Shown here one piece after another: positions 1 to 64,000 of a stretch of 64,000 nt of DNA. The DNA is from Mycobacterium sp. UM_WGJ (GTDB lineage: Bacteria; Actinomycetota; Actinomycetes; Mycobacteriales; Mycobacteriaceae): assembly GCF_000455125.1 (NCBI RefSeq), contig NZ_AUWR01000008.1, forward strand, positions 1-64,000, written 5' to 3'. The notes under the pieces were generated by a model. It did no database searches, was not told the DNA's origin, and saw only the letters and a list, made by a program, of their open reading frames with translations. Position 1 is the stretch's first letter; the number at the start of each line of letters is the position of its first letter. The position numbers were made by a program, and so were the translations under genes.

Positions 1-503
1 CGGCGGCAACGGTGCTGCTGTCGGGCTGTGGCGGCCACCCGCCGGCGGAGCCGGTGGCCGAGATCCCGGTGACCTCGACGACGGCGGTTCCCGGCCCGGT
101 TCCGTCGGCGGCCCTGCCGGCTCCCGAGGCGCTGACCGATGTGCTGTACCGGCTGTCGGACCCCGAGGTGCCCGGCGCGGACAAGCTGGCACTGGTCGAG
201 GGCGCCAAACCCGCCGACGCCGCGACCATCGACAAGTTCGCCACCGCCCTCAAAGACGGCGGCTATCTGCCGCTGAGCCTCGACGCCGCCGCTCTCGGCT
301 GGTCCGACCGCAACCCGGGCAACGTGACCGCGGACGTCACGGTGACCACGGCCGATCCCGCCACCGGCACGTTCTTCTTCCCGATGGAGTTCACTCCCCA
401 GCACGGCGACTGGCAGCTGTCGCAGGACACCGCCAAGACCCTGCTGGCGTTCGGCAACGCCCGGACCGGCAAAACAGAGCCGGCGGCGCCGCCGACACCC
501 TGA
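1..503 (+). CDS. lppK: Lipoprotein LppK, 5' end cut off by window
   Basis: The frame is open from the first bases, so the true start and the positively charged end of the signal peptide lie upstream. The first visible residues run into a lipobox, LLSGC, whose Cys is codon 7 of the visible frame, so the protein should be exported and lipid-anchored. A Pro/Ala-rich linker follows, then a folded domain of about 120 residues that ends in a Pro-rich tail. The match to mycobacterial LppK rests on the sequence and on position next to trmI and the RecB-like nuclease. Its function is not established. The gene is followed by a 100-bp gap and then a gene that is not at this place in M. tuberculosis. Confidence 0.8.
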   Translation, partial: AATVLLSGCGGHPPAEPVAEIPVTSTTAVPGPVPSAALPAPEALTDVLYRLSDPEVPGADKLALVEGAKPADAATIDKFATALKDGGYLPLSLDAAALGWSDRNPGNVTADVTVTTADPATGTFFFPMEFTPQHGDWQLSQDTAKTLLAFGNARTGKTEPAAPPTP

Positions 504-603
504 GTCTCACCCCACAGCGACACCGGCAGGGGCCGCAAAAACCAGTCGAAACCGGCGCGGCGAACCCGCGATAAACCGCTCACAACCGGCGCATACTCCG
601 AGA

Positions 604-2310
604 ATGCCCATCGAGCAACGGCTGATCGTCAGCGTCGTTGACGAGACACCGGATTCCATACCGATCATCACGTATCAGCGTGACGATCACTCGTGTAGCG
701 GGGCGTGGTCACGCCCGAAGGTGCCAGCGCTGGTCTTCGCCGACAACTCCCACGACGGGTCGGCGGTGGCCTATCACCACGGCGTACTCGGCGGCGCACA
801 GACGCCGGTACAGCTGGTGTTCTGGGGTGCCTGGTGGAACGGCGCGGGTTCGGCTCAGCGCGGTCTGATCGAGTCCCGCACGCAGGCCCTCTTGGCGAGC
901 CGCTATTTCAGTGAGCTGGCGCAGTACTACATCGCCGGCGCCCCGACCTGGCGAGGCTCGGTCACCGTGCTCTCCCCCGCTCCGCCGCTGGGTGCCGTGG
1001 ATTCCACCACGACAATGCGCCGGGTACTGGGGCTGATCGAGGACAGCATCGACGACGGCGTGTTCCCCGATCCCGACGACGGCCCGCGACTCGCCTTCAT
1101 TGTCCTGATGCCCCAGGGCTTTACGGTGGCCGGCGGCGCCGTCGCGGGCGCGCATTCGACGGACTACACGTTCGATTTCCCGTTCGACACCGATCGCTAC
1201 TGGGCGGGCTGGGTGCGCTACTTCGACCCGGCGACCGAGGATATCGAGCTGACGATGTCGACTCTGGGCCACGAGCTGGTGGAGATCCTGACCGACCCCG
1301 AGGCGGACGGCTGGCGACGGGAACCGCTGGACGGCAACTGCGAGATCTGCGACTGGAGCGATTCGACAGTCAGCGGCCGAACGGTACGGCAGCGCGCCTG
1401 GGTCAACGATGTGCGAGTGCAGTCGTACTGGTCGATCCGGCACGGGGCCACCATCATCCCGATCGACGACGACTACGGCGCGCAACTCGAGGCCAAGGTG
1501 ACCGAGACCGGCCGGCGCGAGGTGTCGCGAGGAACCCTGACGACCGACCCCGCCGTCCGCCGTGCCTGCGCGACCATCCCGGCGTGCTGCATCGCCGACA
1601 ACCACTACGAGTACGTGTTGTACTCGGTGTCCGAGACCGCTCGGATCCGGCTGGTGTGGACTCGGTATCGCACCCCGCGCGCAAGCTGGAGCATTCGGGG
1701 AATCGCCGTATCCGGTTCGGGCACTGTGCAAGTGACGCTCCCGGTGGACGGCTACACCGGCGAGAATCCGGTGACGTCGGTGCGGCGGGTGCGAGTGGAC
1801 TACACCGCGAGCGACACCGTGCTGGATCTGACGGTGAACGATCCCGGCGGCAACTTCGATCTAGCGGTCAGCTGCACCGTGACCGATGCCTCGATCGCGG
1901 GGAACGTGGCGACGAACGTGATCGCCGCTCCCAGCATCGTCGTCGGCTTCGTCGGAGCCAACCTAGTCGCCGACGCGAATTACCTTGCCGCGCTGAGCCG
2001 CTGCTACAAGGCGATGCTGGACAAATACAAGGTCCAGTACCAGCCGATGGGACGACCGGGCCCGGGCGACCCGATCAAGTACGACCCGACGGTGCTCAAC
2101 ACCGGACTACCGGCGTACGCCGGCCTGACCGGACACCAGCAGCTTCAGGAGACCGGCAAGCTGATCCGCGCCGCGGCCTATCTGCTCGACACCGACGACG
2201 CCTACGCCTTTGTCGGACATCTTGTCCGGTCACAGCCGGCACTGGTGCGCGCCCTGCAAACCCGCACCGAGACCGATGTGGTGGCCTCGCTGCTGACGAC
2301 GACGTCCTGA
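604..2310 (+). CDS. Hypothetical 568-aa protein with HELxExxTDP motif (EXORDIUM/PHI-1-like)
   Basis: I do not recognise a named gene. The N-terminal 300 residues contain a patch around residues 75-90 (TPVQLVFWGAWWNG) and the motif GHELVEILTDP, with H223, E224, E227 and D231. That HE-x-x-E-x-x-TDP pattern resembles the one in plant EXORDIUM/PHI-1 proteins and bacterial relatives and recalls a metalloprotease HExxH helix, but the second His is missing. The C-terminal part (about residues 330-430) looks like a beta-sandwich, pre-peptidase-type domain. No signal peptide is visible. A CATACT box at 592-597 ends 6 nt before the ATG, so the mRNA may be leaderless. M. tuberculosis has only a short unrelated gene here, so this is probably accessory. 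It converges on trmI with 4 bp between stops. Confidence 0.7.
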   Translation: MPIEQRLIVSVVDETPDSIPIITYQRDDHSCSGAWSRPKVPALVFADNSHDGSAVAYHHGVLGGAQTPVQLVFWGAWWNGAGSAQRGLIESRTQALLASRYFSELAQYYIAGAPTWRGSVTVLSPAPPLGAVDSTTTMRRVLGLIEDSIDDGVFPDPDDGPRLAFIVLMPQGFTVAGGAVAGAHSTDYTFDFPFDTDRYWAGWVRYFDPATEDIELTMSTLGHELVEILTDPEADGWRREPLDGNCEICDWSDSTVSGRTVRQRAWVNDVRVQSYWSIRHGATIIPIDDDYGAQLEAKVTETGRREVSRGTLTTDPAVRRACATIPACCIADNHYEYVLYSVSETARIRLVWTRYRTPRASWSIRGIAVSGSGTVQVTLPVDGYTGENPVTSVRRVRVDYTASDTVLDLTVNDPGGNFDLAVSCTVTDASIAGNVATNVIAAPSIVVGFVGANLVADANYLAALSRCYKAMLDKYKVQYQPMGRPGPGDPIKYDPTVLNTGLPAYAGLTGHQQLQETGKLIRAAAYLLDTDDAYAFVGHLVRSQPALVRALQTRTETDVVASLLTTTS

Positions 2311-2314
2311 GCCG

Positions 2315-4025
<1,711 letters not shown>

Positions 4026-4029
<4 letters not shown>

Positions 4030-4814
4030 CCGGCAGCTATTACCGGCGCGCGGCCGGGTCCGGCAGCACCGACCACGTGGTCTATGAATCCACCGACCTG
4101 ACCCGCAGCAACTGGGGCCGGCTACAGCACGGGTCTCCACCGCTGGCGCTGCTCACCCGCGAGATCGAGCGACTGCTCGACGGATCGGATCAGCGGATCG
4201 CCCGACTGAGCCTGGACATCCTGGGGGCGATACCGGTGGCCCCGGTGCGGGTTTCGGCCCGGACGCAGCGGCCCGGCCGGCGGATCGCGCTGCTGGAAGC
4301 GCAGATGTTCACCCGCGACGACGACCGGCCGGTGGCGCGGCTGAGCGCCTGGACACTGGCCACCTCCGACACCACCGCGGTGTCCTGCGACCGGTATGCG
4401 CCACTGGTCAGCGGGCCGTCGCTGCCGCCGCCGGAGTGGTTCGCCCAGGCCAGCGGTTACGCCCAGTCGGTGCGCTGGCGAGTCCAGCCGGATGCGCCCG
4501 ACGGCTCCGCGGTGGCCTGGCTGAGTCCGCAGGTCCACCTGGTGGACAGCGAGCCGACCACCGCCCTGCAGCGGCTGGCGATGGTGGTCGACTCCGCGAA
4601 CGGTGTCGGTGCCGCCCTGGATGTCGACGAGTACATGTTCATGAACACCGACACCGTCGTGCACCTGCACCGGCTGCCGACCGGAGCGGATTTCGGACTG
4701 CGCGCCCGTGCCTCGATCGGCCCCGACGGGGTGGGCGTCACCACCGCCGAGTTGTTCGACGCCGACGGATTCATCGGCACGTCTGCGCAGGCGTTGCTGG
4801 TGCAGCGACGCTGA
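4026..4814 (+). CDS. Acyl-CoA thioesterase family protein (double hotdog, TesB-like)
   Basis: The protein has 262 aa and starts at ATG 4026 inside the nuclease stop (ATGA). It reads as two hotdog repeats. The first carries NWGRLQHGSPPLALLTREIE near residue 25. The second contains a DVDEYMFMNTDTVVHLHR segment and ends in GTSAQALLVQRR, a typical TesB-like terminus. Such enzymes hydrolyse acyl-CoA esters, and the substrate cannot be read from the sequence. As far as I recall, M. tuberculosis has no thioesterase at this position, and its coupling to a DNA nuclease has no obvious functional logic. It converges on the DUF4126 gene. Confidence 0.75.
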
Positions 4815-4820
4815 AAGGGC

Positions 4821-5306
4821 TCAGACCACCGCGGTCAGCGCGGCGATCGCGAAACCGCCCAGCACCGCAATGGCGTCCTCCGCCAGCGCGATCGGCAGAT
4901 CGCGGCCGCCGTTGGCGGCGACCAGGCGCTGGCGTACCCGGAAACCGACCAGGGTGCCGATCACCGCACCGATGATGCCCGCGCCGAGCGCCGTCCAGGT
5001 GTAGTTCCAGGCCGTGCCGAGCACCGCACCGGCGAACCCGCCCAGCACGATCCGCGCGCCGAACTGCATCGGCACGGTACGCGCCGGTGTACTGGGCAGT
5101 TGGTCGGTGACGAGTTCACCGACCGCCAGCAAAGTCAAAACGGTGACGGTCACCGGATGGCTCAGCCACTCGACCCACGTCCCGTTCAGGTTGATCCACT
5201 GCAGGGCGGCCGCCCAAGCCATGACTGCCGGCGCGGTAAACGCGCGCAGTCCGGCAACGGCACCGATGAAAAGCGCGAGCACCAGCACGATGAAATGCGT
5301 CACCAT
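4821..5306 (-). CDS. DUF4126 integral membrane protein
   Basis: This 161-aa hydrophobic protein matches Rv2120c and the DUF4126 family. It shows about four membrane segments with Gly/Ala-rich helices (for example LVLALFIGAVAGLRAFTAPA at the N-terminus and AVLGGFAIAALTAVV at the end). The molecular function of the family is unknown. It lies downstream of hisG on the same strand after a 67-bp gap, so it may be read through from the his genes. Confidence 0.82.
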   Translation of the reverse strand: MVTHFIVLVLALFIGAVAGLRAFTAPAVMAWAAALQWINLNGTWVEWLSHPVTVTVLTLLAVGELVTDQLPSTPARTVPMQFGARIVLGGFAGAVLGTAWNYTWTALGAGIIGAVIGTLVGFRVRQRLVAANGGRDLPIALAEDAIAVLGGFAIAALTAVV

Positions 5307-5373
5307 TACCTCCCGGGCCAGTCGAGTCGATCACCGGACGCTAACACGGCAAAGGCTCAGCTACCGGGACTGC

Positions 5374-6234
5374 TCAAAATCGGCAGAATCTGATGTCCGA
5401 GGCGAGGATGGCCTTCGCACCGATCGCGGCCAACTGGTCCATGATCGCGTTGACCTCGCGCCGCGGCACCAGAGCGCGTACCGCGGCCCAGTCGGGGTCG
5501 GCCAGCGGAGCGATCGTCGGCGACTCCAGGCCCGGGGTGATCGCGACGGCCTGTTCGAGCACCGCACGCGGACAGTCGTAGTCGAGCATCAGGTACTGCT
5601 GACCGAACACCACGCCCTGCACCCGGGCGGCCAGTTGGTCGCGGGCGGCAGCAGTCTCGGCACTGCGGCCGTTGGCCTGCGCGCCTTCGATCAACACCGC
5701 TTCGGAATCGCACAGCGACTCCCCGAAAGCCACCAGACCGTGCTGGCGAAGGGTGCGCCCGGAGCCCACCACGTCGGCGATCGCGTCCGCCACCCCGAGT
5801 TGGATGGAGATCTCCACCGCTCCGTCGAGCCGGATGACGGTGGCCTCGATGCCCCTGGCCGCCAGGTCCTTGCGGACCAGGTTCGGGTAGGCGGTGGCGA
5901 TGCGCTGGCCGGCCAGGTCCGCCGCAACCCAGTCCCGCCCGGCCGGAGCGGCGTAACGGAACCGCGAGTAGCCGAAACCCAGGGCCAACCGCTCGGCCAC
6001 CGGCGCCCCCGACTCGGCCGCCAGATCCCGTCCGGTGATCCCGAAGTCGAGTTCACCGGACCCGACGTAGATGGCGATGTCCTTGGGCCGCAGGAAGAAG
6101 AACTCGACCTTGTTGGCCGGATCGATGACGGTCAGATCCTTGGCGTCGGCGCGGCTGCGGTAGCCGGCCTCCGACAGCATTGCCGCGGCAGCCTCACTGA
6201 GCGCCCCCTTGTTGGGCACCGCAACACGCAACAT
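5374..6234 (-). CDS. hisG: ATP phosphoribosyltransferase HisG
   Basis: HisG catalyses the first, committed step of histidine synthesis, joining ATP and PRPP to phosphoribosyl-ATP. The start is ATG 6234 ([16 protein letters not shown]). At 286 aa it is the long form, with a C-terminal regulatory domain of the type that binds histidine for feedback inhibition. The N-terminal KG-x-L segment, the [14 protein letters not shown] loop and the PRPP-site motif [14 protein letters not shown] are present. It ends in RFCRF like the M. tuberculosis enzyme. Its start lies 2 nt after the hisE stop, so the two are co-transcribed and probably coupled. Confidence 0.95.
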
Positions 6235-6236
6235 GC

Positions 6237-6518
6237 TCACAGCTTCCCGTAGACGTCGGACAGCGTCAGCCCGCGCGAGATCATCAGCACCTGGGTCCAA
6301 TACAGCAGCTGGCTGATCTCCTCGGCCAGATCTTCATCGGACTGGTGTTCGGCGGCCAGCCACACCTCGCCGGCCTCCTCCAGGATCTTCTTGCCGATCG
6401 TGTGTACACCGGCGTCCAGCGCCGCCACGGTGCCGCTGCCGGCCGGCCGGGTCGCGGCACGCTCACCGAGCTCGGCGAACAGTTCCTCGAAGGTCTTCAC
6501 GAGCAGGGATTGTTTCAT
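6237..6518 (-). CDS. hisE: Phosphoribosyl-ATP pyrophosphatase HisE
   Basis: HisE removes pyrophosphate from phosphoribosyl-ATP in the second step of histidine synthesis. The protein has 93 aa, the normal size for a stand-alone mycobacterial HisE. It carries the MazG-like metal-binding pattern in [28 protein letters not shown]... split over residues 48-75, with its EE and DE acidic clusters. It is immediately upstream of hisG and 6 nt downstream of the HAD phosphatase, forming a compact HAD-hisE-hisG unit. Confidence 0.95.
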
Positions 6519-6524
6519 GCGGCA

Positions 6525-7229
6525 TCAGGACGGGTCACGCCGGTTTCCGGCGGCAACCGCTTGCGAGTCGGCCAGCTGGGCGCAGATTTCGTGCAGGTCG
6601 CTCAGCCCGAGCCCGGTCAGGGACCGCACCTGGTGGCGCCGGGCGCCGGCCGGCACCGGCAGCGCATTGGGCACCACCAGCACCGCGCATCCGGCCGCCT
6701 CGGCCGCGGCGGCACCCGTCGGCGAGTCCTCCACCGCCAGACACCAGCGCGGATCGGTGTCCAGCAGCTCGGCGGCACGCAGGTAGGGATCCGGGGCCGG
6801 TTTGCCCGCGGGCACCTCGTCACCACAGACCACCGCCGCGAAGTAATGCCGGCCGATGCTGCCCAGCGCCCGCTCGGCCAGCATCCGCGGGGTGTTGGTC
6901 ACCAGGGCGGTCGGCATCCCCGCGCCGGCCAGCTCGTCGAGCAGCTCCCGGGCGCCGTCGCACCAGGGCAGGCCCGCATCGAACAGCTCACCGGTGAAGT
7001 CATGCAACCAGCGCGCCGAGGCCGCCATGGCCGCCGGATCGAGCGGCAGCCCTAGGTCGTGGTACACGATCCGCATGGTGTCCTCGGCGCACCCGCCGAC
7101 CGTGGACGCCCGGACTTCCGGGGTCAGCACCCCGCCCAGGCGGTCGTAGAGCGCGTCCATCGCCACGTCCCACAACTTCTCGGAATCGACCAGGGTGCCG
7201 TCCATGTCGCACAGCACCGCGCGCAGCAC
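6525..7229 (-). CDS. HAD-superfamily phosphatase (beta-phosphoglucomutase-like)
   Basis: The 234-aa protein has all four HAD motifs: DMDGTLVDS (motif I, nucleophile D8), VTNTPR (II), GKPAPDPY (III) and VEDSPTGAAAA (IV). A helical C1 cap lies between motifs I and II, as in the beta-phosphoglucomutase/phosphoglycolate phosphatase branch. The substrate cannot be deduced. It sits 6 nt upstream of hisE and 6 nt downstream of metH on the same strand, so all four genes may be on one transcript. A His-pathway HisN-like phosphatase role is possible from context only. As I recall, M. tuberculosis has PPE37 rather than this gene between metH and hisE. Confidence 0.85.
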   Translation of the reverse strand: MLRAVLCDMDGTLVDSEKLWDVAMDALYDRLGGVLTPEVRASTVGGCAEDTMRIVYHDLGLPLDPAAMAASARWLHDFTGELFDAGLPWCDGARELLDELAGAGMPTALVTNTPRMLAERALGSIGRHYFAAVVCGDEVPAGKPAPDPYLRAAELLDTDPRWCLAVEDSPTGAAAAEAAGCAVLVVPNALPVPAGARRHQVRSLTGLGLSDLHEICAQLADSQAVAAGNRRDPS

Positions 7230-7235
7230 CAGGGC

Positions 7236-10976
<3,741 letters not shown>

Positions 10977-10981
10977 GCGGG

Positions 10982-11068
10982 CTCCTTCCGTGACGGAAGG
11001 CGTCCTTAACTCTGTCGAGCGTGGCGGCCACCGGCAGAGACCGGCGAACCGTTGCAACGCCTCTCGAC
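10982..11068 (-). promoter_or_regulatory. SAH-riboswitch-like leader of metH
   Basis: On the minus strand, GUCGAG (11068-11063) pairs with CUCGAC (11019-11014) as P1. AGGCGU (11062-11057) pairs with ACGCCU (11003-10998) as a pseudoknot. The joining segment GCGUUGCAACGG closely matches the conserved GCGCUGCAACGG core of S-adenosylhomocysteine riboswitches. Downstream, CCUUCCGU (11000-10993) and ACGGAAGG (10991-10984) form a hairpin that covers the AAGGAG ribosome site. The pseudoknot strand overlaps that hairpin by three bases, so SAH binding would free the ribosome site, an ON switch as known for this class. P2 is only loosely matched, and no alignment was run. Confidence 0.72.
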
Positions 11069-11167
11069 GGGGGAAAGTCTACGTGGTCGCCCGGGGTCGA
11101 GACGAATGCCCCGATGAACAAGCCGACTCCGCGGGTCCGGTGCGGCCCGTGATCAATGCCCAGGCCT

Positions 11168-11173
11168 TACCCT
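11168..11173 (+). promoter_or_regulatory. -10 element for leaderless PAC2 gene
   Basis: TACCCT fits the mycobacterial TANNNT -10 consensus and ends 6 nt before the GTG at 11180. This is the spacing expected when transcription begins on the start codon itself, so the mRNA should be leaderless. No convincing -35 is visible, which is common for such promoters. Confidence 0.5.
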
Positions 11174-11179
11174 GGCCTT

Positions 11180-12046
11180 GTGACCCGACCGGATGACGGC
11201 CCCGCGCTTTCCGAACTGCACGACACCATCGTGGTGGCTGCGTTCGAGGGCTGGAATGACGCCGGTGACGCCGCCAGCGATGCGGTGCAGCATCTCAACA
11301 ACATCTGGGAAGCCAAGCTGATCGCCGAGATCGACGACGAGGCCTACTACGACTACCAGGTGAATCGGCCGGTGATTCGCCAGCTCGACGGCGTCACCCG
11401 GGAGCTGGTCTGGCCGTCGATGCGCATTTCGCATTGCCGGCCGCCGGGCAGCGACCGCGACATCGTGCTGATGCACGGCGTCGAGCCGAACATGCGCTGG
11501 CGGTCGTTCTGCGCCGAGCTGCTGGCGGTGATCGAAGAACTCAACGTCGACACCGTGGTGATCCTGGGCGCGCTGCTGGCCGACACGCCCCACACCCGCC
11601 CGGTGCCGGTGTCCGGCGCCGCGTACTCGGCGGAGTCAGCCACCCGATTCGGGCTGACCGAGACCCGCTACGAGGGGCCCACCGGGATCACCGGGGTGTT
11701 CCAGGACGCCTGCGTGGCGGCCGGCATTCCGGCGGTCACCTTCTGGGCGGCCGTACCGCACTACGTCTCACAACCACCCAACCCCAAGGCCACGGTCGCG
11801 CTGCTGCGCCGCGTCGAGGACGCCCTGGACATCGAGGTGCCACTGGGCGACCTGCCGGCCCAAGCCGAGGAGTGGGAGCTGGCGGTCACCGAGATGGCCA
11901 GCGAGGACGACGAGATCGCCGACTACGTGACCTCTTTGGAGGAACGCGGCGACGCCGAGGTCGACATGACCGAGGCGTTGAACAAGATCGACGGCGACGC
12001 GCTGGCCGCCGAGTTCGAGCGCTACCTGCGGCGCCGGCGACGCTGA
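11180..12046 (+). CDS. PAC2 (proteasome assembly chaperone) family protein
   Basis: This is the orthologue of Rv2125, 288 aa from GTG 11180; an in-frame ATG at 11156 would add eight residues. The GTG is preferred because the -10 element at 11168-11173 predicts a leaderless transcript starting there. PAC2-family proteins share a fold with proteasome assembly chaperones, and in actinobacteria their role is uncertain. Visible family segments are VAAFEGWNDAGDAASDAV near the start, LGALLADTPHTRPVPVSG, and GITGVFQDACVAAGIP. The C-terminal 60 residues are acidic and helical. It is divergent from metH. Confidence 0.87.
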   Translation: MTRPDDGPALSELHDTIVVAAFEGWNDAGDAASDAVQHLNNIWEAKLIAEIDDEAYYDYQVNRPVIRQLDGVTRELVWPSMRISHCRPPGSDRDIVLMHGVEPNMRWRSFCAELLAVIEELNVDTVVILGALLADTPHTRPVPVSGAAYSAESATRFGLTETRYEGPTGITGVFQDACVAAGIPAVTFWAAVPHYVSQPPNPKATVALLRRVEDALDIEVPLGDLPAQAEEWELAVTEMASEDDEIADYVTSLEERGDAEVDMTEALNKIDGDALAAEFERYLRRRRR

Positions 12047-12055
12047 ACCGCGGGT

Positions 12056-12928
12056 CTACTTCTCCATTTTCTCGTTGTAGGCACTGGTGGAGCGGCCCAG
12101 CGCGGCGACTTCGGCGTCCATCCGCGGCACGATGGTGGCGGCGCCCTTGATGAACGGGCCTTCCACCGGCCGCAGCGTCAGCACCGGCTTGATCCAGCGG
12201 AACACCCCCACCCAGCCCGGGCAGTAGACGCGGCGCCGACGGCCCTCGATGCCTGCGACGAAGGCGTCGACACACTTGTCGACCGAGGTAGTCTTGTTGA
12301 GCGGCCACGGCAGTTTGGACAGCATCTCGCCGAACGCCCCCAGATCGGCCTTGGTATCGCGAACCAAGGGTGTGTCAATCCAGGCCATGTGCGCCGATCC
12401 GACCTCAACGCCCTGGTAGGCGACCTCCTGGCGCAGCGCACTGGCGAAGTGCTCGACCCCGGCCTTGGCCACGTCGTAGGACGCCATCCCGGCCAGCGGA
12501 CTGAACGCCGCCAGCGAGGACACCACCAGCACATAGCCGCGACGCTCGATGACCGACGGCAGCGCGGCCCGCACGGTGTTGAACACGCCCATCACGTCGA
12601 CGTCGATCACCCGCTTGAACGTCTCGGGGTCCACGTTCAGCACCGACCCGTAGCTGGCGATGCCGGCATTGGCCACCACGGTGTCGATGCCGCCGAAACG
12701 CTCGGTGGCCTGCGTGACCACCGCCTGCATCGCGGCCAGATCCCGCACGTCGGCGACGGCGGTCAGCGCTCGGTCACCCAGATCCTCGGCCAGCGTGTTG
12801 AGGGCGGCCTCATCCAGGTCCGTCACCACCACAGAGGCGCCCTGGGAGTGCAGCCGGCGGGCCAGCTGCTCGCCAATACCGTGCGCGCCGCCGGTGATGA
12901 AAACGACTTGGGAGTGAATCGAAGACAT
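12056..12928 (-). CDS. Short-chain dehydrogenase/reductase
   Basis: Orthologue of Rv2129c, 290 aa. It has the classical SDR features: TGGAHGIGEQLA for nucleotide binding near residue 12, NAGIASYG, the catalytic Ser in VVSSLAAFSP and the YxxxK pair in SYDVAKAG. The sequence VTDLDE after beta-strand 2 has an acidic residue of the kind that usually favours NAD(H) over NADP(H). The substrate is unknown. The C-terminal 40 residues, after a hydrophobic WVGVFRWIKPVLTL segment, may be membrane-associated. It converges on the PAC2 gene with 9 bp between stops. Confidence 0.87.
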   Translation of the reverse strand: MSSIHSQVVFITGGAHGIGEQLARRLHSQGASVVVTDLDEAALNTLAEDLGDRALTAVADVRDLAAMQAVVTQATERFGGIDTVVANAGIASYGSVLNVDPETFKRVIDVDVMGVFNTVRAALPSVIERRGYVLVVSSLAAFSPLAGMASYDVAKAGVEHFASALRQEVAYQGVEVGSAHMAWIDTPLVRDTKADLGAFGEMLSKLPWPLNKTTSVDKCVDAFVAGIEGRRRRVYCPGWVGVFRWIKPVLTLRPVEGPFIKGAATIVPRMDAEVAALGRSTSAYNEKMEK

Positions 12929-12957
12929 GGGCTCAACCTACTCCCGCCGCGGGTGTC

Positions 12958-14193
12958 CTACAGCGCCACTCCCAGCAGCGCGTCGACCGCCGTGGCCACC
13001 AGCCGCGGTGCGTCGGCGTCATGGCCGCCGTACTCCAGCGCATCGGTAGCCCAGCCATCCAACGCGGCCAACGCCTGGACGGTGTCCAGGTCATCGGCCA
13101 GATAACGACGCACCCGGCCGATGACGTCATCGGCAGCCGGTCCGGCGGGCAGCGTCGTCGCGGTCCGCCAGCGGTTCAGCCTCGCCTCGGCAGCTACCAG
13201 GGTGGCGTCGTCCCAGAACCGGTCACTGCGGTAGTGCCCGGCCAGCAGCCCCAGCCGGATCGCGGCCGGATCGGTCCCCTGAGCGCGCAGCTTGGAGACC
13301 AGCACCAGGTTGCCGCGGCTCTTGGACATCTTGTGCCCGTCCCAGCCGATCATCCCGGCGTGCACATAGTGGCGGGCGAAACGGCGCTCCCCGGTAAGGG
13401 ATTCGGCATGCGCGGCGGAGAACTCATGATGCGGGAAGACCAGATCGGAGCCGCCGCCCTGGATGTCGAGACCGGAGCCGATGCGGCTCAACGCGATCGC
13501 GGAACACTCGACATGCCACCCCGGCCGGCCGGCCCCGAACGGCGCGGGCCAACTGGGCTCACCCGGGCGGGCGGCGCGCCACAACAGGGCGTCGAGCGGG
13601 TCGGCCTTGCCGGCCCGATCCGGATCGCCGCCGCGCTCGGCGAACAGCTCCAGCATGGTGGCGCGGTCGAAACCGGATTCGTAACCGAACTGCTCGGTGG
13701 CGTCGGCGCGGAAGTAGACGTCGGGGTAATCGCCGTCGACGATGTAGGCCGATCCGGCGGCCAGCATCTTTTCGACCGACTCCACCACTTCGGCTATGGC
13801 CTCGGTGACCGCCACATAGTCGCGAGGCGGCAGCACCCGCAAGGCAGTCATGTCGGCGGCGAACAACTCCACCTGGCTGGCCGCCAACTCCTGCCACCGT
13901 ACCCCGTCACGCTCGGCGCGCTCGAGCAGTGGGTCGTCGACGTCGGTGACGTTCTGCACGTAGTTCACCCGGTGTCCGGCGTCGAGCCAGAGCCGGTGAA
14001 TCAGGTCGAAGACCAGATAGGTGGCGGCGTGGCCGAGGTGGGTGGCGTCATAAGGCGTGATGCCGCAGACGTACATGCTGGCCGTCGGGCCCGGCGACAC
14101 CGGACGCACCTGGCGGTCGGCGGTGTCATAGAGGCGCAGCGCCGGGCCGCGCCCGGGCAGGACCGGAACGGCCGGCGCGGACCACGATTGCAT
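12958..14193 (-). CDS. mshC: Mycothiol ligase MshC
   Basis: MshC joins L-cysteine to GlcN-inositol with ATP, the third dedicated step of mycothiol synthesis. It is an evolutionary derivative of cysteinyl-tRNA synthetase. At 411 aa it is close to the usual 412-414. The start is ATG 14193 ([17 protein letters not shown]), although a GTG two codons upstream is possible. Class I synthetase motifs are present: the HIGH equivalent THLGHAATY and KMSKSRGN. The zinc and cysteine site is seen in [13 protein letters not shown] (Cys near residue 42). It is downstream of cysQ on the same strand, grouping two sulfur-metabolism genes. Confidence 0.96.
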
Positions 14194-14217
14194 GCCCACG
14201 ACTGTAAGGCCCGCTCG

Positions 14218-15003
14218 CTATAGGACCGTCCGCCGCATGGCGTCCAACAGGATCGGCGCCACGTCGGGCCGGCACATCAGCAGGTCGGGCAGGTAGGGGT
14301 CGGGGCGGTTGTAGCGCAACGGCGACCCGTCGATCCGGGACGCGTGCAGCCCGGCCGCCAGCACCACACCGGCCGGGGCAGCCGAGTCCCACTCCCACTG
14401 CCCGCCGGCGTGCAGGTAGGCGTCCACGTCGCCGCGCACCACGGCCATCGCCTTGGCGCCCGCCGAACCCATCAGTACCGGCTCCACCGGCAACACCTCG
14501 CGGATGAGCCGGACCACCGCGGGCATTCGGGAAGCGCTGACCGCGACCCGAATGGGGTCCGGCGGTCCGGCAGGCGTGGCGGGCCGGGCGACGGTGTCGG
14601 TGCGGAAGACCACGTTGCTCCGGTTGTCGTAGGCCGGCAGTGACACCGCGGCGTCGGTGATGGTGCCAAACCCGTCCGGGCCGCCGCGCTGCCACAGCGC
14701 GATGTGCACGGCCCAGTCGTCGCGTCCGGGTGTGGTGAACTCGCGGGTGCCGTCGAGCGGGTCGACGATCCAGACCCGGTCCGACCGCAGCCGGGCCAGG
14801 TTGTCCGGGGATTCCTCGCTGAGCACCGCGTCCCCGGGGCGCGCGTCCCGCAGCCCGCGGAGGATCAGCTGGTTGGCCCGGCCGTCGCCGGTGTCGCCCA
14901 GATGCCACGGTTGGGCGAAGCCCACCTCGTCACGCACCGCCAGCAAGAGCTTTCCGGCCTCGACTGCCAGTTCGGCGGCCAGCGCCGCGTCGGTCAGCGT
15001 CAC
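14218..15003 (-). CDS. cysQ: 3'-phosphoadenosine 5'-phosphatase CysQ / inositol monophosphatase family
   Basis: This 261-aa, Mg2+-dependent phosphatase of the IMPase superfamily is orthologous to Rv2131c. That enzyme dephosphorylates PAP in sulfur assimilation and also acts on inositol phosphate and fructose bisphosphate in vitro. The signature metal-site motifs are [22 protein letters not shown] and, near the C-terminus, [20 protein letters not shown]. The start is GTG 15003. It lies 24 nt upstream of mshC, which suits a joint role in cysteine supply and mycothiol synthesis. Confidence 0.92.
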
Positions 15004-15027
15004 GAGTGGCAGTATCCCCGACGTGGA

Positions 15028-15855
15028 CTAGAACGCCGGCCAAGGGATCGGGCGATGACGGTTCGGGCCGGGCATCACCGGGTGCTCCAGCAGGTCGGCG
15101 ACGCGGCGGCGCAGGGCCGTGATCTCGCCGGCGGTCAGATGCGGTTGCAGCGATGCCGCCAGCGGACCCTCCAGCGCCACCAGCAGCCGCGACAGGGCCG
15201 GCAACGCCTCGTCGTCCAGGTCGGTCACCGACGTGCCCGCCCAGCCCCACAGCACGGTGCGCAACTTGTCCTGGGTGTGCAGGCTCACGCCATGGTCGAC
15301 GCCGTAGACGCGGCCGTCGGTGCCGCACAGAATGTGTCCGCCCTTGCGGTCGGCGTTGTTGATCACCACGTCGAAAACGGCGAGCCGGCGCAACCGGATG
15401 TCATCGGCGTGCACCAGGGTGACCGGATCGCCGTTGTGGCCGTAGGCCTGCAACACCGGCAGGTAGCCCGCCGGAACGTGGTCCCCGGGAACCACGTCCA
15501 CCAGGCCGGGCGCCGACGATGCATCCTGGGCTTGGTCGTCGTCTTCGGGTTGGTCCACCCAGCGCTGCACCATGCCCGGACCCGCCGGACCGCCGCGAAT
15601 GATGGTGTAGGGCACCAGATTCCAGCCCAACTCAACCGAGATCAGGTGTGCGCCGAGTTCGCGGCCGGCCAGGGTGCCGTCGGGAAAGTCCCACAGCGGC
15701 TGCTCGCCGGCGACCGGCTTATAGACGCAGTGGACACGGTGCTCCCCCAGCCTCGCCTGGCACAGGAAGGTGGCGTTGCTCGCCGAGCGGATGCGGCCCA
15801 GGATCTCCAGTTCCCCGGAGTGCAACGCCTCCCGGTCGTCAGATGTCTGCGTCAT
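15028..15855 (-). CDS. SCO1664-family protein (PI3/4-kinase-like fold)
   Basis: Orthologue of Rv2133c, 275 aa from ATG 15855. It belongs to a conserved actinobacterial family related to phosphatidylinositol 3/4-kinase-like proteins. Supporting residues are VYKPVAGEQPLWDF (candidate nucleotide-binding Lys), FDVVINNADRKGGHIL (catalytic-loop-like Asp, Asn and Asp) and VYGVDHGVSLH (metal-binding Asp), in the order expected of a kinase fold. Its biochemical role is not established. The start lies 17 bp inside the upstream DUF3090 gene, so the two are tightly coupled, an arrangement conserved across actinobacteria. Confidence 0.85.
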   Translation of the reverse strand: MTQTSDDREALHSGELEILGRIRSASNATFLCQARLGEHRVHCVYKPVAGEQPLWDFPDGTLAGRELGAHLISVELGWNLVPYTIIRGGPAGPGMVQRWVDQPEDDDQAQDASSAPGLVDVVPGDHVPAGYLPVLQAYGHNGDPVTLVHADDIRLRRLAVFDVVINNADRKGGHILCGTDGRVYGVDHGVSLHTQDKLRTVLWGWAGTSVTDLDDEALPALSRLLVALEGPLAASLQPHLTAGEITALRRRVADLLEHPVMPGPNRHRPIPWPAF

Positions 15856-16432
15856 CGGGCTCATCGTCGGGCCCGAAAGCACCCCGCCGATAGCCGTTGG
15901 TGCGCACGCACATGTGACCGGCGGGGTCCAGCGGCTCGTCGCACAGCGGACACGGCGGGCGGCCGGCCGAGATGACCCGGTTGGAGCGGGTGGCGAACTG
16001 GCGCGCGGACTCGGGGGTGAGGAACACCCGCACCGCGTCCGGCCCCTCGTCGGTGTCGTCGAGCACCATCGAGGCGTCGAACTCGGCGTCACTGACCGCG
16101 AGCAGCTCCACCACCACCGTCTGCGCCTCGGAGTCCCAGCCCAACCCCATGGTGCCGACCCGGAATTCCGCGTCCACCGGTGTGACCAGCGGGTCCAGGT
16201 CGTCGATCTCGGTGGGCTCGGGCGGCACCGGGGTGCCGAATCGGCGGTTGACCTCCAGCAGCAGCGCACCGATCCGTTCGGAGAGCACCGCGACCTGCTG
16301 CTTCTCCAGCACCACCGAGACCACCCGCTCGTCGTGGACGGCCTGCAGGTAGAACGTGCGGTTGCCGGGCTGGCCGACGGTCCCGGCCACGAAACGGTCG
16401 GGGGTGCGGAAGACGTGAATAGCTCGGGACAT
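15839..16432 (-). CDS. DUF3090 family protein
   Basis: Orthologue of Rv2134c, 197 aa. The N-terminus MSRAIHVFRTPDRFVAGTVG and the length match the family. The C-terminus carries a CPLCDEPLDPAGHMC cluster with three cysteines and a His, which looks like a zinc-ribbon remnant. Its function is unknown. It is almost always paired with the SCO1664-family gene, here overlapping it by 17 bp, and follows the phosphoglycerate-mutase-like gene by 61 bp. Confidence 0.88.
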   Translation of the reverse strand: MSRAIHVFRTPDRFVAGTVGQPGNRTFYLQAVHDERVVSVVLEKQQVAVLSERIGALLLEVNRRFGTPVPPEPTEIDDLDPLVTPVDAEFRVGTMGLGWDSEAQTVVVELLAVSDAEFDASMVLDDTDEGPDAVRVFLTPESARQFATRSNRVISAGRPPCPLCDEPLDPAGHMCVRTNGYRRGAFGPDDEPDDADI

Positions 16433-16493
16433 GGCAACTCCAAAATACCGGCAGTTGCGGCGGCCGACGGCATCTGGCTTCGGCGAGGTGGAC

Positions 16494-17180
16494 CTAGGTG
16501 GTGGATCCGCCGACTACGGCGTCGCTTTCACCGACGGGGCCGGCCGGTGCACTGTGCACCGCGGCGGCCAACGACGCTCCGGTGTGGTTGAGGTGGATTA
16601 CGAAGGGGCGCAACGGCGTGTAGCGGATCACGCTCGCCGAGGCCGGGTCGGCGGTGATCCGCTGAAAGCCGTCCAGATGCACGCCGAGCGCGTCGGCGAT
16701 GACGGCCTTGATGACGTCGCCGTGGGTGCACGCCACCCACAGCACGTCGGCGCCGTGTTGGGAGGCCAACTGCCGGTCGTGATCGCGGACCGCGGCGACG
16801 GCCCGGGCCTGCACCTGCGCCAGCCCTTCGCCCTCGGGGAAGATCGCCGCGCTGGGCTGCGCCTGCACCACCCGCCACAGCGGTTCGGCGGTCAGTTCGC
16901 TGATCTTGCGGCCGGTCCAGGACCCGTAGTCGACCTCGGCCAGCCGGTCGTCGACGAGGGGGTCGAGCCCCAGGGCAGCGGCCAGCGGTTCGACGGTGCG
17001 CCGGCAGCGCAGCAGCGGTGAGCGCACCACCGCCTTGATCGGCAGGCCGTCGAGCCGGCCGACGAGCTGTGCGGCCTGCTCTCGGCCCTGTTCATCGAGT
17101 TCGACGCCTTCGGTGCGTCCGGCCAGCACCCCGGAGGTGTTCGAGGTGGACCGGCCGTGGCGCAGCAGGATGACGGTCAT
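16494..17180 (-). CDS. Histidine phosphatase (phosphoglycerate mutase family)
   Basis: Orthologue of Rv2135c, 228 aa from ATG 17180. The phosphohistidine motif LLRHGRST is at residues 5-12, and the second catalytic His is in [11 protein letters not shown] near residue 150. [10 protein letters not shown] provides the second phosphate-binding Arg. The M. tuberculosis protein has been described as an acid phosphatase rather than a mutase; the substrate here is not readable. The ATG overlaps the uppP stop (ATGA), so it is translationally coupled to undecaprenyl-diphosphate phosphatase. Confidence 0.88.
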
Positions 17181-18067
17181 GGCATGGCCGCCAACGCCCC
17201 GGTTGCCAGCAGGATCAGGATCGTGGTCCCGGCGATGACCCGGTACCCGACAAACCAGTACATGGTGTGACTGCTGACGAACCGCAGCAGCCAACTGATC
17301 GCGGCGTAACCGACCAGGAAGGTGATCACCACCGAGACCAGCAACTGCGGCCCGGTCGCGCTCATTCCTTCGGTGACCGGATTGAAGGCGTTGGGCAGTT
17401 CGTGCAATCCCGAGGCGAATACCGCTGGGATGCCCAGCAGGAAGCCGAACCGGGCGGCCAGGGCCCGATCCATGCCCAGGAACAGGCCGGCACTGATGGT
17501 CGCCCCGGAGCGCGAGACGCCGGGCACCAGCGCCAGACACTGCGCGGCGCCGACCAGGAAGCCGTCCTTGACGGTCAATTGGTCGGCATGCCGCTGCCGG
17601 CGGCCGACATACTCGGCGGCGGCGATCACCAACGAGAATCCGACCATCGCGGAGGCGATCACCCAGAGGTTGCGTACGTCGCCGCGGATGAAGTGCTGGA
17701 ACAGCACCCCGACGATCACGATCGGGATACTGCCGACGATGACGTACCAGCCCATCCGGTAGTCGGTCTTGCGTTCGGCGGGCAGCGGGGTCTTGGCCAG
17801 CGCCGAGGCCACCCCGGACAGCCAGGCCGTGGCGATGCGCGCGATGTCCTTGGCGAAATAGACCAGCACCGCGATCTCGGTGCCGATTTGGGTCACCGCG
17901 GTGAAGGAGGCGCCGGCGTCACCGACGAAGAACAGCCGGGAGACCAACGCCAGGTGTCCCGAGGAGGAGACCGGCAGAAACTCGGTGAGTCCCTGGACGA
18001 TCGCTAGGACTATTACCTGCGGCCACGACATCACAGCCGTCTCGACCACCGATACGACCTCAGTCAC
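17177..18067 (-). CDS. uppP: Undecaprenyl-diphosphatase UppP (BacA)
   Basis: This integral membrane enzyme dephosphorylates undecaprenyl/decaprenyl diphosphate, recycling the lipid carrier for peptidoglycan and arabinogalactan synthesis and giving bacitracin tolerance. Family motifs are [15 protein letters not shown] near the N-terminus and [13 protein letters not shown] in the second half, both essential in the family. About eight hydrophobic helices are visible. The coordinates give 296 aa, but ATG 18031 ([15 protein letters not shown]) matches the usual N-terminus better and would give 284 aa. Confidence 0.94.
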
Positions 18068-18091
18068 GACGACGACCGTACCGGGCTGGTG

Positions 18092-18385
18092 TCAGCGGGT
18101 CAGACCGGATACCACGTCACGCACCGCGGCGGCCAGGCTGCGCTCGTCGGTGACATCGATTTCGAACAGGTGCCGGCTCGCGGTGGCCACCACGTCCTCG
18201 TCGTGCGGGACCGGGCCCGCCAGTCGAGGCCGGTAGATGTCCACCACCAGCTTCTGCTGCTCGGTGTGGAAGGAGAAACTGCGGCCGTCACCGACCTCGC
18301 CGAAACCACTGGCGAAGGCCCCCGTCCAGATCTCCTCGATGCGGAACTCCGAACATGCCAGCTGCCAGTCATCGACCACAGTCAT
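18092..18385 (-). CDS. Conserved mycobacterial hypothetical (Rv2137c-like)
   Basis: A 97-aa protein if it begins at ATG 18385 (MTVVDDWQLACSEFRIEE); a GTG 45 bp upstream would add 15 low-quality residues. No catalytic motif or membrane segment is visible. The composition alternates charged and hydrophobic residues, as in a small alpha/beta fold. Its position between uppP and lppL is that of Rv2137c. I cannot assign a function. Confidence 0.7.
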   Translation of the reverse strand: MTVVDDWQLACSEFRIEEIWTGAFASGFGEVGDGRSFSFHTEQQKLVVDIYRPRLAGPVPHDEDVVATASRHLFEIDVTDERSLAAAVRDVVSGLTR

Positions 18386-18485
18386 GGCCGAGAGGTTACA
18401 CCTAAGCGAACTTATTGTTCGGCCGGACATGCCAGCTTCACCTCGCCGCCTTCCTTAGAATCGGTCTCTGCACCAACCCGCCATC

Positions 18486-19550
18486 ATGACGAGCTGGAAG
18501 AGCTGTCCTGTGCCCAAGTGCTCCACCCGCCGGCCACGCCGGTCCCTGCAAGGCCTGTTGCTGCCGCTGCTGCTGCTCACAGCGTGCTCATCCAATCCCA
18601 TCACCGCGCCGCCGCCCACGATCGCGCCGGCCGAGCCCGCGGTGTCCCCGGTCGCCGCGGTGCGCCCGGCCGGCACCGTGCGGCCGCTGGCCGGCCACGC
18701 CACCGGCGCGGTGTTCGACGCGGCGACCAAACTGCTGGCGGTGCTGTCCCCCGGCCCGGACCCGCAGGCCGCCGCCACGCTCGGCCTGGTGGGCGACTCG
18801 AGCCGCCCGCCCACCGCGGTGGCGCTGCCGGGTCCGGCGAGCGCACTGGCCGGCGACGGCAACGGCGCGGCCTACCTGTCCGGGAACGGTGGCTACTACA
18901 GCGTCGACCTGGCCACCCGCGGCATCACCCGCGTCGACGTCGACGGCGCCGCCGGTGTCGAGTTCACCGCGATCGGCCGGCGCGCCGACGGAATCGTGGT
19001 GTTGGGCAGCGCCGACGGCGCGGTGTACACGCTGGCCGAGGACGGCACGCGGGTCGCCGAGCGGGCCAAGATCTTCGCCCGGGTCGACCAGATCGTGACC
19101 CAGGGCGATATCGCGGTGGTGCTGGACCGCGGCCAGACCTCGGTGACCACCATCGGCACCGACGGCGAGCCGCAGTACGCGCTGCGGGCGGGCCAGGGCG
19201 CGACCACGCTGGCCGCCGCGGCGCACGGGCCGGTGCTGGCAGCCGATCCGCGCAGTGGCCGGCTGCTGGTGTACGGCGTGGATCCGCTGATGCTGCACCA
19301 GGACTATCCGGTGCCGGATGCCCCCTACGGGCTGGCCGGGTCGGGCGGGTTTGCCTGGGTGTCGCAAACCGGGACGAACACCGTGGTCGGCTACGATTTG
19401 ACCACCGGAATCCCCGTGGAGAAGGTTCGCTATCCGACCGTGCAGCAACCCAACACCCTAGCCTTGGACGAGAAGTCGGACACCCTGTACGTGGTGTCGG
19501 GCTCCGGCGCCGGGGTCCAGGTGATCGAGCACGCCACGAGGCCACAATGA
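18486..19550 (+). CDS. lppL: Lipoprotein LppL
   Basis: The 354-aa protein has a typical lipoprotein signal: basic KCSTRRPRRS, a run of leucines, and the lipobox LLTAC with Cys34. A short Pro-rich linker leads into repeats of about 40 residues (DGIVVLGSADGAVYTL, AVVLDRGQTSVTTI, GLAGSGGFAWVSQTG, TLALDEKSDTLYVVSG) that read as blades of a beta-propeller. It is the Rv2138 orthologue and acts outside the membrane; its ligand is unknown. Its stop overlaps the start of the next small gene (ATGA). Confidence 0.9.
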   Translation: MTSWKSCPVPKCSTRRPRRSLQGLLLPLLLLTACSSNPITAPPPTIAPAEPAVSPVAAVRPAGTVRPLAGHATGAVFDAATKLLAVLSPGPDPQAAATLGLVGDSSRPPTAVALPGPASALAGDGNGAAYLSGNGGYYSVDLATRGITRVDVDGAAGVEFTAIGRRADGIVVLGSADGAVYTLAEDGTRVAERAKIFARVDQIVTQGDIAVVLDRGQTSVTTIGTDGEPQYALRAGQGATTLAAAAHGPVLAADPRSGRLLVYGVDPLMLHQDYPVPDAPYGLAGSGGFAWVSQTGTNTVVGYDLTTGIPVEKVRYPTVQQPNTLALDEKSDTLYVVSGSGAGVQVIEHATRPQ

Positions 19551-19813
19551 CCGCGTTGCGCCCCCGCCGGATGCCGGTCGGCTGGGACACCGACCTGTCC
19601 GATGACTACGAATGGATTCCGCTGCGACTGCCGCCGGAGGTCACCCGGATCGGGGCGTCCACCCGGTTGTCCATCGAAGCCGAATACCGAGGTTGGGAGC
19701 TGACCCGAGTGCGGTTGTACACCGACGGGAGCAGGCGGGTGCTGCTGCGCCGCAAGAAGTCTTCGGCGACGGCGATCAGCGGCGGCCGCTGCGTCGACCA
19801 GCCGGGACTGTAG
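19547..19813 (+). CDS. DUF5703-type small protein between lppL and pyrD
   Basis: An 88-aa protein that starts within the lppL stop (ATGA) and ends 4 bp before pyrD, so it is part of an lppL-x-pyrD operon. Its core [16 protein letters not shown] and [17 protein letters not shown] resembles a small family found next to pyrD in actinobacteria. It is basic at the C-terminus ([10 protein letters not shown]). The function is unknown and no signal peptide is seen. Confidence 0.75.
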
Positions 19814-19817
19814 GCCG

Positions 19818-20885
19818 ATGGGTCTCTACGGCGCAGTGCGCCGGGCGTTCTTCCTGGTGCCGGCCGAGCGTATCCACACTCTCGTGTTCGCGGGGCTGCG
19901 CGGCGCCGCCGCGACGCCGCCGGCGCGCCGGGCCCTGCAGCGCCGCCTCGCGCCGCACGATCCGCTGCTGGCCAGCACCGTGTTCGGGGTGCACTTTCCC
20001 GGGCCGCTCGGGCTGGCCGCCGGGTTCGACAAGGACGGCCACGGGCTGAACGCTTGGGGTGCAATGGGTTTCGGCTACGCCGAGGTGGGCACCGTAACGG
20101 CGGCGGCACAACCGGGCAATCCCGCGCCGCGCCTTTTCCGGTTGCCCGACGACCGCGCGCTGCTCAACCGGATGGGCTTCAACAATCACGGGGCCGCCGC
20201 GCTGGCAATCCAGTTGGCGCGACACCGGTCCGACGTGCCGATCGGAGTGAACATCGGCAAGACCAAGGTCACCCCGCCCGAGGGCGCGGTGCAGGACTAC
20301 CGCACCAGCGCCCGGCTGTTGGCCCCGCTGGCCGACTATCTGGTGGTCAACGTCAGCTCGCCGAACACGCCGGGGCTGCGCGACCTGCAGGCCGTCGAGT
20401 CGCTGCGGCCCATCCTGGCCGCGGTGCGTGCCGAAACCACCAAGCCGGTGCTGGTGAAGATCGCCCCGGATCTGGCCGACACCGATCTGGATGCCATCGC
20501 CGACCTGTGTGTGGAGTTGGGTCTGGCCGGCATCGTGGCGACCAACACCACGGTGTCGCGCGACGGCCTGGCGACCCCGGGGGTGGCCGAATTGGGGCCC
20601 GGCGGCATCTCCGGCCCGCCGGTGGCGCGGCGGGCGCTGGAGGTGCTGCGGCGGCTGTACGCCCGGGTGGGCGACCGGCTGGTCCTGATCAGTGTGGGCG
20701 GCATCGAGACCGCCGACGACGCCTGGGAGCGCATCACCGCCGGCGCCTCGCTGCTGCAGGGCTACACCGGCTTCATCTACGGCGGCGGTCTGTGGGCCCG
20801 CAACATCCACGACGGTCTGGCCCAGCGGCTGCGCGACGGCGGATTCGCCTCGCTGGCCGAGGCGGTCGGGTCCGCCGCCCGCTAG
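19818..20885 (+). CDS. pyrD: Dihydroorotate dehydrogenase, class 2 (quinone)
   Basis: PyrD oxidises dihydroorotate to orotate in pyrimidine synthesis and passes electrons to menaquinone at the inner membrane. The 355-aa protein has the N-terminal helical extension of class 2 enzymes (residues 1-40, [17 protein letters not shown]), which carries the quinone tunnel. The FMN barrel follows with [16 protein letters not shown] and the catalytic serine loop [23 protein letters not shown] and [12 protein letters not shown] bind substrate and FMN phosphate. It is the last gene of the lppL operon and converges on the PEBP gene. Confidence 0.96.
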
Positions 20886-20891
20886 CGCGCG

Positions 20892-21422
20892 CTACTTCTG
20901 TTCGTAGGTGCCGACGATCACCGCGCGGGCGATCGCGTGCATGAACAGGTTGAAGCCCAGGTAGGCCGGGCTGGCGTCCTCGGCCAGCTCCAGCTTCTCG
21001 ACGTCGACGGCGTGCACCGCAACGTAGTAGCGGTGCGTCCCGTGACCGGCCGGCGGCGCGGCGCCCACGTAGCGGCGCATCCCGGCGTCGTTGACCAGGG
21101 TCAGCGCATCGCCGGGCAGCAGGCTGCCGTCACCGGCGCCTTCGGGCAGCTCGGTGCAGGTGGCCGGCAGGTTGGCCACCGCCCAGTGCCAGAATCCCGA
21201 CGCGGTGGGTGCGTCCGGGTCGTAGCAGGTGACCGCGAAGCTCCGGGTCTCCTCGGGAAAGCCCGACCAGCTCAGCTGCGGGCTGGCGTCTTCACCACCG
21301 GCCCCCATGATTCCGCTGACCTGGGCTTTGCCCAGCGACTGGCCGTCGGTCAGCGACGTGGAGGTGAGCGTGAAGGTCGGCAGCTTGGGCAGCGCGGCGT
21401 ACGGGTCGGGGGTGGTGGTCAT
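20892..21422 (-). CDS. PEBP family protein (YbhB/YbcL, TB18.6-like)
   Basis: Orthologue of Rv2140c, 176 aa. Phosphatidylethanolamine-binding-protein signatures are visible: [40 protein letters not shown] and [13 protein letters not shown]. These form the conserved anion-binding pocket. No signal peptide is present. A ligand is not known from the sequence. It is 38 bp downstream of the M20 peptidase on the same strand and probably shares its transcript. Confidence 0.92.
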
Positions 21423-21460
21423 GACTGGTCCTCTCGTAGTGGATCAACTTCGTCGTTTGG

Positions 21461-22825
21461 TCAGCAGTGTGTCAGGAAGTGGTGCAGTACGCGGGTGCCG
21501 AACTCCAGTGCGTCAACCGGAACGCGTTCGTCGACTCCGTGGAACAGTGCGGAGAAGTCGAGGTCGGGCGGCAGTCGCAGCGGAGCGAAGCCGAAGCATC
21601 GAATACCCAACTTGGCGAACGCTTTTGCATCCGTTCCGCCGGACAGCATGTAGGGCACGGTCCGGGCGTCGGGGTCACACGCCAGCAGCGCGGCGTTCAT
21701 CGCCTCGACCAGGTCGCCGTCGAAGGTCGTCTCCACCGGCGGCTGGTAGGCCACCCATTCCCGGGTCACGTCGGGGCCGATCAGTGCGTCGACCTCGGCC
21801 TCGAACGCCGCCTGGCGCCCGGGCAGCACCCGGCAGTCCACTACCGCCTCGGCCGTCGCCGGGATGACGTTGGCCTTGTAGCCGGCCTGCAGCATGGTCG
21901 GGGTCGCGGTGTCGCGCAGGGTGGCGTTGACGATGCGCGAGATCGGTCCCAGCTTCTCGATCATTCCTTCCAGGTCCGGGGAGTCGACGTCGATGGCGTG
22001 CCCGGTCTCCTCGCCGACCGCGGCCAAAAACTCCACCACGGCATCGGAGAGCACCAGCGGGAACCGGTGCCGGCCCAGCCGGGCCACCGCCTCGGTCAGG
22101 GTGGTGACGGCGTTGTCGTCGTTGATCATCGACCCGTGCCCGGCCCGGCCGTGGGCCCGCAGCCGCATCCAGGACAGCCCCTTCTCCGCGGTCTCGATCA
22201 AATACAGCCGACTCTCCCCGCCGTCGCGCCGCGGCACCGTGAGCGAAAAACCGCCGACCTCCCCGATCGCCTCGGTGACCCCGGCGAACAGATCGGGGCG
22301 GTTCTCGACGATCCAGTGCGCCCCGTACTTGCCGCCGGCCTCCTCGTCGGCCAGGAATGCGAACACCAAGTCACGCGGCGGGGTGATGCCGGCCCGGGCC
22401 AGGTGCCGGGCCACCGCGATCATCATCCCGCACATGTCCTTCATGTCGACCGCGCCGCGGCCCCAGACATACCCGTCCTCGATCGCGCCGGAGAACGGGT
22501 GCACGCTCCAGTCGCTGGCCTCGGCGGGCACCACATCGAGATGCCCGTGGATCAGCAGCGCCCCACGGCTTGGGTCGCTGCCTTTGAGCCGAGCGAAGAC
22601 GTTGCCGCGTCCGGGCGCACCGGATTCGAGGTATTCGGTCTCATACCCCACTTCCTCGAGCTGGCCGGCCACCCAGCGTGCGCAGTCGGCCTCGCCCTTG
22701 GTGGTGGCCGGCTCTCCGGTGTTGGAGGTGTCGAAACGGATCAGCGTGCTGACGAGCTCGACCACCTCGCCCACTGCGGCGCCGGCGGGATCGGAGAAAT
22801 CGGTCACAGCTACCTTTACTACCAC
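21461..22825 (-). CDS. dapE2: M20 family metallopeptidase (DapE2/ArgE-like)
   Basis: The 454-aa protein is orthologous to Rv2141c. Two-zinc M20 ligands are in LIHGHLDVVPAE (His), WGRGAVDMKDM (bridging Asp) and FLADEEAGGKYG (catalytic Glu and zinc Glu). A dimerisation domain lies around residues 190-320, and the C-terminal His appears in ALFHGVDERVP. It is annotated as a succinyl-diaminopimelate desuccinylase paralogue, but an ArgE/carboxypeptidase-like substrate is equally possible. The start may be ATG 22825 or GTG 22807 (VTDFSDPAGA). It is divergent from the tRNA-Leu gene. Confidence 0.88.
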   Translation of the reverse strand: MVVKVAVTDFSDPAGAAVGEVVELVSTLIRFDTSNTGEPATTKGEADCARWVAGQLEEVGYETEYLESGAPGRGNVFARLKGSDPSRGALLIHGHLDVVPAEASDWSVHPFSGAIEDGYVWGRGAVDMKDMCGMMIAVARHLARAGITPPRDLVFAFLADEEAGGKYGAHWIVENRPDLFAGVTEAIGEVGGFSLTVPRRDGGESRLYLIETAEKGLSWMRLRAHGRAGHGSMINDDNAVTTLTEAVARLGRHRFPLVLSDAVVEFLAAVGEETGHAIDVDSPDLEGMIEKLGPISRIVNATLRDTATPTMLQAGYKANVIPATAEAVVDCRVLPGRQAAFEAEVDALIGPDVTREWVAYQPPVETTFDGDLVEAMNAALLACDPDARTVPYMLSGGTDAKAFAKLGIRCFGFAPLRLPPDLDFSALFHGVDERVPVDALEFGTRVLHHFLTHC

Positions 22826-22861
22826 TTCACGTTCCTGCGGATCGCGTTGCGAGGGCTGGGT

Positions 22862-22891
22862 TTGGGTCCAGCGGAGGGCATCCGTTAGCCT
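22862..22891 (+). promoter_or_regulatory. Candidate promoter of tRNA-Leu
   Basis: TTGGGT (22862-22867) and TAGCCT (22886-22891) are separated by 18 nt and lie 24 nt upstream of the tRNA 5' end. The -10 fits TANNNT, while the -35 matches TTGACA at only three of six positions. The assignment is based on position and consensus only. Confidence 0.4.
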
Positions 22892-22915
22892 TAGCTGCCC
22901 GGCCGCGCCGGGTTG

Positions 22916-23001
22916 GTCCGAGTGGCGGAATGGCAGACGCGCTAGCTTGAGGTGCTAGTGCCCTATTAACGGGCGTGGGGGTTCAAGTCCCCCCTCGGAC
23001 A
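22916..23001 (+). tRNA. tRNA-Leu (anticodon GAG)
   Basis: An 86-nt class II tRNA. The acceptor stem GTCCGAG pairs with CTCGGAC (22994-23000), followed by discriminator A. The anticodon stem CTAGC/GCTAG encloses loop TTGAGGT, giving anticodon GAG, which reads CUC and CUU. A long variable arm (GCCC...GGGC) and T stem GGGGG/CCCCC with TTCAAGT are present. The CCA end is not encoded, since CAT follows the discriminator. Confidence 0.97.
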
Positions 23002-23238
23002 CATTTTCTGTGCGGAGTCGGGTCCTCGGTTACGGCCCGCTCCGACCATGTGGGCTGGTGCCCGGCTTTGAGCGACAACTGCTGTGGTGAGCCGGGATTG
23101 ACCGGACGTGTCGCTCAGAGGCGGGCAACCGCCCTGCCGTCTCGGGGCGCGCAGGCCGGATCAGGCTCCGCTTTGACCGGCTGCGGAATGGCCGAGCTGA
23201 ATCACCGAAGTCCCAACCGTCGTAGGCTCGATGGGGAG

Positions 23239-23967
23239 ATGACTCGTCCAGGCGCGTACCTTCGCCAGCCGGCACCACGCACCTTTTCCGACCGCCGTGA
23301 CGCCGGCCGGGCCTTGGCCGAGCTGGTGACGGGCTACCTGGCCGATTCCCTGCCCGCCGCAGCGGGCGCCCAGGGCGTGGTGGTGCTGGGACTGGCCCGC
23401 GGCGGGGTCCCGGTCGCCTGGGAGGTCGCCGCCGCCCTGCGGGCGCCGCTGGACGTGTTTCTGGTCCGCAAGATCGGGGTGCCGCAGCAGCCCGAGTTGG
23501 CGATGGGCGCGCTGGCCGGCGGCCAGGTGGTGATGAACGACGAGGTGGTCCGCAGCCTGGCTATCGGCCACGACGTGGTGCAGTCGGTGATCGAGCGCGA
23601 GACCACCGAATTACGCCGCCGCGAACGTGCCTACCGTGGCGACCGCCCGGCGACCGATCTGCGCGGCCGGGTGGTGATCTTGGTCGACGACGGTATCGCC
23701 ACCGGTGCGAGCGTGCTGGCGGCGGTCCGGGTGGTCCAGGCGGCCGAACCGGCGTCGATCATCGTCGCCGTGCCGGTGGCGGCACGCTCCGCATGTCGCA
23801 AGATCGCCCAGGAAGCCGACGACGTCGTCTGCGTCACCAGCCCCGAGGCCTTCGACGCGGTGGGACAGGTCTATCGCAACTTTGACCAGACCACCGACGA
23901 CGAAGTCCGCGACCTGCTGGCCGCGCCGACGACCGGCCGAACAGCGGCTAATCGGCCGGGTGCGTAG
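23239..23967 (+). CDS. Phosphoribosyltransferase family protein
   Basis: Orthologue of Rv2143, 242 aa. ATG 23239 has GGGGAG directly upstream, slightly close. The PRPP-binding motif VVILVDDGIATGAS is at residues 145-158, and VLGLARGGVPVAWEVA supplies the PPi loop. These are the features of the ComF/Pribosyltran fold seen in bacterial proteins with RKIGVPQQPELAMGA, whose substrate is unknown. The last 20 bp overlap the 3' end of the convergent membrane-protein gene. Confidence 0.88.
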   Translation: MTRPGAYLRQPAPRTFSDRRDAGRALAELVTGYLADSLPAAAGAQGVVVLGLARGGVPVAWEVAAALRAPLDVFLVRKIGVPQQPELAMGALAGGQVVMNDEVVRSLAIGHDVVQSVIERETTELRRRERAYRGDRPATDLRGRVVILVDDGIATGASVLAAVRVVQAAEPASIIVAVPVAARSACRKIAQEADDVVCVTSPEAFDAVGQVYRNFDQTTDDEVRDLLAAPTTGRTAANRPGA

Positions 23968-24316
23968 CGGGCTCCTCAGCGGCCACTTCGGTTGGCTCGG
24001 CGGCCTCAGCGTCGAAGTCGGCCACCTCAGCGGCCTCGGAGTTCTCGACGCCGGCATCGTCGGCCTCGTAATCGGCCGCGTCGTAGACCTCGTCGGCGGG
24101 AACCTCGGACTCCTCAACGGCGTCCCCGGCATCCGAGGGGGCCTCGACCGCCGGGGCGTTCGCGCGCCGCTCCCGCAGGGCGTCCACGATCAGCAGCAGT
24201 ACGCCCAGCACGCTGGCGCCGATGCAGACCCACGCCACCAGCGCATTGCTGGTGACGACGGCGAACACCAATGCGGCCAGGCCGATTACCGCCAATACCA
24301 ATGCGATGACCAGCAT
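23948..24316 (-). CDS. Membrane protein with acidic C-terminal tail (Rv2144c-like)
   Basis: A 122-aa protein with two adjacent membrane helices at residues 2-22 and 26-45. A short basic DALRERR stop-transfer follows, then a tail of about 70 residues very rich in Glu, Asp, Ala and Val, predicted to be disordered and cytoplasmic. It lies 44 bp downstream of wag31 on the same strand at the position of Rv2144c. Its function is unknown; the location suggests a link to polar growth, by context only. Confidence 0.82.
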   Translation of the reverse strand: MLVIALVLAVIGLAALVFAVVTSNALVAWVCIGASVLGVLLLIVDALRERRANAPAVEAPSDAGDAVEESEVPADEVYDAADYEADDAGVENSEAAEVADFDAEAAEPTEVAAEEPATHPAD

Positions 24317-24360
24317 CGACTCACCTCCAGTCCGACGGGCGAACTACTCGACTCCGACGG

Positions 24361-25164
24361 TCAGTTGGTGCCGCGGTTGAAGTGGTTGAAGCCGCCGCCG
24401 TCGCCGCTGGCACTGCTGTCGACGGGCGCTGCCGAACCGCGCTGGCCCAGCTCCTCGAGCTGGGATTCCAGATAGGTCTTGAGCCGGGTGCGGTACTCGC
24501 GCTCGAAGGTGCGCAGTTGTTCGAGGCGGCCTTCCAGCACAGTGCGCTGCTGGTTGATCGTGCCCATGATCTCGGAGTGCTTGCGCTCGGCGTCGGCCTG
24601 CAGTGCGTCGGCCTTCTCCTGGGCCTGGCGCAACTGGGTCTCCGAACGGGTCTGGGCGTCGGAGAGCATGGCGTCGGCGCGCTGGCGGGCTTCGGCGACC
24701 GTCGTCTCCGCGGTCTGGCGTGCCTCGGTGAGGATCTGGTCGGCGTTGGCGCGGGCGTCGGCCATCAGCTTCTCCGACTCGGCCCGGGCGGTGCCGGTCA
24801 ACCGGTCGGCGGTGTCCTGGGCCAGGCTCAGCACGCGGGCCGCCTTGAGGTGCTGCTCCTCGGCAGGCACTTCGGCGGCCGGCGCGGCGGCCACCGGCTG
24901 CGGCGGCGCCACCGGCTCCGGGGCGGGCTCGTAGGCCGGGATCGAGGGAATCGGCTGGGCGGCGCCACCGGCGCGGGCCGCGGCCAAGTCCTGGTCGAGC
25001 TCGCTCACCCGCTGACGCAGGTCGGCGTTCTCCTCGATAAGGCGCGTCAGCTCGGTCTCGACCAAGTCGAGGAAGGCGTCGACCTCGTCCTCGTTGTAGC
25101 CGCGCTTCCCAATCGGCGGTTTGCTGAACGCGACGTTATGTACGTCGGCCGGTGTTAGTGGCAT
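24361..25164 (-). CDS. wag31: Polar growth protein Wag31 (DivIVA)
   Basis: Wag31 oligomerises at negatively curved poles and directs cell-wall synthesis there. The 267-aa protein starts at ATG 25164 ([20 protein letters not shown]), preceded by GAGGGGG. The DivIVA N-terminal domain covers residues 1-60 with [17 protein letters not shown] Pro/Ala-rich variable linker (about 75-110) follows, then a long coiled coil (about 110-235) with Ala/Glu/Gln heptads. The tail ends FNHFNRGTN. It is slightly longer than the usual 260 because of the linker. A GTG 90 bp upstream is rejected as lacking homology. Confidence 0.96.
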
Positions 25165-25682
25165 CGTCTGCCCCCTCGAGTCAGGTAGTTGGTAGCGCCG
25201 ATCGGGCACGTTAGTCGACCGGGAAAACGCTCGCGGTGTGTAACTGCCGTCCATCCTGTCACATCAGCCGCTGCGCTCGGCAATGTGAACGATATTAAGA
25301 GTGAATTTCAAATTGCTGCCACAGAAATCACGCATTGGCAAACGCAAGCTCCGCCGACGATCGGCGATCCCGGCCGGTGAGCGGTGCCCGGAGGCCATGG
25401 CGGTGAGGCCAAACCGCCGGGAACTGGGCCTCTGGGCACCGCCGACAATCGGCTGCGACTCCACCCTTCCGGCCGGCGGCAGCAAAGTGCTTAGGCTCCC
25501 AACCTGGGAAATGTGAGCTATTTCGCTACGCACCAACCGTGTCGGCCGCCCACCCCCCACGGCCGCGCTCGGCCGACGGGGGTACCGGTCCGGCCGCCGG
25601 CGCCGTATTATTCACAATATCGACCCGTAAATATTCCTGACGAGGTCGAACCGCGCGGAACCGACCGGAGGGACACTCGGGA
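25165..25682. other. 518-bp divergent intergenic region upstream of wag31
   Basis: No gene is supported here. It must hold the wag31 promoter (minus strand) and the promoter of the DUF2249 gene (plus strand). Two patches are much richer in A+T than the surroundings: about 25284-25340 and 25605-25640 (TATTATTCACAATAT, CGTAAATATTCC). The second ends 45 bp before the plus-strand start and is a likely promoter. GGAGGGAC lies 9 nt before ATG 25683 as ribosome site. I find no confident -35 element. Confidence 0.5.
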
Positions 25683-26480
25683 ATGACAACCAATGACGTG
25701 GTCATGGCGACCAGCGAAGCGGACTCGGCAGCCGTCGATGACATCCGATCTCGCTACGCCGAACTCCTCGGCCGCCAGGCCGCCTTGGGCGCAGCGTTGT
25801 TCGCCGCGGTCGCCGGGCCGACCTTCGATGAGGCACTCGGGGCCGTGCAGGTGTCCCTCGACCGAGCGGTACGACCGCAGTTACAGGCCGCGGTGGGCCT
25901 GATATTCCCGGCGTTGGCCGGCGTCGAGCGCTCGCGGCTGCTGGTCGAAGGCCTGCTCGGTGACATCCACCTGATCGAGCAACTGGCGGCGCGAATCGCC
26001 CACGGCACCGACCGGGTTCAGCGGGTCGCGCATGTCGAGGCGCTGCGCGTCCTGCTGGATGCAGTGCTGGGCAAGATCGCCGACCTGCTGCTGCCCGCAC
26101 TCGCCCAGGCCAGCGGCGTCTCACTGGCCGCACTGGCCGCCCAACTTCCCGGCCTCGATGACGTCGCATCCGGGTCCGCTGCCACGGCCCAGCCCGGGCC
26201 CGCCGCCCACGGGCACGACGGCCACACCGGTTGCGGCTGCGGCGAGGAAGACGACGAGATGCCCGAACTCGACGTGCGCGAGATTCCGCACGCCATCAGA
26301 CATGCCACGGTGTTCGGCGCCTTCGACGCGGTTCCGGTGGGCGGATCGCTGCTGCTGGTGGCCCCGCACGACCCGATCCCGCTGCTGCGTCAGCTCGCTG
26401 AGCGCAGCGGTGGCCGGCTGGCGGTCGGCTACGAGGAGCGTGGACCGGAGGCGTGGCGGTTGCGACTGACCCGGGTCTGA
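25683..26480 (+). CDS. Hemerythrin-like (ligand-poor) protein with C-terminal DUF2249
   Basis: A 265-aa protein. Residues 193-265 (MPELDVREIPHAIRHATVFG...) match DUF2249, a TusA-like domain often joined to hemerythrins and linked to nitric-oxide or redox biology. Residues 17-155 follow the helical pattern of the hemerythrin-like domain usually found before it, ending in DLLLPALAQASGVSLAALA. However, the expected iron ligands look replaced: few His remain and the usual H-x-x-x-E is L-x-x-x-I. The linker has a metal-like HGHDGHTGCGCG cluster. It stands alone on the plus strand between wag31 and yggT, where M. tuberculosis has no gene. Confidence 0.75.
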   Translation: MTTNDVVMATSEADSAAVDDIRSRYAELLGRQAALGAALFAAVAGPTFDEALGAVQVSLDRAVRPQLQAAVGLIFPALAGVERSRLLVEGLLGDIHLIEQLAARIAHGTDRVQRVAHVEALRVLLDAVLGKIADLLLPALAQASGVSLAALAAQLPGLDDVASGSAATAQPGPAAHGHDGHTGCGCGEEDDEMPELDVREIPHAIRHATVFGAFDAVPVGGSLLLVAPHDPIPLLRQLAERSGGRLAVGYEERGPEAWRLRLTRV

Positions 26481-26495
26481 GCCCCGCTGACGCCG

Positions 26496-26786
26496 CTAAG
26501 CGGCGTGCTGCAGGGCCAGCTCCATGCCGACGAACGCGATCAGCAGCAGCACCATGATCGACAGGTCGATCCGCACCGCCCCGATGGTCAGCTGCGGAAT
26601 GAGCCGTCGCAGCAGTTTCACCGGCGGATCGGTGATGCTCATGATCAGTTCCAGGATCACCACGGTGGCACCCGTCGGGTGCCAGTCACGGCTGAACGAG
26701 CGGATGAACTCGATGACGATCCGGGCGATCAGCAACAGCCAGAAGACAAATAGCGCGATACCAAGAATCGTGAAGAACAGCGCCAA
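26496..26786 (-). CDS. YggT family membrane protein
   Basis: Orthologue of Rv2146c, 96 aa, with two membrane segments (residues 2-24 and about 70-94) flanking the family segment DPPVKLLRRLIPQ. YggT proteins are encoded with sepF and wag31 in actinobacteria and are thought to take part in envelope or division processes. The exact role is unknown. It follows sepF by 70 bp. Confidence 0.9.
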   Translation of the reverse strand: MALFFTILGIALFVFWLLLIARIVIEFIRSFSRDWHPTGATVVILELIMSITDPPVKLLRRLIPQLTIGAVRIDLSIMVLLLIAFVGMELALQHAA

Positions 26787-26856
26787 CGGAATGCGACCTT
26801 ACTGACGAGGGTGTGCCCGCATCAGCAGTGCTGACCGGCTCGACTGCCGTTCCAGC

Positions 26857-27513
26857 CTACCGATAGGCGTAGAAGCCGGTCTCGGCGATGCGGCGACGCT
26901 CCTCCGGGGAGACGTCGACATCGGCCGGAGACAGCAGAAACACCTTGGTCGCGACCTTGTCGAAAGAGCCGCGCAGGGCGAAGGCAAGCCCCGCCGCGAA
27001 GTCGACCAGCCGCTTGGCGTCGGCGTTGTCCATCGACACCAGGTCCATGATGACCGGGGTGCCGTCGCGGAACCGCTCGCCGATGGTGCGGGCTTCGCTG
27101 TAGTCCTTGGGCCGCAGCGTGGTGATCTTCGACAGCGGGCTGCTCTCGTCGAACATCTGGGCCATCCGGCGCGGCTCCATCGCCAGGGCGCCGCGGGTCG
27201 AGCCGCGCAGCGAGGAGAACCGGCGCTCGAAGTCACGGGGCCGGTCGAACTCACGCGCGCGGTAGCGGGGGTCGCGGGCGTCGTCGTCGTAGCCGCCCCG
27301 GTAGCCGCCGGGCACGTCGTCGTAGTCGCGATCGTCGTAGCGGCCCTCCGAGCGGCCGCCTACCCGGTCGAAAACATCCTCGCCGAATCGCTCCGCCCGG
27401 GGCGCGTAGTCACGCGACCCGGCGCGGTCATCGCCGTCGTCGTAGTAGTCGTCGTCGTAGTCCTCCATAGGAGCCATCCCGAAGTAGGCCTTGACCTTGT
27501 GGAGTGTGCTCAT
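26857..27513 (-). CDS. sepF: Cell division protein SepF
   Basis: SepF anchors FtsZ to the membrane in actinobacteria, which lack FtsA. The 218-aa protein begins [15 protein letters not shown], the amphipathic membrane-binding helix. A long disordered Asp/Arg/Tyr-rich linker (about 18-125) follows, then the SepF/DUF552 domain (about 128-215) with [20 protein letters not shown] and [20 protein letters not shown]. It ends in GFYAYR. Unlike M. tuberculosis, it is not preceded by yggS; 154 bp separate it from yfiH, enough for its own promoter. Confidence 0.94.
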
Positions 27514-27667
27514 CCTTGGACCCTTCTAGGCTGATGACTGTGATGAAGGTGTGACTGAAGTGACTAATAACGGTGACGGTAACGGCAGCGAGCGCGTTGA
27601 CGCGGCACCGACACGCGGACAGCTCCCACCGGTTTCACCCACCCTTCCAGCGACCTCTACCGCGGAC
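27514..27667. other. yfiH-sepF gap lacking yggS
   Basis: In M. tuberculosis the PLP-binding yggS gene (Rv2148c) fills this place. Here only 154 bp remain. No YggS-like peptide is found in any frame. At the yfiH stop, an ATGA overlap opens a frame that stops after four codons (ATG AGT CCG CGG TAG, minus strand), possibly a relic of a lost start. The rest probably holds the sepF promoter, with TAGAAG about 15 nt before the ATG. Confidence 0.6.
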
Positions 27668-28375
27668 TCATTCCAGCCAGACCAGCGACGCCAGCCGGCC
27701 GGTGAGTCCGTCGCGACGGTGACTGAACAATTTCGGGTCCGCCGCCGTACAACGCGGGTCGGCGTCGATGGCCTGCACGCCCAATCCCCTTAGTTGACGC
27801 GCGATTCCGGCCCGCAGGTCCAGCCCTACAGTGCCCGCCGACGTGACGGTGCGACTGCCCGGCAGCGCCGCCTCGACCTCGTCGGCCATCTCAGCGGGCA
27901 CCTCGTAGTGCAGTCCACTGACCGCTGGGCCCAGCAAAACCGAAATGTCGCCAGCGTGTGCCCCGGCCGCCAGCATGGACTCCAGCGTGCGAGCGACCAC
28001 GCCATGCTGCGCGCCGACCCGGCCGGCATGGACTGCCGCGACCACCCCGGCCCGCGCGTCGGCCATCAGCACCGGAACACAGTCGGCGGTCACCACCACC
28101 ATCGCCAGCCGGGGCTCCGTGGTGACCAGCGCATCGGTGGCGTCGAGCGGGGTGTCGCGCGGCCCGTCGACGACCGCCACATGATCACCGTGCACCTGGT
28201 TCATCCACACCAGCCGATCGGGACCGAGGCCGGTGGCCTTGGCCAACCGTGCGCGATTAGCCGCCACCGCGGCCGGGTCATCGCCGACGTGGTCGCCGAG
28301 GTTGAAGCTGTCGAACGGAGCCTTCGACACACCACCGGAGCGGGTGGTCGTCACCCGCCGGATGCGAAACGTCAC
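27668..28375 (-). CDS. YfiH/Cu-oxidase_4 (laccase-domain, purine nucleoside phosphorylase-type) protein
   Basis: Orthologue of Rv2149c, 235 aa. The family zinc site is visible as NQVHGDHVAVV (His), TADCVPVLMAD (Cys) and AAVHAGRVGAQHGV (His). YfiH proteins phosphorolyse or deaminate purine nucleosides; the old polyphenol-oxidase label is doubtful. It lies 18 bp downstream of ftsZ, as throughout actinobacteria, where it is linked to cell division by position only. Confidence 0.9.
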   Translation of the reverse strand: MTFRIRRVTTTRSGGVSKAPFDSFNLGDHVGDDPAAVAANRARLAKATGLGPDRLVWMNQVHGDHVAVVDGPRDTPLDATDALVTTEPRLAMVVVTADCVPVLMADARAGVVAAVHAGRVGAQHGVVARTLESMLAAGAHAGDISVLLGPAVSGLHYEVPAEMADEVEAALPGSRTVTSAGTVGLDLRAGIARQLRGLGVQAIDADPRCTAADPKLFSHRRDGLTGRLASLVWLE

Positions 28376-28393
28376 CGCGCCGAAGCCCGAAGG

Positions 28394-29557
28394 TCAGTGG
28401 CGCATGAAGGGCGGCACGTCGACGTCGTCGTCGTCGCAGCCGTCGTCACCATTGCGCCCGCCCACACTGACCGTCGCACCGTTGGTGGGCGCCGGCACAC
28501 TGACCGCATCCACCGGGTCGAACAGCGACGTGGTGACCTTGCCGGCCTGTCCGGGCGCCATCGCGTGCCGAGCCGCGCCGGGCGTACCGGTCACCGGCTT
28601 GCGTCCGGAGCCCGCCGAGTCGAAGCCGGCCGCGATCACCGTGACCCGCACCTCGTCGCCGAGGGAGTCGTCGATCACGGTGCCGAAGATGATGTTGGCC
28701 TCGGGGTGCGCGGCGTCCTGCACCAGCGATGCCGCCTCGTTGATCTCGAACAGCCCCAGGTCGCTGCCGCCGGCGACCGACATCAGCACGCCCTGGGCGC
28801 CTTCCATCGAGGCTTCCAGCAGCGGCGAGTTGATCGCGATCTCGGCGGCCTTGAGCGCCCGGCCGTCACCGCGGGCCGATCCGATGCCCATCAGCGCGGT
28901 GCCGGCGCCGCTCATGATGCCCTTGACGTCGGCGAAGTCGACGTTGATCAGGCCGGGCGTGGTGATCAGGTCGGTGATGCCCTGGACACCGTTGAGCAAC
29001 ACCTCGTCGGCGCTGCGGAACGCGTCCATCAGCGAGACCTGGGCGTCGCCCATCTGCAGCAGCCGGTCATTGGGGATCACGATCAGGGTGTCGCAGCTCT
29101 CCCGCAGCGCGGTGATGCCGTTCTCGGCCTGGTTGCTGCGCCGCTTGCCCTCAAAGGAGAACGGCCGGGTGACCACACCGACGGTCAATGCGCCGAGCTT
29201 GCGCGCGATGGTCGCGACCACCGGGGCGCCGCCGGTGCCGGTGCCGCCGCCCTCCCCGGCGGTGACGAACACCATGTCGGCGCCGCGCAGCAGCTCCTCG
29301 ATCTCATCCTTGGCGTCTTCGGCGGCGCGACGGCCCACTTCCGGGTCGGCGCCGGCGCCGAGCCCGCGGGTGGAGTCACGGCCGACGTCGAGTTTGACGT
29401 CGGCGTCGCTCATCAGCAATGCCTGCGCGTCGGTGTTGATCGCGATGAACTCAACGCCCTTGAGGCCCTGCTCGATCATCCGGTTGACGGCGTTGACGCC
29501 GCCACCACCGATACCCACGACTTTGATGACGGCCAGATAGTTGTGCGGTGGGGTCAT
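28394..29557 (-). CDS. ftsZ: Cell division GTPase FtsZ
   Basis: FtsZ polymerises with GTP to form the Z-ring. The start is ATG 29557 ([20 protein letters not shown]), giving 387 aa. The GTP-binding signature [13 protein letters not shown] is near residue 103, and the T7 loop [13 protein letters not shown] (about residues 205-217) completes the catalytic site of the next subunit. The C-terminal peptide [10 protein letters not shown], which binds SepF and FtsW, is intact. Between core and tail is a variable linker, with an acidic DDGCDDDD stretch that includes an unusual Cys. Sequence identity to M. tuberculosis is very high through the core. Confidence 0.98.
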
Positions 29558-29876
29558 CGTTCGTCTTCCTCCCTGGTGGGATTGGAGTCCTCTTCGGGCC
29601 GGGCTTGGCGCGGAACTCCCGATTCTGTCTTCGACAAAACCCTCAACCTCAACCATAGGCTTAGAGTTATGTCAAGTTGTTCCGCGCAACCGCCACAGTA
29701 GGACCGCCTGCGCCCTCATCGGCGCCGACGCGCCGAGACACGCCCGGTGAATTTTCCTGTCGGGCGGGGGCTTCCCGCCCGCGAACCTTCACCGAGTGCG
29801 AACCCGGCGACGGGATTTCCGCGTGCCGTGCAGCCGGATTCACACTCGCAGGCCACCGACGGGTCGTTCGACGGCG
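29558..29876 (-). promoter_or_regulatory. ftsQ-ftsZ intergenic region with ftsZ promoter candidates
   Basis: A 319-bp gene-free interval in an otherwise close-packed cluster, consistent with a separate ftsZ promoter. On the minus strand TTGACA (29675-29670) is followed by TATGGT (29657-29652), but only 12 nt separate them, so they may belong to two overlapping promoters rather than one. A+T is locally high at 29635-29680. The half nearer ftsQ shows no feature I can name. Confidence 0.5.
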
Positions 29877-30875
29877 CTACCGGACGGTGGGCAGGTCCGG
29901 ACTCGACACGTCATAGGTGTGGCCGGGCTGGGTCAGCAACGCCGCCAGCTTCTGTGCCTTCTCCGCGGTGCGGTCGGTGTTGCCCCACACCACCACCCGG
30001 CCATCGGCCAGCGTCAGGGTGATCGACGCCACCGACGGGGCGGCCACCCGGCTGATCTGGCCGGCCACCTCGGGCGCCAGCGAGGTCATCACCTGCAGAG
30101 CGGCCAGCGTGGACGGGTCCGCCGGGCCAGGGTTGTCCACATCGAAGAACGGCAGCATTCTCGGCGGCGCCCCGGTCGCAAAGTCGACGCCATCCCGGTC
30201 GAACAGGTGCGGGCCGTCCGGAAAATCCTTGTAGACCACCGGGACCCGTTCGACCACCGCGATCCCCAGCACCGAGGGGTACTGCCGCTGCACCCGGGTG
30301 CTGGCCACCCGTCGAATGGTCGCGACCCGATCGGCCACGCTGCCGGTGTCGATCTGCAGCAACGGCGTTCCGTGCCGCACCCGCGCCACCTCCAGCACTT
30401 CCTCCCGGGTCACCGTCGCGATCCCGGTGACCTCGATATCGCGCACCGACATCAGCGGGGTGAAGTACAAAATGAGCCCGAGCCCGACGACCAGCACCGC
30501 CGCCAGAAAGACCGCCAGCACCATCTTCAGCCCACGAATGGTGCCGCGGGGAACGCCTTTGGGCGCGTCGGCAGAACCGGCGCGCAGTCGCCGCTTGGCC
30601 TCTCTACGGGCCTGTTCGATGGCCTCGGCGCGCGCCTGCGCGGCGCGCCGCTCCGCGCGTTCGCGACGGGCCCGGCGTCGTGGACCCTCCACCTCGGCGG
30701 GCTCGTCGGCGGCCTCCGCCTCCTGGCCGTCATCCGCGGCGACGTCGCCCTCCGCGACCTCCGCGTCCGTTTCCGGGGTGTCGGCGGCGGCCTCCGTCGC
30801 GTCCGTTACTGGAACGTCGGCGGCATCATCCGGATCCTCCGGTGGACCGGCCGGGGTCTCAGGCGGGACGGTCAC
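29877..30875 (-). CDS. ftsQ: Cell division protein FtsQ
   Basis: FtsQ is a bitopic divisome protein that connects FtsL/FtsB to the septal synthase. The 332-aa protein has a long cytoplasmic N-terminus: acidic for residues 1-65, then basic Arg/Ala-rich. One membrane helix follows ([21 protein letters not shown], about 117-138). The POTRA domain starts at [24 protein letters not shown], and the FtsQ/DivIB beta domain completes the protein. It overlaps the murC stop by ATGA. The cytoplasmic tail is somewhat longer than in M. tuberculosis (314 aa). Confidence 0.94.
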
Positions 30876-32356
30876 AGCGCCCCCGGACTGCCGGGAGGGG
30901 TCCGATCGGCGCGTGCCCGCAACGCGCTGACGATCTCCGGCCCCAACATGGTGACGTCGCCGGCGCCCATGGTGATGATCACGTCACCGGGACCGGCGGC
31001 CGCTGCCACCGCGTCGGGCACCGCCGAGAAGTCCGGCAGGTAATGCACCGGCACACTGACATGTTCGGCGACGCTGGCGCCGCTCACCCCGGGCAACGGC
31101 TGCTCACGCGCACCGTAGACGTCGAGGACGAAAACCTCGTCGGCGCCGTCCAGCGACCGGCCGAACTCGGCAGCGAACTCCTTTGTCCGCGAATACAGAT
31201 GCGGCTGGAACACCACCAGGCTGCGCCCGGTTCCGCGCTCGTTCAGCAGCGCCCGGACCGCGGTCAAGGTCGCGGAGATCTCGGTGGGATGGTGCGCGTA
31301 GTCGTCGAAGACCCGCACCGAACCCGTGACGCCTGCCGACCCGACCAGCTCGAAACGTCGGCGCACCCCGTCGAACCCGGCCAGCCCGTCGAGCACCGCA
31401 TCGAGCGGCGCACCGACCTCGACCGCCGCCAGCAGCGCGCCGAGCGCATTGAGTGCCATATGACGTCCCGGCACCGACAGTCGCATCGCCCTGCGCTCGC
31501 CCGTTCCGGCCAGCATGATCTCGGCGACCGCTCCGGTCCCCTGCTGCTCCCAACGGACCAGCTCGCCGTCAAGCGGCGCCGTCCCGGCGCCTTCGGTGCC
31601 GTAGCGCAGCACCCGGATGCCCTGGGCCGCAGTGCGCTCGGCCAGCTCGGCCCCACCGGGGTCATCGACGCACACCACCACCGCCCCGCCCGGCGCGATG
31701 CGCTCGACGAACGCGTCGAACACCTGGGTGTAGGCCTCGGCACTGCCGAAGAAGTCGAGATGGTCCGCCTCGATGTTGGTCACCACCGCCACGTTGGGGG
31801 TGTACTCCAACAGCGAGCCGTCGCTCTCATCGGCCTCGGCGACGAACAGCGGCCCGCTGCCATGATGGGCGTTGGTGCCGGCTTCTGCACCGGCAGAACC
31901 CAATTCGCCGCCGACCGCGAACGACGGATCCAAGCCGCAGTGCTGCAACGCGACCACCAACATCGACGTCGTCGTGGTCTTGCCGTGGGTGCCGGTGACC
32001 ATCAGCGTGGTGCGCCCGGCCATCAACTTCGCCAGCACCGCCGGTCGCAACACCACCGGGATGCCGCGACGCCGCGCCTCGACAAGCTCGGGGTTGGTCT
32101 TGGGAATCGCCGCGTGGGTGGTGACGACGGCGGTGACCCCACCGGGCAGCAGATCCAGGGCCGACGCGTCGTGACCGATGCGCACCTGCGCGCCGCGGGC
32201 CCGCAGTGCGTGAATCCCGCGGGACTCCTTGGCATCCGAGCCCGAGACCAGCCCCCCGCGGTCCAGCAAGATGCGGGCGATTCCGGACATGCCCGCGCCG
32301 CCGATACCGACCATGTGTACCCGGCTCAGCTCCGGTGGCAGCCGGTCGGAGCTCAT
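30872..32356 (-). CDS. murC: UDP-N-acetylmuramate--L-alanine ligase MurC
   Basis: MurC adds L-Ala to UDP-MurNAc (or the N-glycolyl form in mycobacteria). The start is ATG 32356 ([20 protein letters not shown]), giving 494 aa, the M. tuberculosis length. [11 protein letters not shown] binds the UDP-sugar and [11 protein letters not shown] (about residues 121-131) is the ATP loop. [10 protein letters not shown] and the C-terminal [12 protein letters not shown] are also typical. A frame extends upstream into a 56-bp tandem repeat that separates it from murG; that extension is not homologous to MurC. Confidence 0.96.
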
Positions 32357-32377
32357 GCCCGGCTCCCAGACCGCCGG

Positions 32378-32512
32378 GCGCTCGCGACATCCAGTGCGAC
32401 CCCGCTCATGCCGCTCACTGGCCGTCCCTCGCTGCGCTCGCAACCTCCAGTGCGACCCCGCTGATGCCGCTCACTGGCCGTCCCTCGCTGCGCTCGCGAC
32501 ATCCAGTGCGAC
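32378..32512. repeat. 56-bp tandem repeat, 2.4 copies, across the murG 3' end
   Basis: Two full units (32378-32433 and 32434-32489) differ at only three bases, and a partial third (32490-32512) continues into murG. Each unit contains CACTGG and CCAGTG as inverted arms around a GC-rich middle. The murG stop lies in the second unit, and the first carries an extra copy of the murG terminal codons ([17 protein letters not shown]). It therefore looks like a tandem duplication of the gene's 3' end and adjacent spacer. Confidence 0.9.
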
Positions 32513-33616
32513 GGAAGCGACCCGGCGGGCAGCCTCGGGGTGCCCGGCCAGGACCGCGGCGCTGGTCATCGCGGCCAGCCGCGCGGTGTCGGTGAGCAGC
32601 CCCGCGACCGTCTCGGCCACGAAATCCGGCGTCAGCGCGGCGTCGTCGACCAGGATTCCGCCCCCGGCATTGACCACCGGAAGCGCGTTGAGGCGCTGTT
32701 CCCCGTTGCCGATCGGCAGCGGGACGTACACCGCGGGCAGCCCGACCGCCGACACTTCGGCAACCGTCATCGCCCCGGAGCGGCAGATCGCCAGGTCGGC
32801 GGCCGCATAGGCCAGGTCCATCCGGTCCAGATAGGGCACCGCGACGTACGGCGGATCGCCCGCGCCGGCTTCCGGCAGGTCCAGGGTGTTCTTCGGGCCG
32901 TGCGCGTGCAGCACCGAAACACCGGCGGCAGCGAGTTGTTCGGCCGCCCCGGCCACCGCCTGGTTGATCGAGCGGGCGCCCTGCGAGCCGCCGAATACCA
33001 GCAGTACCCGGGCGTCGTCGGCGAAGCCGAACTCGGCGCGGGCCGCCGACCGCAGCGCGGCCCGGTCCAAGGTGGTGATGGCCGCCCGGACCGGCACCCC
33101 GACCACCTCGGGGTGGGCCAGACCGCAATCAGGAACTGCGGACAGCACCCGTTGCGCGCCCCGGGCGCCGACGCGGTTGGCCAGGCCGGCGCGGGCATTG
33201 GCCTCGTGGATCACCACCGGCACCCGCTTGGCACCGAGACCCCGCGCGGCTAGATATGCCGGCAGCGCCACGTAGCCGCCGAAGCCGATCACCACGTCGG
33301 CCTGCACGTCGCGCAGCACCGCCCGGGTCTCCCGGACCGCACGCAGCACCCGCAGCGGCAGCCGGGCCAGGTCGGCATTGATCTTGCGGGGCAATGGCAC
33401 CGGGGTGATCAACTCCAGGTCGTAGCCACGGGCCGGCACCAGCCGGGTCTCCAGGCCGCGGGCGGTGCCCAACGCGGTGATCCGGACGTCGGGGTCCAGT
33501 GCGCGCAGCGCGTCCGCGACCGCCATCGCAGGTTCGACATGGCCGGCAGTGCCCCCGCCGGCGAGGACTACCGATAACGACGCACCGCGGTCCGATGAGA
33601 TGACCGAGTCGTTCAC
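32471..33616 (-). CDS. murG: MurG glycosyltransferase (lipid II synthase)
   Basis: MurG transfers GlcNAc from UDP-GlcNAc to lipid I on the inner face of the membrane. The protein is 381 aa from GTG 33616. It has the N-terminal glycine loop [12 protein letters not shown] (residues 15-26), [14 protein letters not shown], the [12 protein letters not shown] segment, and [15 protein letters not shown] with [11 protein letters not shown] for UDP-GlcNAc. The GTG lies right after the ftsW stop with AGGGGA almost touching it, so start efficiency may depend on coupling. The last 13 residues are encoded within the 56-bp tandem repeat. Confidence 0.95.
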
Positions 33617-33620
33617 TCCC

Positions 33621-35153
33621 CTATCGCTGACCTTCCAATGCGCGTACGCGTCCGCCAGTCGGACGCGCCCCGGCGTGACGCCGGCCGCCTCCATTTTGCC
33701 CTGCACGCCCGGCGCCTCGACCGGCTGCCCGGGCCGGCGCCTGCGCTGCGGCGCGCTGCCGGCCCGACCGCGCCGGCGCCTGTCCGCTCGTCTGGGCCGT
33801 TCGTGGCCGTGCGGCCGGCCGTGAGCGTGTCCGCAGCCGGTCACGCAAAGCCTCAAGACGGGTCGGCGAGTAGGGCTCGGGTAGCGGCAGCCGCAGTATC
33901 CGGTTCATCCGGTCGTCCTGGCCGGCCCGCAGCGCCGCCACGGCCTCCGGTTCGTGCCGGGCCGCGTTGGCCATGATGCCGACCATGAACAGCGTTGTCG
34001 CCGTGGAGGTTCCGCCGGCAGAGATGAGCGGCAGCTGAATTCCGGTGACGGGCAACAGCCCGATCACATAGCCGACGTTGATGAACGACTGACCGATCAC
34101 CCACATCGTGGTGGCGGCGGTCAGCAGCCGCAGGAATGGGTCCGCGGAGCGCTTGGCGATCCGCATGCCGGTGTAGGCGAACAACCCGAACAGCGCCAGC
34201 AGCCCGAAGCCGCCGATGAAGCCGAGCTCCTCGCCGATGATGGCGAAGATGAAGTCGTTGTGCGCATTGGGCAGGTAGTTCCATTTCGCGGTGCCCTGGC
34301 CCAGACCGTCGCCGAAGATGCCGCCGTTGGCCAGTGCGAACTTCGCCTGACGCGCCTGATAACCGGCGCCCTGCAGGTCGGCGTCGGGGTCCAGCCAGGA
34401 CCGCACCCGGTCGGACCGGTAGCCCTCGGTCACCGCCATGATCGCGGCGGCGGCGACAATGGCCGTCAGGGACGTGAGGAACACCCGCAACGGCAGACCG
34501 GCGTACCACAGCAGCGCCAGCAGGATGATGCCCAGCGAGACCGTCTGCCCCAAGTCGGGCTGGGCGACGATCAGCACCAGCGCGACCACGGCGGCCGGCA
34601 CCAGCGGGACGAGCATCTCGCCCAGCGTCGCCCGCTCCATGCGCCGACTGGCCAACAGGTGTGCACCCCAGATGACGAAGGCGATCTTGGCCAGCTCGGA
34701 GGGCTGCATGGAGAAGCCGGCGATGACGAACCAGCCGCGAGAACCGTTGGACAAGGTGCCGATGCCCGGGATCAGCACCAGCACCAGCAGCACGATGGTG
34801 AAGGCGTAACCGGCAAAAGCCATGCGCCGCATGAACCGGACCGGCATCCGCAACGCCACGTAGCAGCCGACCAACCCGATCACGGTCCACAGCACCTGCT
34901 TGCCGAAGATCCGCCACGCCGATCCATCGGTGCCGTAGGACTCCACCCCGGAGGCCGACAGCACCATGATCAGGCCGAGCGTGGTCAGCAGCGCGGCCAC
35001 CGCCACGATCAGATGGAACGACGTCATCGGCCGGCCCAGCCAGGCGCCGAACCGGGTGCGCGGCTCGGGCTTGGCGGCCGTGACAGCGGTTTCGTCGGAG
35101 GAGGCGTCTGCGGCCCCGGCGTCGCGCCGCAGCCGGGCCAGGATGCCGATCAC
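33621..35153 (-). CDS. ftsW: Septal peptidoglycan polymerase FtsW
   Basis: This SEDS-family glycosyltransferase works with the transpeptidase PBP3 (pbpB) at the septum. The 510-aa protein has about ten membrane helices between residues 45 and 415. SEDS motifs are visible: [53 protein letters not shown] (with the catalytic-region Asp) and [26 protein letters not shown]. The cytoplasmic C-terminal tail of about 90 residues is Arg/Ala/Gly-rich; its counterpart in M. tuberculosis binds FtsZ. The ATG overlaps the murD stop. Confidence 0.95.
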
Positions 35154-36676
35154 ACCGATCCTGCCGCGGAACGTGCCGCGGCGGCGAACGCGTCGCCCCG
35201 GGCACCGTAGCCGGCGAACTGGTCGAAGGATGCCCCCGCCGGCGCCAGCAGCACCGTGTCCCCGGGCCGGGCCAGGTCGCGGGCGGCGGCCACCACCGCG
35301 GTCATCACCCGGGAGCCCAGCGTCTCTTTGGACCCATCAGCTACTCGCTTCACATGAGTAACTGGAGACACAGCAGTATCACCCATATCAATATCCTCGC
35401 CCGTCACAACGTGGACGACGGGGACATCCGGTGCGTGTCGTGATAACGCCTTGGCAACCTCGCCGCGATCTCGGCCGATCAATACGGCCCCGGCCAGGTG
35501 AGCAGCGATTCTGGCGACGGTCGGCTCGACCGAGGCCCCCTTGAGCAGCCCCCCGGCCACCCAGATCACCCGCGGGTGGGCCAGCACCGATGCCTCGGCC
35601 GCGTGCGGATTGGTGGCCTTGGAATCATCGACGTAGCTGATCCCGCCGTCGACCACGATCAGTTCGGCGCGATGCCGGCCGACCTGGAACGACGCCAGCG
35701 CCGCGGCGATCGCCTCGGGGGGCACGTCGACGCTGCGGGCCAGCGCGGCGGCCGCCAGCGCATCCAGGATCCCGACCGGGCCGGGCACCGGTATCGACGC
35801 CACCGGGGCCAGCGCCACCTCATCGGCGAAGGCGCGATCGACCAGCATGCCGTCGACCACGCCGAGCTCACCGGGCGCCGGTTCGCCGAGCCGGAAACCC
35901 ACCTTGACCGGGGCAGGCGCGGTGTCGCGCAGCGCCGCGGCACGGGCGTCGTCCATGCCGACCACCGCCACCCGGCCGGCCAGCGCGCGGGCCTTGTCGG
36001 CGGTGTAGGCGGCCATGCTGCCGTGCCAGTCCAGGTGGTCCTCGGCGATGTTGAGCACCGCGCCGGCCTCGGGGCGCAACGACGGGGCCCAGTGCAGCTG
36101 GAAGCTGGACAGCTCCACGGCCAGCTCGTCGGATTCATGCGGCGGTCCCAGCTTCCGCTCTCCTCCGTCGAGCCTCGCTGAACCGCCGGCGGGCTCCCCC
36201 AGCACATCCAGCACGGGGCTGCCGATGTTGCCGCACAACTGGGCACGCCGGCCCGCGGCCGACAACATGGCGTACAACATCGAGGTGGTCGTGGTCTTGC
36301 CGTTGGTGCCGGTCACCACCAGCCAGCGCCGCGGCGGCCCGTAGTGGCCCGCGACGTCGAGCCGCCAGGCCAGCTCCACGTCACCCCAGATCGGCACGCC
36401 GGCCGCTGCGGCGGCGGCCAATACCGGTGTGTCCGGGCCGAATCCGGGGCTGGTGACCACCAGCGCGTAGCCGCCGATCTGCGCGGCGGCTTCGGCGGGG
36501 CTGCAGGTCGTGACGTCGGGGTGGGCGTGCAACGCGGCAACATTGTCGTCGCACAGCGTCAGGTCCAGCTCGAACGGCGCCAACGCGGTGAGGATGGCCC
36601 GGCCGGTGATGCCGGCCCCGGCGACCAGCACCCGCGCTCCCGGAGACAGCGGGGCCAACCCGGCCACCTCAGCCAC
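35150..36676 (-). CDS. murD: UDP-MurNAc-L-Ala--D-Glu ligase MurD, with 19-codon insert
   Basis: MurD adds D-glutamate to UDP-MurNAc-L-Ala. GTG 36676 overlaps the mraY stop; GTG 36667 is an alternative, and neither has a clear ribosome site. The ATP loop [14 protein letters not shown], the ELSSFQLHW and [11 protein letters not shown] segments and [12 protein letters not shown] are intact. At 508 aa it is about 20 longer than M. tuberculosis MurD. The excess matches [20 protein letters not shown] between LGEPA and [10 protein letters not shown], supplied by a 57-bp dispersed element in frame. A low-GC patch lies at about 35318-35412, near the C-terminus. Confidence 0.95.
36131..36187 (-). repeat. 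57-bp palindromic element, copy A, in frame in murD
   Basis: Read on the minus strand it starts GGCGGTTCAGCGAGGCTC and ends GGGACCGCCGCATGAATCC. Arms GGCGGT/ACCGCC, CAGC/GCTG and GCTC/GAGC nest into one long imperfect hairpin. It differs from the copy at 63567-63623 at about five of 57 positions. It is read in frame as [18 protein letters not shown]. Confidence 0.9.
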
Positions 36677-37748
36677 CAACGGCGGTGAACCACTCGCCGT
36701 AGAACATGGAGACGCCCAATCCGCAGGCGATGGCGGTGAGCAGCCAGAACCGGATGATCACCGTGGTCTCGGCCCAGCCGGCCAACTCGAAGTGGTGGTG
36801 GAACGGGGCCATCCGGAACACCCGCCGGCCGGTGCTGCGGAACGCCAGGATCTGGACCACCACCGAGGTGATCTCGGCGACGAAGAGCCCGCCGAGCACC
36901 ACCGCGAGGATCTCGGTGCGGGTGGTGATCGACATTCCGGCGATCACGCCGCCCAGCGCCAGCGAGCCGGTGTCGCCCATGAAGATCTTCGCCGGGGCGG
37001 CATTCCACCACAGGAATCCGATGCAGGCGCCCGCGGTCGCGGCGGCGATCAGCGCCAGGTCCAGCGGGTCGCGCACGTTGTAACAGCCCAGTCCAGGGGC
37101 GCTCGCGCAGGCGTTGCGATGCTGCATCACGGTGATCAGCACGTAGGCGCCGCTGACCATCGCCATGGATCCGGCGGCCAGCCCGTCCAGGCCGTCGGTG
37201 AAGTTCACCGCGTTCGACCAGGCGCTGACGATGAGGATCACGAACAGCACGAACGCCGCCGCGGGCAGCGTGACGGTGGCGATGTCGCGCACATAGGACA
37301 GTTGCAGGCTGCCCGGGGTCAGACCGGAGCTGTTGCGGAAGCACAGCACCAGCAGACCGAACAAGGTGGCCGCGGTGACCTGCCCGATGGTCTTGGCGGT
37401 CTTGTTCAGGCCGAGGTTGCGCGACCGCCGGATCTTGATCAGGTCATCGAGGAACCCGACGCCGCCCAGCGCGGTAGCCAGCCCCAGGACCAGCAGGCCC
37501 GAGGCCGTCGGCCCGGTGCCGTAGAAGACCAGGCCGGCCAGTTCAGCGGCCAGGTAGCCCGCCCAGATCCCGGCCACGATGGCCACGCCGCCCATCGACG
37601 GGGTACCGCGTTTGCGCTGGTGGCTGGCCGGTCCGTCTTCGCGGATCTCCTGGCCGAATCCCTGCTTGGTGAACACCCGGATCAGCACGGGGGTCAGCAG
37701 GATCGCGACCAGCAGCGCGACTCCGGCCGCGATGAGGACCATTATCAT
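36669..37748 (-). CDS. mraY: Phospho-MurNAc-pentapeptide-transferase MraY (MurX)
   Basis: MraY attaches phospho-MurNAc-pentapeptide to decaprenyl phosphate, forming lipid I. The 359-aa protein equals the M. tuberculosis length and has ten membrane helices. Catalytic-region motifs are [16 protein letters not shown] near residue 45, [10 protein letters not shown] with the DD pair, [12 protein letters not shown] and [27 protein letters not shown] near the C-terminus is the conserved His-rich loop. It overlaps murF by ATGA at its start. Confidence 0.97.
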
Positions 37749-39244
37749 CGGCGATCTCCTGGGTCTTCGCTGGTCAGCGCCTGCGCCAACGCGGTCAGGC
37801 CCGCGGAGTTCGACGCCTTGACCAATACCACGTCCCCCGCCTGCAACTCGGCGCGCAACAGGGCCAGGGCGGCATCGACGTCGGGTACCGCGGTGGCTTC
37901 GGCGCCCCAGGATCCCTCCATCACTGCGCCGTGCAGCATCGCGCCCATCGATCTCCCTACTCCGACGACAACGAGACGAGACACATCTAAGCGCACCGCG
38001 AGCCGCCCGATGCGGTCATGCTCAGATATTGCGTCCTCGCCGAGCTCGGCCATCTCCCCCAGCACCGCCCAGGTGCGGCGCTTCGCCCCCGGATTCTCAC
38101 CGCGGGCGATCCAGGCCAGCGCCTGCAGCGCCGCCCGCATCGAGTCGGGGTTGGCGTTGTAGGAGTCGTCGATCACGGTCACGCCGTCTGCGCGGGTGCT
38201 GACCTGCATCCGGTGCGCCGAGGCCGGTCCGGCACCGGCCAGGGCGTCGGCCACCTGGTGCGGCGTGGCACCGCATTCCAAGGCCACGGCGGCGGCGCAC
38301 AGGGCGTTGCCCACCTGGTGATCACCGGACACGCCCAGCCGTACCTCCGATTCGCCTGCGCCCGAGTGCAAGGTGAACCGCGGGCGGGCCAGCTCGTCGA
38401 GCACCACCGGCCCGGCCCACACGTCGGCGGGAGCGGAGCGGCTGACCCGTACCACCCGCGCGACGGTCTTGTCGGCCATCGCGGCGACCGCCGAGTCGTC
38501 GACGTTGAGGATCACCACGCCGGATTCCGGAACAGCTTGGGCCAGCTCGGCTTTGGTCTCGGCGATCGCCTCGCGGGAGCCGAACTCGCCCAGGTGTGCG
38601 GTCCCGACGTTGAGCACCACCGCGATCTGCGGCGGGGCGATCGCCGCCAGCGCGGCAATGTTGCCGCGATGCCGCGCCGACAGCTCGAGGACCAGATAGT
38701 CGGTGTTCTCGTCGGCCCGCAGCACCGTCCACGGGTGGCCCAGCTCGTTGTTGAACGACCCGGGCGGGGCGATCACCTCCCCCAACGGCGCCAGCACCGC
38801 GGCGATCAGGTCCTTGGTGGAGGTCTTGCCCGACGACCCGGTCACGCCGACGATCGTCAGCCCCTCGGCCACCAGGGTGGCGGCCACCGCGGCGGCCAGT
38901 TTGGCCAGTGCGGCCAGCACCGCAGCGCCGGAGCCGGCCTCGTCGTCATGCTCGAGCGCACCGGATCGACTGTCGGAGGCGACCGGCTCCACCACAATGG
39001 CCGGCACCCCGACCGGACGGGCGGCCAGCACCGCCACCGCGCCGGCATCGACCGCCGACGCCGCATGGTCGTGGCCGTCGGCCTGCGCGCCGGGCAGCGC
39101 CAGAAACAGTGCGCCCGGGGCGATCCGGCGGGAGTCGAATTCCACGGGGCCGGTGACCACGGTGCGCTCGGCCTGCTCCGGGGTGATGTCGGCCAGCCGG
39201 CCGCCGACGATCTCGGCGATCTGCGCGACGGTCAGCGCGATCAT
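37745..39244 (-). CDS. murF: UDP-MurNAc-tripeptide--D-Ala-D-Ala ligase MurF
   Basis: MurF adds D-Ala-D-Ala to complete the pentapeptide precursor. The 499-aa protein has three Mur-ligase domains, with ATP loop [15 protein letters not shown] near residue 134, [11 protein letters not shown] and [11 protein letters not shown]. It overlaps murE upstream and mraY downstream by 4 bp each. A stretch at about 37935-38035 uses codons rare in this genome (ATA at residue 406, TTA at 419, AGA at 431), unlike its neighbours, though the protein there still aligns as MurF. Confidence 0.96.
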
Positions 39245-40773
39245 CCGTGCTCCCCGCGCGTTTCCAGCGCCCGGGCCAGCTCCACCCGGTCATCGAACGG
39301 CTGGGTGTGCCCGGCGGCGGTCTGCCCGGTCTCGTGTCCCTTGCCCGCGATCAGCACCACGTCGCCGGGCTGAGCCCAGGCCACCGCGTGCCCGATCGCG
39401 GCCCGCCGGTCGCCGATCTCGACCACCTGAGCGCTGCCGGCGGCGGCACCGGCCAACACGGCGCGCCGGATGTCGGCAGGGTCTTCGCCCCGCGGGTTGT
39501 CGTCGGTGATCACGACCAGGTCGGCCGACTCCGCGGCGATCCGCCCCATCGGCTCACGCTTGCCCTGGTCACGGTCGCCACCGGCGCCGAACACCACGGC
39601 CAGGCGTCCGGTGGTGCCGCGCAGTTCCTGGCGCAGTGTTGCCAGCACCGCCGCCAGCGCCCCGGGCTTGTGCGCGTAGTCGACCAGCGCCAGGAAGCCC
39701 TGCCCCCGATCGATCGACTCCATCCGTCCCGGCACCCGCGCCTCTCGCAGGCCGGGGGCCGCCTGCTCCGGCGACACCCCGACTGCGTCGAGAATAGCCA
39801 GCGCCACAAGGCAATTGGACACGTTGTAGGCGCCGGGCAGGCCGATGCCGACCGGGTGGCGCACACCCGCGGGGTCGACGGCGACGAACTCGCCCCCGCT
39901 CACCCGCTCCACCCCCCAGTCCGCGGGGCGGCCCGTCGCGCTGACAGTGACCGGCGCGGTCGCCCGCGCCGCCATTGCCGCGCCGGCGTCGTCGTCGATA
40001 CAGATCACCGACCGCGCCGCGTGCAGTGGCGACGCCGGATCGAACAGCCGAGCCTTGGCCTCGAAGTAGTCGGCCATGGTCGGGTGGAAGTCGAGGTGGT
40101 CGCGAGACAGGTTGGTGAAGGCGCCCACCGCGAACCGGGTGCCGTCGACCCGGCCCAATGTCAGGGCGTGACTGGACACCTCCATGACCGCGGTGTCCAC
40201 CCCGCGCTGTGCCATCGCGGCCAGCAGCGCCTGCAGTGCGGGCGCCTCTGGGGTGGTCAAAGCGCTGGGAAGATCGACGCCGTCGATGCGGACGCCGACC
40301 GTGCCGATCAGCCCGGCGGTGCGACCCGCAGCCCGCAGCCCGGCCTCGACCAGATAGGTGGTGGTGGTCTTGCCCGACGTCCCGGTGATGCCGATGACGG
40401 TGACCTGCTCACACGGATGTCCGTAGACCTGCGCCGCGAGTTCGCCGAGCACGGATCGGGGCGCCGGATGAACCAGGACAGCTATGCCGGGTAGCGCTGC
40501 AGCGTCGGCGATCTCGGCGGCCCCGGCCCCGTCGGAAAGCACCGCGACCGCGCCCCGGGCGACCGCGTCGGCCGCGAATCGTGCCCCGTGGGTGGTCGCG
40601 CCAGGCAGCGCCGCGAACAGGTCACCCGGCCGCACGTCCTGGGCGCGCAGCGTCAACCCGGTAATGGGCAGCTCGGGAACCGCCTCACCGGCTACCGCAA
40701 CCGCCCCGATCTGCGCTGCGAGCACCCGCAGCGACGTGCCTGCACCGACGTCGGGGCGCAGAGCAGCAGGCAC
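39241..40773 (-). CDS. murE: UDP-MurNAc-L-Ala-D-Glu--meso-DAP ligase MurE
   Basis: MurE adds the third amino acid of the stem peptide. The DDNPRGEDP motif contains DNPR, the signature for meso-diaminopimelate rather than lysine. The ATP loop is [18 protein letters not shown], and the carbamylated-Lys region follows [28 protein letters not shown] 40773 is preferred because GGAGG lies 7 nt before it; ATG 40779 and 40788 are alternatives that would place the site too close or inside the gene. The protein is about 510 aa against 535 in M. tuberculosis. It heads a murE-to-ftsQ run with overlapping or close-packed genes. Confidence 0.96.
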
Positions 40774-40872
40774 CAACATCACCTCCATCCGCTGCGGCCG
40801 GGTCGTCCGGATCGGCCCTGAGACTACCCAGGCGGGCCGTGTCCACAGCGCAGGCGCGTGGGCTCGACGGCC

Positions 40873-41121
40873 TCAGCCGTCAGAAGGTGGCGGTGGCTGC
40901 TTGAGCTTCTTGTCGAACATGCACTGGAAGTCCCCGGGCGGACATCCGTACTGAGTCGGGTCCGGCACTTCCTCGCAGGTTCCCTGCTTCGTCATGAAAC
41001 AGCCGCTGGCGTGGTGGTCACTTGCGATGGGTGTGCCGGTGGGCGTGCCGAGCAGCCCCAGCGCGACGACGCCTGCCGCCGCGGCGAGAACACCCGGAAT
41101 AGCGATAGTTTTTCGGGCCAT
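40873..41121 (-). CDS. Small secreted cysteine-rich protein in the dcw cluster
   Basis: An 82-aa protein that I do not recognise. Residues 1-33 form a signal peptide (MARKTIAIPGVLAAAAGVVALG...). The mature part is about 50 residues with four cysteines at 41, 49, 60 and 67 and ends in a Pro-rich tail, suggesting two disulfides outside the cell. AAAGGGTCG provides a ribosome site before ATG 41121. It lies between pbpB and murE, where M. tuberculosis has Rv2159c-Rv2162c instead. The gene is on the same strand as the cluster, with its own 142-bp upstream region. Confidence 0.7.
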   Translation of the reverse strand: MARKTIAIPGVLAAAAGVVALGLLGTPTGTPIASDHHASGCFMTKQGTCEEVPDPTQYGCPPGDFQCMFDKKLKQPPPPSDG

Positions 41122-41263
41122 GATCGACCCTTTCTCTTCGGCGCGGAACCCCCTTATCGTCTCCGCGTTGTCCGCACAATAAGCGCACGATCACCACCAA
41201 CGCGGCGGAATCACGTCTTTTTTTGCGGACGCCAGTGGACGGTTCGGCGGCAGGGGGTGGCGC

Positions 41264-43270
41264 CTACATCGCCTGCAGGACCAGCGGCGGTCCTGGGTCC
41301 GGCGACAGTGGCACGTTGTGGCGCTGCAACAACCACCCGGCGATGTTGTGGAACAGCGGTGCCGCCGAGGTGCCCGGCGAGCCGTCCGCGGCGCGATGCG
41401 GGTTGTTCATCATCAGGCCGATGACGTAACGCGGATTGTCCGCCGGCGCTATCCCGGCGAAGGTGATCCAGTAGACGTCGTCGTAGTAGCAACCGCACGC
41501 CGGGTTGATCTGCTGTGCGGTGCCGGTCTTTCCGGCGATCTGATAGCCGTCCACAGCGGCCTGCCATCCGGTGCCCTGCTGAACACCGGTCGGATCACGT
41601 TGCACCACCGAGCGCAGCATGTTGCGCACGGTCGCCGCGGTCTGCTCCGAGACCACCCGGACCCCCTCCGGTCGCGGTTCCTCGGCGCGGCCGCCGTCGG
41701 GGGAAATGGTCGCCTTGATGATACGCGGCGGGATCCGCACGCCGTCGTTGGCGATGGCCTGATACATCCCGGCCATCTGCAGCAGTGTCATCGAAAGACC
41801 CTGGCCGATAGGCAGGTTGGCGAAGGAACTGCCCGACCATTGGTCCACCGGCGGCAGCAGACCGGCGCTCTCACCGGGTAGCGCGACACCGGTGCGCTGT
41901 CCGAGCCCGAACTTCTCCGCCATGTCGAACCAGCGCTCGGGCCCCACCCGCTGAGCCAGCATCAGGGTCCCGACGTTGGAGGACTTCCCGAAGATTCCGG
42001 TCAGGGTGTAGGGCGCGACGCCGTGCTCCCAGGCGTCGCTGACGGTGACGTCTGCGACGTTGATCGATCCGGGCACCTGCAGGACGTCGTCGGGATGACC
42101 GAGGCCGTATTCGATGACCGAGGCCGCGGTGATGATCTTGTTCACCGAGCCCGGCTCGAACGGCGAGGACACCGCCAGGTTGCCGAGCTGGCGGTCCTCC
42201 TGGCGCCCAATGTCCTGGGACGGGTCGAACGTGTTGTCGCCGGCCATCGCCAGCACCTCGCCGCTCTTGGCGTCCAGCACCACGGCCGTGACATCGTGTG
42301 CGCCGGTGACGTTCTTGGCCTGCTGCACCTGTTGCTGGACATAGAACTGAATGTCGTCGTCGAGGGTGAGCTGGATCGTCGACCCGTTGACGGCCTTGTG
42401 CCGATTGCGGTAGCTGCCCGGGATCACCACGCCGTCCGAACCGCGGTCGTAGGTGACCGACCCGTCCGTTCCGGCCAGCACCGCGTCCATCGAGTCCTCC
42501 AGACCCAACAGCCCGTGGCCGTCCCAGTCGATGCCGCCGATGATGTTGGCCGCCAGCGAGCCGCCCGGGTACTGGCGCAGATCCTGCCGCTCGCTTCCGA
42601 CCTCAGGGCACTTCTCGGTGATGATCTCGGCCACCGCGGGGTCGACGGCACGGGCGAGATAGACGAACGTCTCGTTGCTGCGCAGCTTCTTCAGCAGGGC
42701 TGCGGAGTCCGGCTTGTTACCGAGGCGGGTAGAGATCTCCTTGGCTATCTGCTGCAGCCGCAGCTGCGGATCGGGGGCGGACGGATCCTTCTTCTTGGCG
42801 TCGGCAAGCTGCTTGCCGATCTTGACCGGCTGGAAGGACAGCGCCCGGGCTTCGATGGTGAACGCGAGCTTGTCCCCGGTGCGGTCGATGATGTCGCCGC
42901 GCATCGCCTGTTGGACGTCGGTGACCTTGAGTTGTCCGGCGGCCTCGGCACGCAGCCCGGAGGCCCGCGGCACCTGCAGGTAGAACAGCTGAGCCGCCGA
43001 CAGTGCCAGTACCAGGAAGATGACCGCGTTGCCGGTGCGGTGCCGGAAGACGAACGAAGCGCTGCGCAGGCCCATCTCGGTGGCTTGGCGGGTGCGACGC
43101 TCGCGGGCCGAATGTCCGGTTGTGGTGGACGCTTTCGCCGCCTTAGCGGGCTTGGCGGCTTTGGCCGGCTTGGCGGGCGTGGTGACGGAGCGGCGGGTCT
43201 TTCGGGAGGCGGCTGTGGTCGAGCCGTCGGCGCGACGTGCCGGTCCGGTTCCCCGCGCGGGCCGTCTCAT
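41264..43270 (-). CDS. pbpB: Septal transpeptidase PBP3 (FtsI/PbpB)
   Basis: This class B penicillin-binding protein cross-links septal peptidoglycan with FtsW. The 668-aa protein has a basic Lys/Ala-rich cytoplasmic N-terminus, one membrane helix (about residues 78-98), a pedestal domain and a transpeptidase domain. Catalytic motifs are SVNK in FEPGSVNKI (nucleophile Ser), SSN in FGKSSNVGT and KTG in AGKTGTAQQ. It overlaps the ftsL-like stop by ATGA. It is close to the 679 aa of M. tuberculosis PBP3. Confidence 0.96.
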   Translation of the reverse strand: MRRPARGTGPARRADGSTTAASRKTRRSVTTPAKPAKAAKPAKAAKASTTTGHSARERRTRQATEMGLRSASFVFRHRTGNAVIFLVLALSAAQLFYLQVPRASGLRAEAAGQLKVTDVQQAMRGDIIDRTGDKLAFTIEARALSFQPVKIGKQLADAKKKDPSAPDPQLRLQQIAKEISTRLGNKPDSAALLKKLRSNETFVYLARAVDPAVAEIITEKCPEVGSERQDLRQYPGGSLAANIIGGIDWDGHGLLGLEDSMDAVLAGTDGSVTYDRGSDGVVIPGSYRNRHKAVNGSTIQLTLDDDIQFYVQQQVQQAKNVTGAHDVTAVVLDAKSGEVLAMAGDNTFDPSQDIGRQEDRQLGNLAVSSPFEPGSVNKIITAASVIEYGLGHPDDVLQVPGSINVADVTVSDAWEHGVAPYTLTGIFGKSSNVGTLMLAQRVGPERWFDMAEKFGLGQRTGVALPGESAGLLPPVDQWSGSSFANLPIGQGLSMTLLQMAGMYQAIANDGVRIPPRIIKATISPDGGRAEEPRPEGVRVVSEQTAATVRNMLRSVVQRDPTGVQQGTGWQAAVDGYQIAGKTGTAQQINPACGCYYDDVYWITFAGIAPADNPRYVIGLMMNNPHRAADGSPGTSAAPLFHNIAGWLLQRHNVPLSPDPGPPLVLQAM

Positions 43271-44316
43271 CGCGCGGCTCCCGGAGCCACCGGCGTCGCC
43301 GGTACTTCCGGCGGCAGCGGGGGTTGCGGGGGTTGCGGAGGCAGGACGGACTCGGGCGCCAGCACCGGCCCGGGCGGCACAGCGACGGGCGGCAGGACGT
43401 CAGACGGGATGACCGAAGGCGTGGTCAGGTGCGGGATCTCTTGTGCGCCAGGCCCTGGCAATGGCCCGGCCGCAGGCAGGCCGGGAACTCCCGGCAGGCC
43501 CGGAATGATCAGCGGCGCGCCGGGCACCGCCGGAGCCGGCGGGACTGCGGCCGGCAGGTGCCGGCTGTCGAGCTTCGGCCCGGCCGGGGGCACCCGAACC
43601 GGCACCTCGGCCGGCGGTGCGACATCGTCGGGCAGCTTGGTGTTCAGTGGCGGCGGGGGCGCACCGTCGGCGGGTTTCGGGGTCCCGACCACCACCCAGT
43701 TGCCGATCGGGTCCTGGACCAGATGCGCGGTGTCGCGGCTGGGAATCATGCCCAGTTCGCGGGCCGCCTCGGCAAGCGCCGGTGCGGATTCGGCGGTGAG
43801 CACGTCGCGCTCGAGCGCTTCCTTCTGCTGCATGAGGACCCGGTTGTGCTCCCGGATGTTGCCCAGCTGGTAGGACCGCTCGGCGGCGTCCGTCGACAGC
43901 CACAGGGTGATTCCCAGCCCGATGCCGAGCGCGCCGATGATCAGCACGACGAACGGAACCTTGGCCGCCAGCGTGCGCGGTCGCAGGTCGATCGAGGCCA
44001 GCCGAGCGATCAGACGTTCGCGCAGCGGGACGCGTACAACCTTGGGTGCCTTGGCCTTGCGTGCCTTCGCCCGCGCTTTGGCCTGCTTGGTGCTCTTCGG
44101 CGGCACCGGCCTGGGGTCGGGACGAAGCGGCGCCGCTTTCTGCGGGCCGGTGCCCGGCCGTGATTCGCGACCCGCCGTAGGCGTGGTCCCACGCTGCCGC
44201 CGTGGGCCTCGGGCCTGCGTCTGCTCAGCGACCCGCCGCGGGCCGGTCCGGGTTGCGCTCTCGGGGTTACGGCGACGGTCGCCCTGCCGTACCGCGGGCT
44301 TGCGCTTAGTCGCCAT
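43267..44316 (-). CDS. ftsL: FtsL-like bitopic division protein with Pro-rich exterior
   Basis: Orthologue of Rv2164c. ATG 44316 has AGGGGG five nt before it and is preferred over the overlapping GTG 44319. The 349-aa protein has a very basic cytoplasmic tail (1-118), one membrane helix (VPFVVLIIGALGIGLGITLWL) and a coiled coil of about 50 residues (LGNIREHNRVLMQQKEALER), as in FtsL. A further external region of about 140 residues is dominated by Pro. The Pro-rich part is unusual compared with classical 100-aa FtsL proteins. It sits between rsmH and pbpB. Confidence 0.88.
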   Translation of the reverse strand: MATKRKPAVRQGDRRRNPESATRTGPRRVAEQTQARGPRRQRGTTPTAGRESRPGTGPQKAAPLRPDPRPVPPKSTKQAKARAKARKAKAPKVVRVPLRERLIARLASIDLRPRTLAAKVPFVVLIIGALGIGLGITLWLSTDAAERSYQLGNIREHNRVLMQQKEALERDVLTAESAPALAEAARELGMIPSRDTAHLVQDPIGNWVVVGTPKPADGAPPPPLNTKLPDDVAPPAEVPVRVPPAGPKLDSRHLPAAVPPAPAVPGAPLIIPGLPGVPGLPAAGPLPGPGAQEIPHLTTPSVIPSDVLPPVAVPPGPVLAPESVLPPQPPQPPLPPEVPATPVAPGAAR

Positions 44317-45323
44317 CACTTCCCCCTCGATGCCACGACCGGGCCGGCCTGGACCCGCTCAACCGCACGTAGCCTGACCGAGCCCGCTCGTGGGTTACGT
44401 TCAACCTCATCCGCCTCGGCCTTCTCGGCGCCCCGCGTCAGCGTGATGAATCTCGGTTCGTCACCGGGTAATTCGACCGGGAGCCCCACCGGTGTGCGCG
44501 ACGCGGTGGCCGCAGCGAACTGCTGCTTGACGATGCGGTCCTCCAACGACTGGTAGGACATCACCGCCACCCGTCCACCCACCGCCAGCGCATCCAGCGC
44601 CGCCGGCAACGCATCCCGCAGTGAGTCCAGTTCGCCGTTGACCGCGATGCGCAGCGCCTGAAAGGTGCGTTTGGCCGGGTGTCCCCCGGTGCGTCGCGCC
44701 GGCGCTGGAATCACCTCGTAGAGCAGCTCTGTCAGTTCCCCGGTCGAGGTGAACGGGGTGTGGGCCCGCCGGCGCACGATGTAGGAGGCGATCCGCGAGG
44801 CGAAACGCTCTTCCCCGAAGCGCCGCAGAATGTCGGTCAGCGCCGCCGCGTCGTAAGTGTTCACGATGTCGGCGGCGGTGAGGTCGGCCTGCGGGTCCAT
44901 CCGCATATCCAGCGGCGCGTCCTGCGCGTAGGAGAAGCCGCGCTCCACCCGGTCGAGCTGCATCGAGGACACCCCGAGGTCGAACAACACCGCATCTACC
45001 GATCCGGTTGCGGCCAAGCCTGATTCGGTCAGCGCTTCAGCAATGCCGTCGTATCGGGTGCGCACTGTCTGGAATCGATCGGCGAAGCGGGCCAACCGGG
45101 CACTGGCGATGTCAAGTGCGGTGGTGTCGCGGTCCAGACCGATGACGCGCAGGCCGGGGAACTGGCTCAGAAACCGCTCCGTATGTCCGCCGGCGCCGAG
45201 GGTGGCGTCCACCAGGGTCGCGCCCCGGCCGTCAGGCGATCGGCGGGTCAATGCCGGAGCCAGCAGTTCTACGCAACGCTCCAACAGCACCGGTACATGC
45301 CCGAATTCGCCCTGTGCGGCCAC
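44316..45323 (-). CDS. rsmH: 16S rRNA (cytosine1402-N4)-methyltransferase RsmH (MraW)
   Basis: RsmH methylates N4 of C1402 in the ribosomal P-site. GTG 45323 is chosen because AGGGAGG lies about 7 nt upstream and the product ([20 protein letters not shown], 335 aa) has the normal family length and N-terminus. The SAM loop is [14 protein letters not shown], with [16 protein letters not shown] and [17 protein letters not shown] further on. A frame continues upstream to 45542, but that stretch looks like a structured RNA leader rather than protein. The stop overlaps the ftsL start. Confidence 0.93.
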
Positions 45324-45516
45324 AGCAACACCTCCCTGATGCGGCCAGTGATGGGCACGAAGTGCGGCCGGCGCCCGGCCCGGTCGCCCGGCCACACTGC
45401 GCGCGACTCGCCCGCAGGCCCTTACCTCGAGGTCCCTGCCCGACGGCACGAACCTGACGTTGGGGAAGTACGTCAGGGTCGGTTCGGACAGAGGCCACGA
45501 GGCACGGGCGTGCGCC
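45324..45516 (-). ncRNA. Structured mraZ-rsmH leader (mraW RNA motif-like)
   Basis: Between the mraZ stop and the rsmH ribosome site, a perfect 8-bp stem CCUGACGU/ACGUCAGG (45477-45470 with 45460-45453) closes a 9-nt loop ACUUCCCCA. As I recall the M. tuberculosis sequence, the same CUUCCCC loop is closed by CCUGGCGU/ACGCCAGG, a compensatory change. An actinobacterial mraW RNA motif upstream of this gene has been described. The UUCCCC loop could pair with purine-rich ribosome sites. I did not fold the whole region or align it to a model. Confidence 0.6.
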
Positions 45517-45948
45517 TCAGATGATGTCGCTGAGTGCTTCATCGCTGGCCGCGGAGAAGTTCTCTTCGTGCGTCTGCTGGTAGTCGCTCCAGGCCTGTGC
45601 GTCCCAGATCTCCAGGTAGTCGACCGACCCGATGACCACGCATTCCTTGGACAGGTTGGCGTAGCGACGGTGGTCGGGCGACAGGGTGATCCGGCCTTGG
45701 GCGTCGGGGTGCTGTTCGTCGGTGGCGGCGGCCAGGTTGCGCAGAAATGCTCGCGCGTCCGGGTTGCTGCGCGAAGCCTTGGCCGCCCGGCGGGCCAACT
45801 GCTCGAACTCCGCGCGGGGATACACGGCCAGGCTGTGGTCCTGACTCTTGGTGACCATCAGCCCTCCTGCCAGCGCATCACGAAACTTGGCGGGCAGTGT
45901 CAGCCGCCCCTTGTCGTCGAGCTTGGGCGTATAGGTGCCGAGGAACAT
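45517..45948 (-). CDS. mraZ: Transcriptional regulator MraZ
   Basis: MraZ is an AbrB-fold DNA-binding protein that forms rings and represses the dcw cluster. The 143-aa protein contains two SpoVT/AbrB-like repeats with the family DxxR motifs: [14 protein letters not shown] (residues 11-24) and [16 protein letters not shown] (about 82-97). GGGAGG lies 6 nt before ATG 45948. Three spaced GTGGG boxes upstream fit its operator, so it probably autoregulates. Confidence 0.96.
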
Positions 45949-45979
45949 CGGCCACCTCCCGCCATGTCGACATCGTCAG

Positions 45980-46004
45980 CCCACGATACCCCACAATCCC
46001 CCAC
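45980..46004 (-). promoter_or_regulatory. MraZ operator: three GTGGG boxes at 10-bp spacing
   Basis: On the minus strand GTGGG occurs at 46004-46000, 45994-45990 and 45984-45980, exactly one helical turn apart, 32 bp or more upstream of the mraZ start. Direct GTGGG-type repeats at 10-bp spacing are the known binding pattern for MraZ. The remaining upstream interval to the terminator (46005-46217) shows no gene. Confidence 0.8.
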
Positions 46005-46217
46005 TACGCACCATTTCCTAGGCCTAATCCACCGCAACGCCCCACCGGATCGGCCATCTTGCCGCCCAGGCATGCCAAATGGAGCCCGATCGGGCGTCAA
46101 AAACCCAGGTCAGAGCGGATGGAAGGAAAGTGGGGCGGGGTGGGGCGCGCGCCCGAAGTGCTCCCCGGAGACCCGGCCCCGCGGCCACCGCGCCATGACC
46201 GCGCCACGACCGCGCAG

Positions 46218-46246
46218 AAAAAAAGGGGCAGCCGATCGGCTGCCCC
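46218..46246 (-). terminator. Intrinsic terminator after the DUF3040 gene
   Basis: A perfect inverted repeat GGGGCAGCCGA/TCGGCTGCCCC (46225-46246) is followed on the minus strand by seven T residues (46224-46218). It lies 27 bp beyond the DUF3040 stop and insulates the mraZ operon from it. Strong hairpin-plus-U-tract terminators are uncommon in mycobacteria. Confidence 0.9.
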
Positions 46247-46273
46247 TTCTACATCACGTGCCGCTGGATCGGC

Positions 46274-46678
46274 CTACGGCTCGAACCGGCGACGGAAACG
46301 GTCTTCCATGCGGCTGGCGAACGTGCCGCCGCCACCCTTGACGCGCCGCTGCGCGCCACCGCCCGGCTTCGCCGCACCGTCGCGGCCGGCGGCCGCGTGG
46401 TTGCCGGTGATGGCGAACACCACCCCACCGAACATGACCACGAAGCCCAGCACACTCAGAATCAGAAACGCCGAATTGACGGTGGTCGCATAGAACGGGA
46501 TACCCGAGACCAGCATCACCAGACCGACCACCAACAAGGTCATACCCTGCACCCTTCGGCGGGTGGTCGGGGTACGCAGGGCACCGCCGCGAACGCTGGA
46601 AGCGAACTTGGGGTCCTCGGCGTACAGCGCGCTCTCGATCTCGTCGAGCATGCGCTGTTCATGATCGGAGAGTGGCAT
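46274..46678 (-). CDS. DUF3040 membrane protein
   Basis: Orthologue of Rv2169c, 134 aa. It starts with the DUF3040 signature MPLSDHEQRMLDEIESALYAEDPKFA. Two membrane helices follow (about residues 46-66 and 70-90), then a Gly-rich and basic C-terminal tail ending in RFRRRFEP. Function is unknown. It is a single-gene unit closed by an intrinsic terminator and divergent from the GNAT gene. Confidence 0.9.
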   Translation of the reverse strand: MPLSDHEQRMLDEIESALYAEDPKFASSVRGGALRTPTTRRRVQGMTLLVVGLVMLVSGIPFYATTVNSAFLILSVLGFVVMFGGVVFAITGNHAAAGRDGAAKPGGGAQRRVKGGGGTFASRMEDRFRRRFEP

Positions 46679-46920
46679 TCGTCCCTCCTTGCCGACGGCC
46701 GCTCATGTCACTGCCCACGGCGCGATACGGACTGGTGCGGGCAGCTAACACTGATAATACGAGGTAGGCCTGCGCCGTACCACAGGCTTCACCAGCCGAT
46801 TGTAGCGGCGGCGTGGCGATGCCGATCCACAACGGCCGACGCCGCCGGACGCAATCGCCGATAATGGGACTCCGGCATCGCGCACGCTCCCACTTCTGCG
46901 GGAAAGGAACCTGCACGTTG

Positions 46921-47535
46921 GTGACCTTCCTCCTCGACATGTCGCCGCGCGAAATGGCCGATCACCTCGGTGCGGCGCTGCGCGTCTACGTCACTGCGAT
47001 GGGCTACCCGCCGGGCACCGAGAGCCAACGCGCCGCGATGTGGCTCGATCACACCCGCCGCAGTGGCTGGCGGGCGGTGGCCGCCTTCGCCGACAACCAA
47101 GCCGGCGACGTCGGTGAGATTCGTCAGCTGGACGCCGCGCCGGGCGGACCGAAAGGCGCCCAGCTGCTGGGTGTGGCCTACGGCTACTGCGGCGCGCCCG
47201 ACCAGTGGTGGCAGCAGCAGGTGGTGCTGGGCCTGCAGCGCCGCGGCCTGCCCCACCCCGACATCGCGCGGCTGATGGCCAGTTACTTCGAGCTGACCGA
47301 ATTGCATGTCGCGCCGCGCGCGCAGGGCAGCGGCCTGGGTGAGGCCCTGGCGCGCCGTCTGCTGGCCGGGCGGCCCGAAGCCAACGTGCTGCTGTCCACA
47401 CCGGAGACCAATGGCGAAGACAACCGCGCCTGGCGGTTGTACCGGCGGCTGGGCTTCACCGACGTCATCCGCGGTCATCACTTCGCCGGCGATCCCCGGC
47501 CATTCGCCATCTTGGGCCGGGCGCTGCCGTTGTAG
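46921..47535 (+). CDS. GNAT family N-acetyltransferase
   Basis: Orthologue of Rv2170, 204 aa from GTG 46921, with AAAGGA about 15 nt upstream. The acetyl-CoA loop is in LHVAPRAQGSGLGEALARRLL (R/Q-x-x-G-x-G/A pattern), and the C-terminal strand is AWRLYRRLGFTDV. The N-terminal part MSPREMADHLGAALRVYVTAMGY is characteristic of the orthologue, which has been reported to acetylate enzymes such as isocitrate dehydrogenase in M. tuberculosis. The substrate here is inferred only from orthology. Confidence 0.88.
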   Translation: MTFLLDMSPREMADHLGAALRVYVTAMGYPPGTESQRAAMWLDHTRRSGWRAVAAFADNQAGDVGEIRQLDAAPGGPKGAQLLGVAYGYCGAPDQWWQQQVVLGLQRRGLPHPDIARLMASYFELTELHVAPRAQGSGLGEALARRLLAGRPEANVLLSTPETNGEDNRAWRLYRRLGFTDVIRGHHFAGDPRPFAILGRALPL

Positions 47536-47587
47536 CCAAGCGCCGCGTCGTCACCGGACCCGCCGACTGGTCTGGCACGATGACGTC

Positions 47588-48334
47588 GTGCATGTTCGGC
47601 GTTCGCTACAGCCCGCTCGGCAACCCGTTCCCGCGCCCGCTCAGCGCCGGTTTCGACAGTGGGGCACCTACCGTCGCCTGGTGGCCCTGGTCGCGCTCCT
47701 GCTGATCGCGGCGCCGTTGGCCGGGTGCGTGCGTATCCGGGCCAACATCACCGTCTCCCCCAACGATCAGGTCTCCGGCCAGATCGTCGTTGCGGCCAAG
47801 CCGCGCAACGACAACGACACCGGCCCCAAGCTCACCGCCGACCTGCCGTTCCCGCAGAAGGTCGCGATCTCCAACTACAGCAGGGACGGCTATGTCGGCT
47901 CGCAGGCGGTGTTCTCCGACCTGACCTTCGCCGAACTGCCGCAGCTGGCCCAAATGCACCGCGACGCAGCCGGGGTGGACCTCTCGCTGCGCCGCGCCGG
48001 CAACCTGGTGATCCTGGAAGGCCGGGTGGATCTCACCTCGCTGGGCGACCCGGAGGCCGACGTCGCGTTGAGCGTCGCGTTCCCCGGCGAGGTGACCTCC
48101 ACCAACGGCGAACGCATCGGCAGTGACACCGTGCAGTGGCGGCTCAAGCCAGGCGTGGTGAGCACCATGAGCGCCCAAGCCCGCTACACCGATCCCAGCA
48201 CCCGCTCCTTCGCCCACGCGGCGCTGTGGCTGACCCTGTCCACGCTTGCCGCGGCGGGCGCGGTCGCGGCAATCGCCTGGTACGGGCGGGACCGCTCGCC
48301 GCGCTTGCGCTCCCCCGACGACAGCGCCGGCTGA
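47588..48334 (+). CDS. lppM: Lipoprotein LppM
   Basis: A 248-aa protein from GTG 47588. An Arg-rich N-terminus is followed by a hydrophobic stretch and lipobox PLAGC at about residue 48. That is a long lead before the lipobox, so an internal start is possible. The mature part has the beta-rich LppM domain and a C-terminal membrane helix (HAALWLTLSTLAAAGAVAAIAW) with a short cytoplasmic tail. The M. tuberculosis orthologue Rv2171 affects phagosome behaviour and binds lipids. It converges on the MTHFR-type gene with 3 bp between stops. Confidence 0.88.
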   Translation: MHVRRSLQPARQPVPAPAQRRFRQWGTYRRLVALVALLLIAAPLAGCVRIRANITVSPNDQVSGQIVVAAKPRNDNDTGPKLTADLPFPQKVAISNYSRDGYVGSQAVFSDLTFAELPQLAQMHRDAAGVDLSLRRAGNLVILEGRVDLTSLGDPEADVALSVAFPGEVTSTNGERIGSDTVQWRLKPGVVSTMSAQARYTDPSTRSFAHAALWLTLSTLAAAGAVAAIAWYGRDRSPRLRSPDDSAG

Positions 48335-48337
48335 GGA

Positions 48338-50504
<2,167 letters not shown>

Positions 50505-50519
50505 TCGCCCGGAGCGCCG

Positions 50520-52100
50520 ATGTCGAATCCCACCACCCCACCGGTCCCCGGTGCGTCCCGCGACGCCGTCAGCGGCCTATCCCGACTGCGGCAGTTCGCC
50601 GCCGGCGAGCAGGCCGGAGCGGCGTGGCTCGGCTGCCTGGGCGCCCTGCTGATCACGCTGGGCGGCTTGGGCGCCGGCAGCACCCGCATCCAGGACCCGG
50701 TGCTGGACGGGCTGCATCTGTCCTGGCTGCGCTTCGGCCACGGCCTGGTGCTGTCGTCGGTGCTGCTGTGGGCCGGGGTCGCGGTGATGCTGGTGGCCTG
50801 GCTCGGCCTGGGGCGGCGGGTGATCGAGGGCACCGTGAGCACCTACACGTTGATCGCCACCACCGGCTTCTGGCTGGCGCCGTTGTTGCTGTCGGTCCCG
50901 GTGTTCAGCCGCGACACCTATTCCTATCTGGCCCAGGGCGCCCTGCTGCGGGATGGATTCGACCCCTACTTGGTGGGGCCGGTCGACAACCCCAACCCCC
51001 TGCTCGACGATGTCAGCCCGATCTGGGCGGCGACGACGGCACCGTACGGCCCGGCGTTCATCCTGGTCGCCAAGCTCGTCACGATGCTGGTCGGCAACAA
51101 CGTGGTGGCCGGCACCATGCTGCTGCGCTTGTGCATGCTGCCCGGGCTGGCGCTGCTGATCTGGGCCGCCCCCCGGGTGGCCACCCGCGTCGGTGGCAGC
51201 GCGCCCGCGGCGCTGTATCTGGCCGTGCTCAACCCGCTGGTGATCATCCACCTGATGGGCGGGGTCCACAACGAGATGCTGATGGTCGGCCTGGTGATCG
51301 CCGGGATCGCGCTGACCCTCGAACGCCGCCACCTGGCCGGGATAACGCTGGTGGCGCTGGCGGCGGCGGTAAAGGCAACCGCCGCAATCGCATTGCCGTT
51401 CCTGGTGTGGATCTGGATGCGCCGCCTGCAGGAATCCCGCGGTTCAGCGAGGCTCGACGAAGCAGAGCCGAAGCTGGAACCGCGGCAGAAATCCCGCGGT
51501 TATCCGACGGCGGTCGCCTTCGTCGCCGCATCAGCGGTGTCCACGGCGATCATCGTCGCGGTGTTCGCGGTGTTGTCCGCCCTGGCCGGAGTGGGCATGG
51601 GCTGGTTGACCGCGCTGCTGGCCGGCAACGTCAAGATCATCAACTGGCTCACCGTGCCGACCGCGGCCGCCAATCTGATCCACGCCGTCGGCGGATTGTT
51701 CGCCCCGGTCAACTTCTATGCCGTCCTGCACGTCACCCGGATCAGCGGGGTCGTGGTGATCGGGCTAGTGCTGCCGGTGCTGTGGTGGCGGGCGCGGCGC
51801 GACGATCGCGCTGCGGTGGCCGGGATCGCCTGGGCCATGCTGGTGGTGGTGCTGTTCGTGCCCGCCGCCTTGCCCTGGTACTACACCTGGCCACTGGCGG
51901 TGGCGGCCACCGTGGTCCGCTCACCGACCGCGATCGCCGCGATCGCCGCGGCGTCGACCTGGATCATGGTGATCTTCAAACCCGACGGCTCGCACGGTAT
52001 GTACACCTGGCTGCAGGTGATCGGCGCGACCGGATGCGCCGTGTATGCCTGGTACCGGCTGTCGCGGGCCGAACAGGCGCCCGCCCTCGACGCTGCCTGA
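50520..52100 (+). CDS. mptA: Alpha-(1->6)-mannopyranosyltransferase MptA, with 19-codon insert
   Basis: MptA is a GT-C membrane enzyme that extends the mannan core of lipomannan and lipoarabinomannan on the outer face of the membrane, using polyprenyl-phosphomannose. The 526-aa protein has about 13 membrane helices. The first external loop, SRDTYSYLAQGALLRDGFDPYL, carries the Asp-containing GT-C motif. A loop at about residues 305-330, RGSARLDEAEPKLEPRQKSR, is supplied by a 57-bp dispersed element. Its linkage to idsA2, a prenyl-chain enzyme, fits the need for prenyl carriers. Confidence 0.92.
   Translation: MSNPTTPPVPGASRDAVSGLSRLRQFAAGEQAGAAWLGCLGALLITLGGLGAGSTRIQDPVLDGLHLSWLRFGHGLVLSSVLLWAGVAVMLVAWLGLGRRVIEGTVSTYTLIATTGFWLAPLLLSVPVFSRDTYSYLAQGALLRDGFDPYLVGPVDNPNPLLDDVSPIWAATTAPYGPAFILVAKLVTMLVGNNVVAGTMLLRLCMLPGLALLIWAAPRVATRVGGSAPAALYLAVLNPLVIIHLMGGVHNEMLMVGLVIAGIALTLERRHLAGITLVALAAAVKATAAIALPFLVWIWMRRLQESRGSARLDEAEPKLEPRQKSRGYPTAVAFVAASAVSTAIIVAVFAVLSALAGVGMGWLTALLAGNVKIINWLTVPTAAANLIHAVGGLFAPVNFYAVLHVTRISGVVVIGLVLPVLWWRARRDDRAAVAGIAWAMLVVVLFVPAALPWYYTWPLAVAATVVRSPTAIAAIAAASTWIMVIFKPDGSHGMYTWLQVIGATGCAVYAWYRLSRAEQAPALDAA
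51438..51494 (+). repeat. 57-bp palindromic element, copy B, in frame in mptA
   Basis: The 57-bp unit is flanked by a 12-bp direct repeat, AATCCCGCGGTT (51433-51444 and 51490-51501), whose ends run into the element. CCGCGGTTC and GAACCGCGG form perfect outer arms, with GGCTC/GAGCC inside. The outer arms differ from copy A but stay complementary, so pairing has been kept while sequence changed. The encoded peptide is GSARLDEAEPKLEPRQKS. Confidence 0.92.
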
Positions 52101-52104
52101 AACC

Positions 52105-52509
52105 TCAGTACGCCATGGCCTGCGCCCGGCGCATCACCTCACGAGCCTCGTGGGCGTGCAGCGCATCGATCGGGCGAGCGTTGTTTACCGACTCCCGCGC
52201 CCCGTCGCGGGTCAACGACAGCGACGAATCCGGGGTGAACAGCCACCGCACGATGTCGGTCTGCTGATAGCCACCGTCGTGCAGCACGGCCAGTAGTCCG
52301 GGCAGACTCTTGACGACGTCCCCCTCGGCGGTGAAAAACACCTGCGGGACCACCAGCACGCCGGACCGCCGCACCGCGACCAGGTGGTTATCACGCAGGA
52401 ACTGGTGCACTTTGGTGACCGGTACCCCGAGCATTTCGGCGACTGTCGGCAGGTCAAAGGTCGGTTCGTCGGGCTCAAGTACGTCTTCGGAGGCCGGAAT
52501 GCTGCTCAC
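52105..52509 (-). CDS. DNA-binding protein, PknL substrate (Rv2175c-like)
   Basis: A 134-aa protein with a winged or tri-helical HTH in residues 20-60 (FDLPTVAEMLGVPVTKVHQFLRD), as described for Rv2175c. That protein binds DNA and loses binding when phosphorylated by PknL on an N-terminal Thr. The acidic N-terminus here (SSIPASEDVLEPDEPTFDL) contains one Thr (T18) as a candidate. It is divergent from pknL with 52 bp between starts, the conserved kinase-substrate pairing. Confidence 0.88.
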   Translation of the reverse strand: MSSIPASEDVLEPDEPTFDLPTVAEMLGVPVTKVHQFLRDNHLVAVRRSGVLVVPQVFFTAEGDVVKSLPGLLAVLHDGGYQQTDIVRWLFTPDSSLSLTRDGARESVNNARPIDALHAHEAREVMRRAQAMAY

Positions 52510-52549
52510 GACACAAGTTTAAAGCCGCCGGACCGGCCACCCGCACACA

Positions 52550-52555
52550 TACCAT
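52550..52555 (+). promoter_or_regulatory. -10 element for leaderless pknL
   Basis: TACCAT fits TANNNT and ends 6 nt before GTG 52562, the spacing of leaderless mycobacterial transcripts. There is no ribosome site between it and the GTG. Confidence 0.5.
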
Positions 52556-52561
52556 GACCAG

Positions 52562-53779
52562 GTGACTGGAGCGTGGGGCGGCGACCCGCTGGAGGGCGCG
52601 CTGCTCGACGGCCGGTACCGGGTGGGCGCCCGGATCGCCACCGGCGGTACCTCCACGGTGTACCGCGGTCTGGACGAGCGCCTGGACCGCCCGGTCGCGG
52701 TCAAGGTGATGGATCTGCGCTACGCCGGCGACCAGCAGTTCCTGACCCGCTTCCAGCTCGAGGCCCGCGCGGTCGCCCGGCTCAAGGACCCGGGTTTGGT
52801 GGCGGTGTACGACCAGGGCTTCGGCACCCCGCACGATCCCGGGCAGCCGTTTCTGGTCATGGAACTCGTCGAGGGCGGAACCCTGCGGGAGTTGCTCAAC
52901 GAACGTGGCCCGATGCCGCCGCACGCGGTCGCCGCGGTGTTGCGGCCGGTGCTGGGAGCCCTGGGGATCGCGCATCAGGCCGGGCTGGTGCACCGCGACA
53001 TCAAACCGGAGAACATCCTGATCTCCGATGACGGCGACGTGAAAGTGGTCGACTTCGGGTTGGTGCGCGCTATCGCCGCGGCCGGAATCACTTCCACCAA
53101 CGTGATTTTGGGCACCGCGGCCTACCTGTCCCCCGAACAGGTCCGGGACGGTAATGCCGGCCCCGCCAGCGACGTGTACGGGGCCGGCGTGCTCACCTAC
53201 GAGCTGTTGACCGGCCACACGCCGTTCTCCGGTGATTCGTCGTTGACGGTGGCCTACCAACGTCTGGACCACGATGTACCCGCGCCGAGTTCGGCTATCG
53301 ACGGAGTCCCCGGCGAATTCGACGACCTGGTGGCCCGGGCCACCGCCCGCGAACCGGCGGAGCGTTACGCCGACGCGCTCGAGATGGCGCAGGCGGTCGA
53401 CGCGATCACCGAGCGGCTGGCGCTGCCGGCGTTCCGGGTGCCGGCCCCCCGAAACTCCGCCCAGCACAACGCCGCCGCCCCGGCACGGCGCGCCGCCGAG
53501 CACCCAGCGCCGCCCCAACACCCGACATCGCAACACCAGGTACCGCAACATCAGACACTGCACATGACCCGCGGACCGGCGGACTGGGTGGAGGACACCG
53601 ACACCCAATACGAGTTGGTGACAGGGCAGTTCGGCGGCGTCGAACTGAGCCGCTTTGTGTTGGAGCGCCAACACGCGCGCCGGATGGTGGTCATCTGGCT
53701 CGCCGTGTTGTTCGCAACCACGACACTGGTCGCCGCGTTGGCGTGGGCGCTGGGCAACAACGTCGGCGCGCTGCTGTAA
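52562..53779 (+). CDS. pknL: Serine/threonine protein kinase PknL
   Basis: PknL is a membrane-anchored Hanks-type kinase. In the 405-aa protein the kinase domain spans about residues 18-280: GTSTVYRGLD (P-loop), VAVKVM (ATP Lys), HRDIKPENIL (catalytic loop), DFGLV, an activation loop with GITSTNVILGTAAYLSPEQ, and DVYGAGVLTYELLTG. A Pro/Gln/His-rich juxtamembrane linker follows. A single membrane helix near residue 380-400 (MVVIWLAVLFATTTLVAALAWAL) leaves almost no external domain, as in PknL. It is transcribed divergently from its substrate gene. Confidence 0.95.
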   Translation: MTGAWGGDPLEGALLDGRYRVGARIATGGTSTVYRGLDERLDRPVAVKVMDLRYAGDQQFLTRFQLEARAVARLKDPGLVAVYDQGFGTPHDPGQPFLVMELVEGGTLRELLNERGPMPPHAVAAVLRPVLGALGIAHQAGLVHRDIKPENILISDDGDVKVVDFGLVRAIAAAGITSTNVILGTAAYLSPEQVRDGNAGPASDVYGAGVLTYELLTGHTPFSGDSSLTVAYQRLDHDVPAPSSAIDGVPGEFDDLVARATAREPAERYADALEMAQAVDAITERLALPAFRVPAPRNSAQHNAAAPARRAAEHPAPPQHPTSQHQVPQHQTLHMTRGPADWVEDTDTQYELVTGQFGGVELSRFVLERQHARRMVVIWLAVLFATTTLVAALAWALGNNVGALL

Positions 53780-53807
53780 CCGCGCCCACGCCGAGCACGG
53801 GAACCAG

Positions 53808-55712
<1,905 letters not shown>

Positions 55713-55722
<10 letters not shown>

Positions 55723-56738
55723 GGCCTGCCCGGCCGGTGTATCCGGGGAGACGACAGCGGCGCCGAGAAGGGCCGGGTCGGCGCCGAAGCCTCCGAAACC
55801 GCCCGGTTGGGCCCCGAGCGACCGGCAACACCCGCGGCGGGCGCCGGCCGGACCGGCGGCCTGCCGATGGGCACCTGCTGCCGGGGGGCCATGAACCGCA
55901 CCGTCGGGGCGGAGGCCTCCCGCACCTCACGATCGAGCTCGGCGTCGACGGCCCGCTCATCGGGCACCTGCGGCCGGCCCGCGACCGCATCCTGCAACCA
56001 GAGCTTGGCCGCGATCACCGGCCGGCGCAGCCGGCGCTCCCGCTCCAGCGCCCGGTGCATCCGCGCCCGATCAGGCAGGTAGCGCCACCGCGCCCAGGGC
56101 GCGTGCGGCCGGGACAGCCGCACCGCACCCACCACCAGCAGCGGAACAAAGAACATCCCGATCAACCCGGTCCACACCTTGCCTTTCAACAACACCATCA
56201 CGCCCAACGGCAACGCCGTCACCAGGCCGATGAACACCCCGGCGCGAATCCACGGCGACGACGTATCGTGCCACGTCCCCACCAAAAACGTCAGCGGGTG
56301 GAACCCCAGCACCAACAACCCCGCGACCGCGGCGGCGGCGAACACGGCATCGACCGAAGCGCGCCCGTCCTCCTCCCAGTACACGTCGGACAGGTGCAGG
56401 ATCAGCGCGTACTCGTCGAGCACCAGCGCCGCCCCGATCCCGAACGCTATCGCCGCCAGGCTGAACGCCGGCTCGTGCGCGTTCGGCCCGGCGGCCACCA
56501 GAGTCACTCCGGCGACCATCACCAACAAGACTCCGAAGACGACGTGGTGAATGTGCTTGGAGCCGAAGTGCAGATTGCGGGGCTGCCACCACCGCGGCGG
56601 GTCAGGATTTGCGGCCTGGCTGCGGATGTAGCGCACCACGGTGCGGGTTACCAGAAAGGTCACCAGGAAGGCCAGCAAACAGCCGAGCAACGGCAGCCTG
56701 CCACGGCCGACGATGTCCTCGCGCAACCATTCCAGCAC
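55713..56738 (-). CDS. Integral membrane protein (Rv2180c-like)
   Basis: A 341-aa protein with about six membrane helices in residues 15-215, starting after [33 protein letters not shown] and [14 protein letters not shown] contain His and Asp residues that are conserved in the family and could form an active or metal site. The last 110 residues are cytoplasmic, basic then Pro/Ala-rich, making it longer than the 295-aa M. tuberculosis protein. Function is unknown. It is divergent from mptC and upstream of the RNase gene. Confidence 0.85.
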
Positions 56739-56831
56739 CTAATGCAACGTACGCCCTCGCGGCACACCACGCCGGGATCGCCACAGGGATGGCTCGGTTT
56801 AACGTCGCTACCCGATAGGCTGTGCTGCGAC

Positions 56832-58127
56832 ATGACTACATCGCGGCCGCCCGACCCGGGCCGTCGGCACGGGGGCATCAGCGGTTGGGCCGTTTGGTGG
56901 ATCTTCACGCTGCTGGCGGTTGCAGCCTTGGGCTACACGACGTGGCGGGCGCTGGGCAGCACGCCGTACCACATCGACGTCGACGTCTACCGGATGGCGG
57001 CACAGGCCTGGCGTGAAGGCCGGCCGCTCTACGGCCAGGACTGGTTCCAAACCCAGATCGACGGGACGGTTCTGCCGTTCACCTATCCCCCGATCGCCGC
57101 GGTGCTGTTCGCTCCGCTCACCTGGGTGTCGCTGGGCACCGCGACCGCCGCGCTGATCGTCCTCTCGACGCTGCTGCTGGTGGTGTCGATCACCATCGTG
57201 CTCACCGGTCTGGGGGTCCGCTTCGACGCGCACCCCGACTGCGGGCCGGCCTGGTGGCACCGCGGCGTGGTGGCGACGGCGATCGTGGCGGCGTCGATCT
57301 GGCTGGATGCCGAACCGATCTGGGCGAACTTCGACTTCGGTCAGGTCAATGCGGTGCTGATGACGTTGGTGATCGCCGACTGTGTACCGTGGCGCACCTA
57401 TTGGCCGCGCGGCGCACTGCTGGGTGTGGCGGTGGCGCTGAAGCTGACCCCGGCGGTGTTCCTGCTCTACTTCCTGTTACGTCGGGACAGGCGTGCCGCG
57501 GTGACCACCGTGGCGTCGTTCCTGGCGGCGACACTGGTGGGCTTCGTGATGGCCTGGAGTGACTCCTGGCAGTACTGGACGCACACCGTCAGCGATACCG
57601 ACCGCATCGGCGGGGCGAGCCTGAACACCAACCAGAACCTGGCCGGCGCGCTGGCCCGGCTGCCGCTGAACGACCAGCTGCGCTCGGTGCTGTGGCTGGC
57701 GGGGTGCCTGGCGGTGCTGGCGGCGATGTGGTGGGCGGGCCGCCGGGTGCTCCGGGCCGGTGAGCCGATCCTGGCGCTGGTGTGCGTGGCACTGTTCGGG
57801 TTGGTGGTGTCGCCGGTGTCGTGGTCACACCACTGGGTGTGGATGCTGCCCGCCGTGGTGGTCACGGCGGTGGTGGCCTACCGGCATCGGGCGGTCGTGC
57901 TCGGCGTGCTCGGTGTAGCGGGGGTGGCGCTGATGATGCGCAGTCCGATCGAGTTACTGCCCGAACACCACGAAGCCGGCGCGGCGTGGTGGCGCCAACT
58001 GGCCGGGACGTCCTACGTGTGGTGGGCATTGGCCGTGATCATCACGGCCGGCGCCACGCTGCGGCCCGTCCCCCGGACGAGTCCGGATCAGCCCGCCGCG
58101 GTCTCCGGAAACCGGGCGACCGGCTGA
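56832..58127 (+). CDS. mptC: Alpha-(1->2)-mannopyranosyltransferase MptC
   Basis: Orthologue of Rv2181, 431 aa from ATG 56832. This GT-C (GT87) enzyme adds single alpha-1,2-mannose branches to the lipoarabinomannan mannan core. About ten membrane helices are seen. The external-loop motif [21 protein letters not shown] contains the catalytic-type Asp, and [13 protein letters not shown] and [12 protein letters not shown] are typical GT87 stretches. A TAGGCT box at 56816-56821 suggests an almost leaderless transcript. The last 40 bp overlap the convergent acyltransferase gene. Confidence 0.93.
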
Positions 58128-58822
58128 CCCGTTGCCCCGTCCTGTTGTGCGGCACCGTTTTTGACGCTTGCCGCGTAGATGTCGACGTATTCCTGGCCGG
58201 ACAGCCGCATCAATTCGTAGATCACCTCGTCGGTGACGGCGCGTTCGATGAAACGGTTGTCGGCCATCCCGTCGAAGCGGGAGAAATCCATCGGCTCACC
58301 GAAGCGGACGGTGACCCTGCCGAAGCGCAGCATCTTGGTGCCCGGCGGGTTGACCACGTTGGTGCCGACCATGACGACCGGGATCACCGGGACGCCGGTG
58401 TGCAGCGCGAGCCGCGCCAGTCCGGTCTTGCCCTTGTACAGCCGGCCGTCGGGTGAGCGGGTGCCCTCGGGGTAGATACCGAGCAACTTGCCCTGCGACA
58501 GGATCCGCTGAGCGGTGTTCAGCGCGGCCTGCGCGGCGTCAGAGTCGTTGCGGTCGATGGGAACCTGACCGACGGCGGTGTAGAAGGAGCGGGTGAGCCA
58601 GCCCTTGAGTCCCGTGCCGGTGAAGTACTCCGATTTGGCCAAAAAGGTGATCCGCCGGCGCACCACCAAGGGCAGGTAGAAGCTGTCCATGACGGCGAGG
58701 TGATTGCTGGCCAGGATGGCCGCACCGTCGTCGGGGATGTTCTCCAGACCCTCGACTTTCGGCCGCCCGATCAGAGCAAGCAGAGGCCCCAAGAAGACGT
58801 ACTTGGCCAGCCAGTACCACAT
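58088..58822 (-). CDS. 1-acyl-sn-glycerol-3-phosphate acyltransferase family (PlsC-like)
   Basis: Orthologue of Rv2182c, 244 aa. The acyltransferase motif [12 protein letters not shown] carries an H-x-x-x-x-D pair. [13 protein letters not shown]-like [11 protein letters not shown] and [10 protein letters not shown] correspond to motifs II-IV. It should acylate lysophosphatidic acid or a related lipid at the membrane. The C-terminal 14 codons overlap mptC on the opposite strand. It is downstream of the ArsA-like cluster but separated by 112 bp. Confidence 0.93.
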
Positions 58823-58934
58823 GGCCCCTCCCTCCTGCCCCGACTAAAGGCGGCCGTGTTCGCGCCAACTTTACCGACCGCGGGTGGCTAGGACCACACG
58901 GTGATTCGTCACATCACGAATTCCGCGGAATTCC

Positions 58935-59348
58935 TCAGCTTTCGGCGTTTCTGGTGTCGGTTTCAATGGTGACCGGAATCGGCTCATAGTTGGGCCGGGC
59001 CGGCGGCTGGTCGCCGCCACCCCCTCCGCCGGGCGAGCCGGGGTCCGGCGGACGTGGCGCCCCACCAGCTCCGTCGGGCTCGCCCACCACCGCGCGGATC
59101 ACCTCATACAGCGCGACGCTGTGCTCGGCGACGATGGTGAGCAGCGGATGTTCTTCCCCGGTGACCAGCGCAGCCAGCGCACACACCGGGCACCACACCT
59201 GTTGGCATTTGCCCGGGCCGTCACCCGAGGAGGCCGCCAACAGCGCCGCGGCGCGCACCGCCGGGTCAAGTCGATCCAGGATCGCCTGGGCCAGCTTGCG
59301 CAGTTCGGGTCCGAGCTCGCCCAGATCGGGGTGGGCGCCAGCGTTCAA
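58935..59348 (-). CDS. Cysteine-containing small protein (Rv2183c-like)
   Basis: A 137-aa protein with a helical N-terminal domain and the cluster GKCQQVWCPVCALAALVTGE (three Cys in residues 46-54), which could bind a metal or iron-sulfur cluster. It ends in a disordered Pro/Gly-rich tail. Its start overlaps the stop of the ArsA-like ATPase (ATGA), so the two products may act together. Its function is not known. Confidence 0.82.
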   Translation of the reverse strand: MNAGAHPDLGELGPELRKLAQAILDRLDPAVRAAALLAASSGDGPGKCQQVWCPVCALAALVTGEEHPLLTIVAEHSVALYEVIRAVVGEPDGAGGAPRPPDPGSPGGGGGGDQPPARPNYEPIPVTIETDTRNAES

Positions 59349-60643
59349 CGTCGCACCTCCTCATCGCCAGTCACCGGCCACACGGCCGGATCCGGCCGGA
59401 AGCGCACCGTCAGTTCGCTGCCACGCAGCGTTGCGTCCACGACCGTGCACCGCCGCAGCACCGACGCCAACCGAACCCGACGTCGGGTGCCACCTGCACC
59501 GATGATCAGATCATCTCCGGATCGCCCCAGGCTCAGCGCACCGGAATCGACCTGGGGTAACTCTAGCCGCAGTCGATACACCGCCCCCAAGCCGGAACCG
59601 GACTCCCGGTCGACCACTGGCCGCACCGGACCGGGTGGCGCCGATCCGTCGCGGCGGCGGCTGTTCGCGAGTAGATCGCCCAGCGCTTTAGGGCCGATCG
59701 GCTCCCCCGCCAGATGCGGGACCAACACCATCGCCACATCACCGATGGCGCGGTCGACCTCGTCGAGGACACCGCTCTGTTCCCTGATCCGTTCGGCGTA
59801 CCAGTCGAACGCCGGGTGCGCCGGCAGATTGGTGTAGACGTACGAATCATCCTGCAACAAAATCTGATTGACGATCAGCTCTGCCACCCGGACGCCGGTC
59901 AGCGACAGCGCCCCCAAAGTCCGGACGGCTTCGGCGGCCACCACGCGCTCGGCGGTCAGCACCAGGTGCGCAGCGACCGTCGTCTCATCGGTCAGCCGCT
60001 CGGCAAGCTGCTCGGCGGCGCTGCTGATTCGCTCGATCAGATCGACCAGTGCGGTCGACCGGGGATCCTCGGTTCCACTGAGCCGACGGTGCCGCGGCCA
60101 GGACCGCTCGGCGTAGAGCGCCACCGTCGCCGGCAGCGTCAGCATCCGCATCGCATCGGCGGTGGACGCACAGTCGACGATGACCCGGTCCCAATGCCCG
60201 GTGTCTGCCAGTTCGCCCACCTCGTGCAGGCCCAGCACTTCCTGCACACCGGGAAGCGCCGAAAGCTCTTCGGGCGCAACGCTACCCAGGTCAGACTCGG
60301 GGAACCGCGCGGCCAGGACCTCGACCACGCCGGCCCACTGCCGCTCGAGCAGGGCCAGCGTGTCCAACGCCAACACGTCCAGGCAGCCACCCCCCATTCC
60401 GGCGTCATCGACGTCCACCGTGATGGGGTCCCGGCCGTCACCGGGGGGCACCGGCAGTCCGAGCACGTCGCCCACCGAATGGGCCTGGTCGGTGGAGATC
60501 AGCAACACCCGGTCACCAGCGCATGCCAACGAGACCGCGGTCGCCGCCGCACACGTGGACTTGCCTACGCCGCCCTTGCCGACGAACAGACTGATCGCAG
60601 GCACGGGAAGCGCTGTCGGCGTTCCTGCCTCAGGCGGCTTCAC
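59345..60643 (-). CDS. ArsA/GET3-like anion-transporting ATPase
   Basis: Orthologue of Rv2184c, 432 aa. The deviant Walker A GKGGVGKSTCAAATAV is at residues 23-38, and the switch-type motif ISTDQAHSVGDVLGLP follows. ArsA-family ATPases include tail-anchored protein targeting factors, and the mycobacterial ones have no arsenical context. The C-terminal 100 residues form a small beta domain resembling an alpha-crystallin/ArsA HSP20-like domain. It is coupled by 4-bp overlaps to the genes on both sides (58935 and 60640). Confidence 0.88.
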   Translation of the reverse strand: MKPPEAGTPTALPVPAISLFVGKGGVGKSTCAAATAVSLACAGDRVLLISTDQAHSVGDVLGLPVPPGDGRDPITVDVDDAGMGGGCLDVLALDTLALLERQWAGVVEVLAARFPESDLGSVAPEELSALPGVQEVLGLHEVGELADTGHWDRVIVDCASTADAMRMLTLPATVALYAERSWPRHRRLSGTEDPRSTALVDLIERISSAAEQLAERLTDETTVAAHLVLTAERVVAAEAVRTLGALSLTGVRVAELIVNQILLQDDSYVYTNLPAHPAFDWYAERIREQSGVLDEVDRAIGDVAMVLVPHLAGEPIGPKALGDLLANSRRRDGSAPPGPVRPVVDRESGSGLGAVYRLRLELPQVDSGALSLGRSGDDLIIGAGGTRRRVRLASVLRRCTVVDATLRGSELTVRFRPDPAVWPVTGDEEVRR

Positions 60644-61077
60644 TCAGCCTCTGCTCGCTTCTTCAGGTCCTTCAGCGCGGTGTCGGTCAGCCGCCGCTCC
60701 GCCTTGCGCTTGAGCAGGCCGATCATCGGAATCATCAGATCCACCGACAACTCGTAAAGAACCTCGGTTCCAGATCCCTTGGGCGTCAATCGATATTCGC
60801 CGTTGAGCGCCTTCAGTAGCGAACTCGACTGCAACGACCAACGCACCGAGCGACGGTCTGGCGACCAGTCGTAGTCCAGCACCATGGTGTCCTTGAGCAC
60901 AGCCGCGTCGAGTACCAACCGCGCCACCTTCGGGTAGCCGTCGGCATCGGTCTCGAGCACTTCGGCCTCGGTGTACTCCGAGACCCAGTCGGGGTAGGCG
61001 CCGATGTCGGCGATCACCTTCATCACCGTGTCCGGATCCGCCGCGATGTAGATCGTCTGAGCCGTTTTATCAGCCAC
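60640..61077 (-). CDS. SRPBCC-fold polyketide cyclase/lipid-binding protein (TB16.3-like)
   Basis: Orthologue of Rv2185c, 145 aa, the START/SRPBCC fold: TIYIAADPDTVMKVIADIGAYPDWVSEY at the N-terminus and a long C-terminal helix ending in LKKRAEAE. The family binds hydrophobic ligands in a central cavity. The ligand is unknown. It is first in a coupled run 60640-59345-58935 with the ArsA-like ATPase and the Cys protein. Confidence 0.9.
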   Translation of the reverse strand: MADKTAQTIYIAADPDTVMKVIADIGAYPDWVSEYTEAEVLETDADGYPKVARLVLDAAVLKDTMVLDYDWSPDRRSVRWSLQSSSLLKALNGEYRLTPKGSGTEVLYELSVDLMIPMIGLLKRKAERRLTDTALKDLKKRAEAE

Positions 61078-61171
61078 GTACTTACTTCCCTAACTCGCTA
61101 GCGCCTGCCACACCGCCCTCGGCAGAGACGGTACCTGTCCTTTTTCGGAGCCGCTGTGCTGTAGCGCCGGG

Positions 61172-61567
61172 TCAACTGACAGCGAGCGGAGAGACCCCGA
61201 CCGGCCGGGAACGCTCGAGGCGGTCCTTGATCTCGAAGGCCATCCGTTTGCCGGCCACCCGGCGACGGTGGTTGAGCTTCGCCAGGTTCAGCCGGGCCAG
61301 CTGCCGGCCGGTCACACCGGTGGGTTCGGCGTGCAGGAAGTAGTGCAGCAGCACACCGTCGAGCATCGGCTCCAGCCAGACCTCCATGGTGCCGGTCAGC
61401 GGCCCGCCCACCGTCCACCGCATGCCCTTGTCGGCACGATCCTCGACCACCTGCAGCTGCAGGTCGGGCCACCATCGCTGCCAACTCGAACGATCGGCGA
61501 CAGCCGCCCCGACCTGCTCGCCGGACGCAGCAACGAATGTCTCGTCGGCGACCTGGATACTGTTCAT
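61172..61567 (-). CDS. Second SRPBCC-type protein (Rv2186c-like)
   Basis: A 131-aa protein from ATG 61567 ([16 protein letters not shown]), consistent with the family start; a GTG three codons upstream is less likely. [20 protein letters not shown] and [20 protein letters not shown] fit the SRPBCC beta-sheet. The sequence ends VGVSPLAVS. Tandem SRPBCC genes here suggest a paired or paralogous role. The ligand is unknown. It is divergent from fadD15 with 193 bp between. Confidence 0.87.
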
Positions 61568-61760
61568 GGCCCGCAAGCGTATCGAACACGCTTGCGCAAC
61601 CTTCCCCCGCTATCTCTCCCGCGGGCCGACAACCGGTTCGCCGCGCCGGCCACTATCTTTCCCGGTGGGCGTACCGCAACGTGAACACCGTCACGGTCAT
61701 CATCAGTCGCCGACTAGGCTGATTGGATCGACACCCCGGTTGGCAAGAGAGGTCATCGCA

Positions 61761-63563
61761 ATGCGTGAGTTCAGTGTTCCCGCGCCGTTCACCGTCGAGG
61801 AGCACGACAACGTCGCCGCGGTCGTCTTCGAGCACGAGCGCAACAGCCCCGACTTCGCCATCTACCAGCGGTTGGTCGACGGGGCCTGGACCGACGTCAC
61901 CTGTGCAGAAGCCGCCGCGCAGATCCGCTCGGCCGCGCTGGGCCTGATCAGCCAGGGTGTGGCGGCCGGCGACCGGGTGGTCATCTTCTCGGCGACCCGT
62001 TACGAGTGGGCCATCCTGGACTACGCGATCCTGTCCATCGGTGCGGTGACCGTTCCGATCTATGAGACGTCGTCGGCCGAGCAGGTCCGCTGGGTGATGC
62101 AGGACTCCAGCGCAGTGGTGGCGTTTGCCGAAACCGACGCCCACGCCCAGATCGTCAACGAACTCGCCGGCGACCTGCCGTCGCTGCGGCGGGTGTTCAC
62201 CATCGACGGGTCAGGCGCCCCGGCCCTCGACGAACTCGCCGAGGCCGCCGCCGGCCAGGACCCGGCGCAGGTCACCGCGCGCCTCGACGCACTGCGGGCC
62301 ACCGACCCGGCGACGCTGATCTACACCTCGGGCACCACCGGGCGGCCCAAGGGCTGCGAGCTCACCCACTCCAACCTCATCCACGAGGTCCGCGGCACCC
62401 AGGCCGCACTGCCGACCCTGATGACTTCCGGTCAGCGTCTGCTGGTCTTCCTGCCGCTGGCGCACGTGTTGGCGCGCGCCCTGAGCATCGCCGGCTTCGC
62501 CAACAAGGTCACGGTCGGATTCACCAGCGACATCAAGAACCTGGTGCCGATGTTCTCAGTGTTCAAGCCGACCGTGGTGGTGTCGGTGCCGCGGGTGTTC
62601 GAGAAGGTGTACAACACCGCCGCCCAGAACGCCGCCAACGACGGTAAGGGCCGCATCTTCGAGATGGCGGCCCAGACCGCGGTGGACTGGAGCGAGGCCA
62701 CCGACCGCGGCGGCCCCGGCCTGTTGCTACGCGTCAAGCACGCCCTGTTCGACAAGCTGGTGTACCACAAACTGCGTACCGCGCTGGGCGGTAACTGCCG
62801 GGCCTCGGTCTCCGGTGGCGCGCCGCTGGGCGAGCGGCTGGGCCACTTCTACCGCGGCGTCGGACTGTCCATCTATGAGGGCTACGGGCTGACCGAGACC
62901 ACTGCCGCCATCACCGTCAACCCGGTCGGCGGCATGAAAGTCGGGACCGTCGGAAAGCTGGTGCCCGGCAACAGTATGCGCATCGCCGAGGACGGTGAGC
63001 TGCTGGTGCGCGGTGGCGTGGTATTCAGCGGCTACTGGCAGAACGAGCAGGCCACGGCCGACGCGTTCACCGACGGCTGGTTCCGCACCGGCGACCTGGC
63101 CGCCATCGATGACGAGGGCTACCTCAAGATCACCGGTCGCAAGAAGGAGATCATCGTCACCGCCGGCGGCAAGAACGTCGCCCCCGCGGTGCTCGAGGAC
63201 CAGCTGCGGTCGCACCCGCTGATCAGCCAGGCGATGGTTGTCGGCGACGCCAAGCCGTTCATCGGCGCGCTGATCACCATCGACCCCGAGGCCATCGAGG
63301 GCTGGAAGCAGCGCAACAGCAAGGCCAGCAACGCGACCCCGGCGGACCTGGCCACCGACCCGGACCTGATCGCCGAGGTGGACGCGGCCGTCAAGCAGGC
63401 CAATCTGTCTGTCTCGCACGCCGAGTCGATCCGCAAGTTCCAGATCCTGCCGGTCGACTTCACCGAGGCCACCGGCGAGCTGACCCCCACCATGAAGGTC
63501 AAGCGCAACGTGGTCGCGGAGAAGTTCGCCGACGCGATCGAGGCTATCTACGCCAAGGGCTGA
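61761..63563 (+). CDS. fadD15: Long-chain fatty-acyl-CoA ligase FadD15
   Basis: FadD15 activates long-chain fatty acids to acyl-CoA. The 600-aa protein begins at ATG 61761 ([17 protein letters not shown]), the same length as in M. tuberculosis. ANL-superfamily motifs: [11 protein letters not shown] at residues 188-198 (A3), YGLTETT (A5), [26 protein letters not shown] (A7-A8) and the catalytic Lys of A10 in [11 protein letters not shown]. The enzyme probably feeds neighbouring acyl-lipid steps. A 57-bp palindromic element begins 3 bp after its stop. Confidence 0.96.
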
Positions 63564-63566
63564 CCG

Positions 63567-63623
63567 AGCGGTTCAGCGAGGCTCGACGAAGGAGAGCCGA
63601 AGCTGGGACCGCCGCATGAACCG
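63567..63623. repeat. 57-bp palindromic element, copy C, downstream of fadD15
   Basis: The unit is bounded by a perfect 14-bp direct repeat ACCGAGCGGTTCAG (63563-63576 and 63620-63633) at the same 57-bp period as copy B. The inner arms GGCTC/GAGCC and outer CGGTTC.../...GGACCG fold it into a hairpin. It lies between the stops of convergent fadD15 and pimB', where it could also work as a bidirectional terminator, though no T-tract is present. Confidence 0.88.
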
Positions 63624-63629
63624 AGCGGT

Positions 63630-64000
63630 TCAGGCCTGCAGCAGGTCGGCCATTCGTCCGGCCAGCGTGTTCCAGCGCCAATGTCCCGTCGCCCATTCGC
63701 GTCCGGCGGCACCCATCGCTGTGGCCCGGTCGGGGTCGGCGAGCAGTCCGGCGACGGCGTCACCGATCTGTTCCACAGCCCGACCGTCGACCACCAGCCC
63801 AGTCCGGTTGTGCAGGACGGTTTCGGGGGCACCGCCGGAATTACCCGCGACCACCGGTACCCCGGCCGCCGACGCCTCCAGGAACACGATGCCCAGGCCT
63901 TCCACGTCAAGCCCGGCGCCCCGGGTGCGGCACGGCATCGCGAACACGTCGCCGAGCGAGTAATAGGCCGGCAGCTCGTCGGCCGGCACGCCGCCGGTGA
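63630..64000 (-). CDS. pimB: PimB' mannosyltransferase, 3' part only
   Basis: Only the C-terminal 123 residues are inside the window; the gene continues beyond 64000. The GT-B/GT4 donor-site pattern is visible: LPAYYSLGDVFAMPCRTR, then GLDVEGLGIVFLEASAAGVPVVAGNSGGAPE with the conserved E-x7-E motif. Position next to fadD15 identifies it as the Rv2188c orthologue, which adds the second mannose to phosphatidylinositol mannoside (PIM1 to PIM2). The stop is 66 bp from fadD15 and the intervening DNA is copy C of the palindromic element. Confidence 0.85.
   Translation of the reverse strand, partial: TGGVPADELPAYYSLGDVFAMPCRTRGAGLDVEGLGIVFLEASAAGVPVVAGNSGGAPETVLHNRTGLVVDGRAVEQIGDAVAGLLADPDRATAMGAAGREWATGHWRWNTLAGRMADLLQA

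Follow-up and report, generated by a model that had tools for sequence, protein, structure and literature searches.

How does a 57-bp palindrome come to lie in frame inside a mycobacterial protein gene, and does it belong to that gene or has it moved there? The question is raised by a stretch within mptA in a window of 64,000 nucleotides, the whole stretch of DNA analysed here. We consider it likely that a mobile but non-autonomous palindromic repeat, found in Mycolicibacter and related mycobacteria, has left one of its copies here. On the comparisons presented below, the best reading is that the palindrome acts like Rickettsia palindromic elements (RPEs) and varies in tandem as MIRUs do.

The unit in mptA and the other copies in the window

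The repeat unit occupies positions 51436..51492 of the plus strand, scores 80 bits with our covariance model R1 and comprises 57 bp, or 19 codons, translated as GSARLDEAEPKLEPR inside LQESRGSARLDEAEPKLEPRQKSRGYP; both occupied and empty alleles of the site exist. Its host gene (50520..52100, plus strand) owes the name mptA to the original prediction. The open reading frame from 50520 to 52097 runs uninterrupted across the insert, and the host protein matches no Pfam family at E ≤ 1e-5. A 12-bp direct repeat, AATCCCGCGGTT, marks the ends of the unit on the plus strand, with the left copy at 51433..51444 overlapping the left outer arm of the hairpin and the right copy at 51490..51501 aligning with GAAC(G/C)(G/C)CGCGGC, the empty target in other species, at a start-to-start spacing of 57 bp. 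These positions agree with the description originally given, that of a 19-codon unit inserted in frame in mptA with a repeat at a 57-bp period. Taken alone, the 12-bp repeat is weak evidence, because 8 of 100 shuffled windows also contain at least two AATCCCGCGGTT-type matches (≤1 mismatch); it becomes strong evidence in the context of the genome-wide family.

The unit folds as nested arms, as had been proposed. The outer arms lie at 51437..51448 (R1 columns 2–13) and 51473..51485 (R1 columns 38–50, with one bulge), and the inner arms at 51451..51455 (GGCTC, R1 columns 16–20) and 51465..51469 (GAGCC, R1 columns 30–34), all on the plus strand. The DNA energy of this two-part hairpin is −18.0 kcal/mol, against −12.06 ± 2.06 in shuffled sequences, of which 3 of 200 equalled it. 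A second copy, at 36133..36189 on the minus strand, is in frame within murD and appears as a 19-residue gap in alignment to solved MurD chains. A third, at 63565..63621 on the plus strand, lies directly past a gene's stop codon and has a direct repeat of its own, ACCGAGCGGTT. Both had been reported by the original prediction and are real, and its remark that the outer arms differ between the mptA and murD copies yet remain complementary is borne out by the letters themselves (CCGCGG/CCGCGG against CGGCGG/CCGCCG).

A hairpin family in the genome and the genus

Far from being limited to three copies, the family is abundant in its own genome. The 69-mer from mptA gave 61 matches there at E ≤ 1 (40 of 83 candidates scored), and R1, built on 71 units (55 from the own genome and 16 from the genomes G022, G069 and G016), found 106 units in the draft at E ≤ 0.1 and 102 at E ≤ 0.001 (150 of 6,474 candidates scored). 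Copy number may be underestimated, because several draft contigs end in or beside copies; in the own genome (G000) these are the ends of contigs C1, C12 and C28 and the start of C78. The 95 units examined fall in 71 loci, with one unit in 52, two in 14 and three in five, so that 19 loci are tandem. Unit length is 57 bp in 79 of the 95 units, and 46 loci consist of a single 57-bp unit.

The own genome also contains a subfamily of 55- and 56-bp units and a tandem pair of 79-bp units (L316–L322 and L323). None of the eight loci with 55-, 56-, 58- or 79-bp units (L316–L323) is in a gene by the codon-usage rule given below, against 13 of the 63 others, numbers too small to conclude selection on frame. 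A perfect-looking mini palindrome of 23 bases from the unit's left end (G000:C8:69105-69127) is probably a deletion derivative.

Pairing of the hairpin is maintained across the 71 units, with 93.1% of cells paired (91.1% in shuffles) against 24–45% in slid controls, and with 95.2% paired in the outer helix of 12 pairs. Two-sided changes in pairs were found in 22 cells, against 8.2 in shuffles, none of 500 being as high, in keeping with the earlier suggestion that the hairpin is conserved. Column pair 3/49 is GC in 51 units, CG in six, AU in three and unpaired in 11, and 32 of the 71 units lack pairing at the inner positions 17/33. This covariation is good but not independent proof, because the units are related and gave the structure, and the same pattern could result if a quasi-palindrome were repaired on its own template.

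By a codon-usage rule, 13 of the 71 own loci are in frame within a gene and 58 lie outside genes. Eleven in-gene loci, including murD, are clear; L335, at a contig end, is unreadable, and L343 is a diverged 54-bp copy. The clear loci occupy both strands and use three frames of the element (6, 4 and 1 times), and three extra in-gene loci were judged by eye (L033, C8:188747 and C8:291531). The hosts are diverse. Pfam assigns them to Mur ligase, GT87, siderophore-interacting ABC transporter, AMP-binding enzyme, acetoacetate decarboxylase, DsbH-like thioredoxin and LytR-CpsA-Psr families, to a carbon-nitrogen hydrolase with three units, to a Rieske/KshA-type oxygenase (C8:188747) and to a polyketide cyclase (L033); the L030 protein matched no Pfam family. 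Several host domain profiles span the insert, among them GT87, AMP-binding, acetoacetate decarboxylase and UvrD helicase. A 57-bp copy that leaves the frame intact lengthens the predicted product by 19 amino acids. An unusually open reading frame was considered and rejected: four of the six frames through the unit are open, the average for its base composition (shuffle mean 4.25).

Across the genus, 51 of 396 genomes match at E ≤ 0.01, 25 of them with at least eight matches; 14 candidates were scored in each genome, so that the counts per genome are minimum values. Among 298 genomes sampled from the order and searched with filters that lose weak matches, eight matched at E ≤ 0.001, all from this genus (one of 76 genera). 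A deeper search of 19 genomes, picked for having matched, revealed forms that share the arms but have an extended tip, measuring 66 bp in G199, 87 bp in G411 and 78 bp in several genomes, as well as lengths such as 65, 80 and 88 bp. The commonest lengths in these 19 genomes, 57, 66, 78 and 87 bp, are multiples of three. G199 and G411 have amplified versions of their own, of 66 bp (L249, L267, L272) and 87 bp (L253, L268, L271) respectively, and their copies occur in genes for an M18 peptidase, a pyridine-nucleotide oxidoreductase and a phosphomannomutase. A UvrD/PcrA-type helicase gene contains an in-frame copy between DEYQDTNHAQYVLVREL and PPAELCVVGDADQS, at a place that matches by eye in eight genomes; the copy is 78 bp in L250, L254, L256, L259, L261, L262 and L263 and 57 bp in L248, and L248 and L256 are the helicase loci that were translated and domain-scanned. 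The genome G117 (6.0 Mb), which has an empty mptA and groups with M. celatum and M. kyorinense, carries one copy at 97% of the consensus (L246). This single 97% copy outside Mycolicibacter suggests horizontal transfer.

Occupied and empty sites among relatives

Orthologues of the host protein from named genomes group the window with Mycolicibacter (top named match M. heraklionensis, 92%), and the gene tree places it near M. heraklionensis, M. nonchromogenicus and M. icosiumassiliensis. We surveyed 110 mptA loci, the own locus included and 80 of them from named genomes, by counting residues between two conserved anchors. Rather than being present in all mptA orthologues, the stretch is missing from 97 loci, which have an empty form of 37 residues. 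Occupied alleles measure 56 residues in four loci and 75, 94 and 95 in one each; the first three lengths equal 37 plus 19, 38 or 57, that is, one to three 19-codon units, and the 95-residue allele has one residue extra. Of these seven loci, five come from named Mycolicibacter genomes; the other two are the window's own and that of G022, a genome that falls among Mycolicibacter in the tree. Lengths of 41 (two loci), 50, 45, 40 and 35 residues (one locus apiece) account for the rest. Those of 41 and 50 residues, also from Mycolicibacter, look like decayed copies, and the 45-, 40- and 35-residue forms (L131, L125 and L157) show no trace of the element.

Occupancy changes between close relatives. 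M. heraklionensis Davo (L050) has three units in mptA against one in its close kin G022, and the upstream parts of the two genes are near identical. A tree of the gene part upstream of the insert (33 rows) involves six changes between empty and non-empty states, lumping gain, loss and exchange between strains; at least four are forced by well-supported branches, and the sister pairs L053/L058, L054/L057 and L198/L062 differ in occupancy. The mptA protein has two matching loci in Mycolicibacter sp. MYC340 (L058 and L062), about 42 kb apart, one of which covers only residues 36–463. The L198 allele (G069) has a further 12-bp direct repeat beside the element and measures 63 residues, against 59 for a single unit by the same measure.

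Beyond mptA, occupied and empty sites were compared in blocks of about 400 kb from the own genome, G022, G069 and G016 and in second blocks of G022 and G069; all contrasts are between genomes, no insertion having been caught within one strain. A single-unit locus differed from an orthologue without a recognisable unit by exactly 57 bp in 20 of 48 comparisons, at nine distinct sites. The other 28 comparisons gave different lengths, for example 56 bp at C8:184294 and 51 bp at murD, and the second blocks of G022 and G069 yielded no additional +57 site. Some alleles, those of murD in G069 and of G022 at the own C8:307142 site, look like deletion derivatives. The nine +57 sites include both genes and non-gene places, and the length therefore belongs to the element and does not reflect selection in genes alone.

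These alleles also bear on the reading of the 12-bp repeat as a target-site duplication, which stood in part. At four sites (own 291542, own 307142 read through G069, G069 109262 and G069 317349) the right copy has the letters of the target and the left copy shifts toward the family consensus. At own 188758 it is the left copy that equals the target, and the right copy is off by two bases that match the element's end; at own 161305 neither copy matches the sole empty allele, and at own 184294 (56 bp) and G022 295505 they fit the target poorly, these last four being the sites at which the right copy is not exactly the target. A clean duplication of 8 or 12 bp was thus not upheld in full, for at several sites the two copies disagree, either mutually or with the target. 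Nor is the 12-bp identity simply a 12-bp duplication, because the +57 includes the repeat and the left copy departs from the target at the four sites named first: some of the repeat derives from the target and some is like the end of the element itself. In the mptA allele, part of the identity may be coincidence.

In 49 distinct loci (66 with near-copies counted separately; arrays of other spacing excluded), the left and right copies agree more than their columns predict at positions −4 to 0 (z 3.2 to 4.4) and at four further positions (z 2.0 to 2.6). The targets match ACCCGGCG at a mean of 5.1 of eight positions over ten sites, with at least five matches in eight of the ten, whereas random genomic words average 2.54 and local words 2.47, and none of 20,000 resamples was as high; this contrast is inflated because the word was picked after the family had been seen. 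In our reading, the element enters where the DNA resembles its own end, and roughly 3–8 bp are duplicated in the process.

Mechanism, rival readings and known repeat families

Empty alleles, variable copy number and a genome-wide family all speak for the small mobile element that the original prediction had envisaged. In the mechanism that we propose, an enzyme provided in trans would place a source copy into short targets that look like the copy's own end (ACCCGGCG-like), to give an additional 57 bp with a short direct repeat at both ends. With a length of 19 codons and four of its six frames open, an insertion in a gene could be translated as an extra stretch. Copies in tolerant places would persist, and the terminal repeats would let the unit multiply or shrink in steps of 57 bp, or be partly lost. 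The hairpin presumably takes part in the movement brought about by the enzyme, arrays would arise by slippage or recombination, and the occupied proteins probably still work. Two enzyme families were searched for in the own draft genome (116 contigs), Y1 transposase (PF01797) and ISL3-type (PF01610), with no matches to either; the PF01797 search was positive in 5 of 14 control genomes, and an ISL3-type parent transposon was rejected on the PF01610 result. A parent transposon with the same ends was also sought by the left-end pattern, which among about 100 places listed matches mostly short units.

A more specific reading, which we put forward tentatively and consider improbable as a whole, is that the mobile hairpin reads its target by pairing and adds whole codons. 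The right arm GCCG would be complementary to the target core CGGC and the left arm partly built from the target, after which the two arms would be matched to one another, with insertions of 57 bp here and of 66, 78 and 87 bp in sister species. If this were true, disposable loops of 19–29 residues would have been added to housekeeping enzymes genus-wide by a mechanism unlike known transposons.

The most serious alternative, itself unlikely, makes the repeat a member of the MIRU family, a mobile minisatellite lodging at gene starts or junctions, whose in-gene copies are a side effect. The host group is shared, the unit length is similar and there is tandem variation in both (PMC3914561 for MIRUs); insertion of mobile MIRUs at start codons is described in PMC12548453, and here the unit's right end has CATGA, the C8:291531 copy sits directly past a start codon and most own loci lie outside genes by the codon-usage rule. 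Against this, the targets are ACCCGGCG-like rather than start-codon-like, and the in-gene copies lie on either strand and in three frames. MIRUs are not known to have dyad symmetry.

It is very unlikely that the hairpin has instead been kept to serve in regulation or chromosome structure, a role suggested for REP repeats, and has spread by recombination among copies: conservation of the hairpin and the many copies adjoining gene ends would fit such a role, but copies are gained and lost between close relatives and are present within unrelated genes. Still less probable is a REP-like element moved by a RAYT (Y1, IS200-related) transposase. The short imperfect palindrome, its many copies and the presence of some in genes are all REP-like, REPs within genes being reported in PMC3733652, but the consensus is without a GTAG tag, and the RAYT/REPIN explanation was rejected on the lack of a Y1 transposase match in the 116 contigs of the own draft. 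Ordinary coding sequence or a minisatellite confined to mptA, for which the variable repeat number in mptA would speak, is ruled out by about a hundred genome copies and the empty mptA alleles.

If the stretch is, as we think likely, a mobile palindromic repeat, the entry of small palindromes in frame into protein genes now extends to bacteria only distantly related to Rickettsia. Closely related species carry a single gene in empty, occupied, multiplied and decayed versions, and the movement of the element can therefore be studied; it can also be asked how enzymes absorb a foreign segment, examples being the cell-wall enzyme MurD and a UvrD-type helicase. Mycolicibacter could also be typed by the 57-bp steps. 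The open-access literature searched yielded no description of this mycobacterial element, which may be in print in subscription papers, and six pieces of the unit of 13 to 16 letters were absent from it.

Several known systems share features with the repeat. Like MITEs and REP/REPIN sequences, it is short, encodes no enzyme of its own and has inverted arms, those elements being thought to be moved in trans (PMC10969869 and PMC3733652); its terminal inverted repeats are the 12-pair outer helix. It differs from them in that no partner transposon or RAYT was found in the PF01797 and PF01610 searches and its direct repeats are not clean. Repeated stem-loop families are also known from related actinobacteria, and our comparison with them is by description: PMC2267715 lists Myt-1, Myt-8 and Myt-11 of M. 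tuberculosis, the last containing MIRU repeats, and Cod-2 of C. diphtheriae (listed length 32), which occurs in coding sequences in different frames and is said there to resemble the Rickettsia element.

The original prediction was aware of no named counterpart in mycobacteria. MIRUs, described as tandem repeats of 46–101 bp at 41 loci (PMC3914561), are likewise mycobacterial, present at tens of loci, of similar unit length and described as mobile (PMC12548453 and PMC3914561). The present repeat also consists of dispersed units, 55–87 bp long when relatives are included, in variable number (0–3 in mptA), and differs, compared by description, in its hairpin with compensatory changes, its ACCCGGCG-like target and its in-gene copies on either strand. 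RPEs are about 150 bp long and belong to Rickettsia (PMC10969869), and on length and host the mycobacterial repeat is not classed as one. Compared by description, its 57-bp unit (55–87 bp in relatives) is GC-rich, forms tandem arrays and changes in copy number. What it shares with RPEs, as the same paper portrays them, is a dispersed palindrome lying in frame in unrelated protein genes and read, here by prediction, as an extra stretch.
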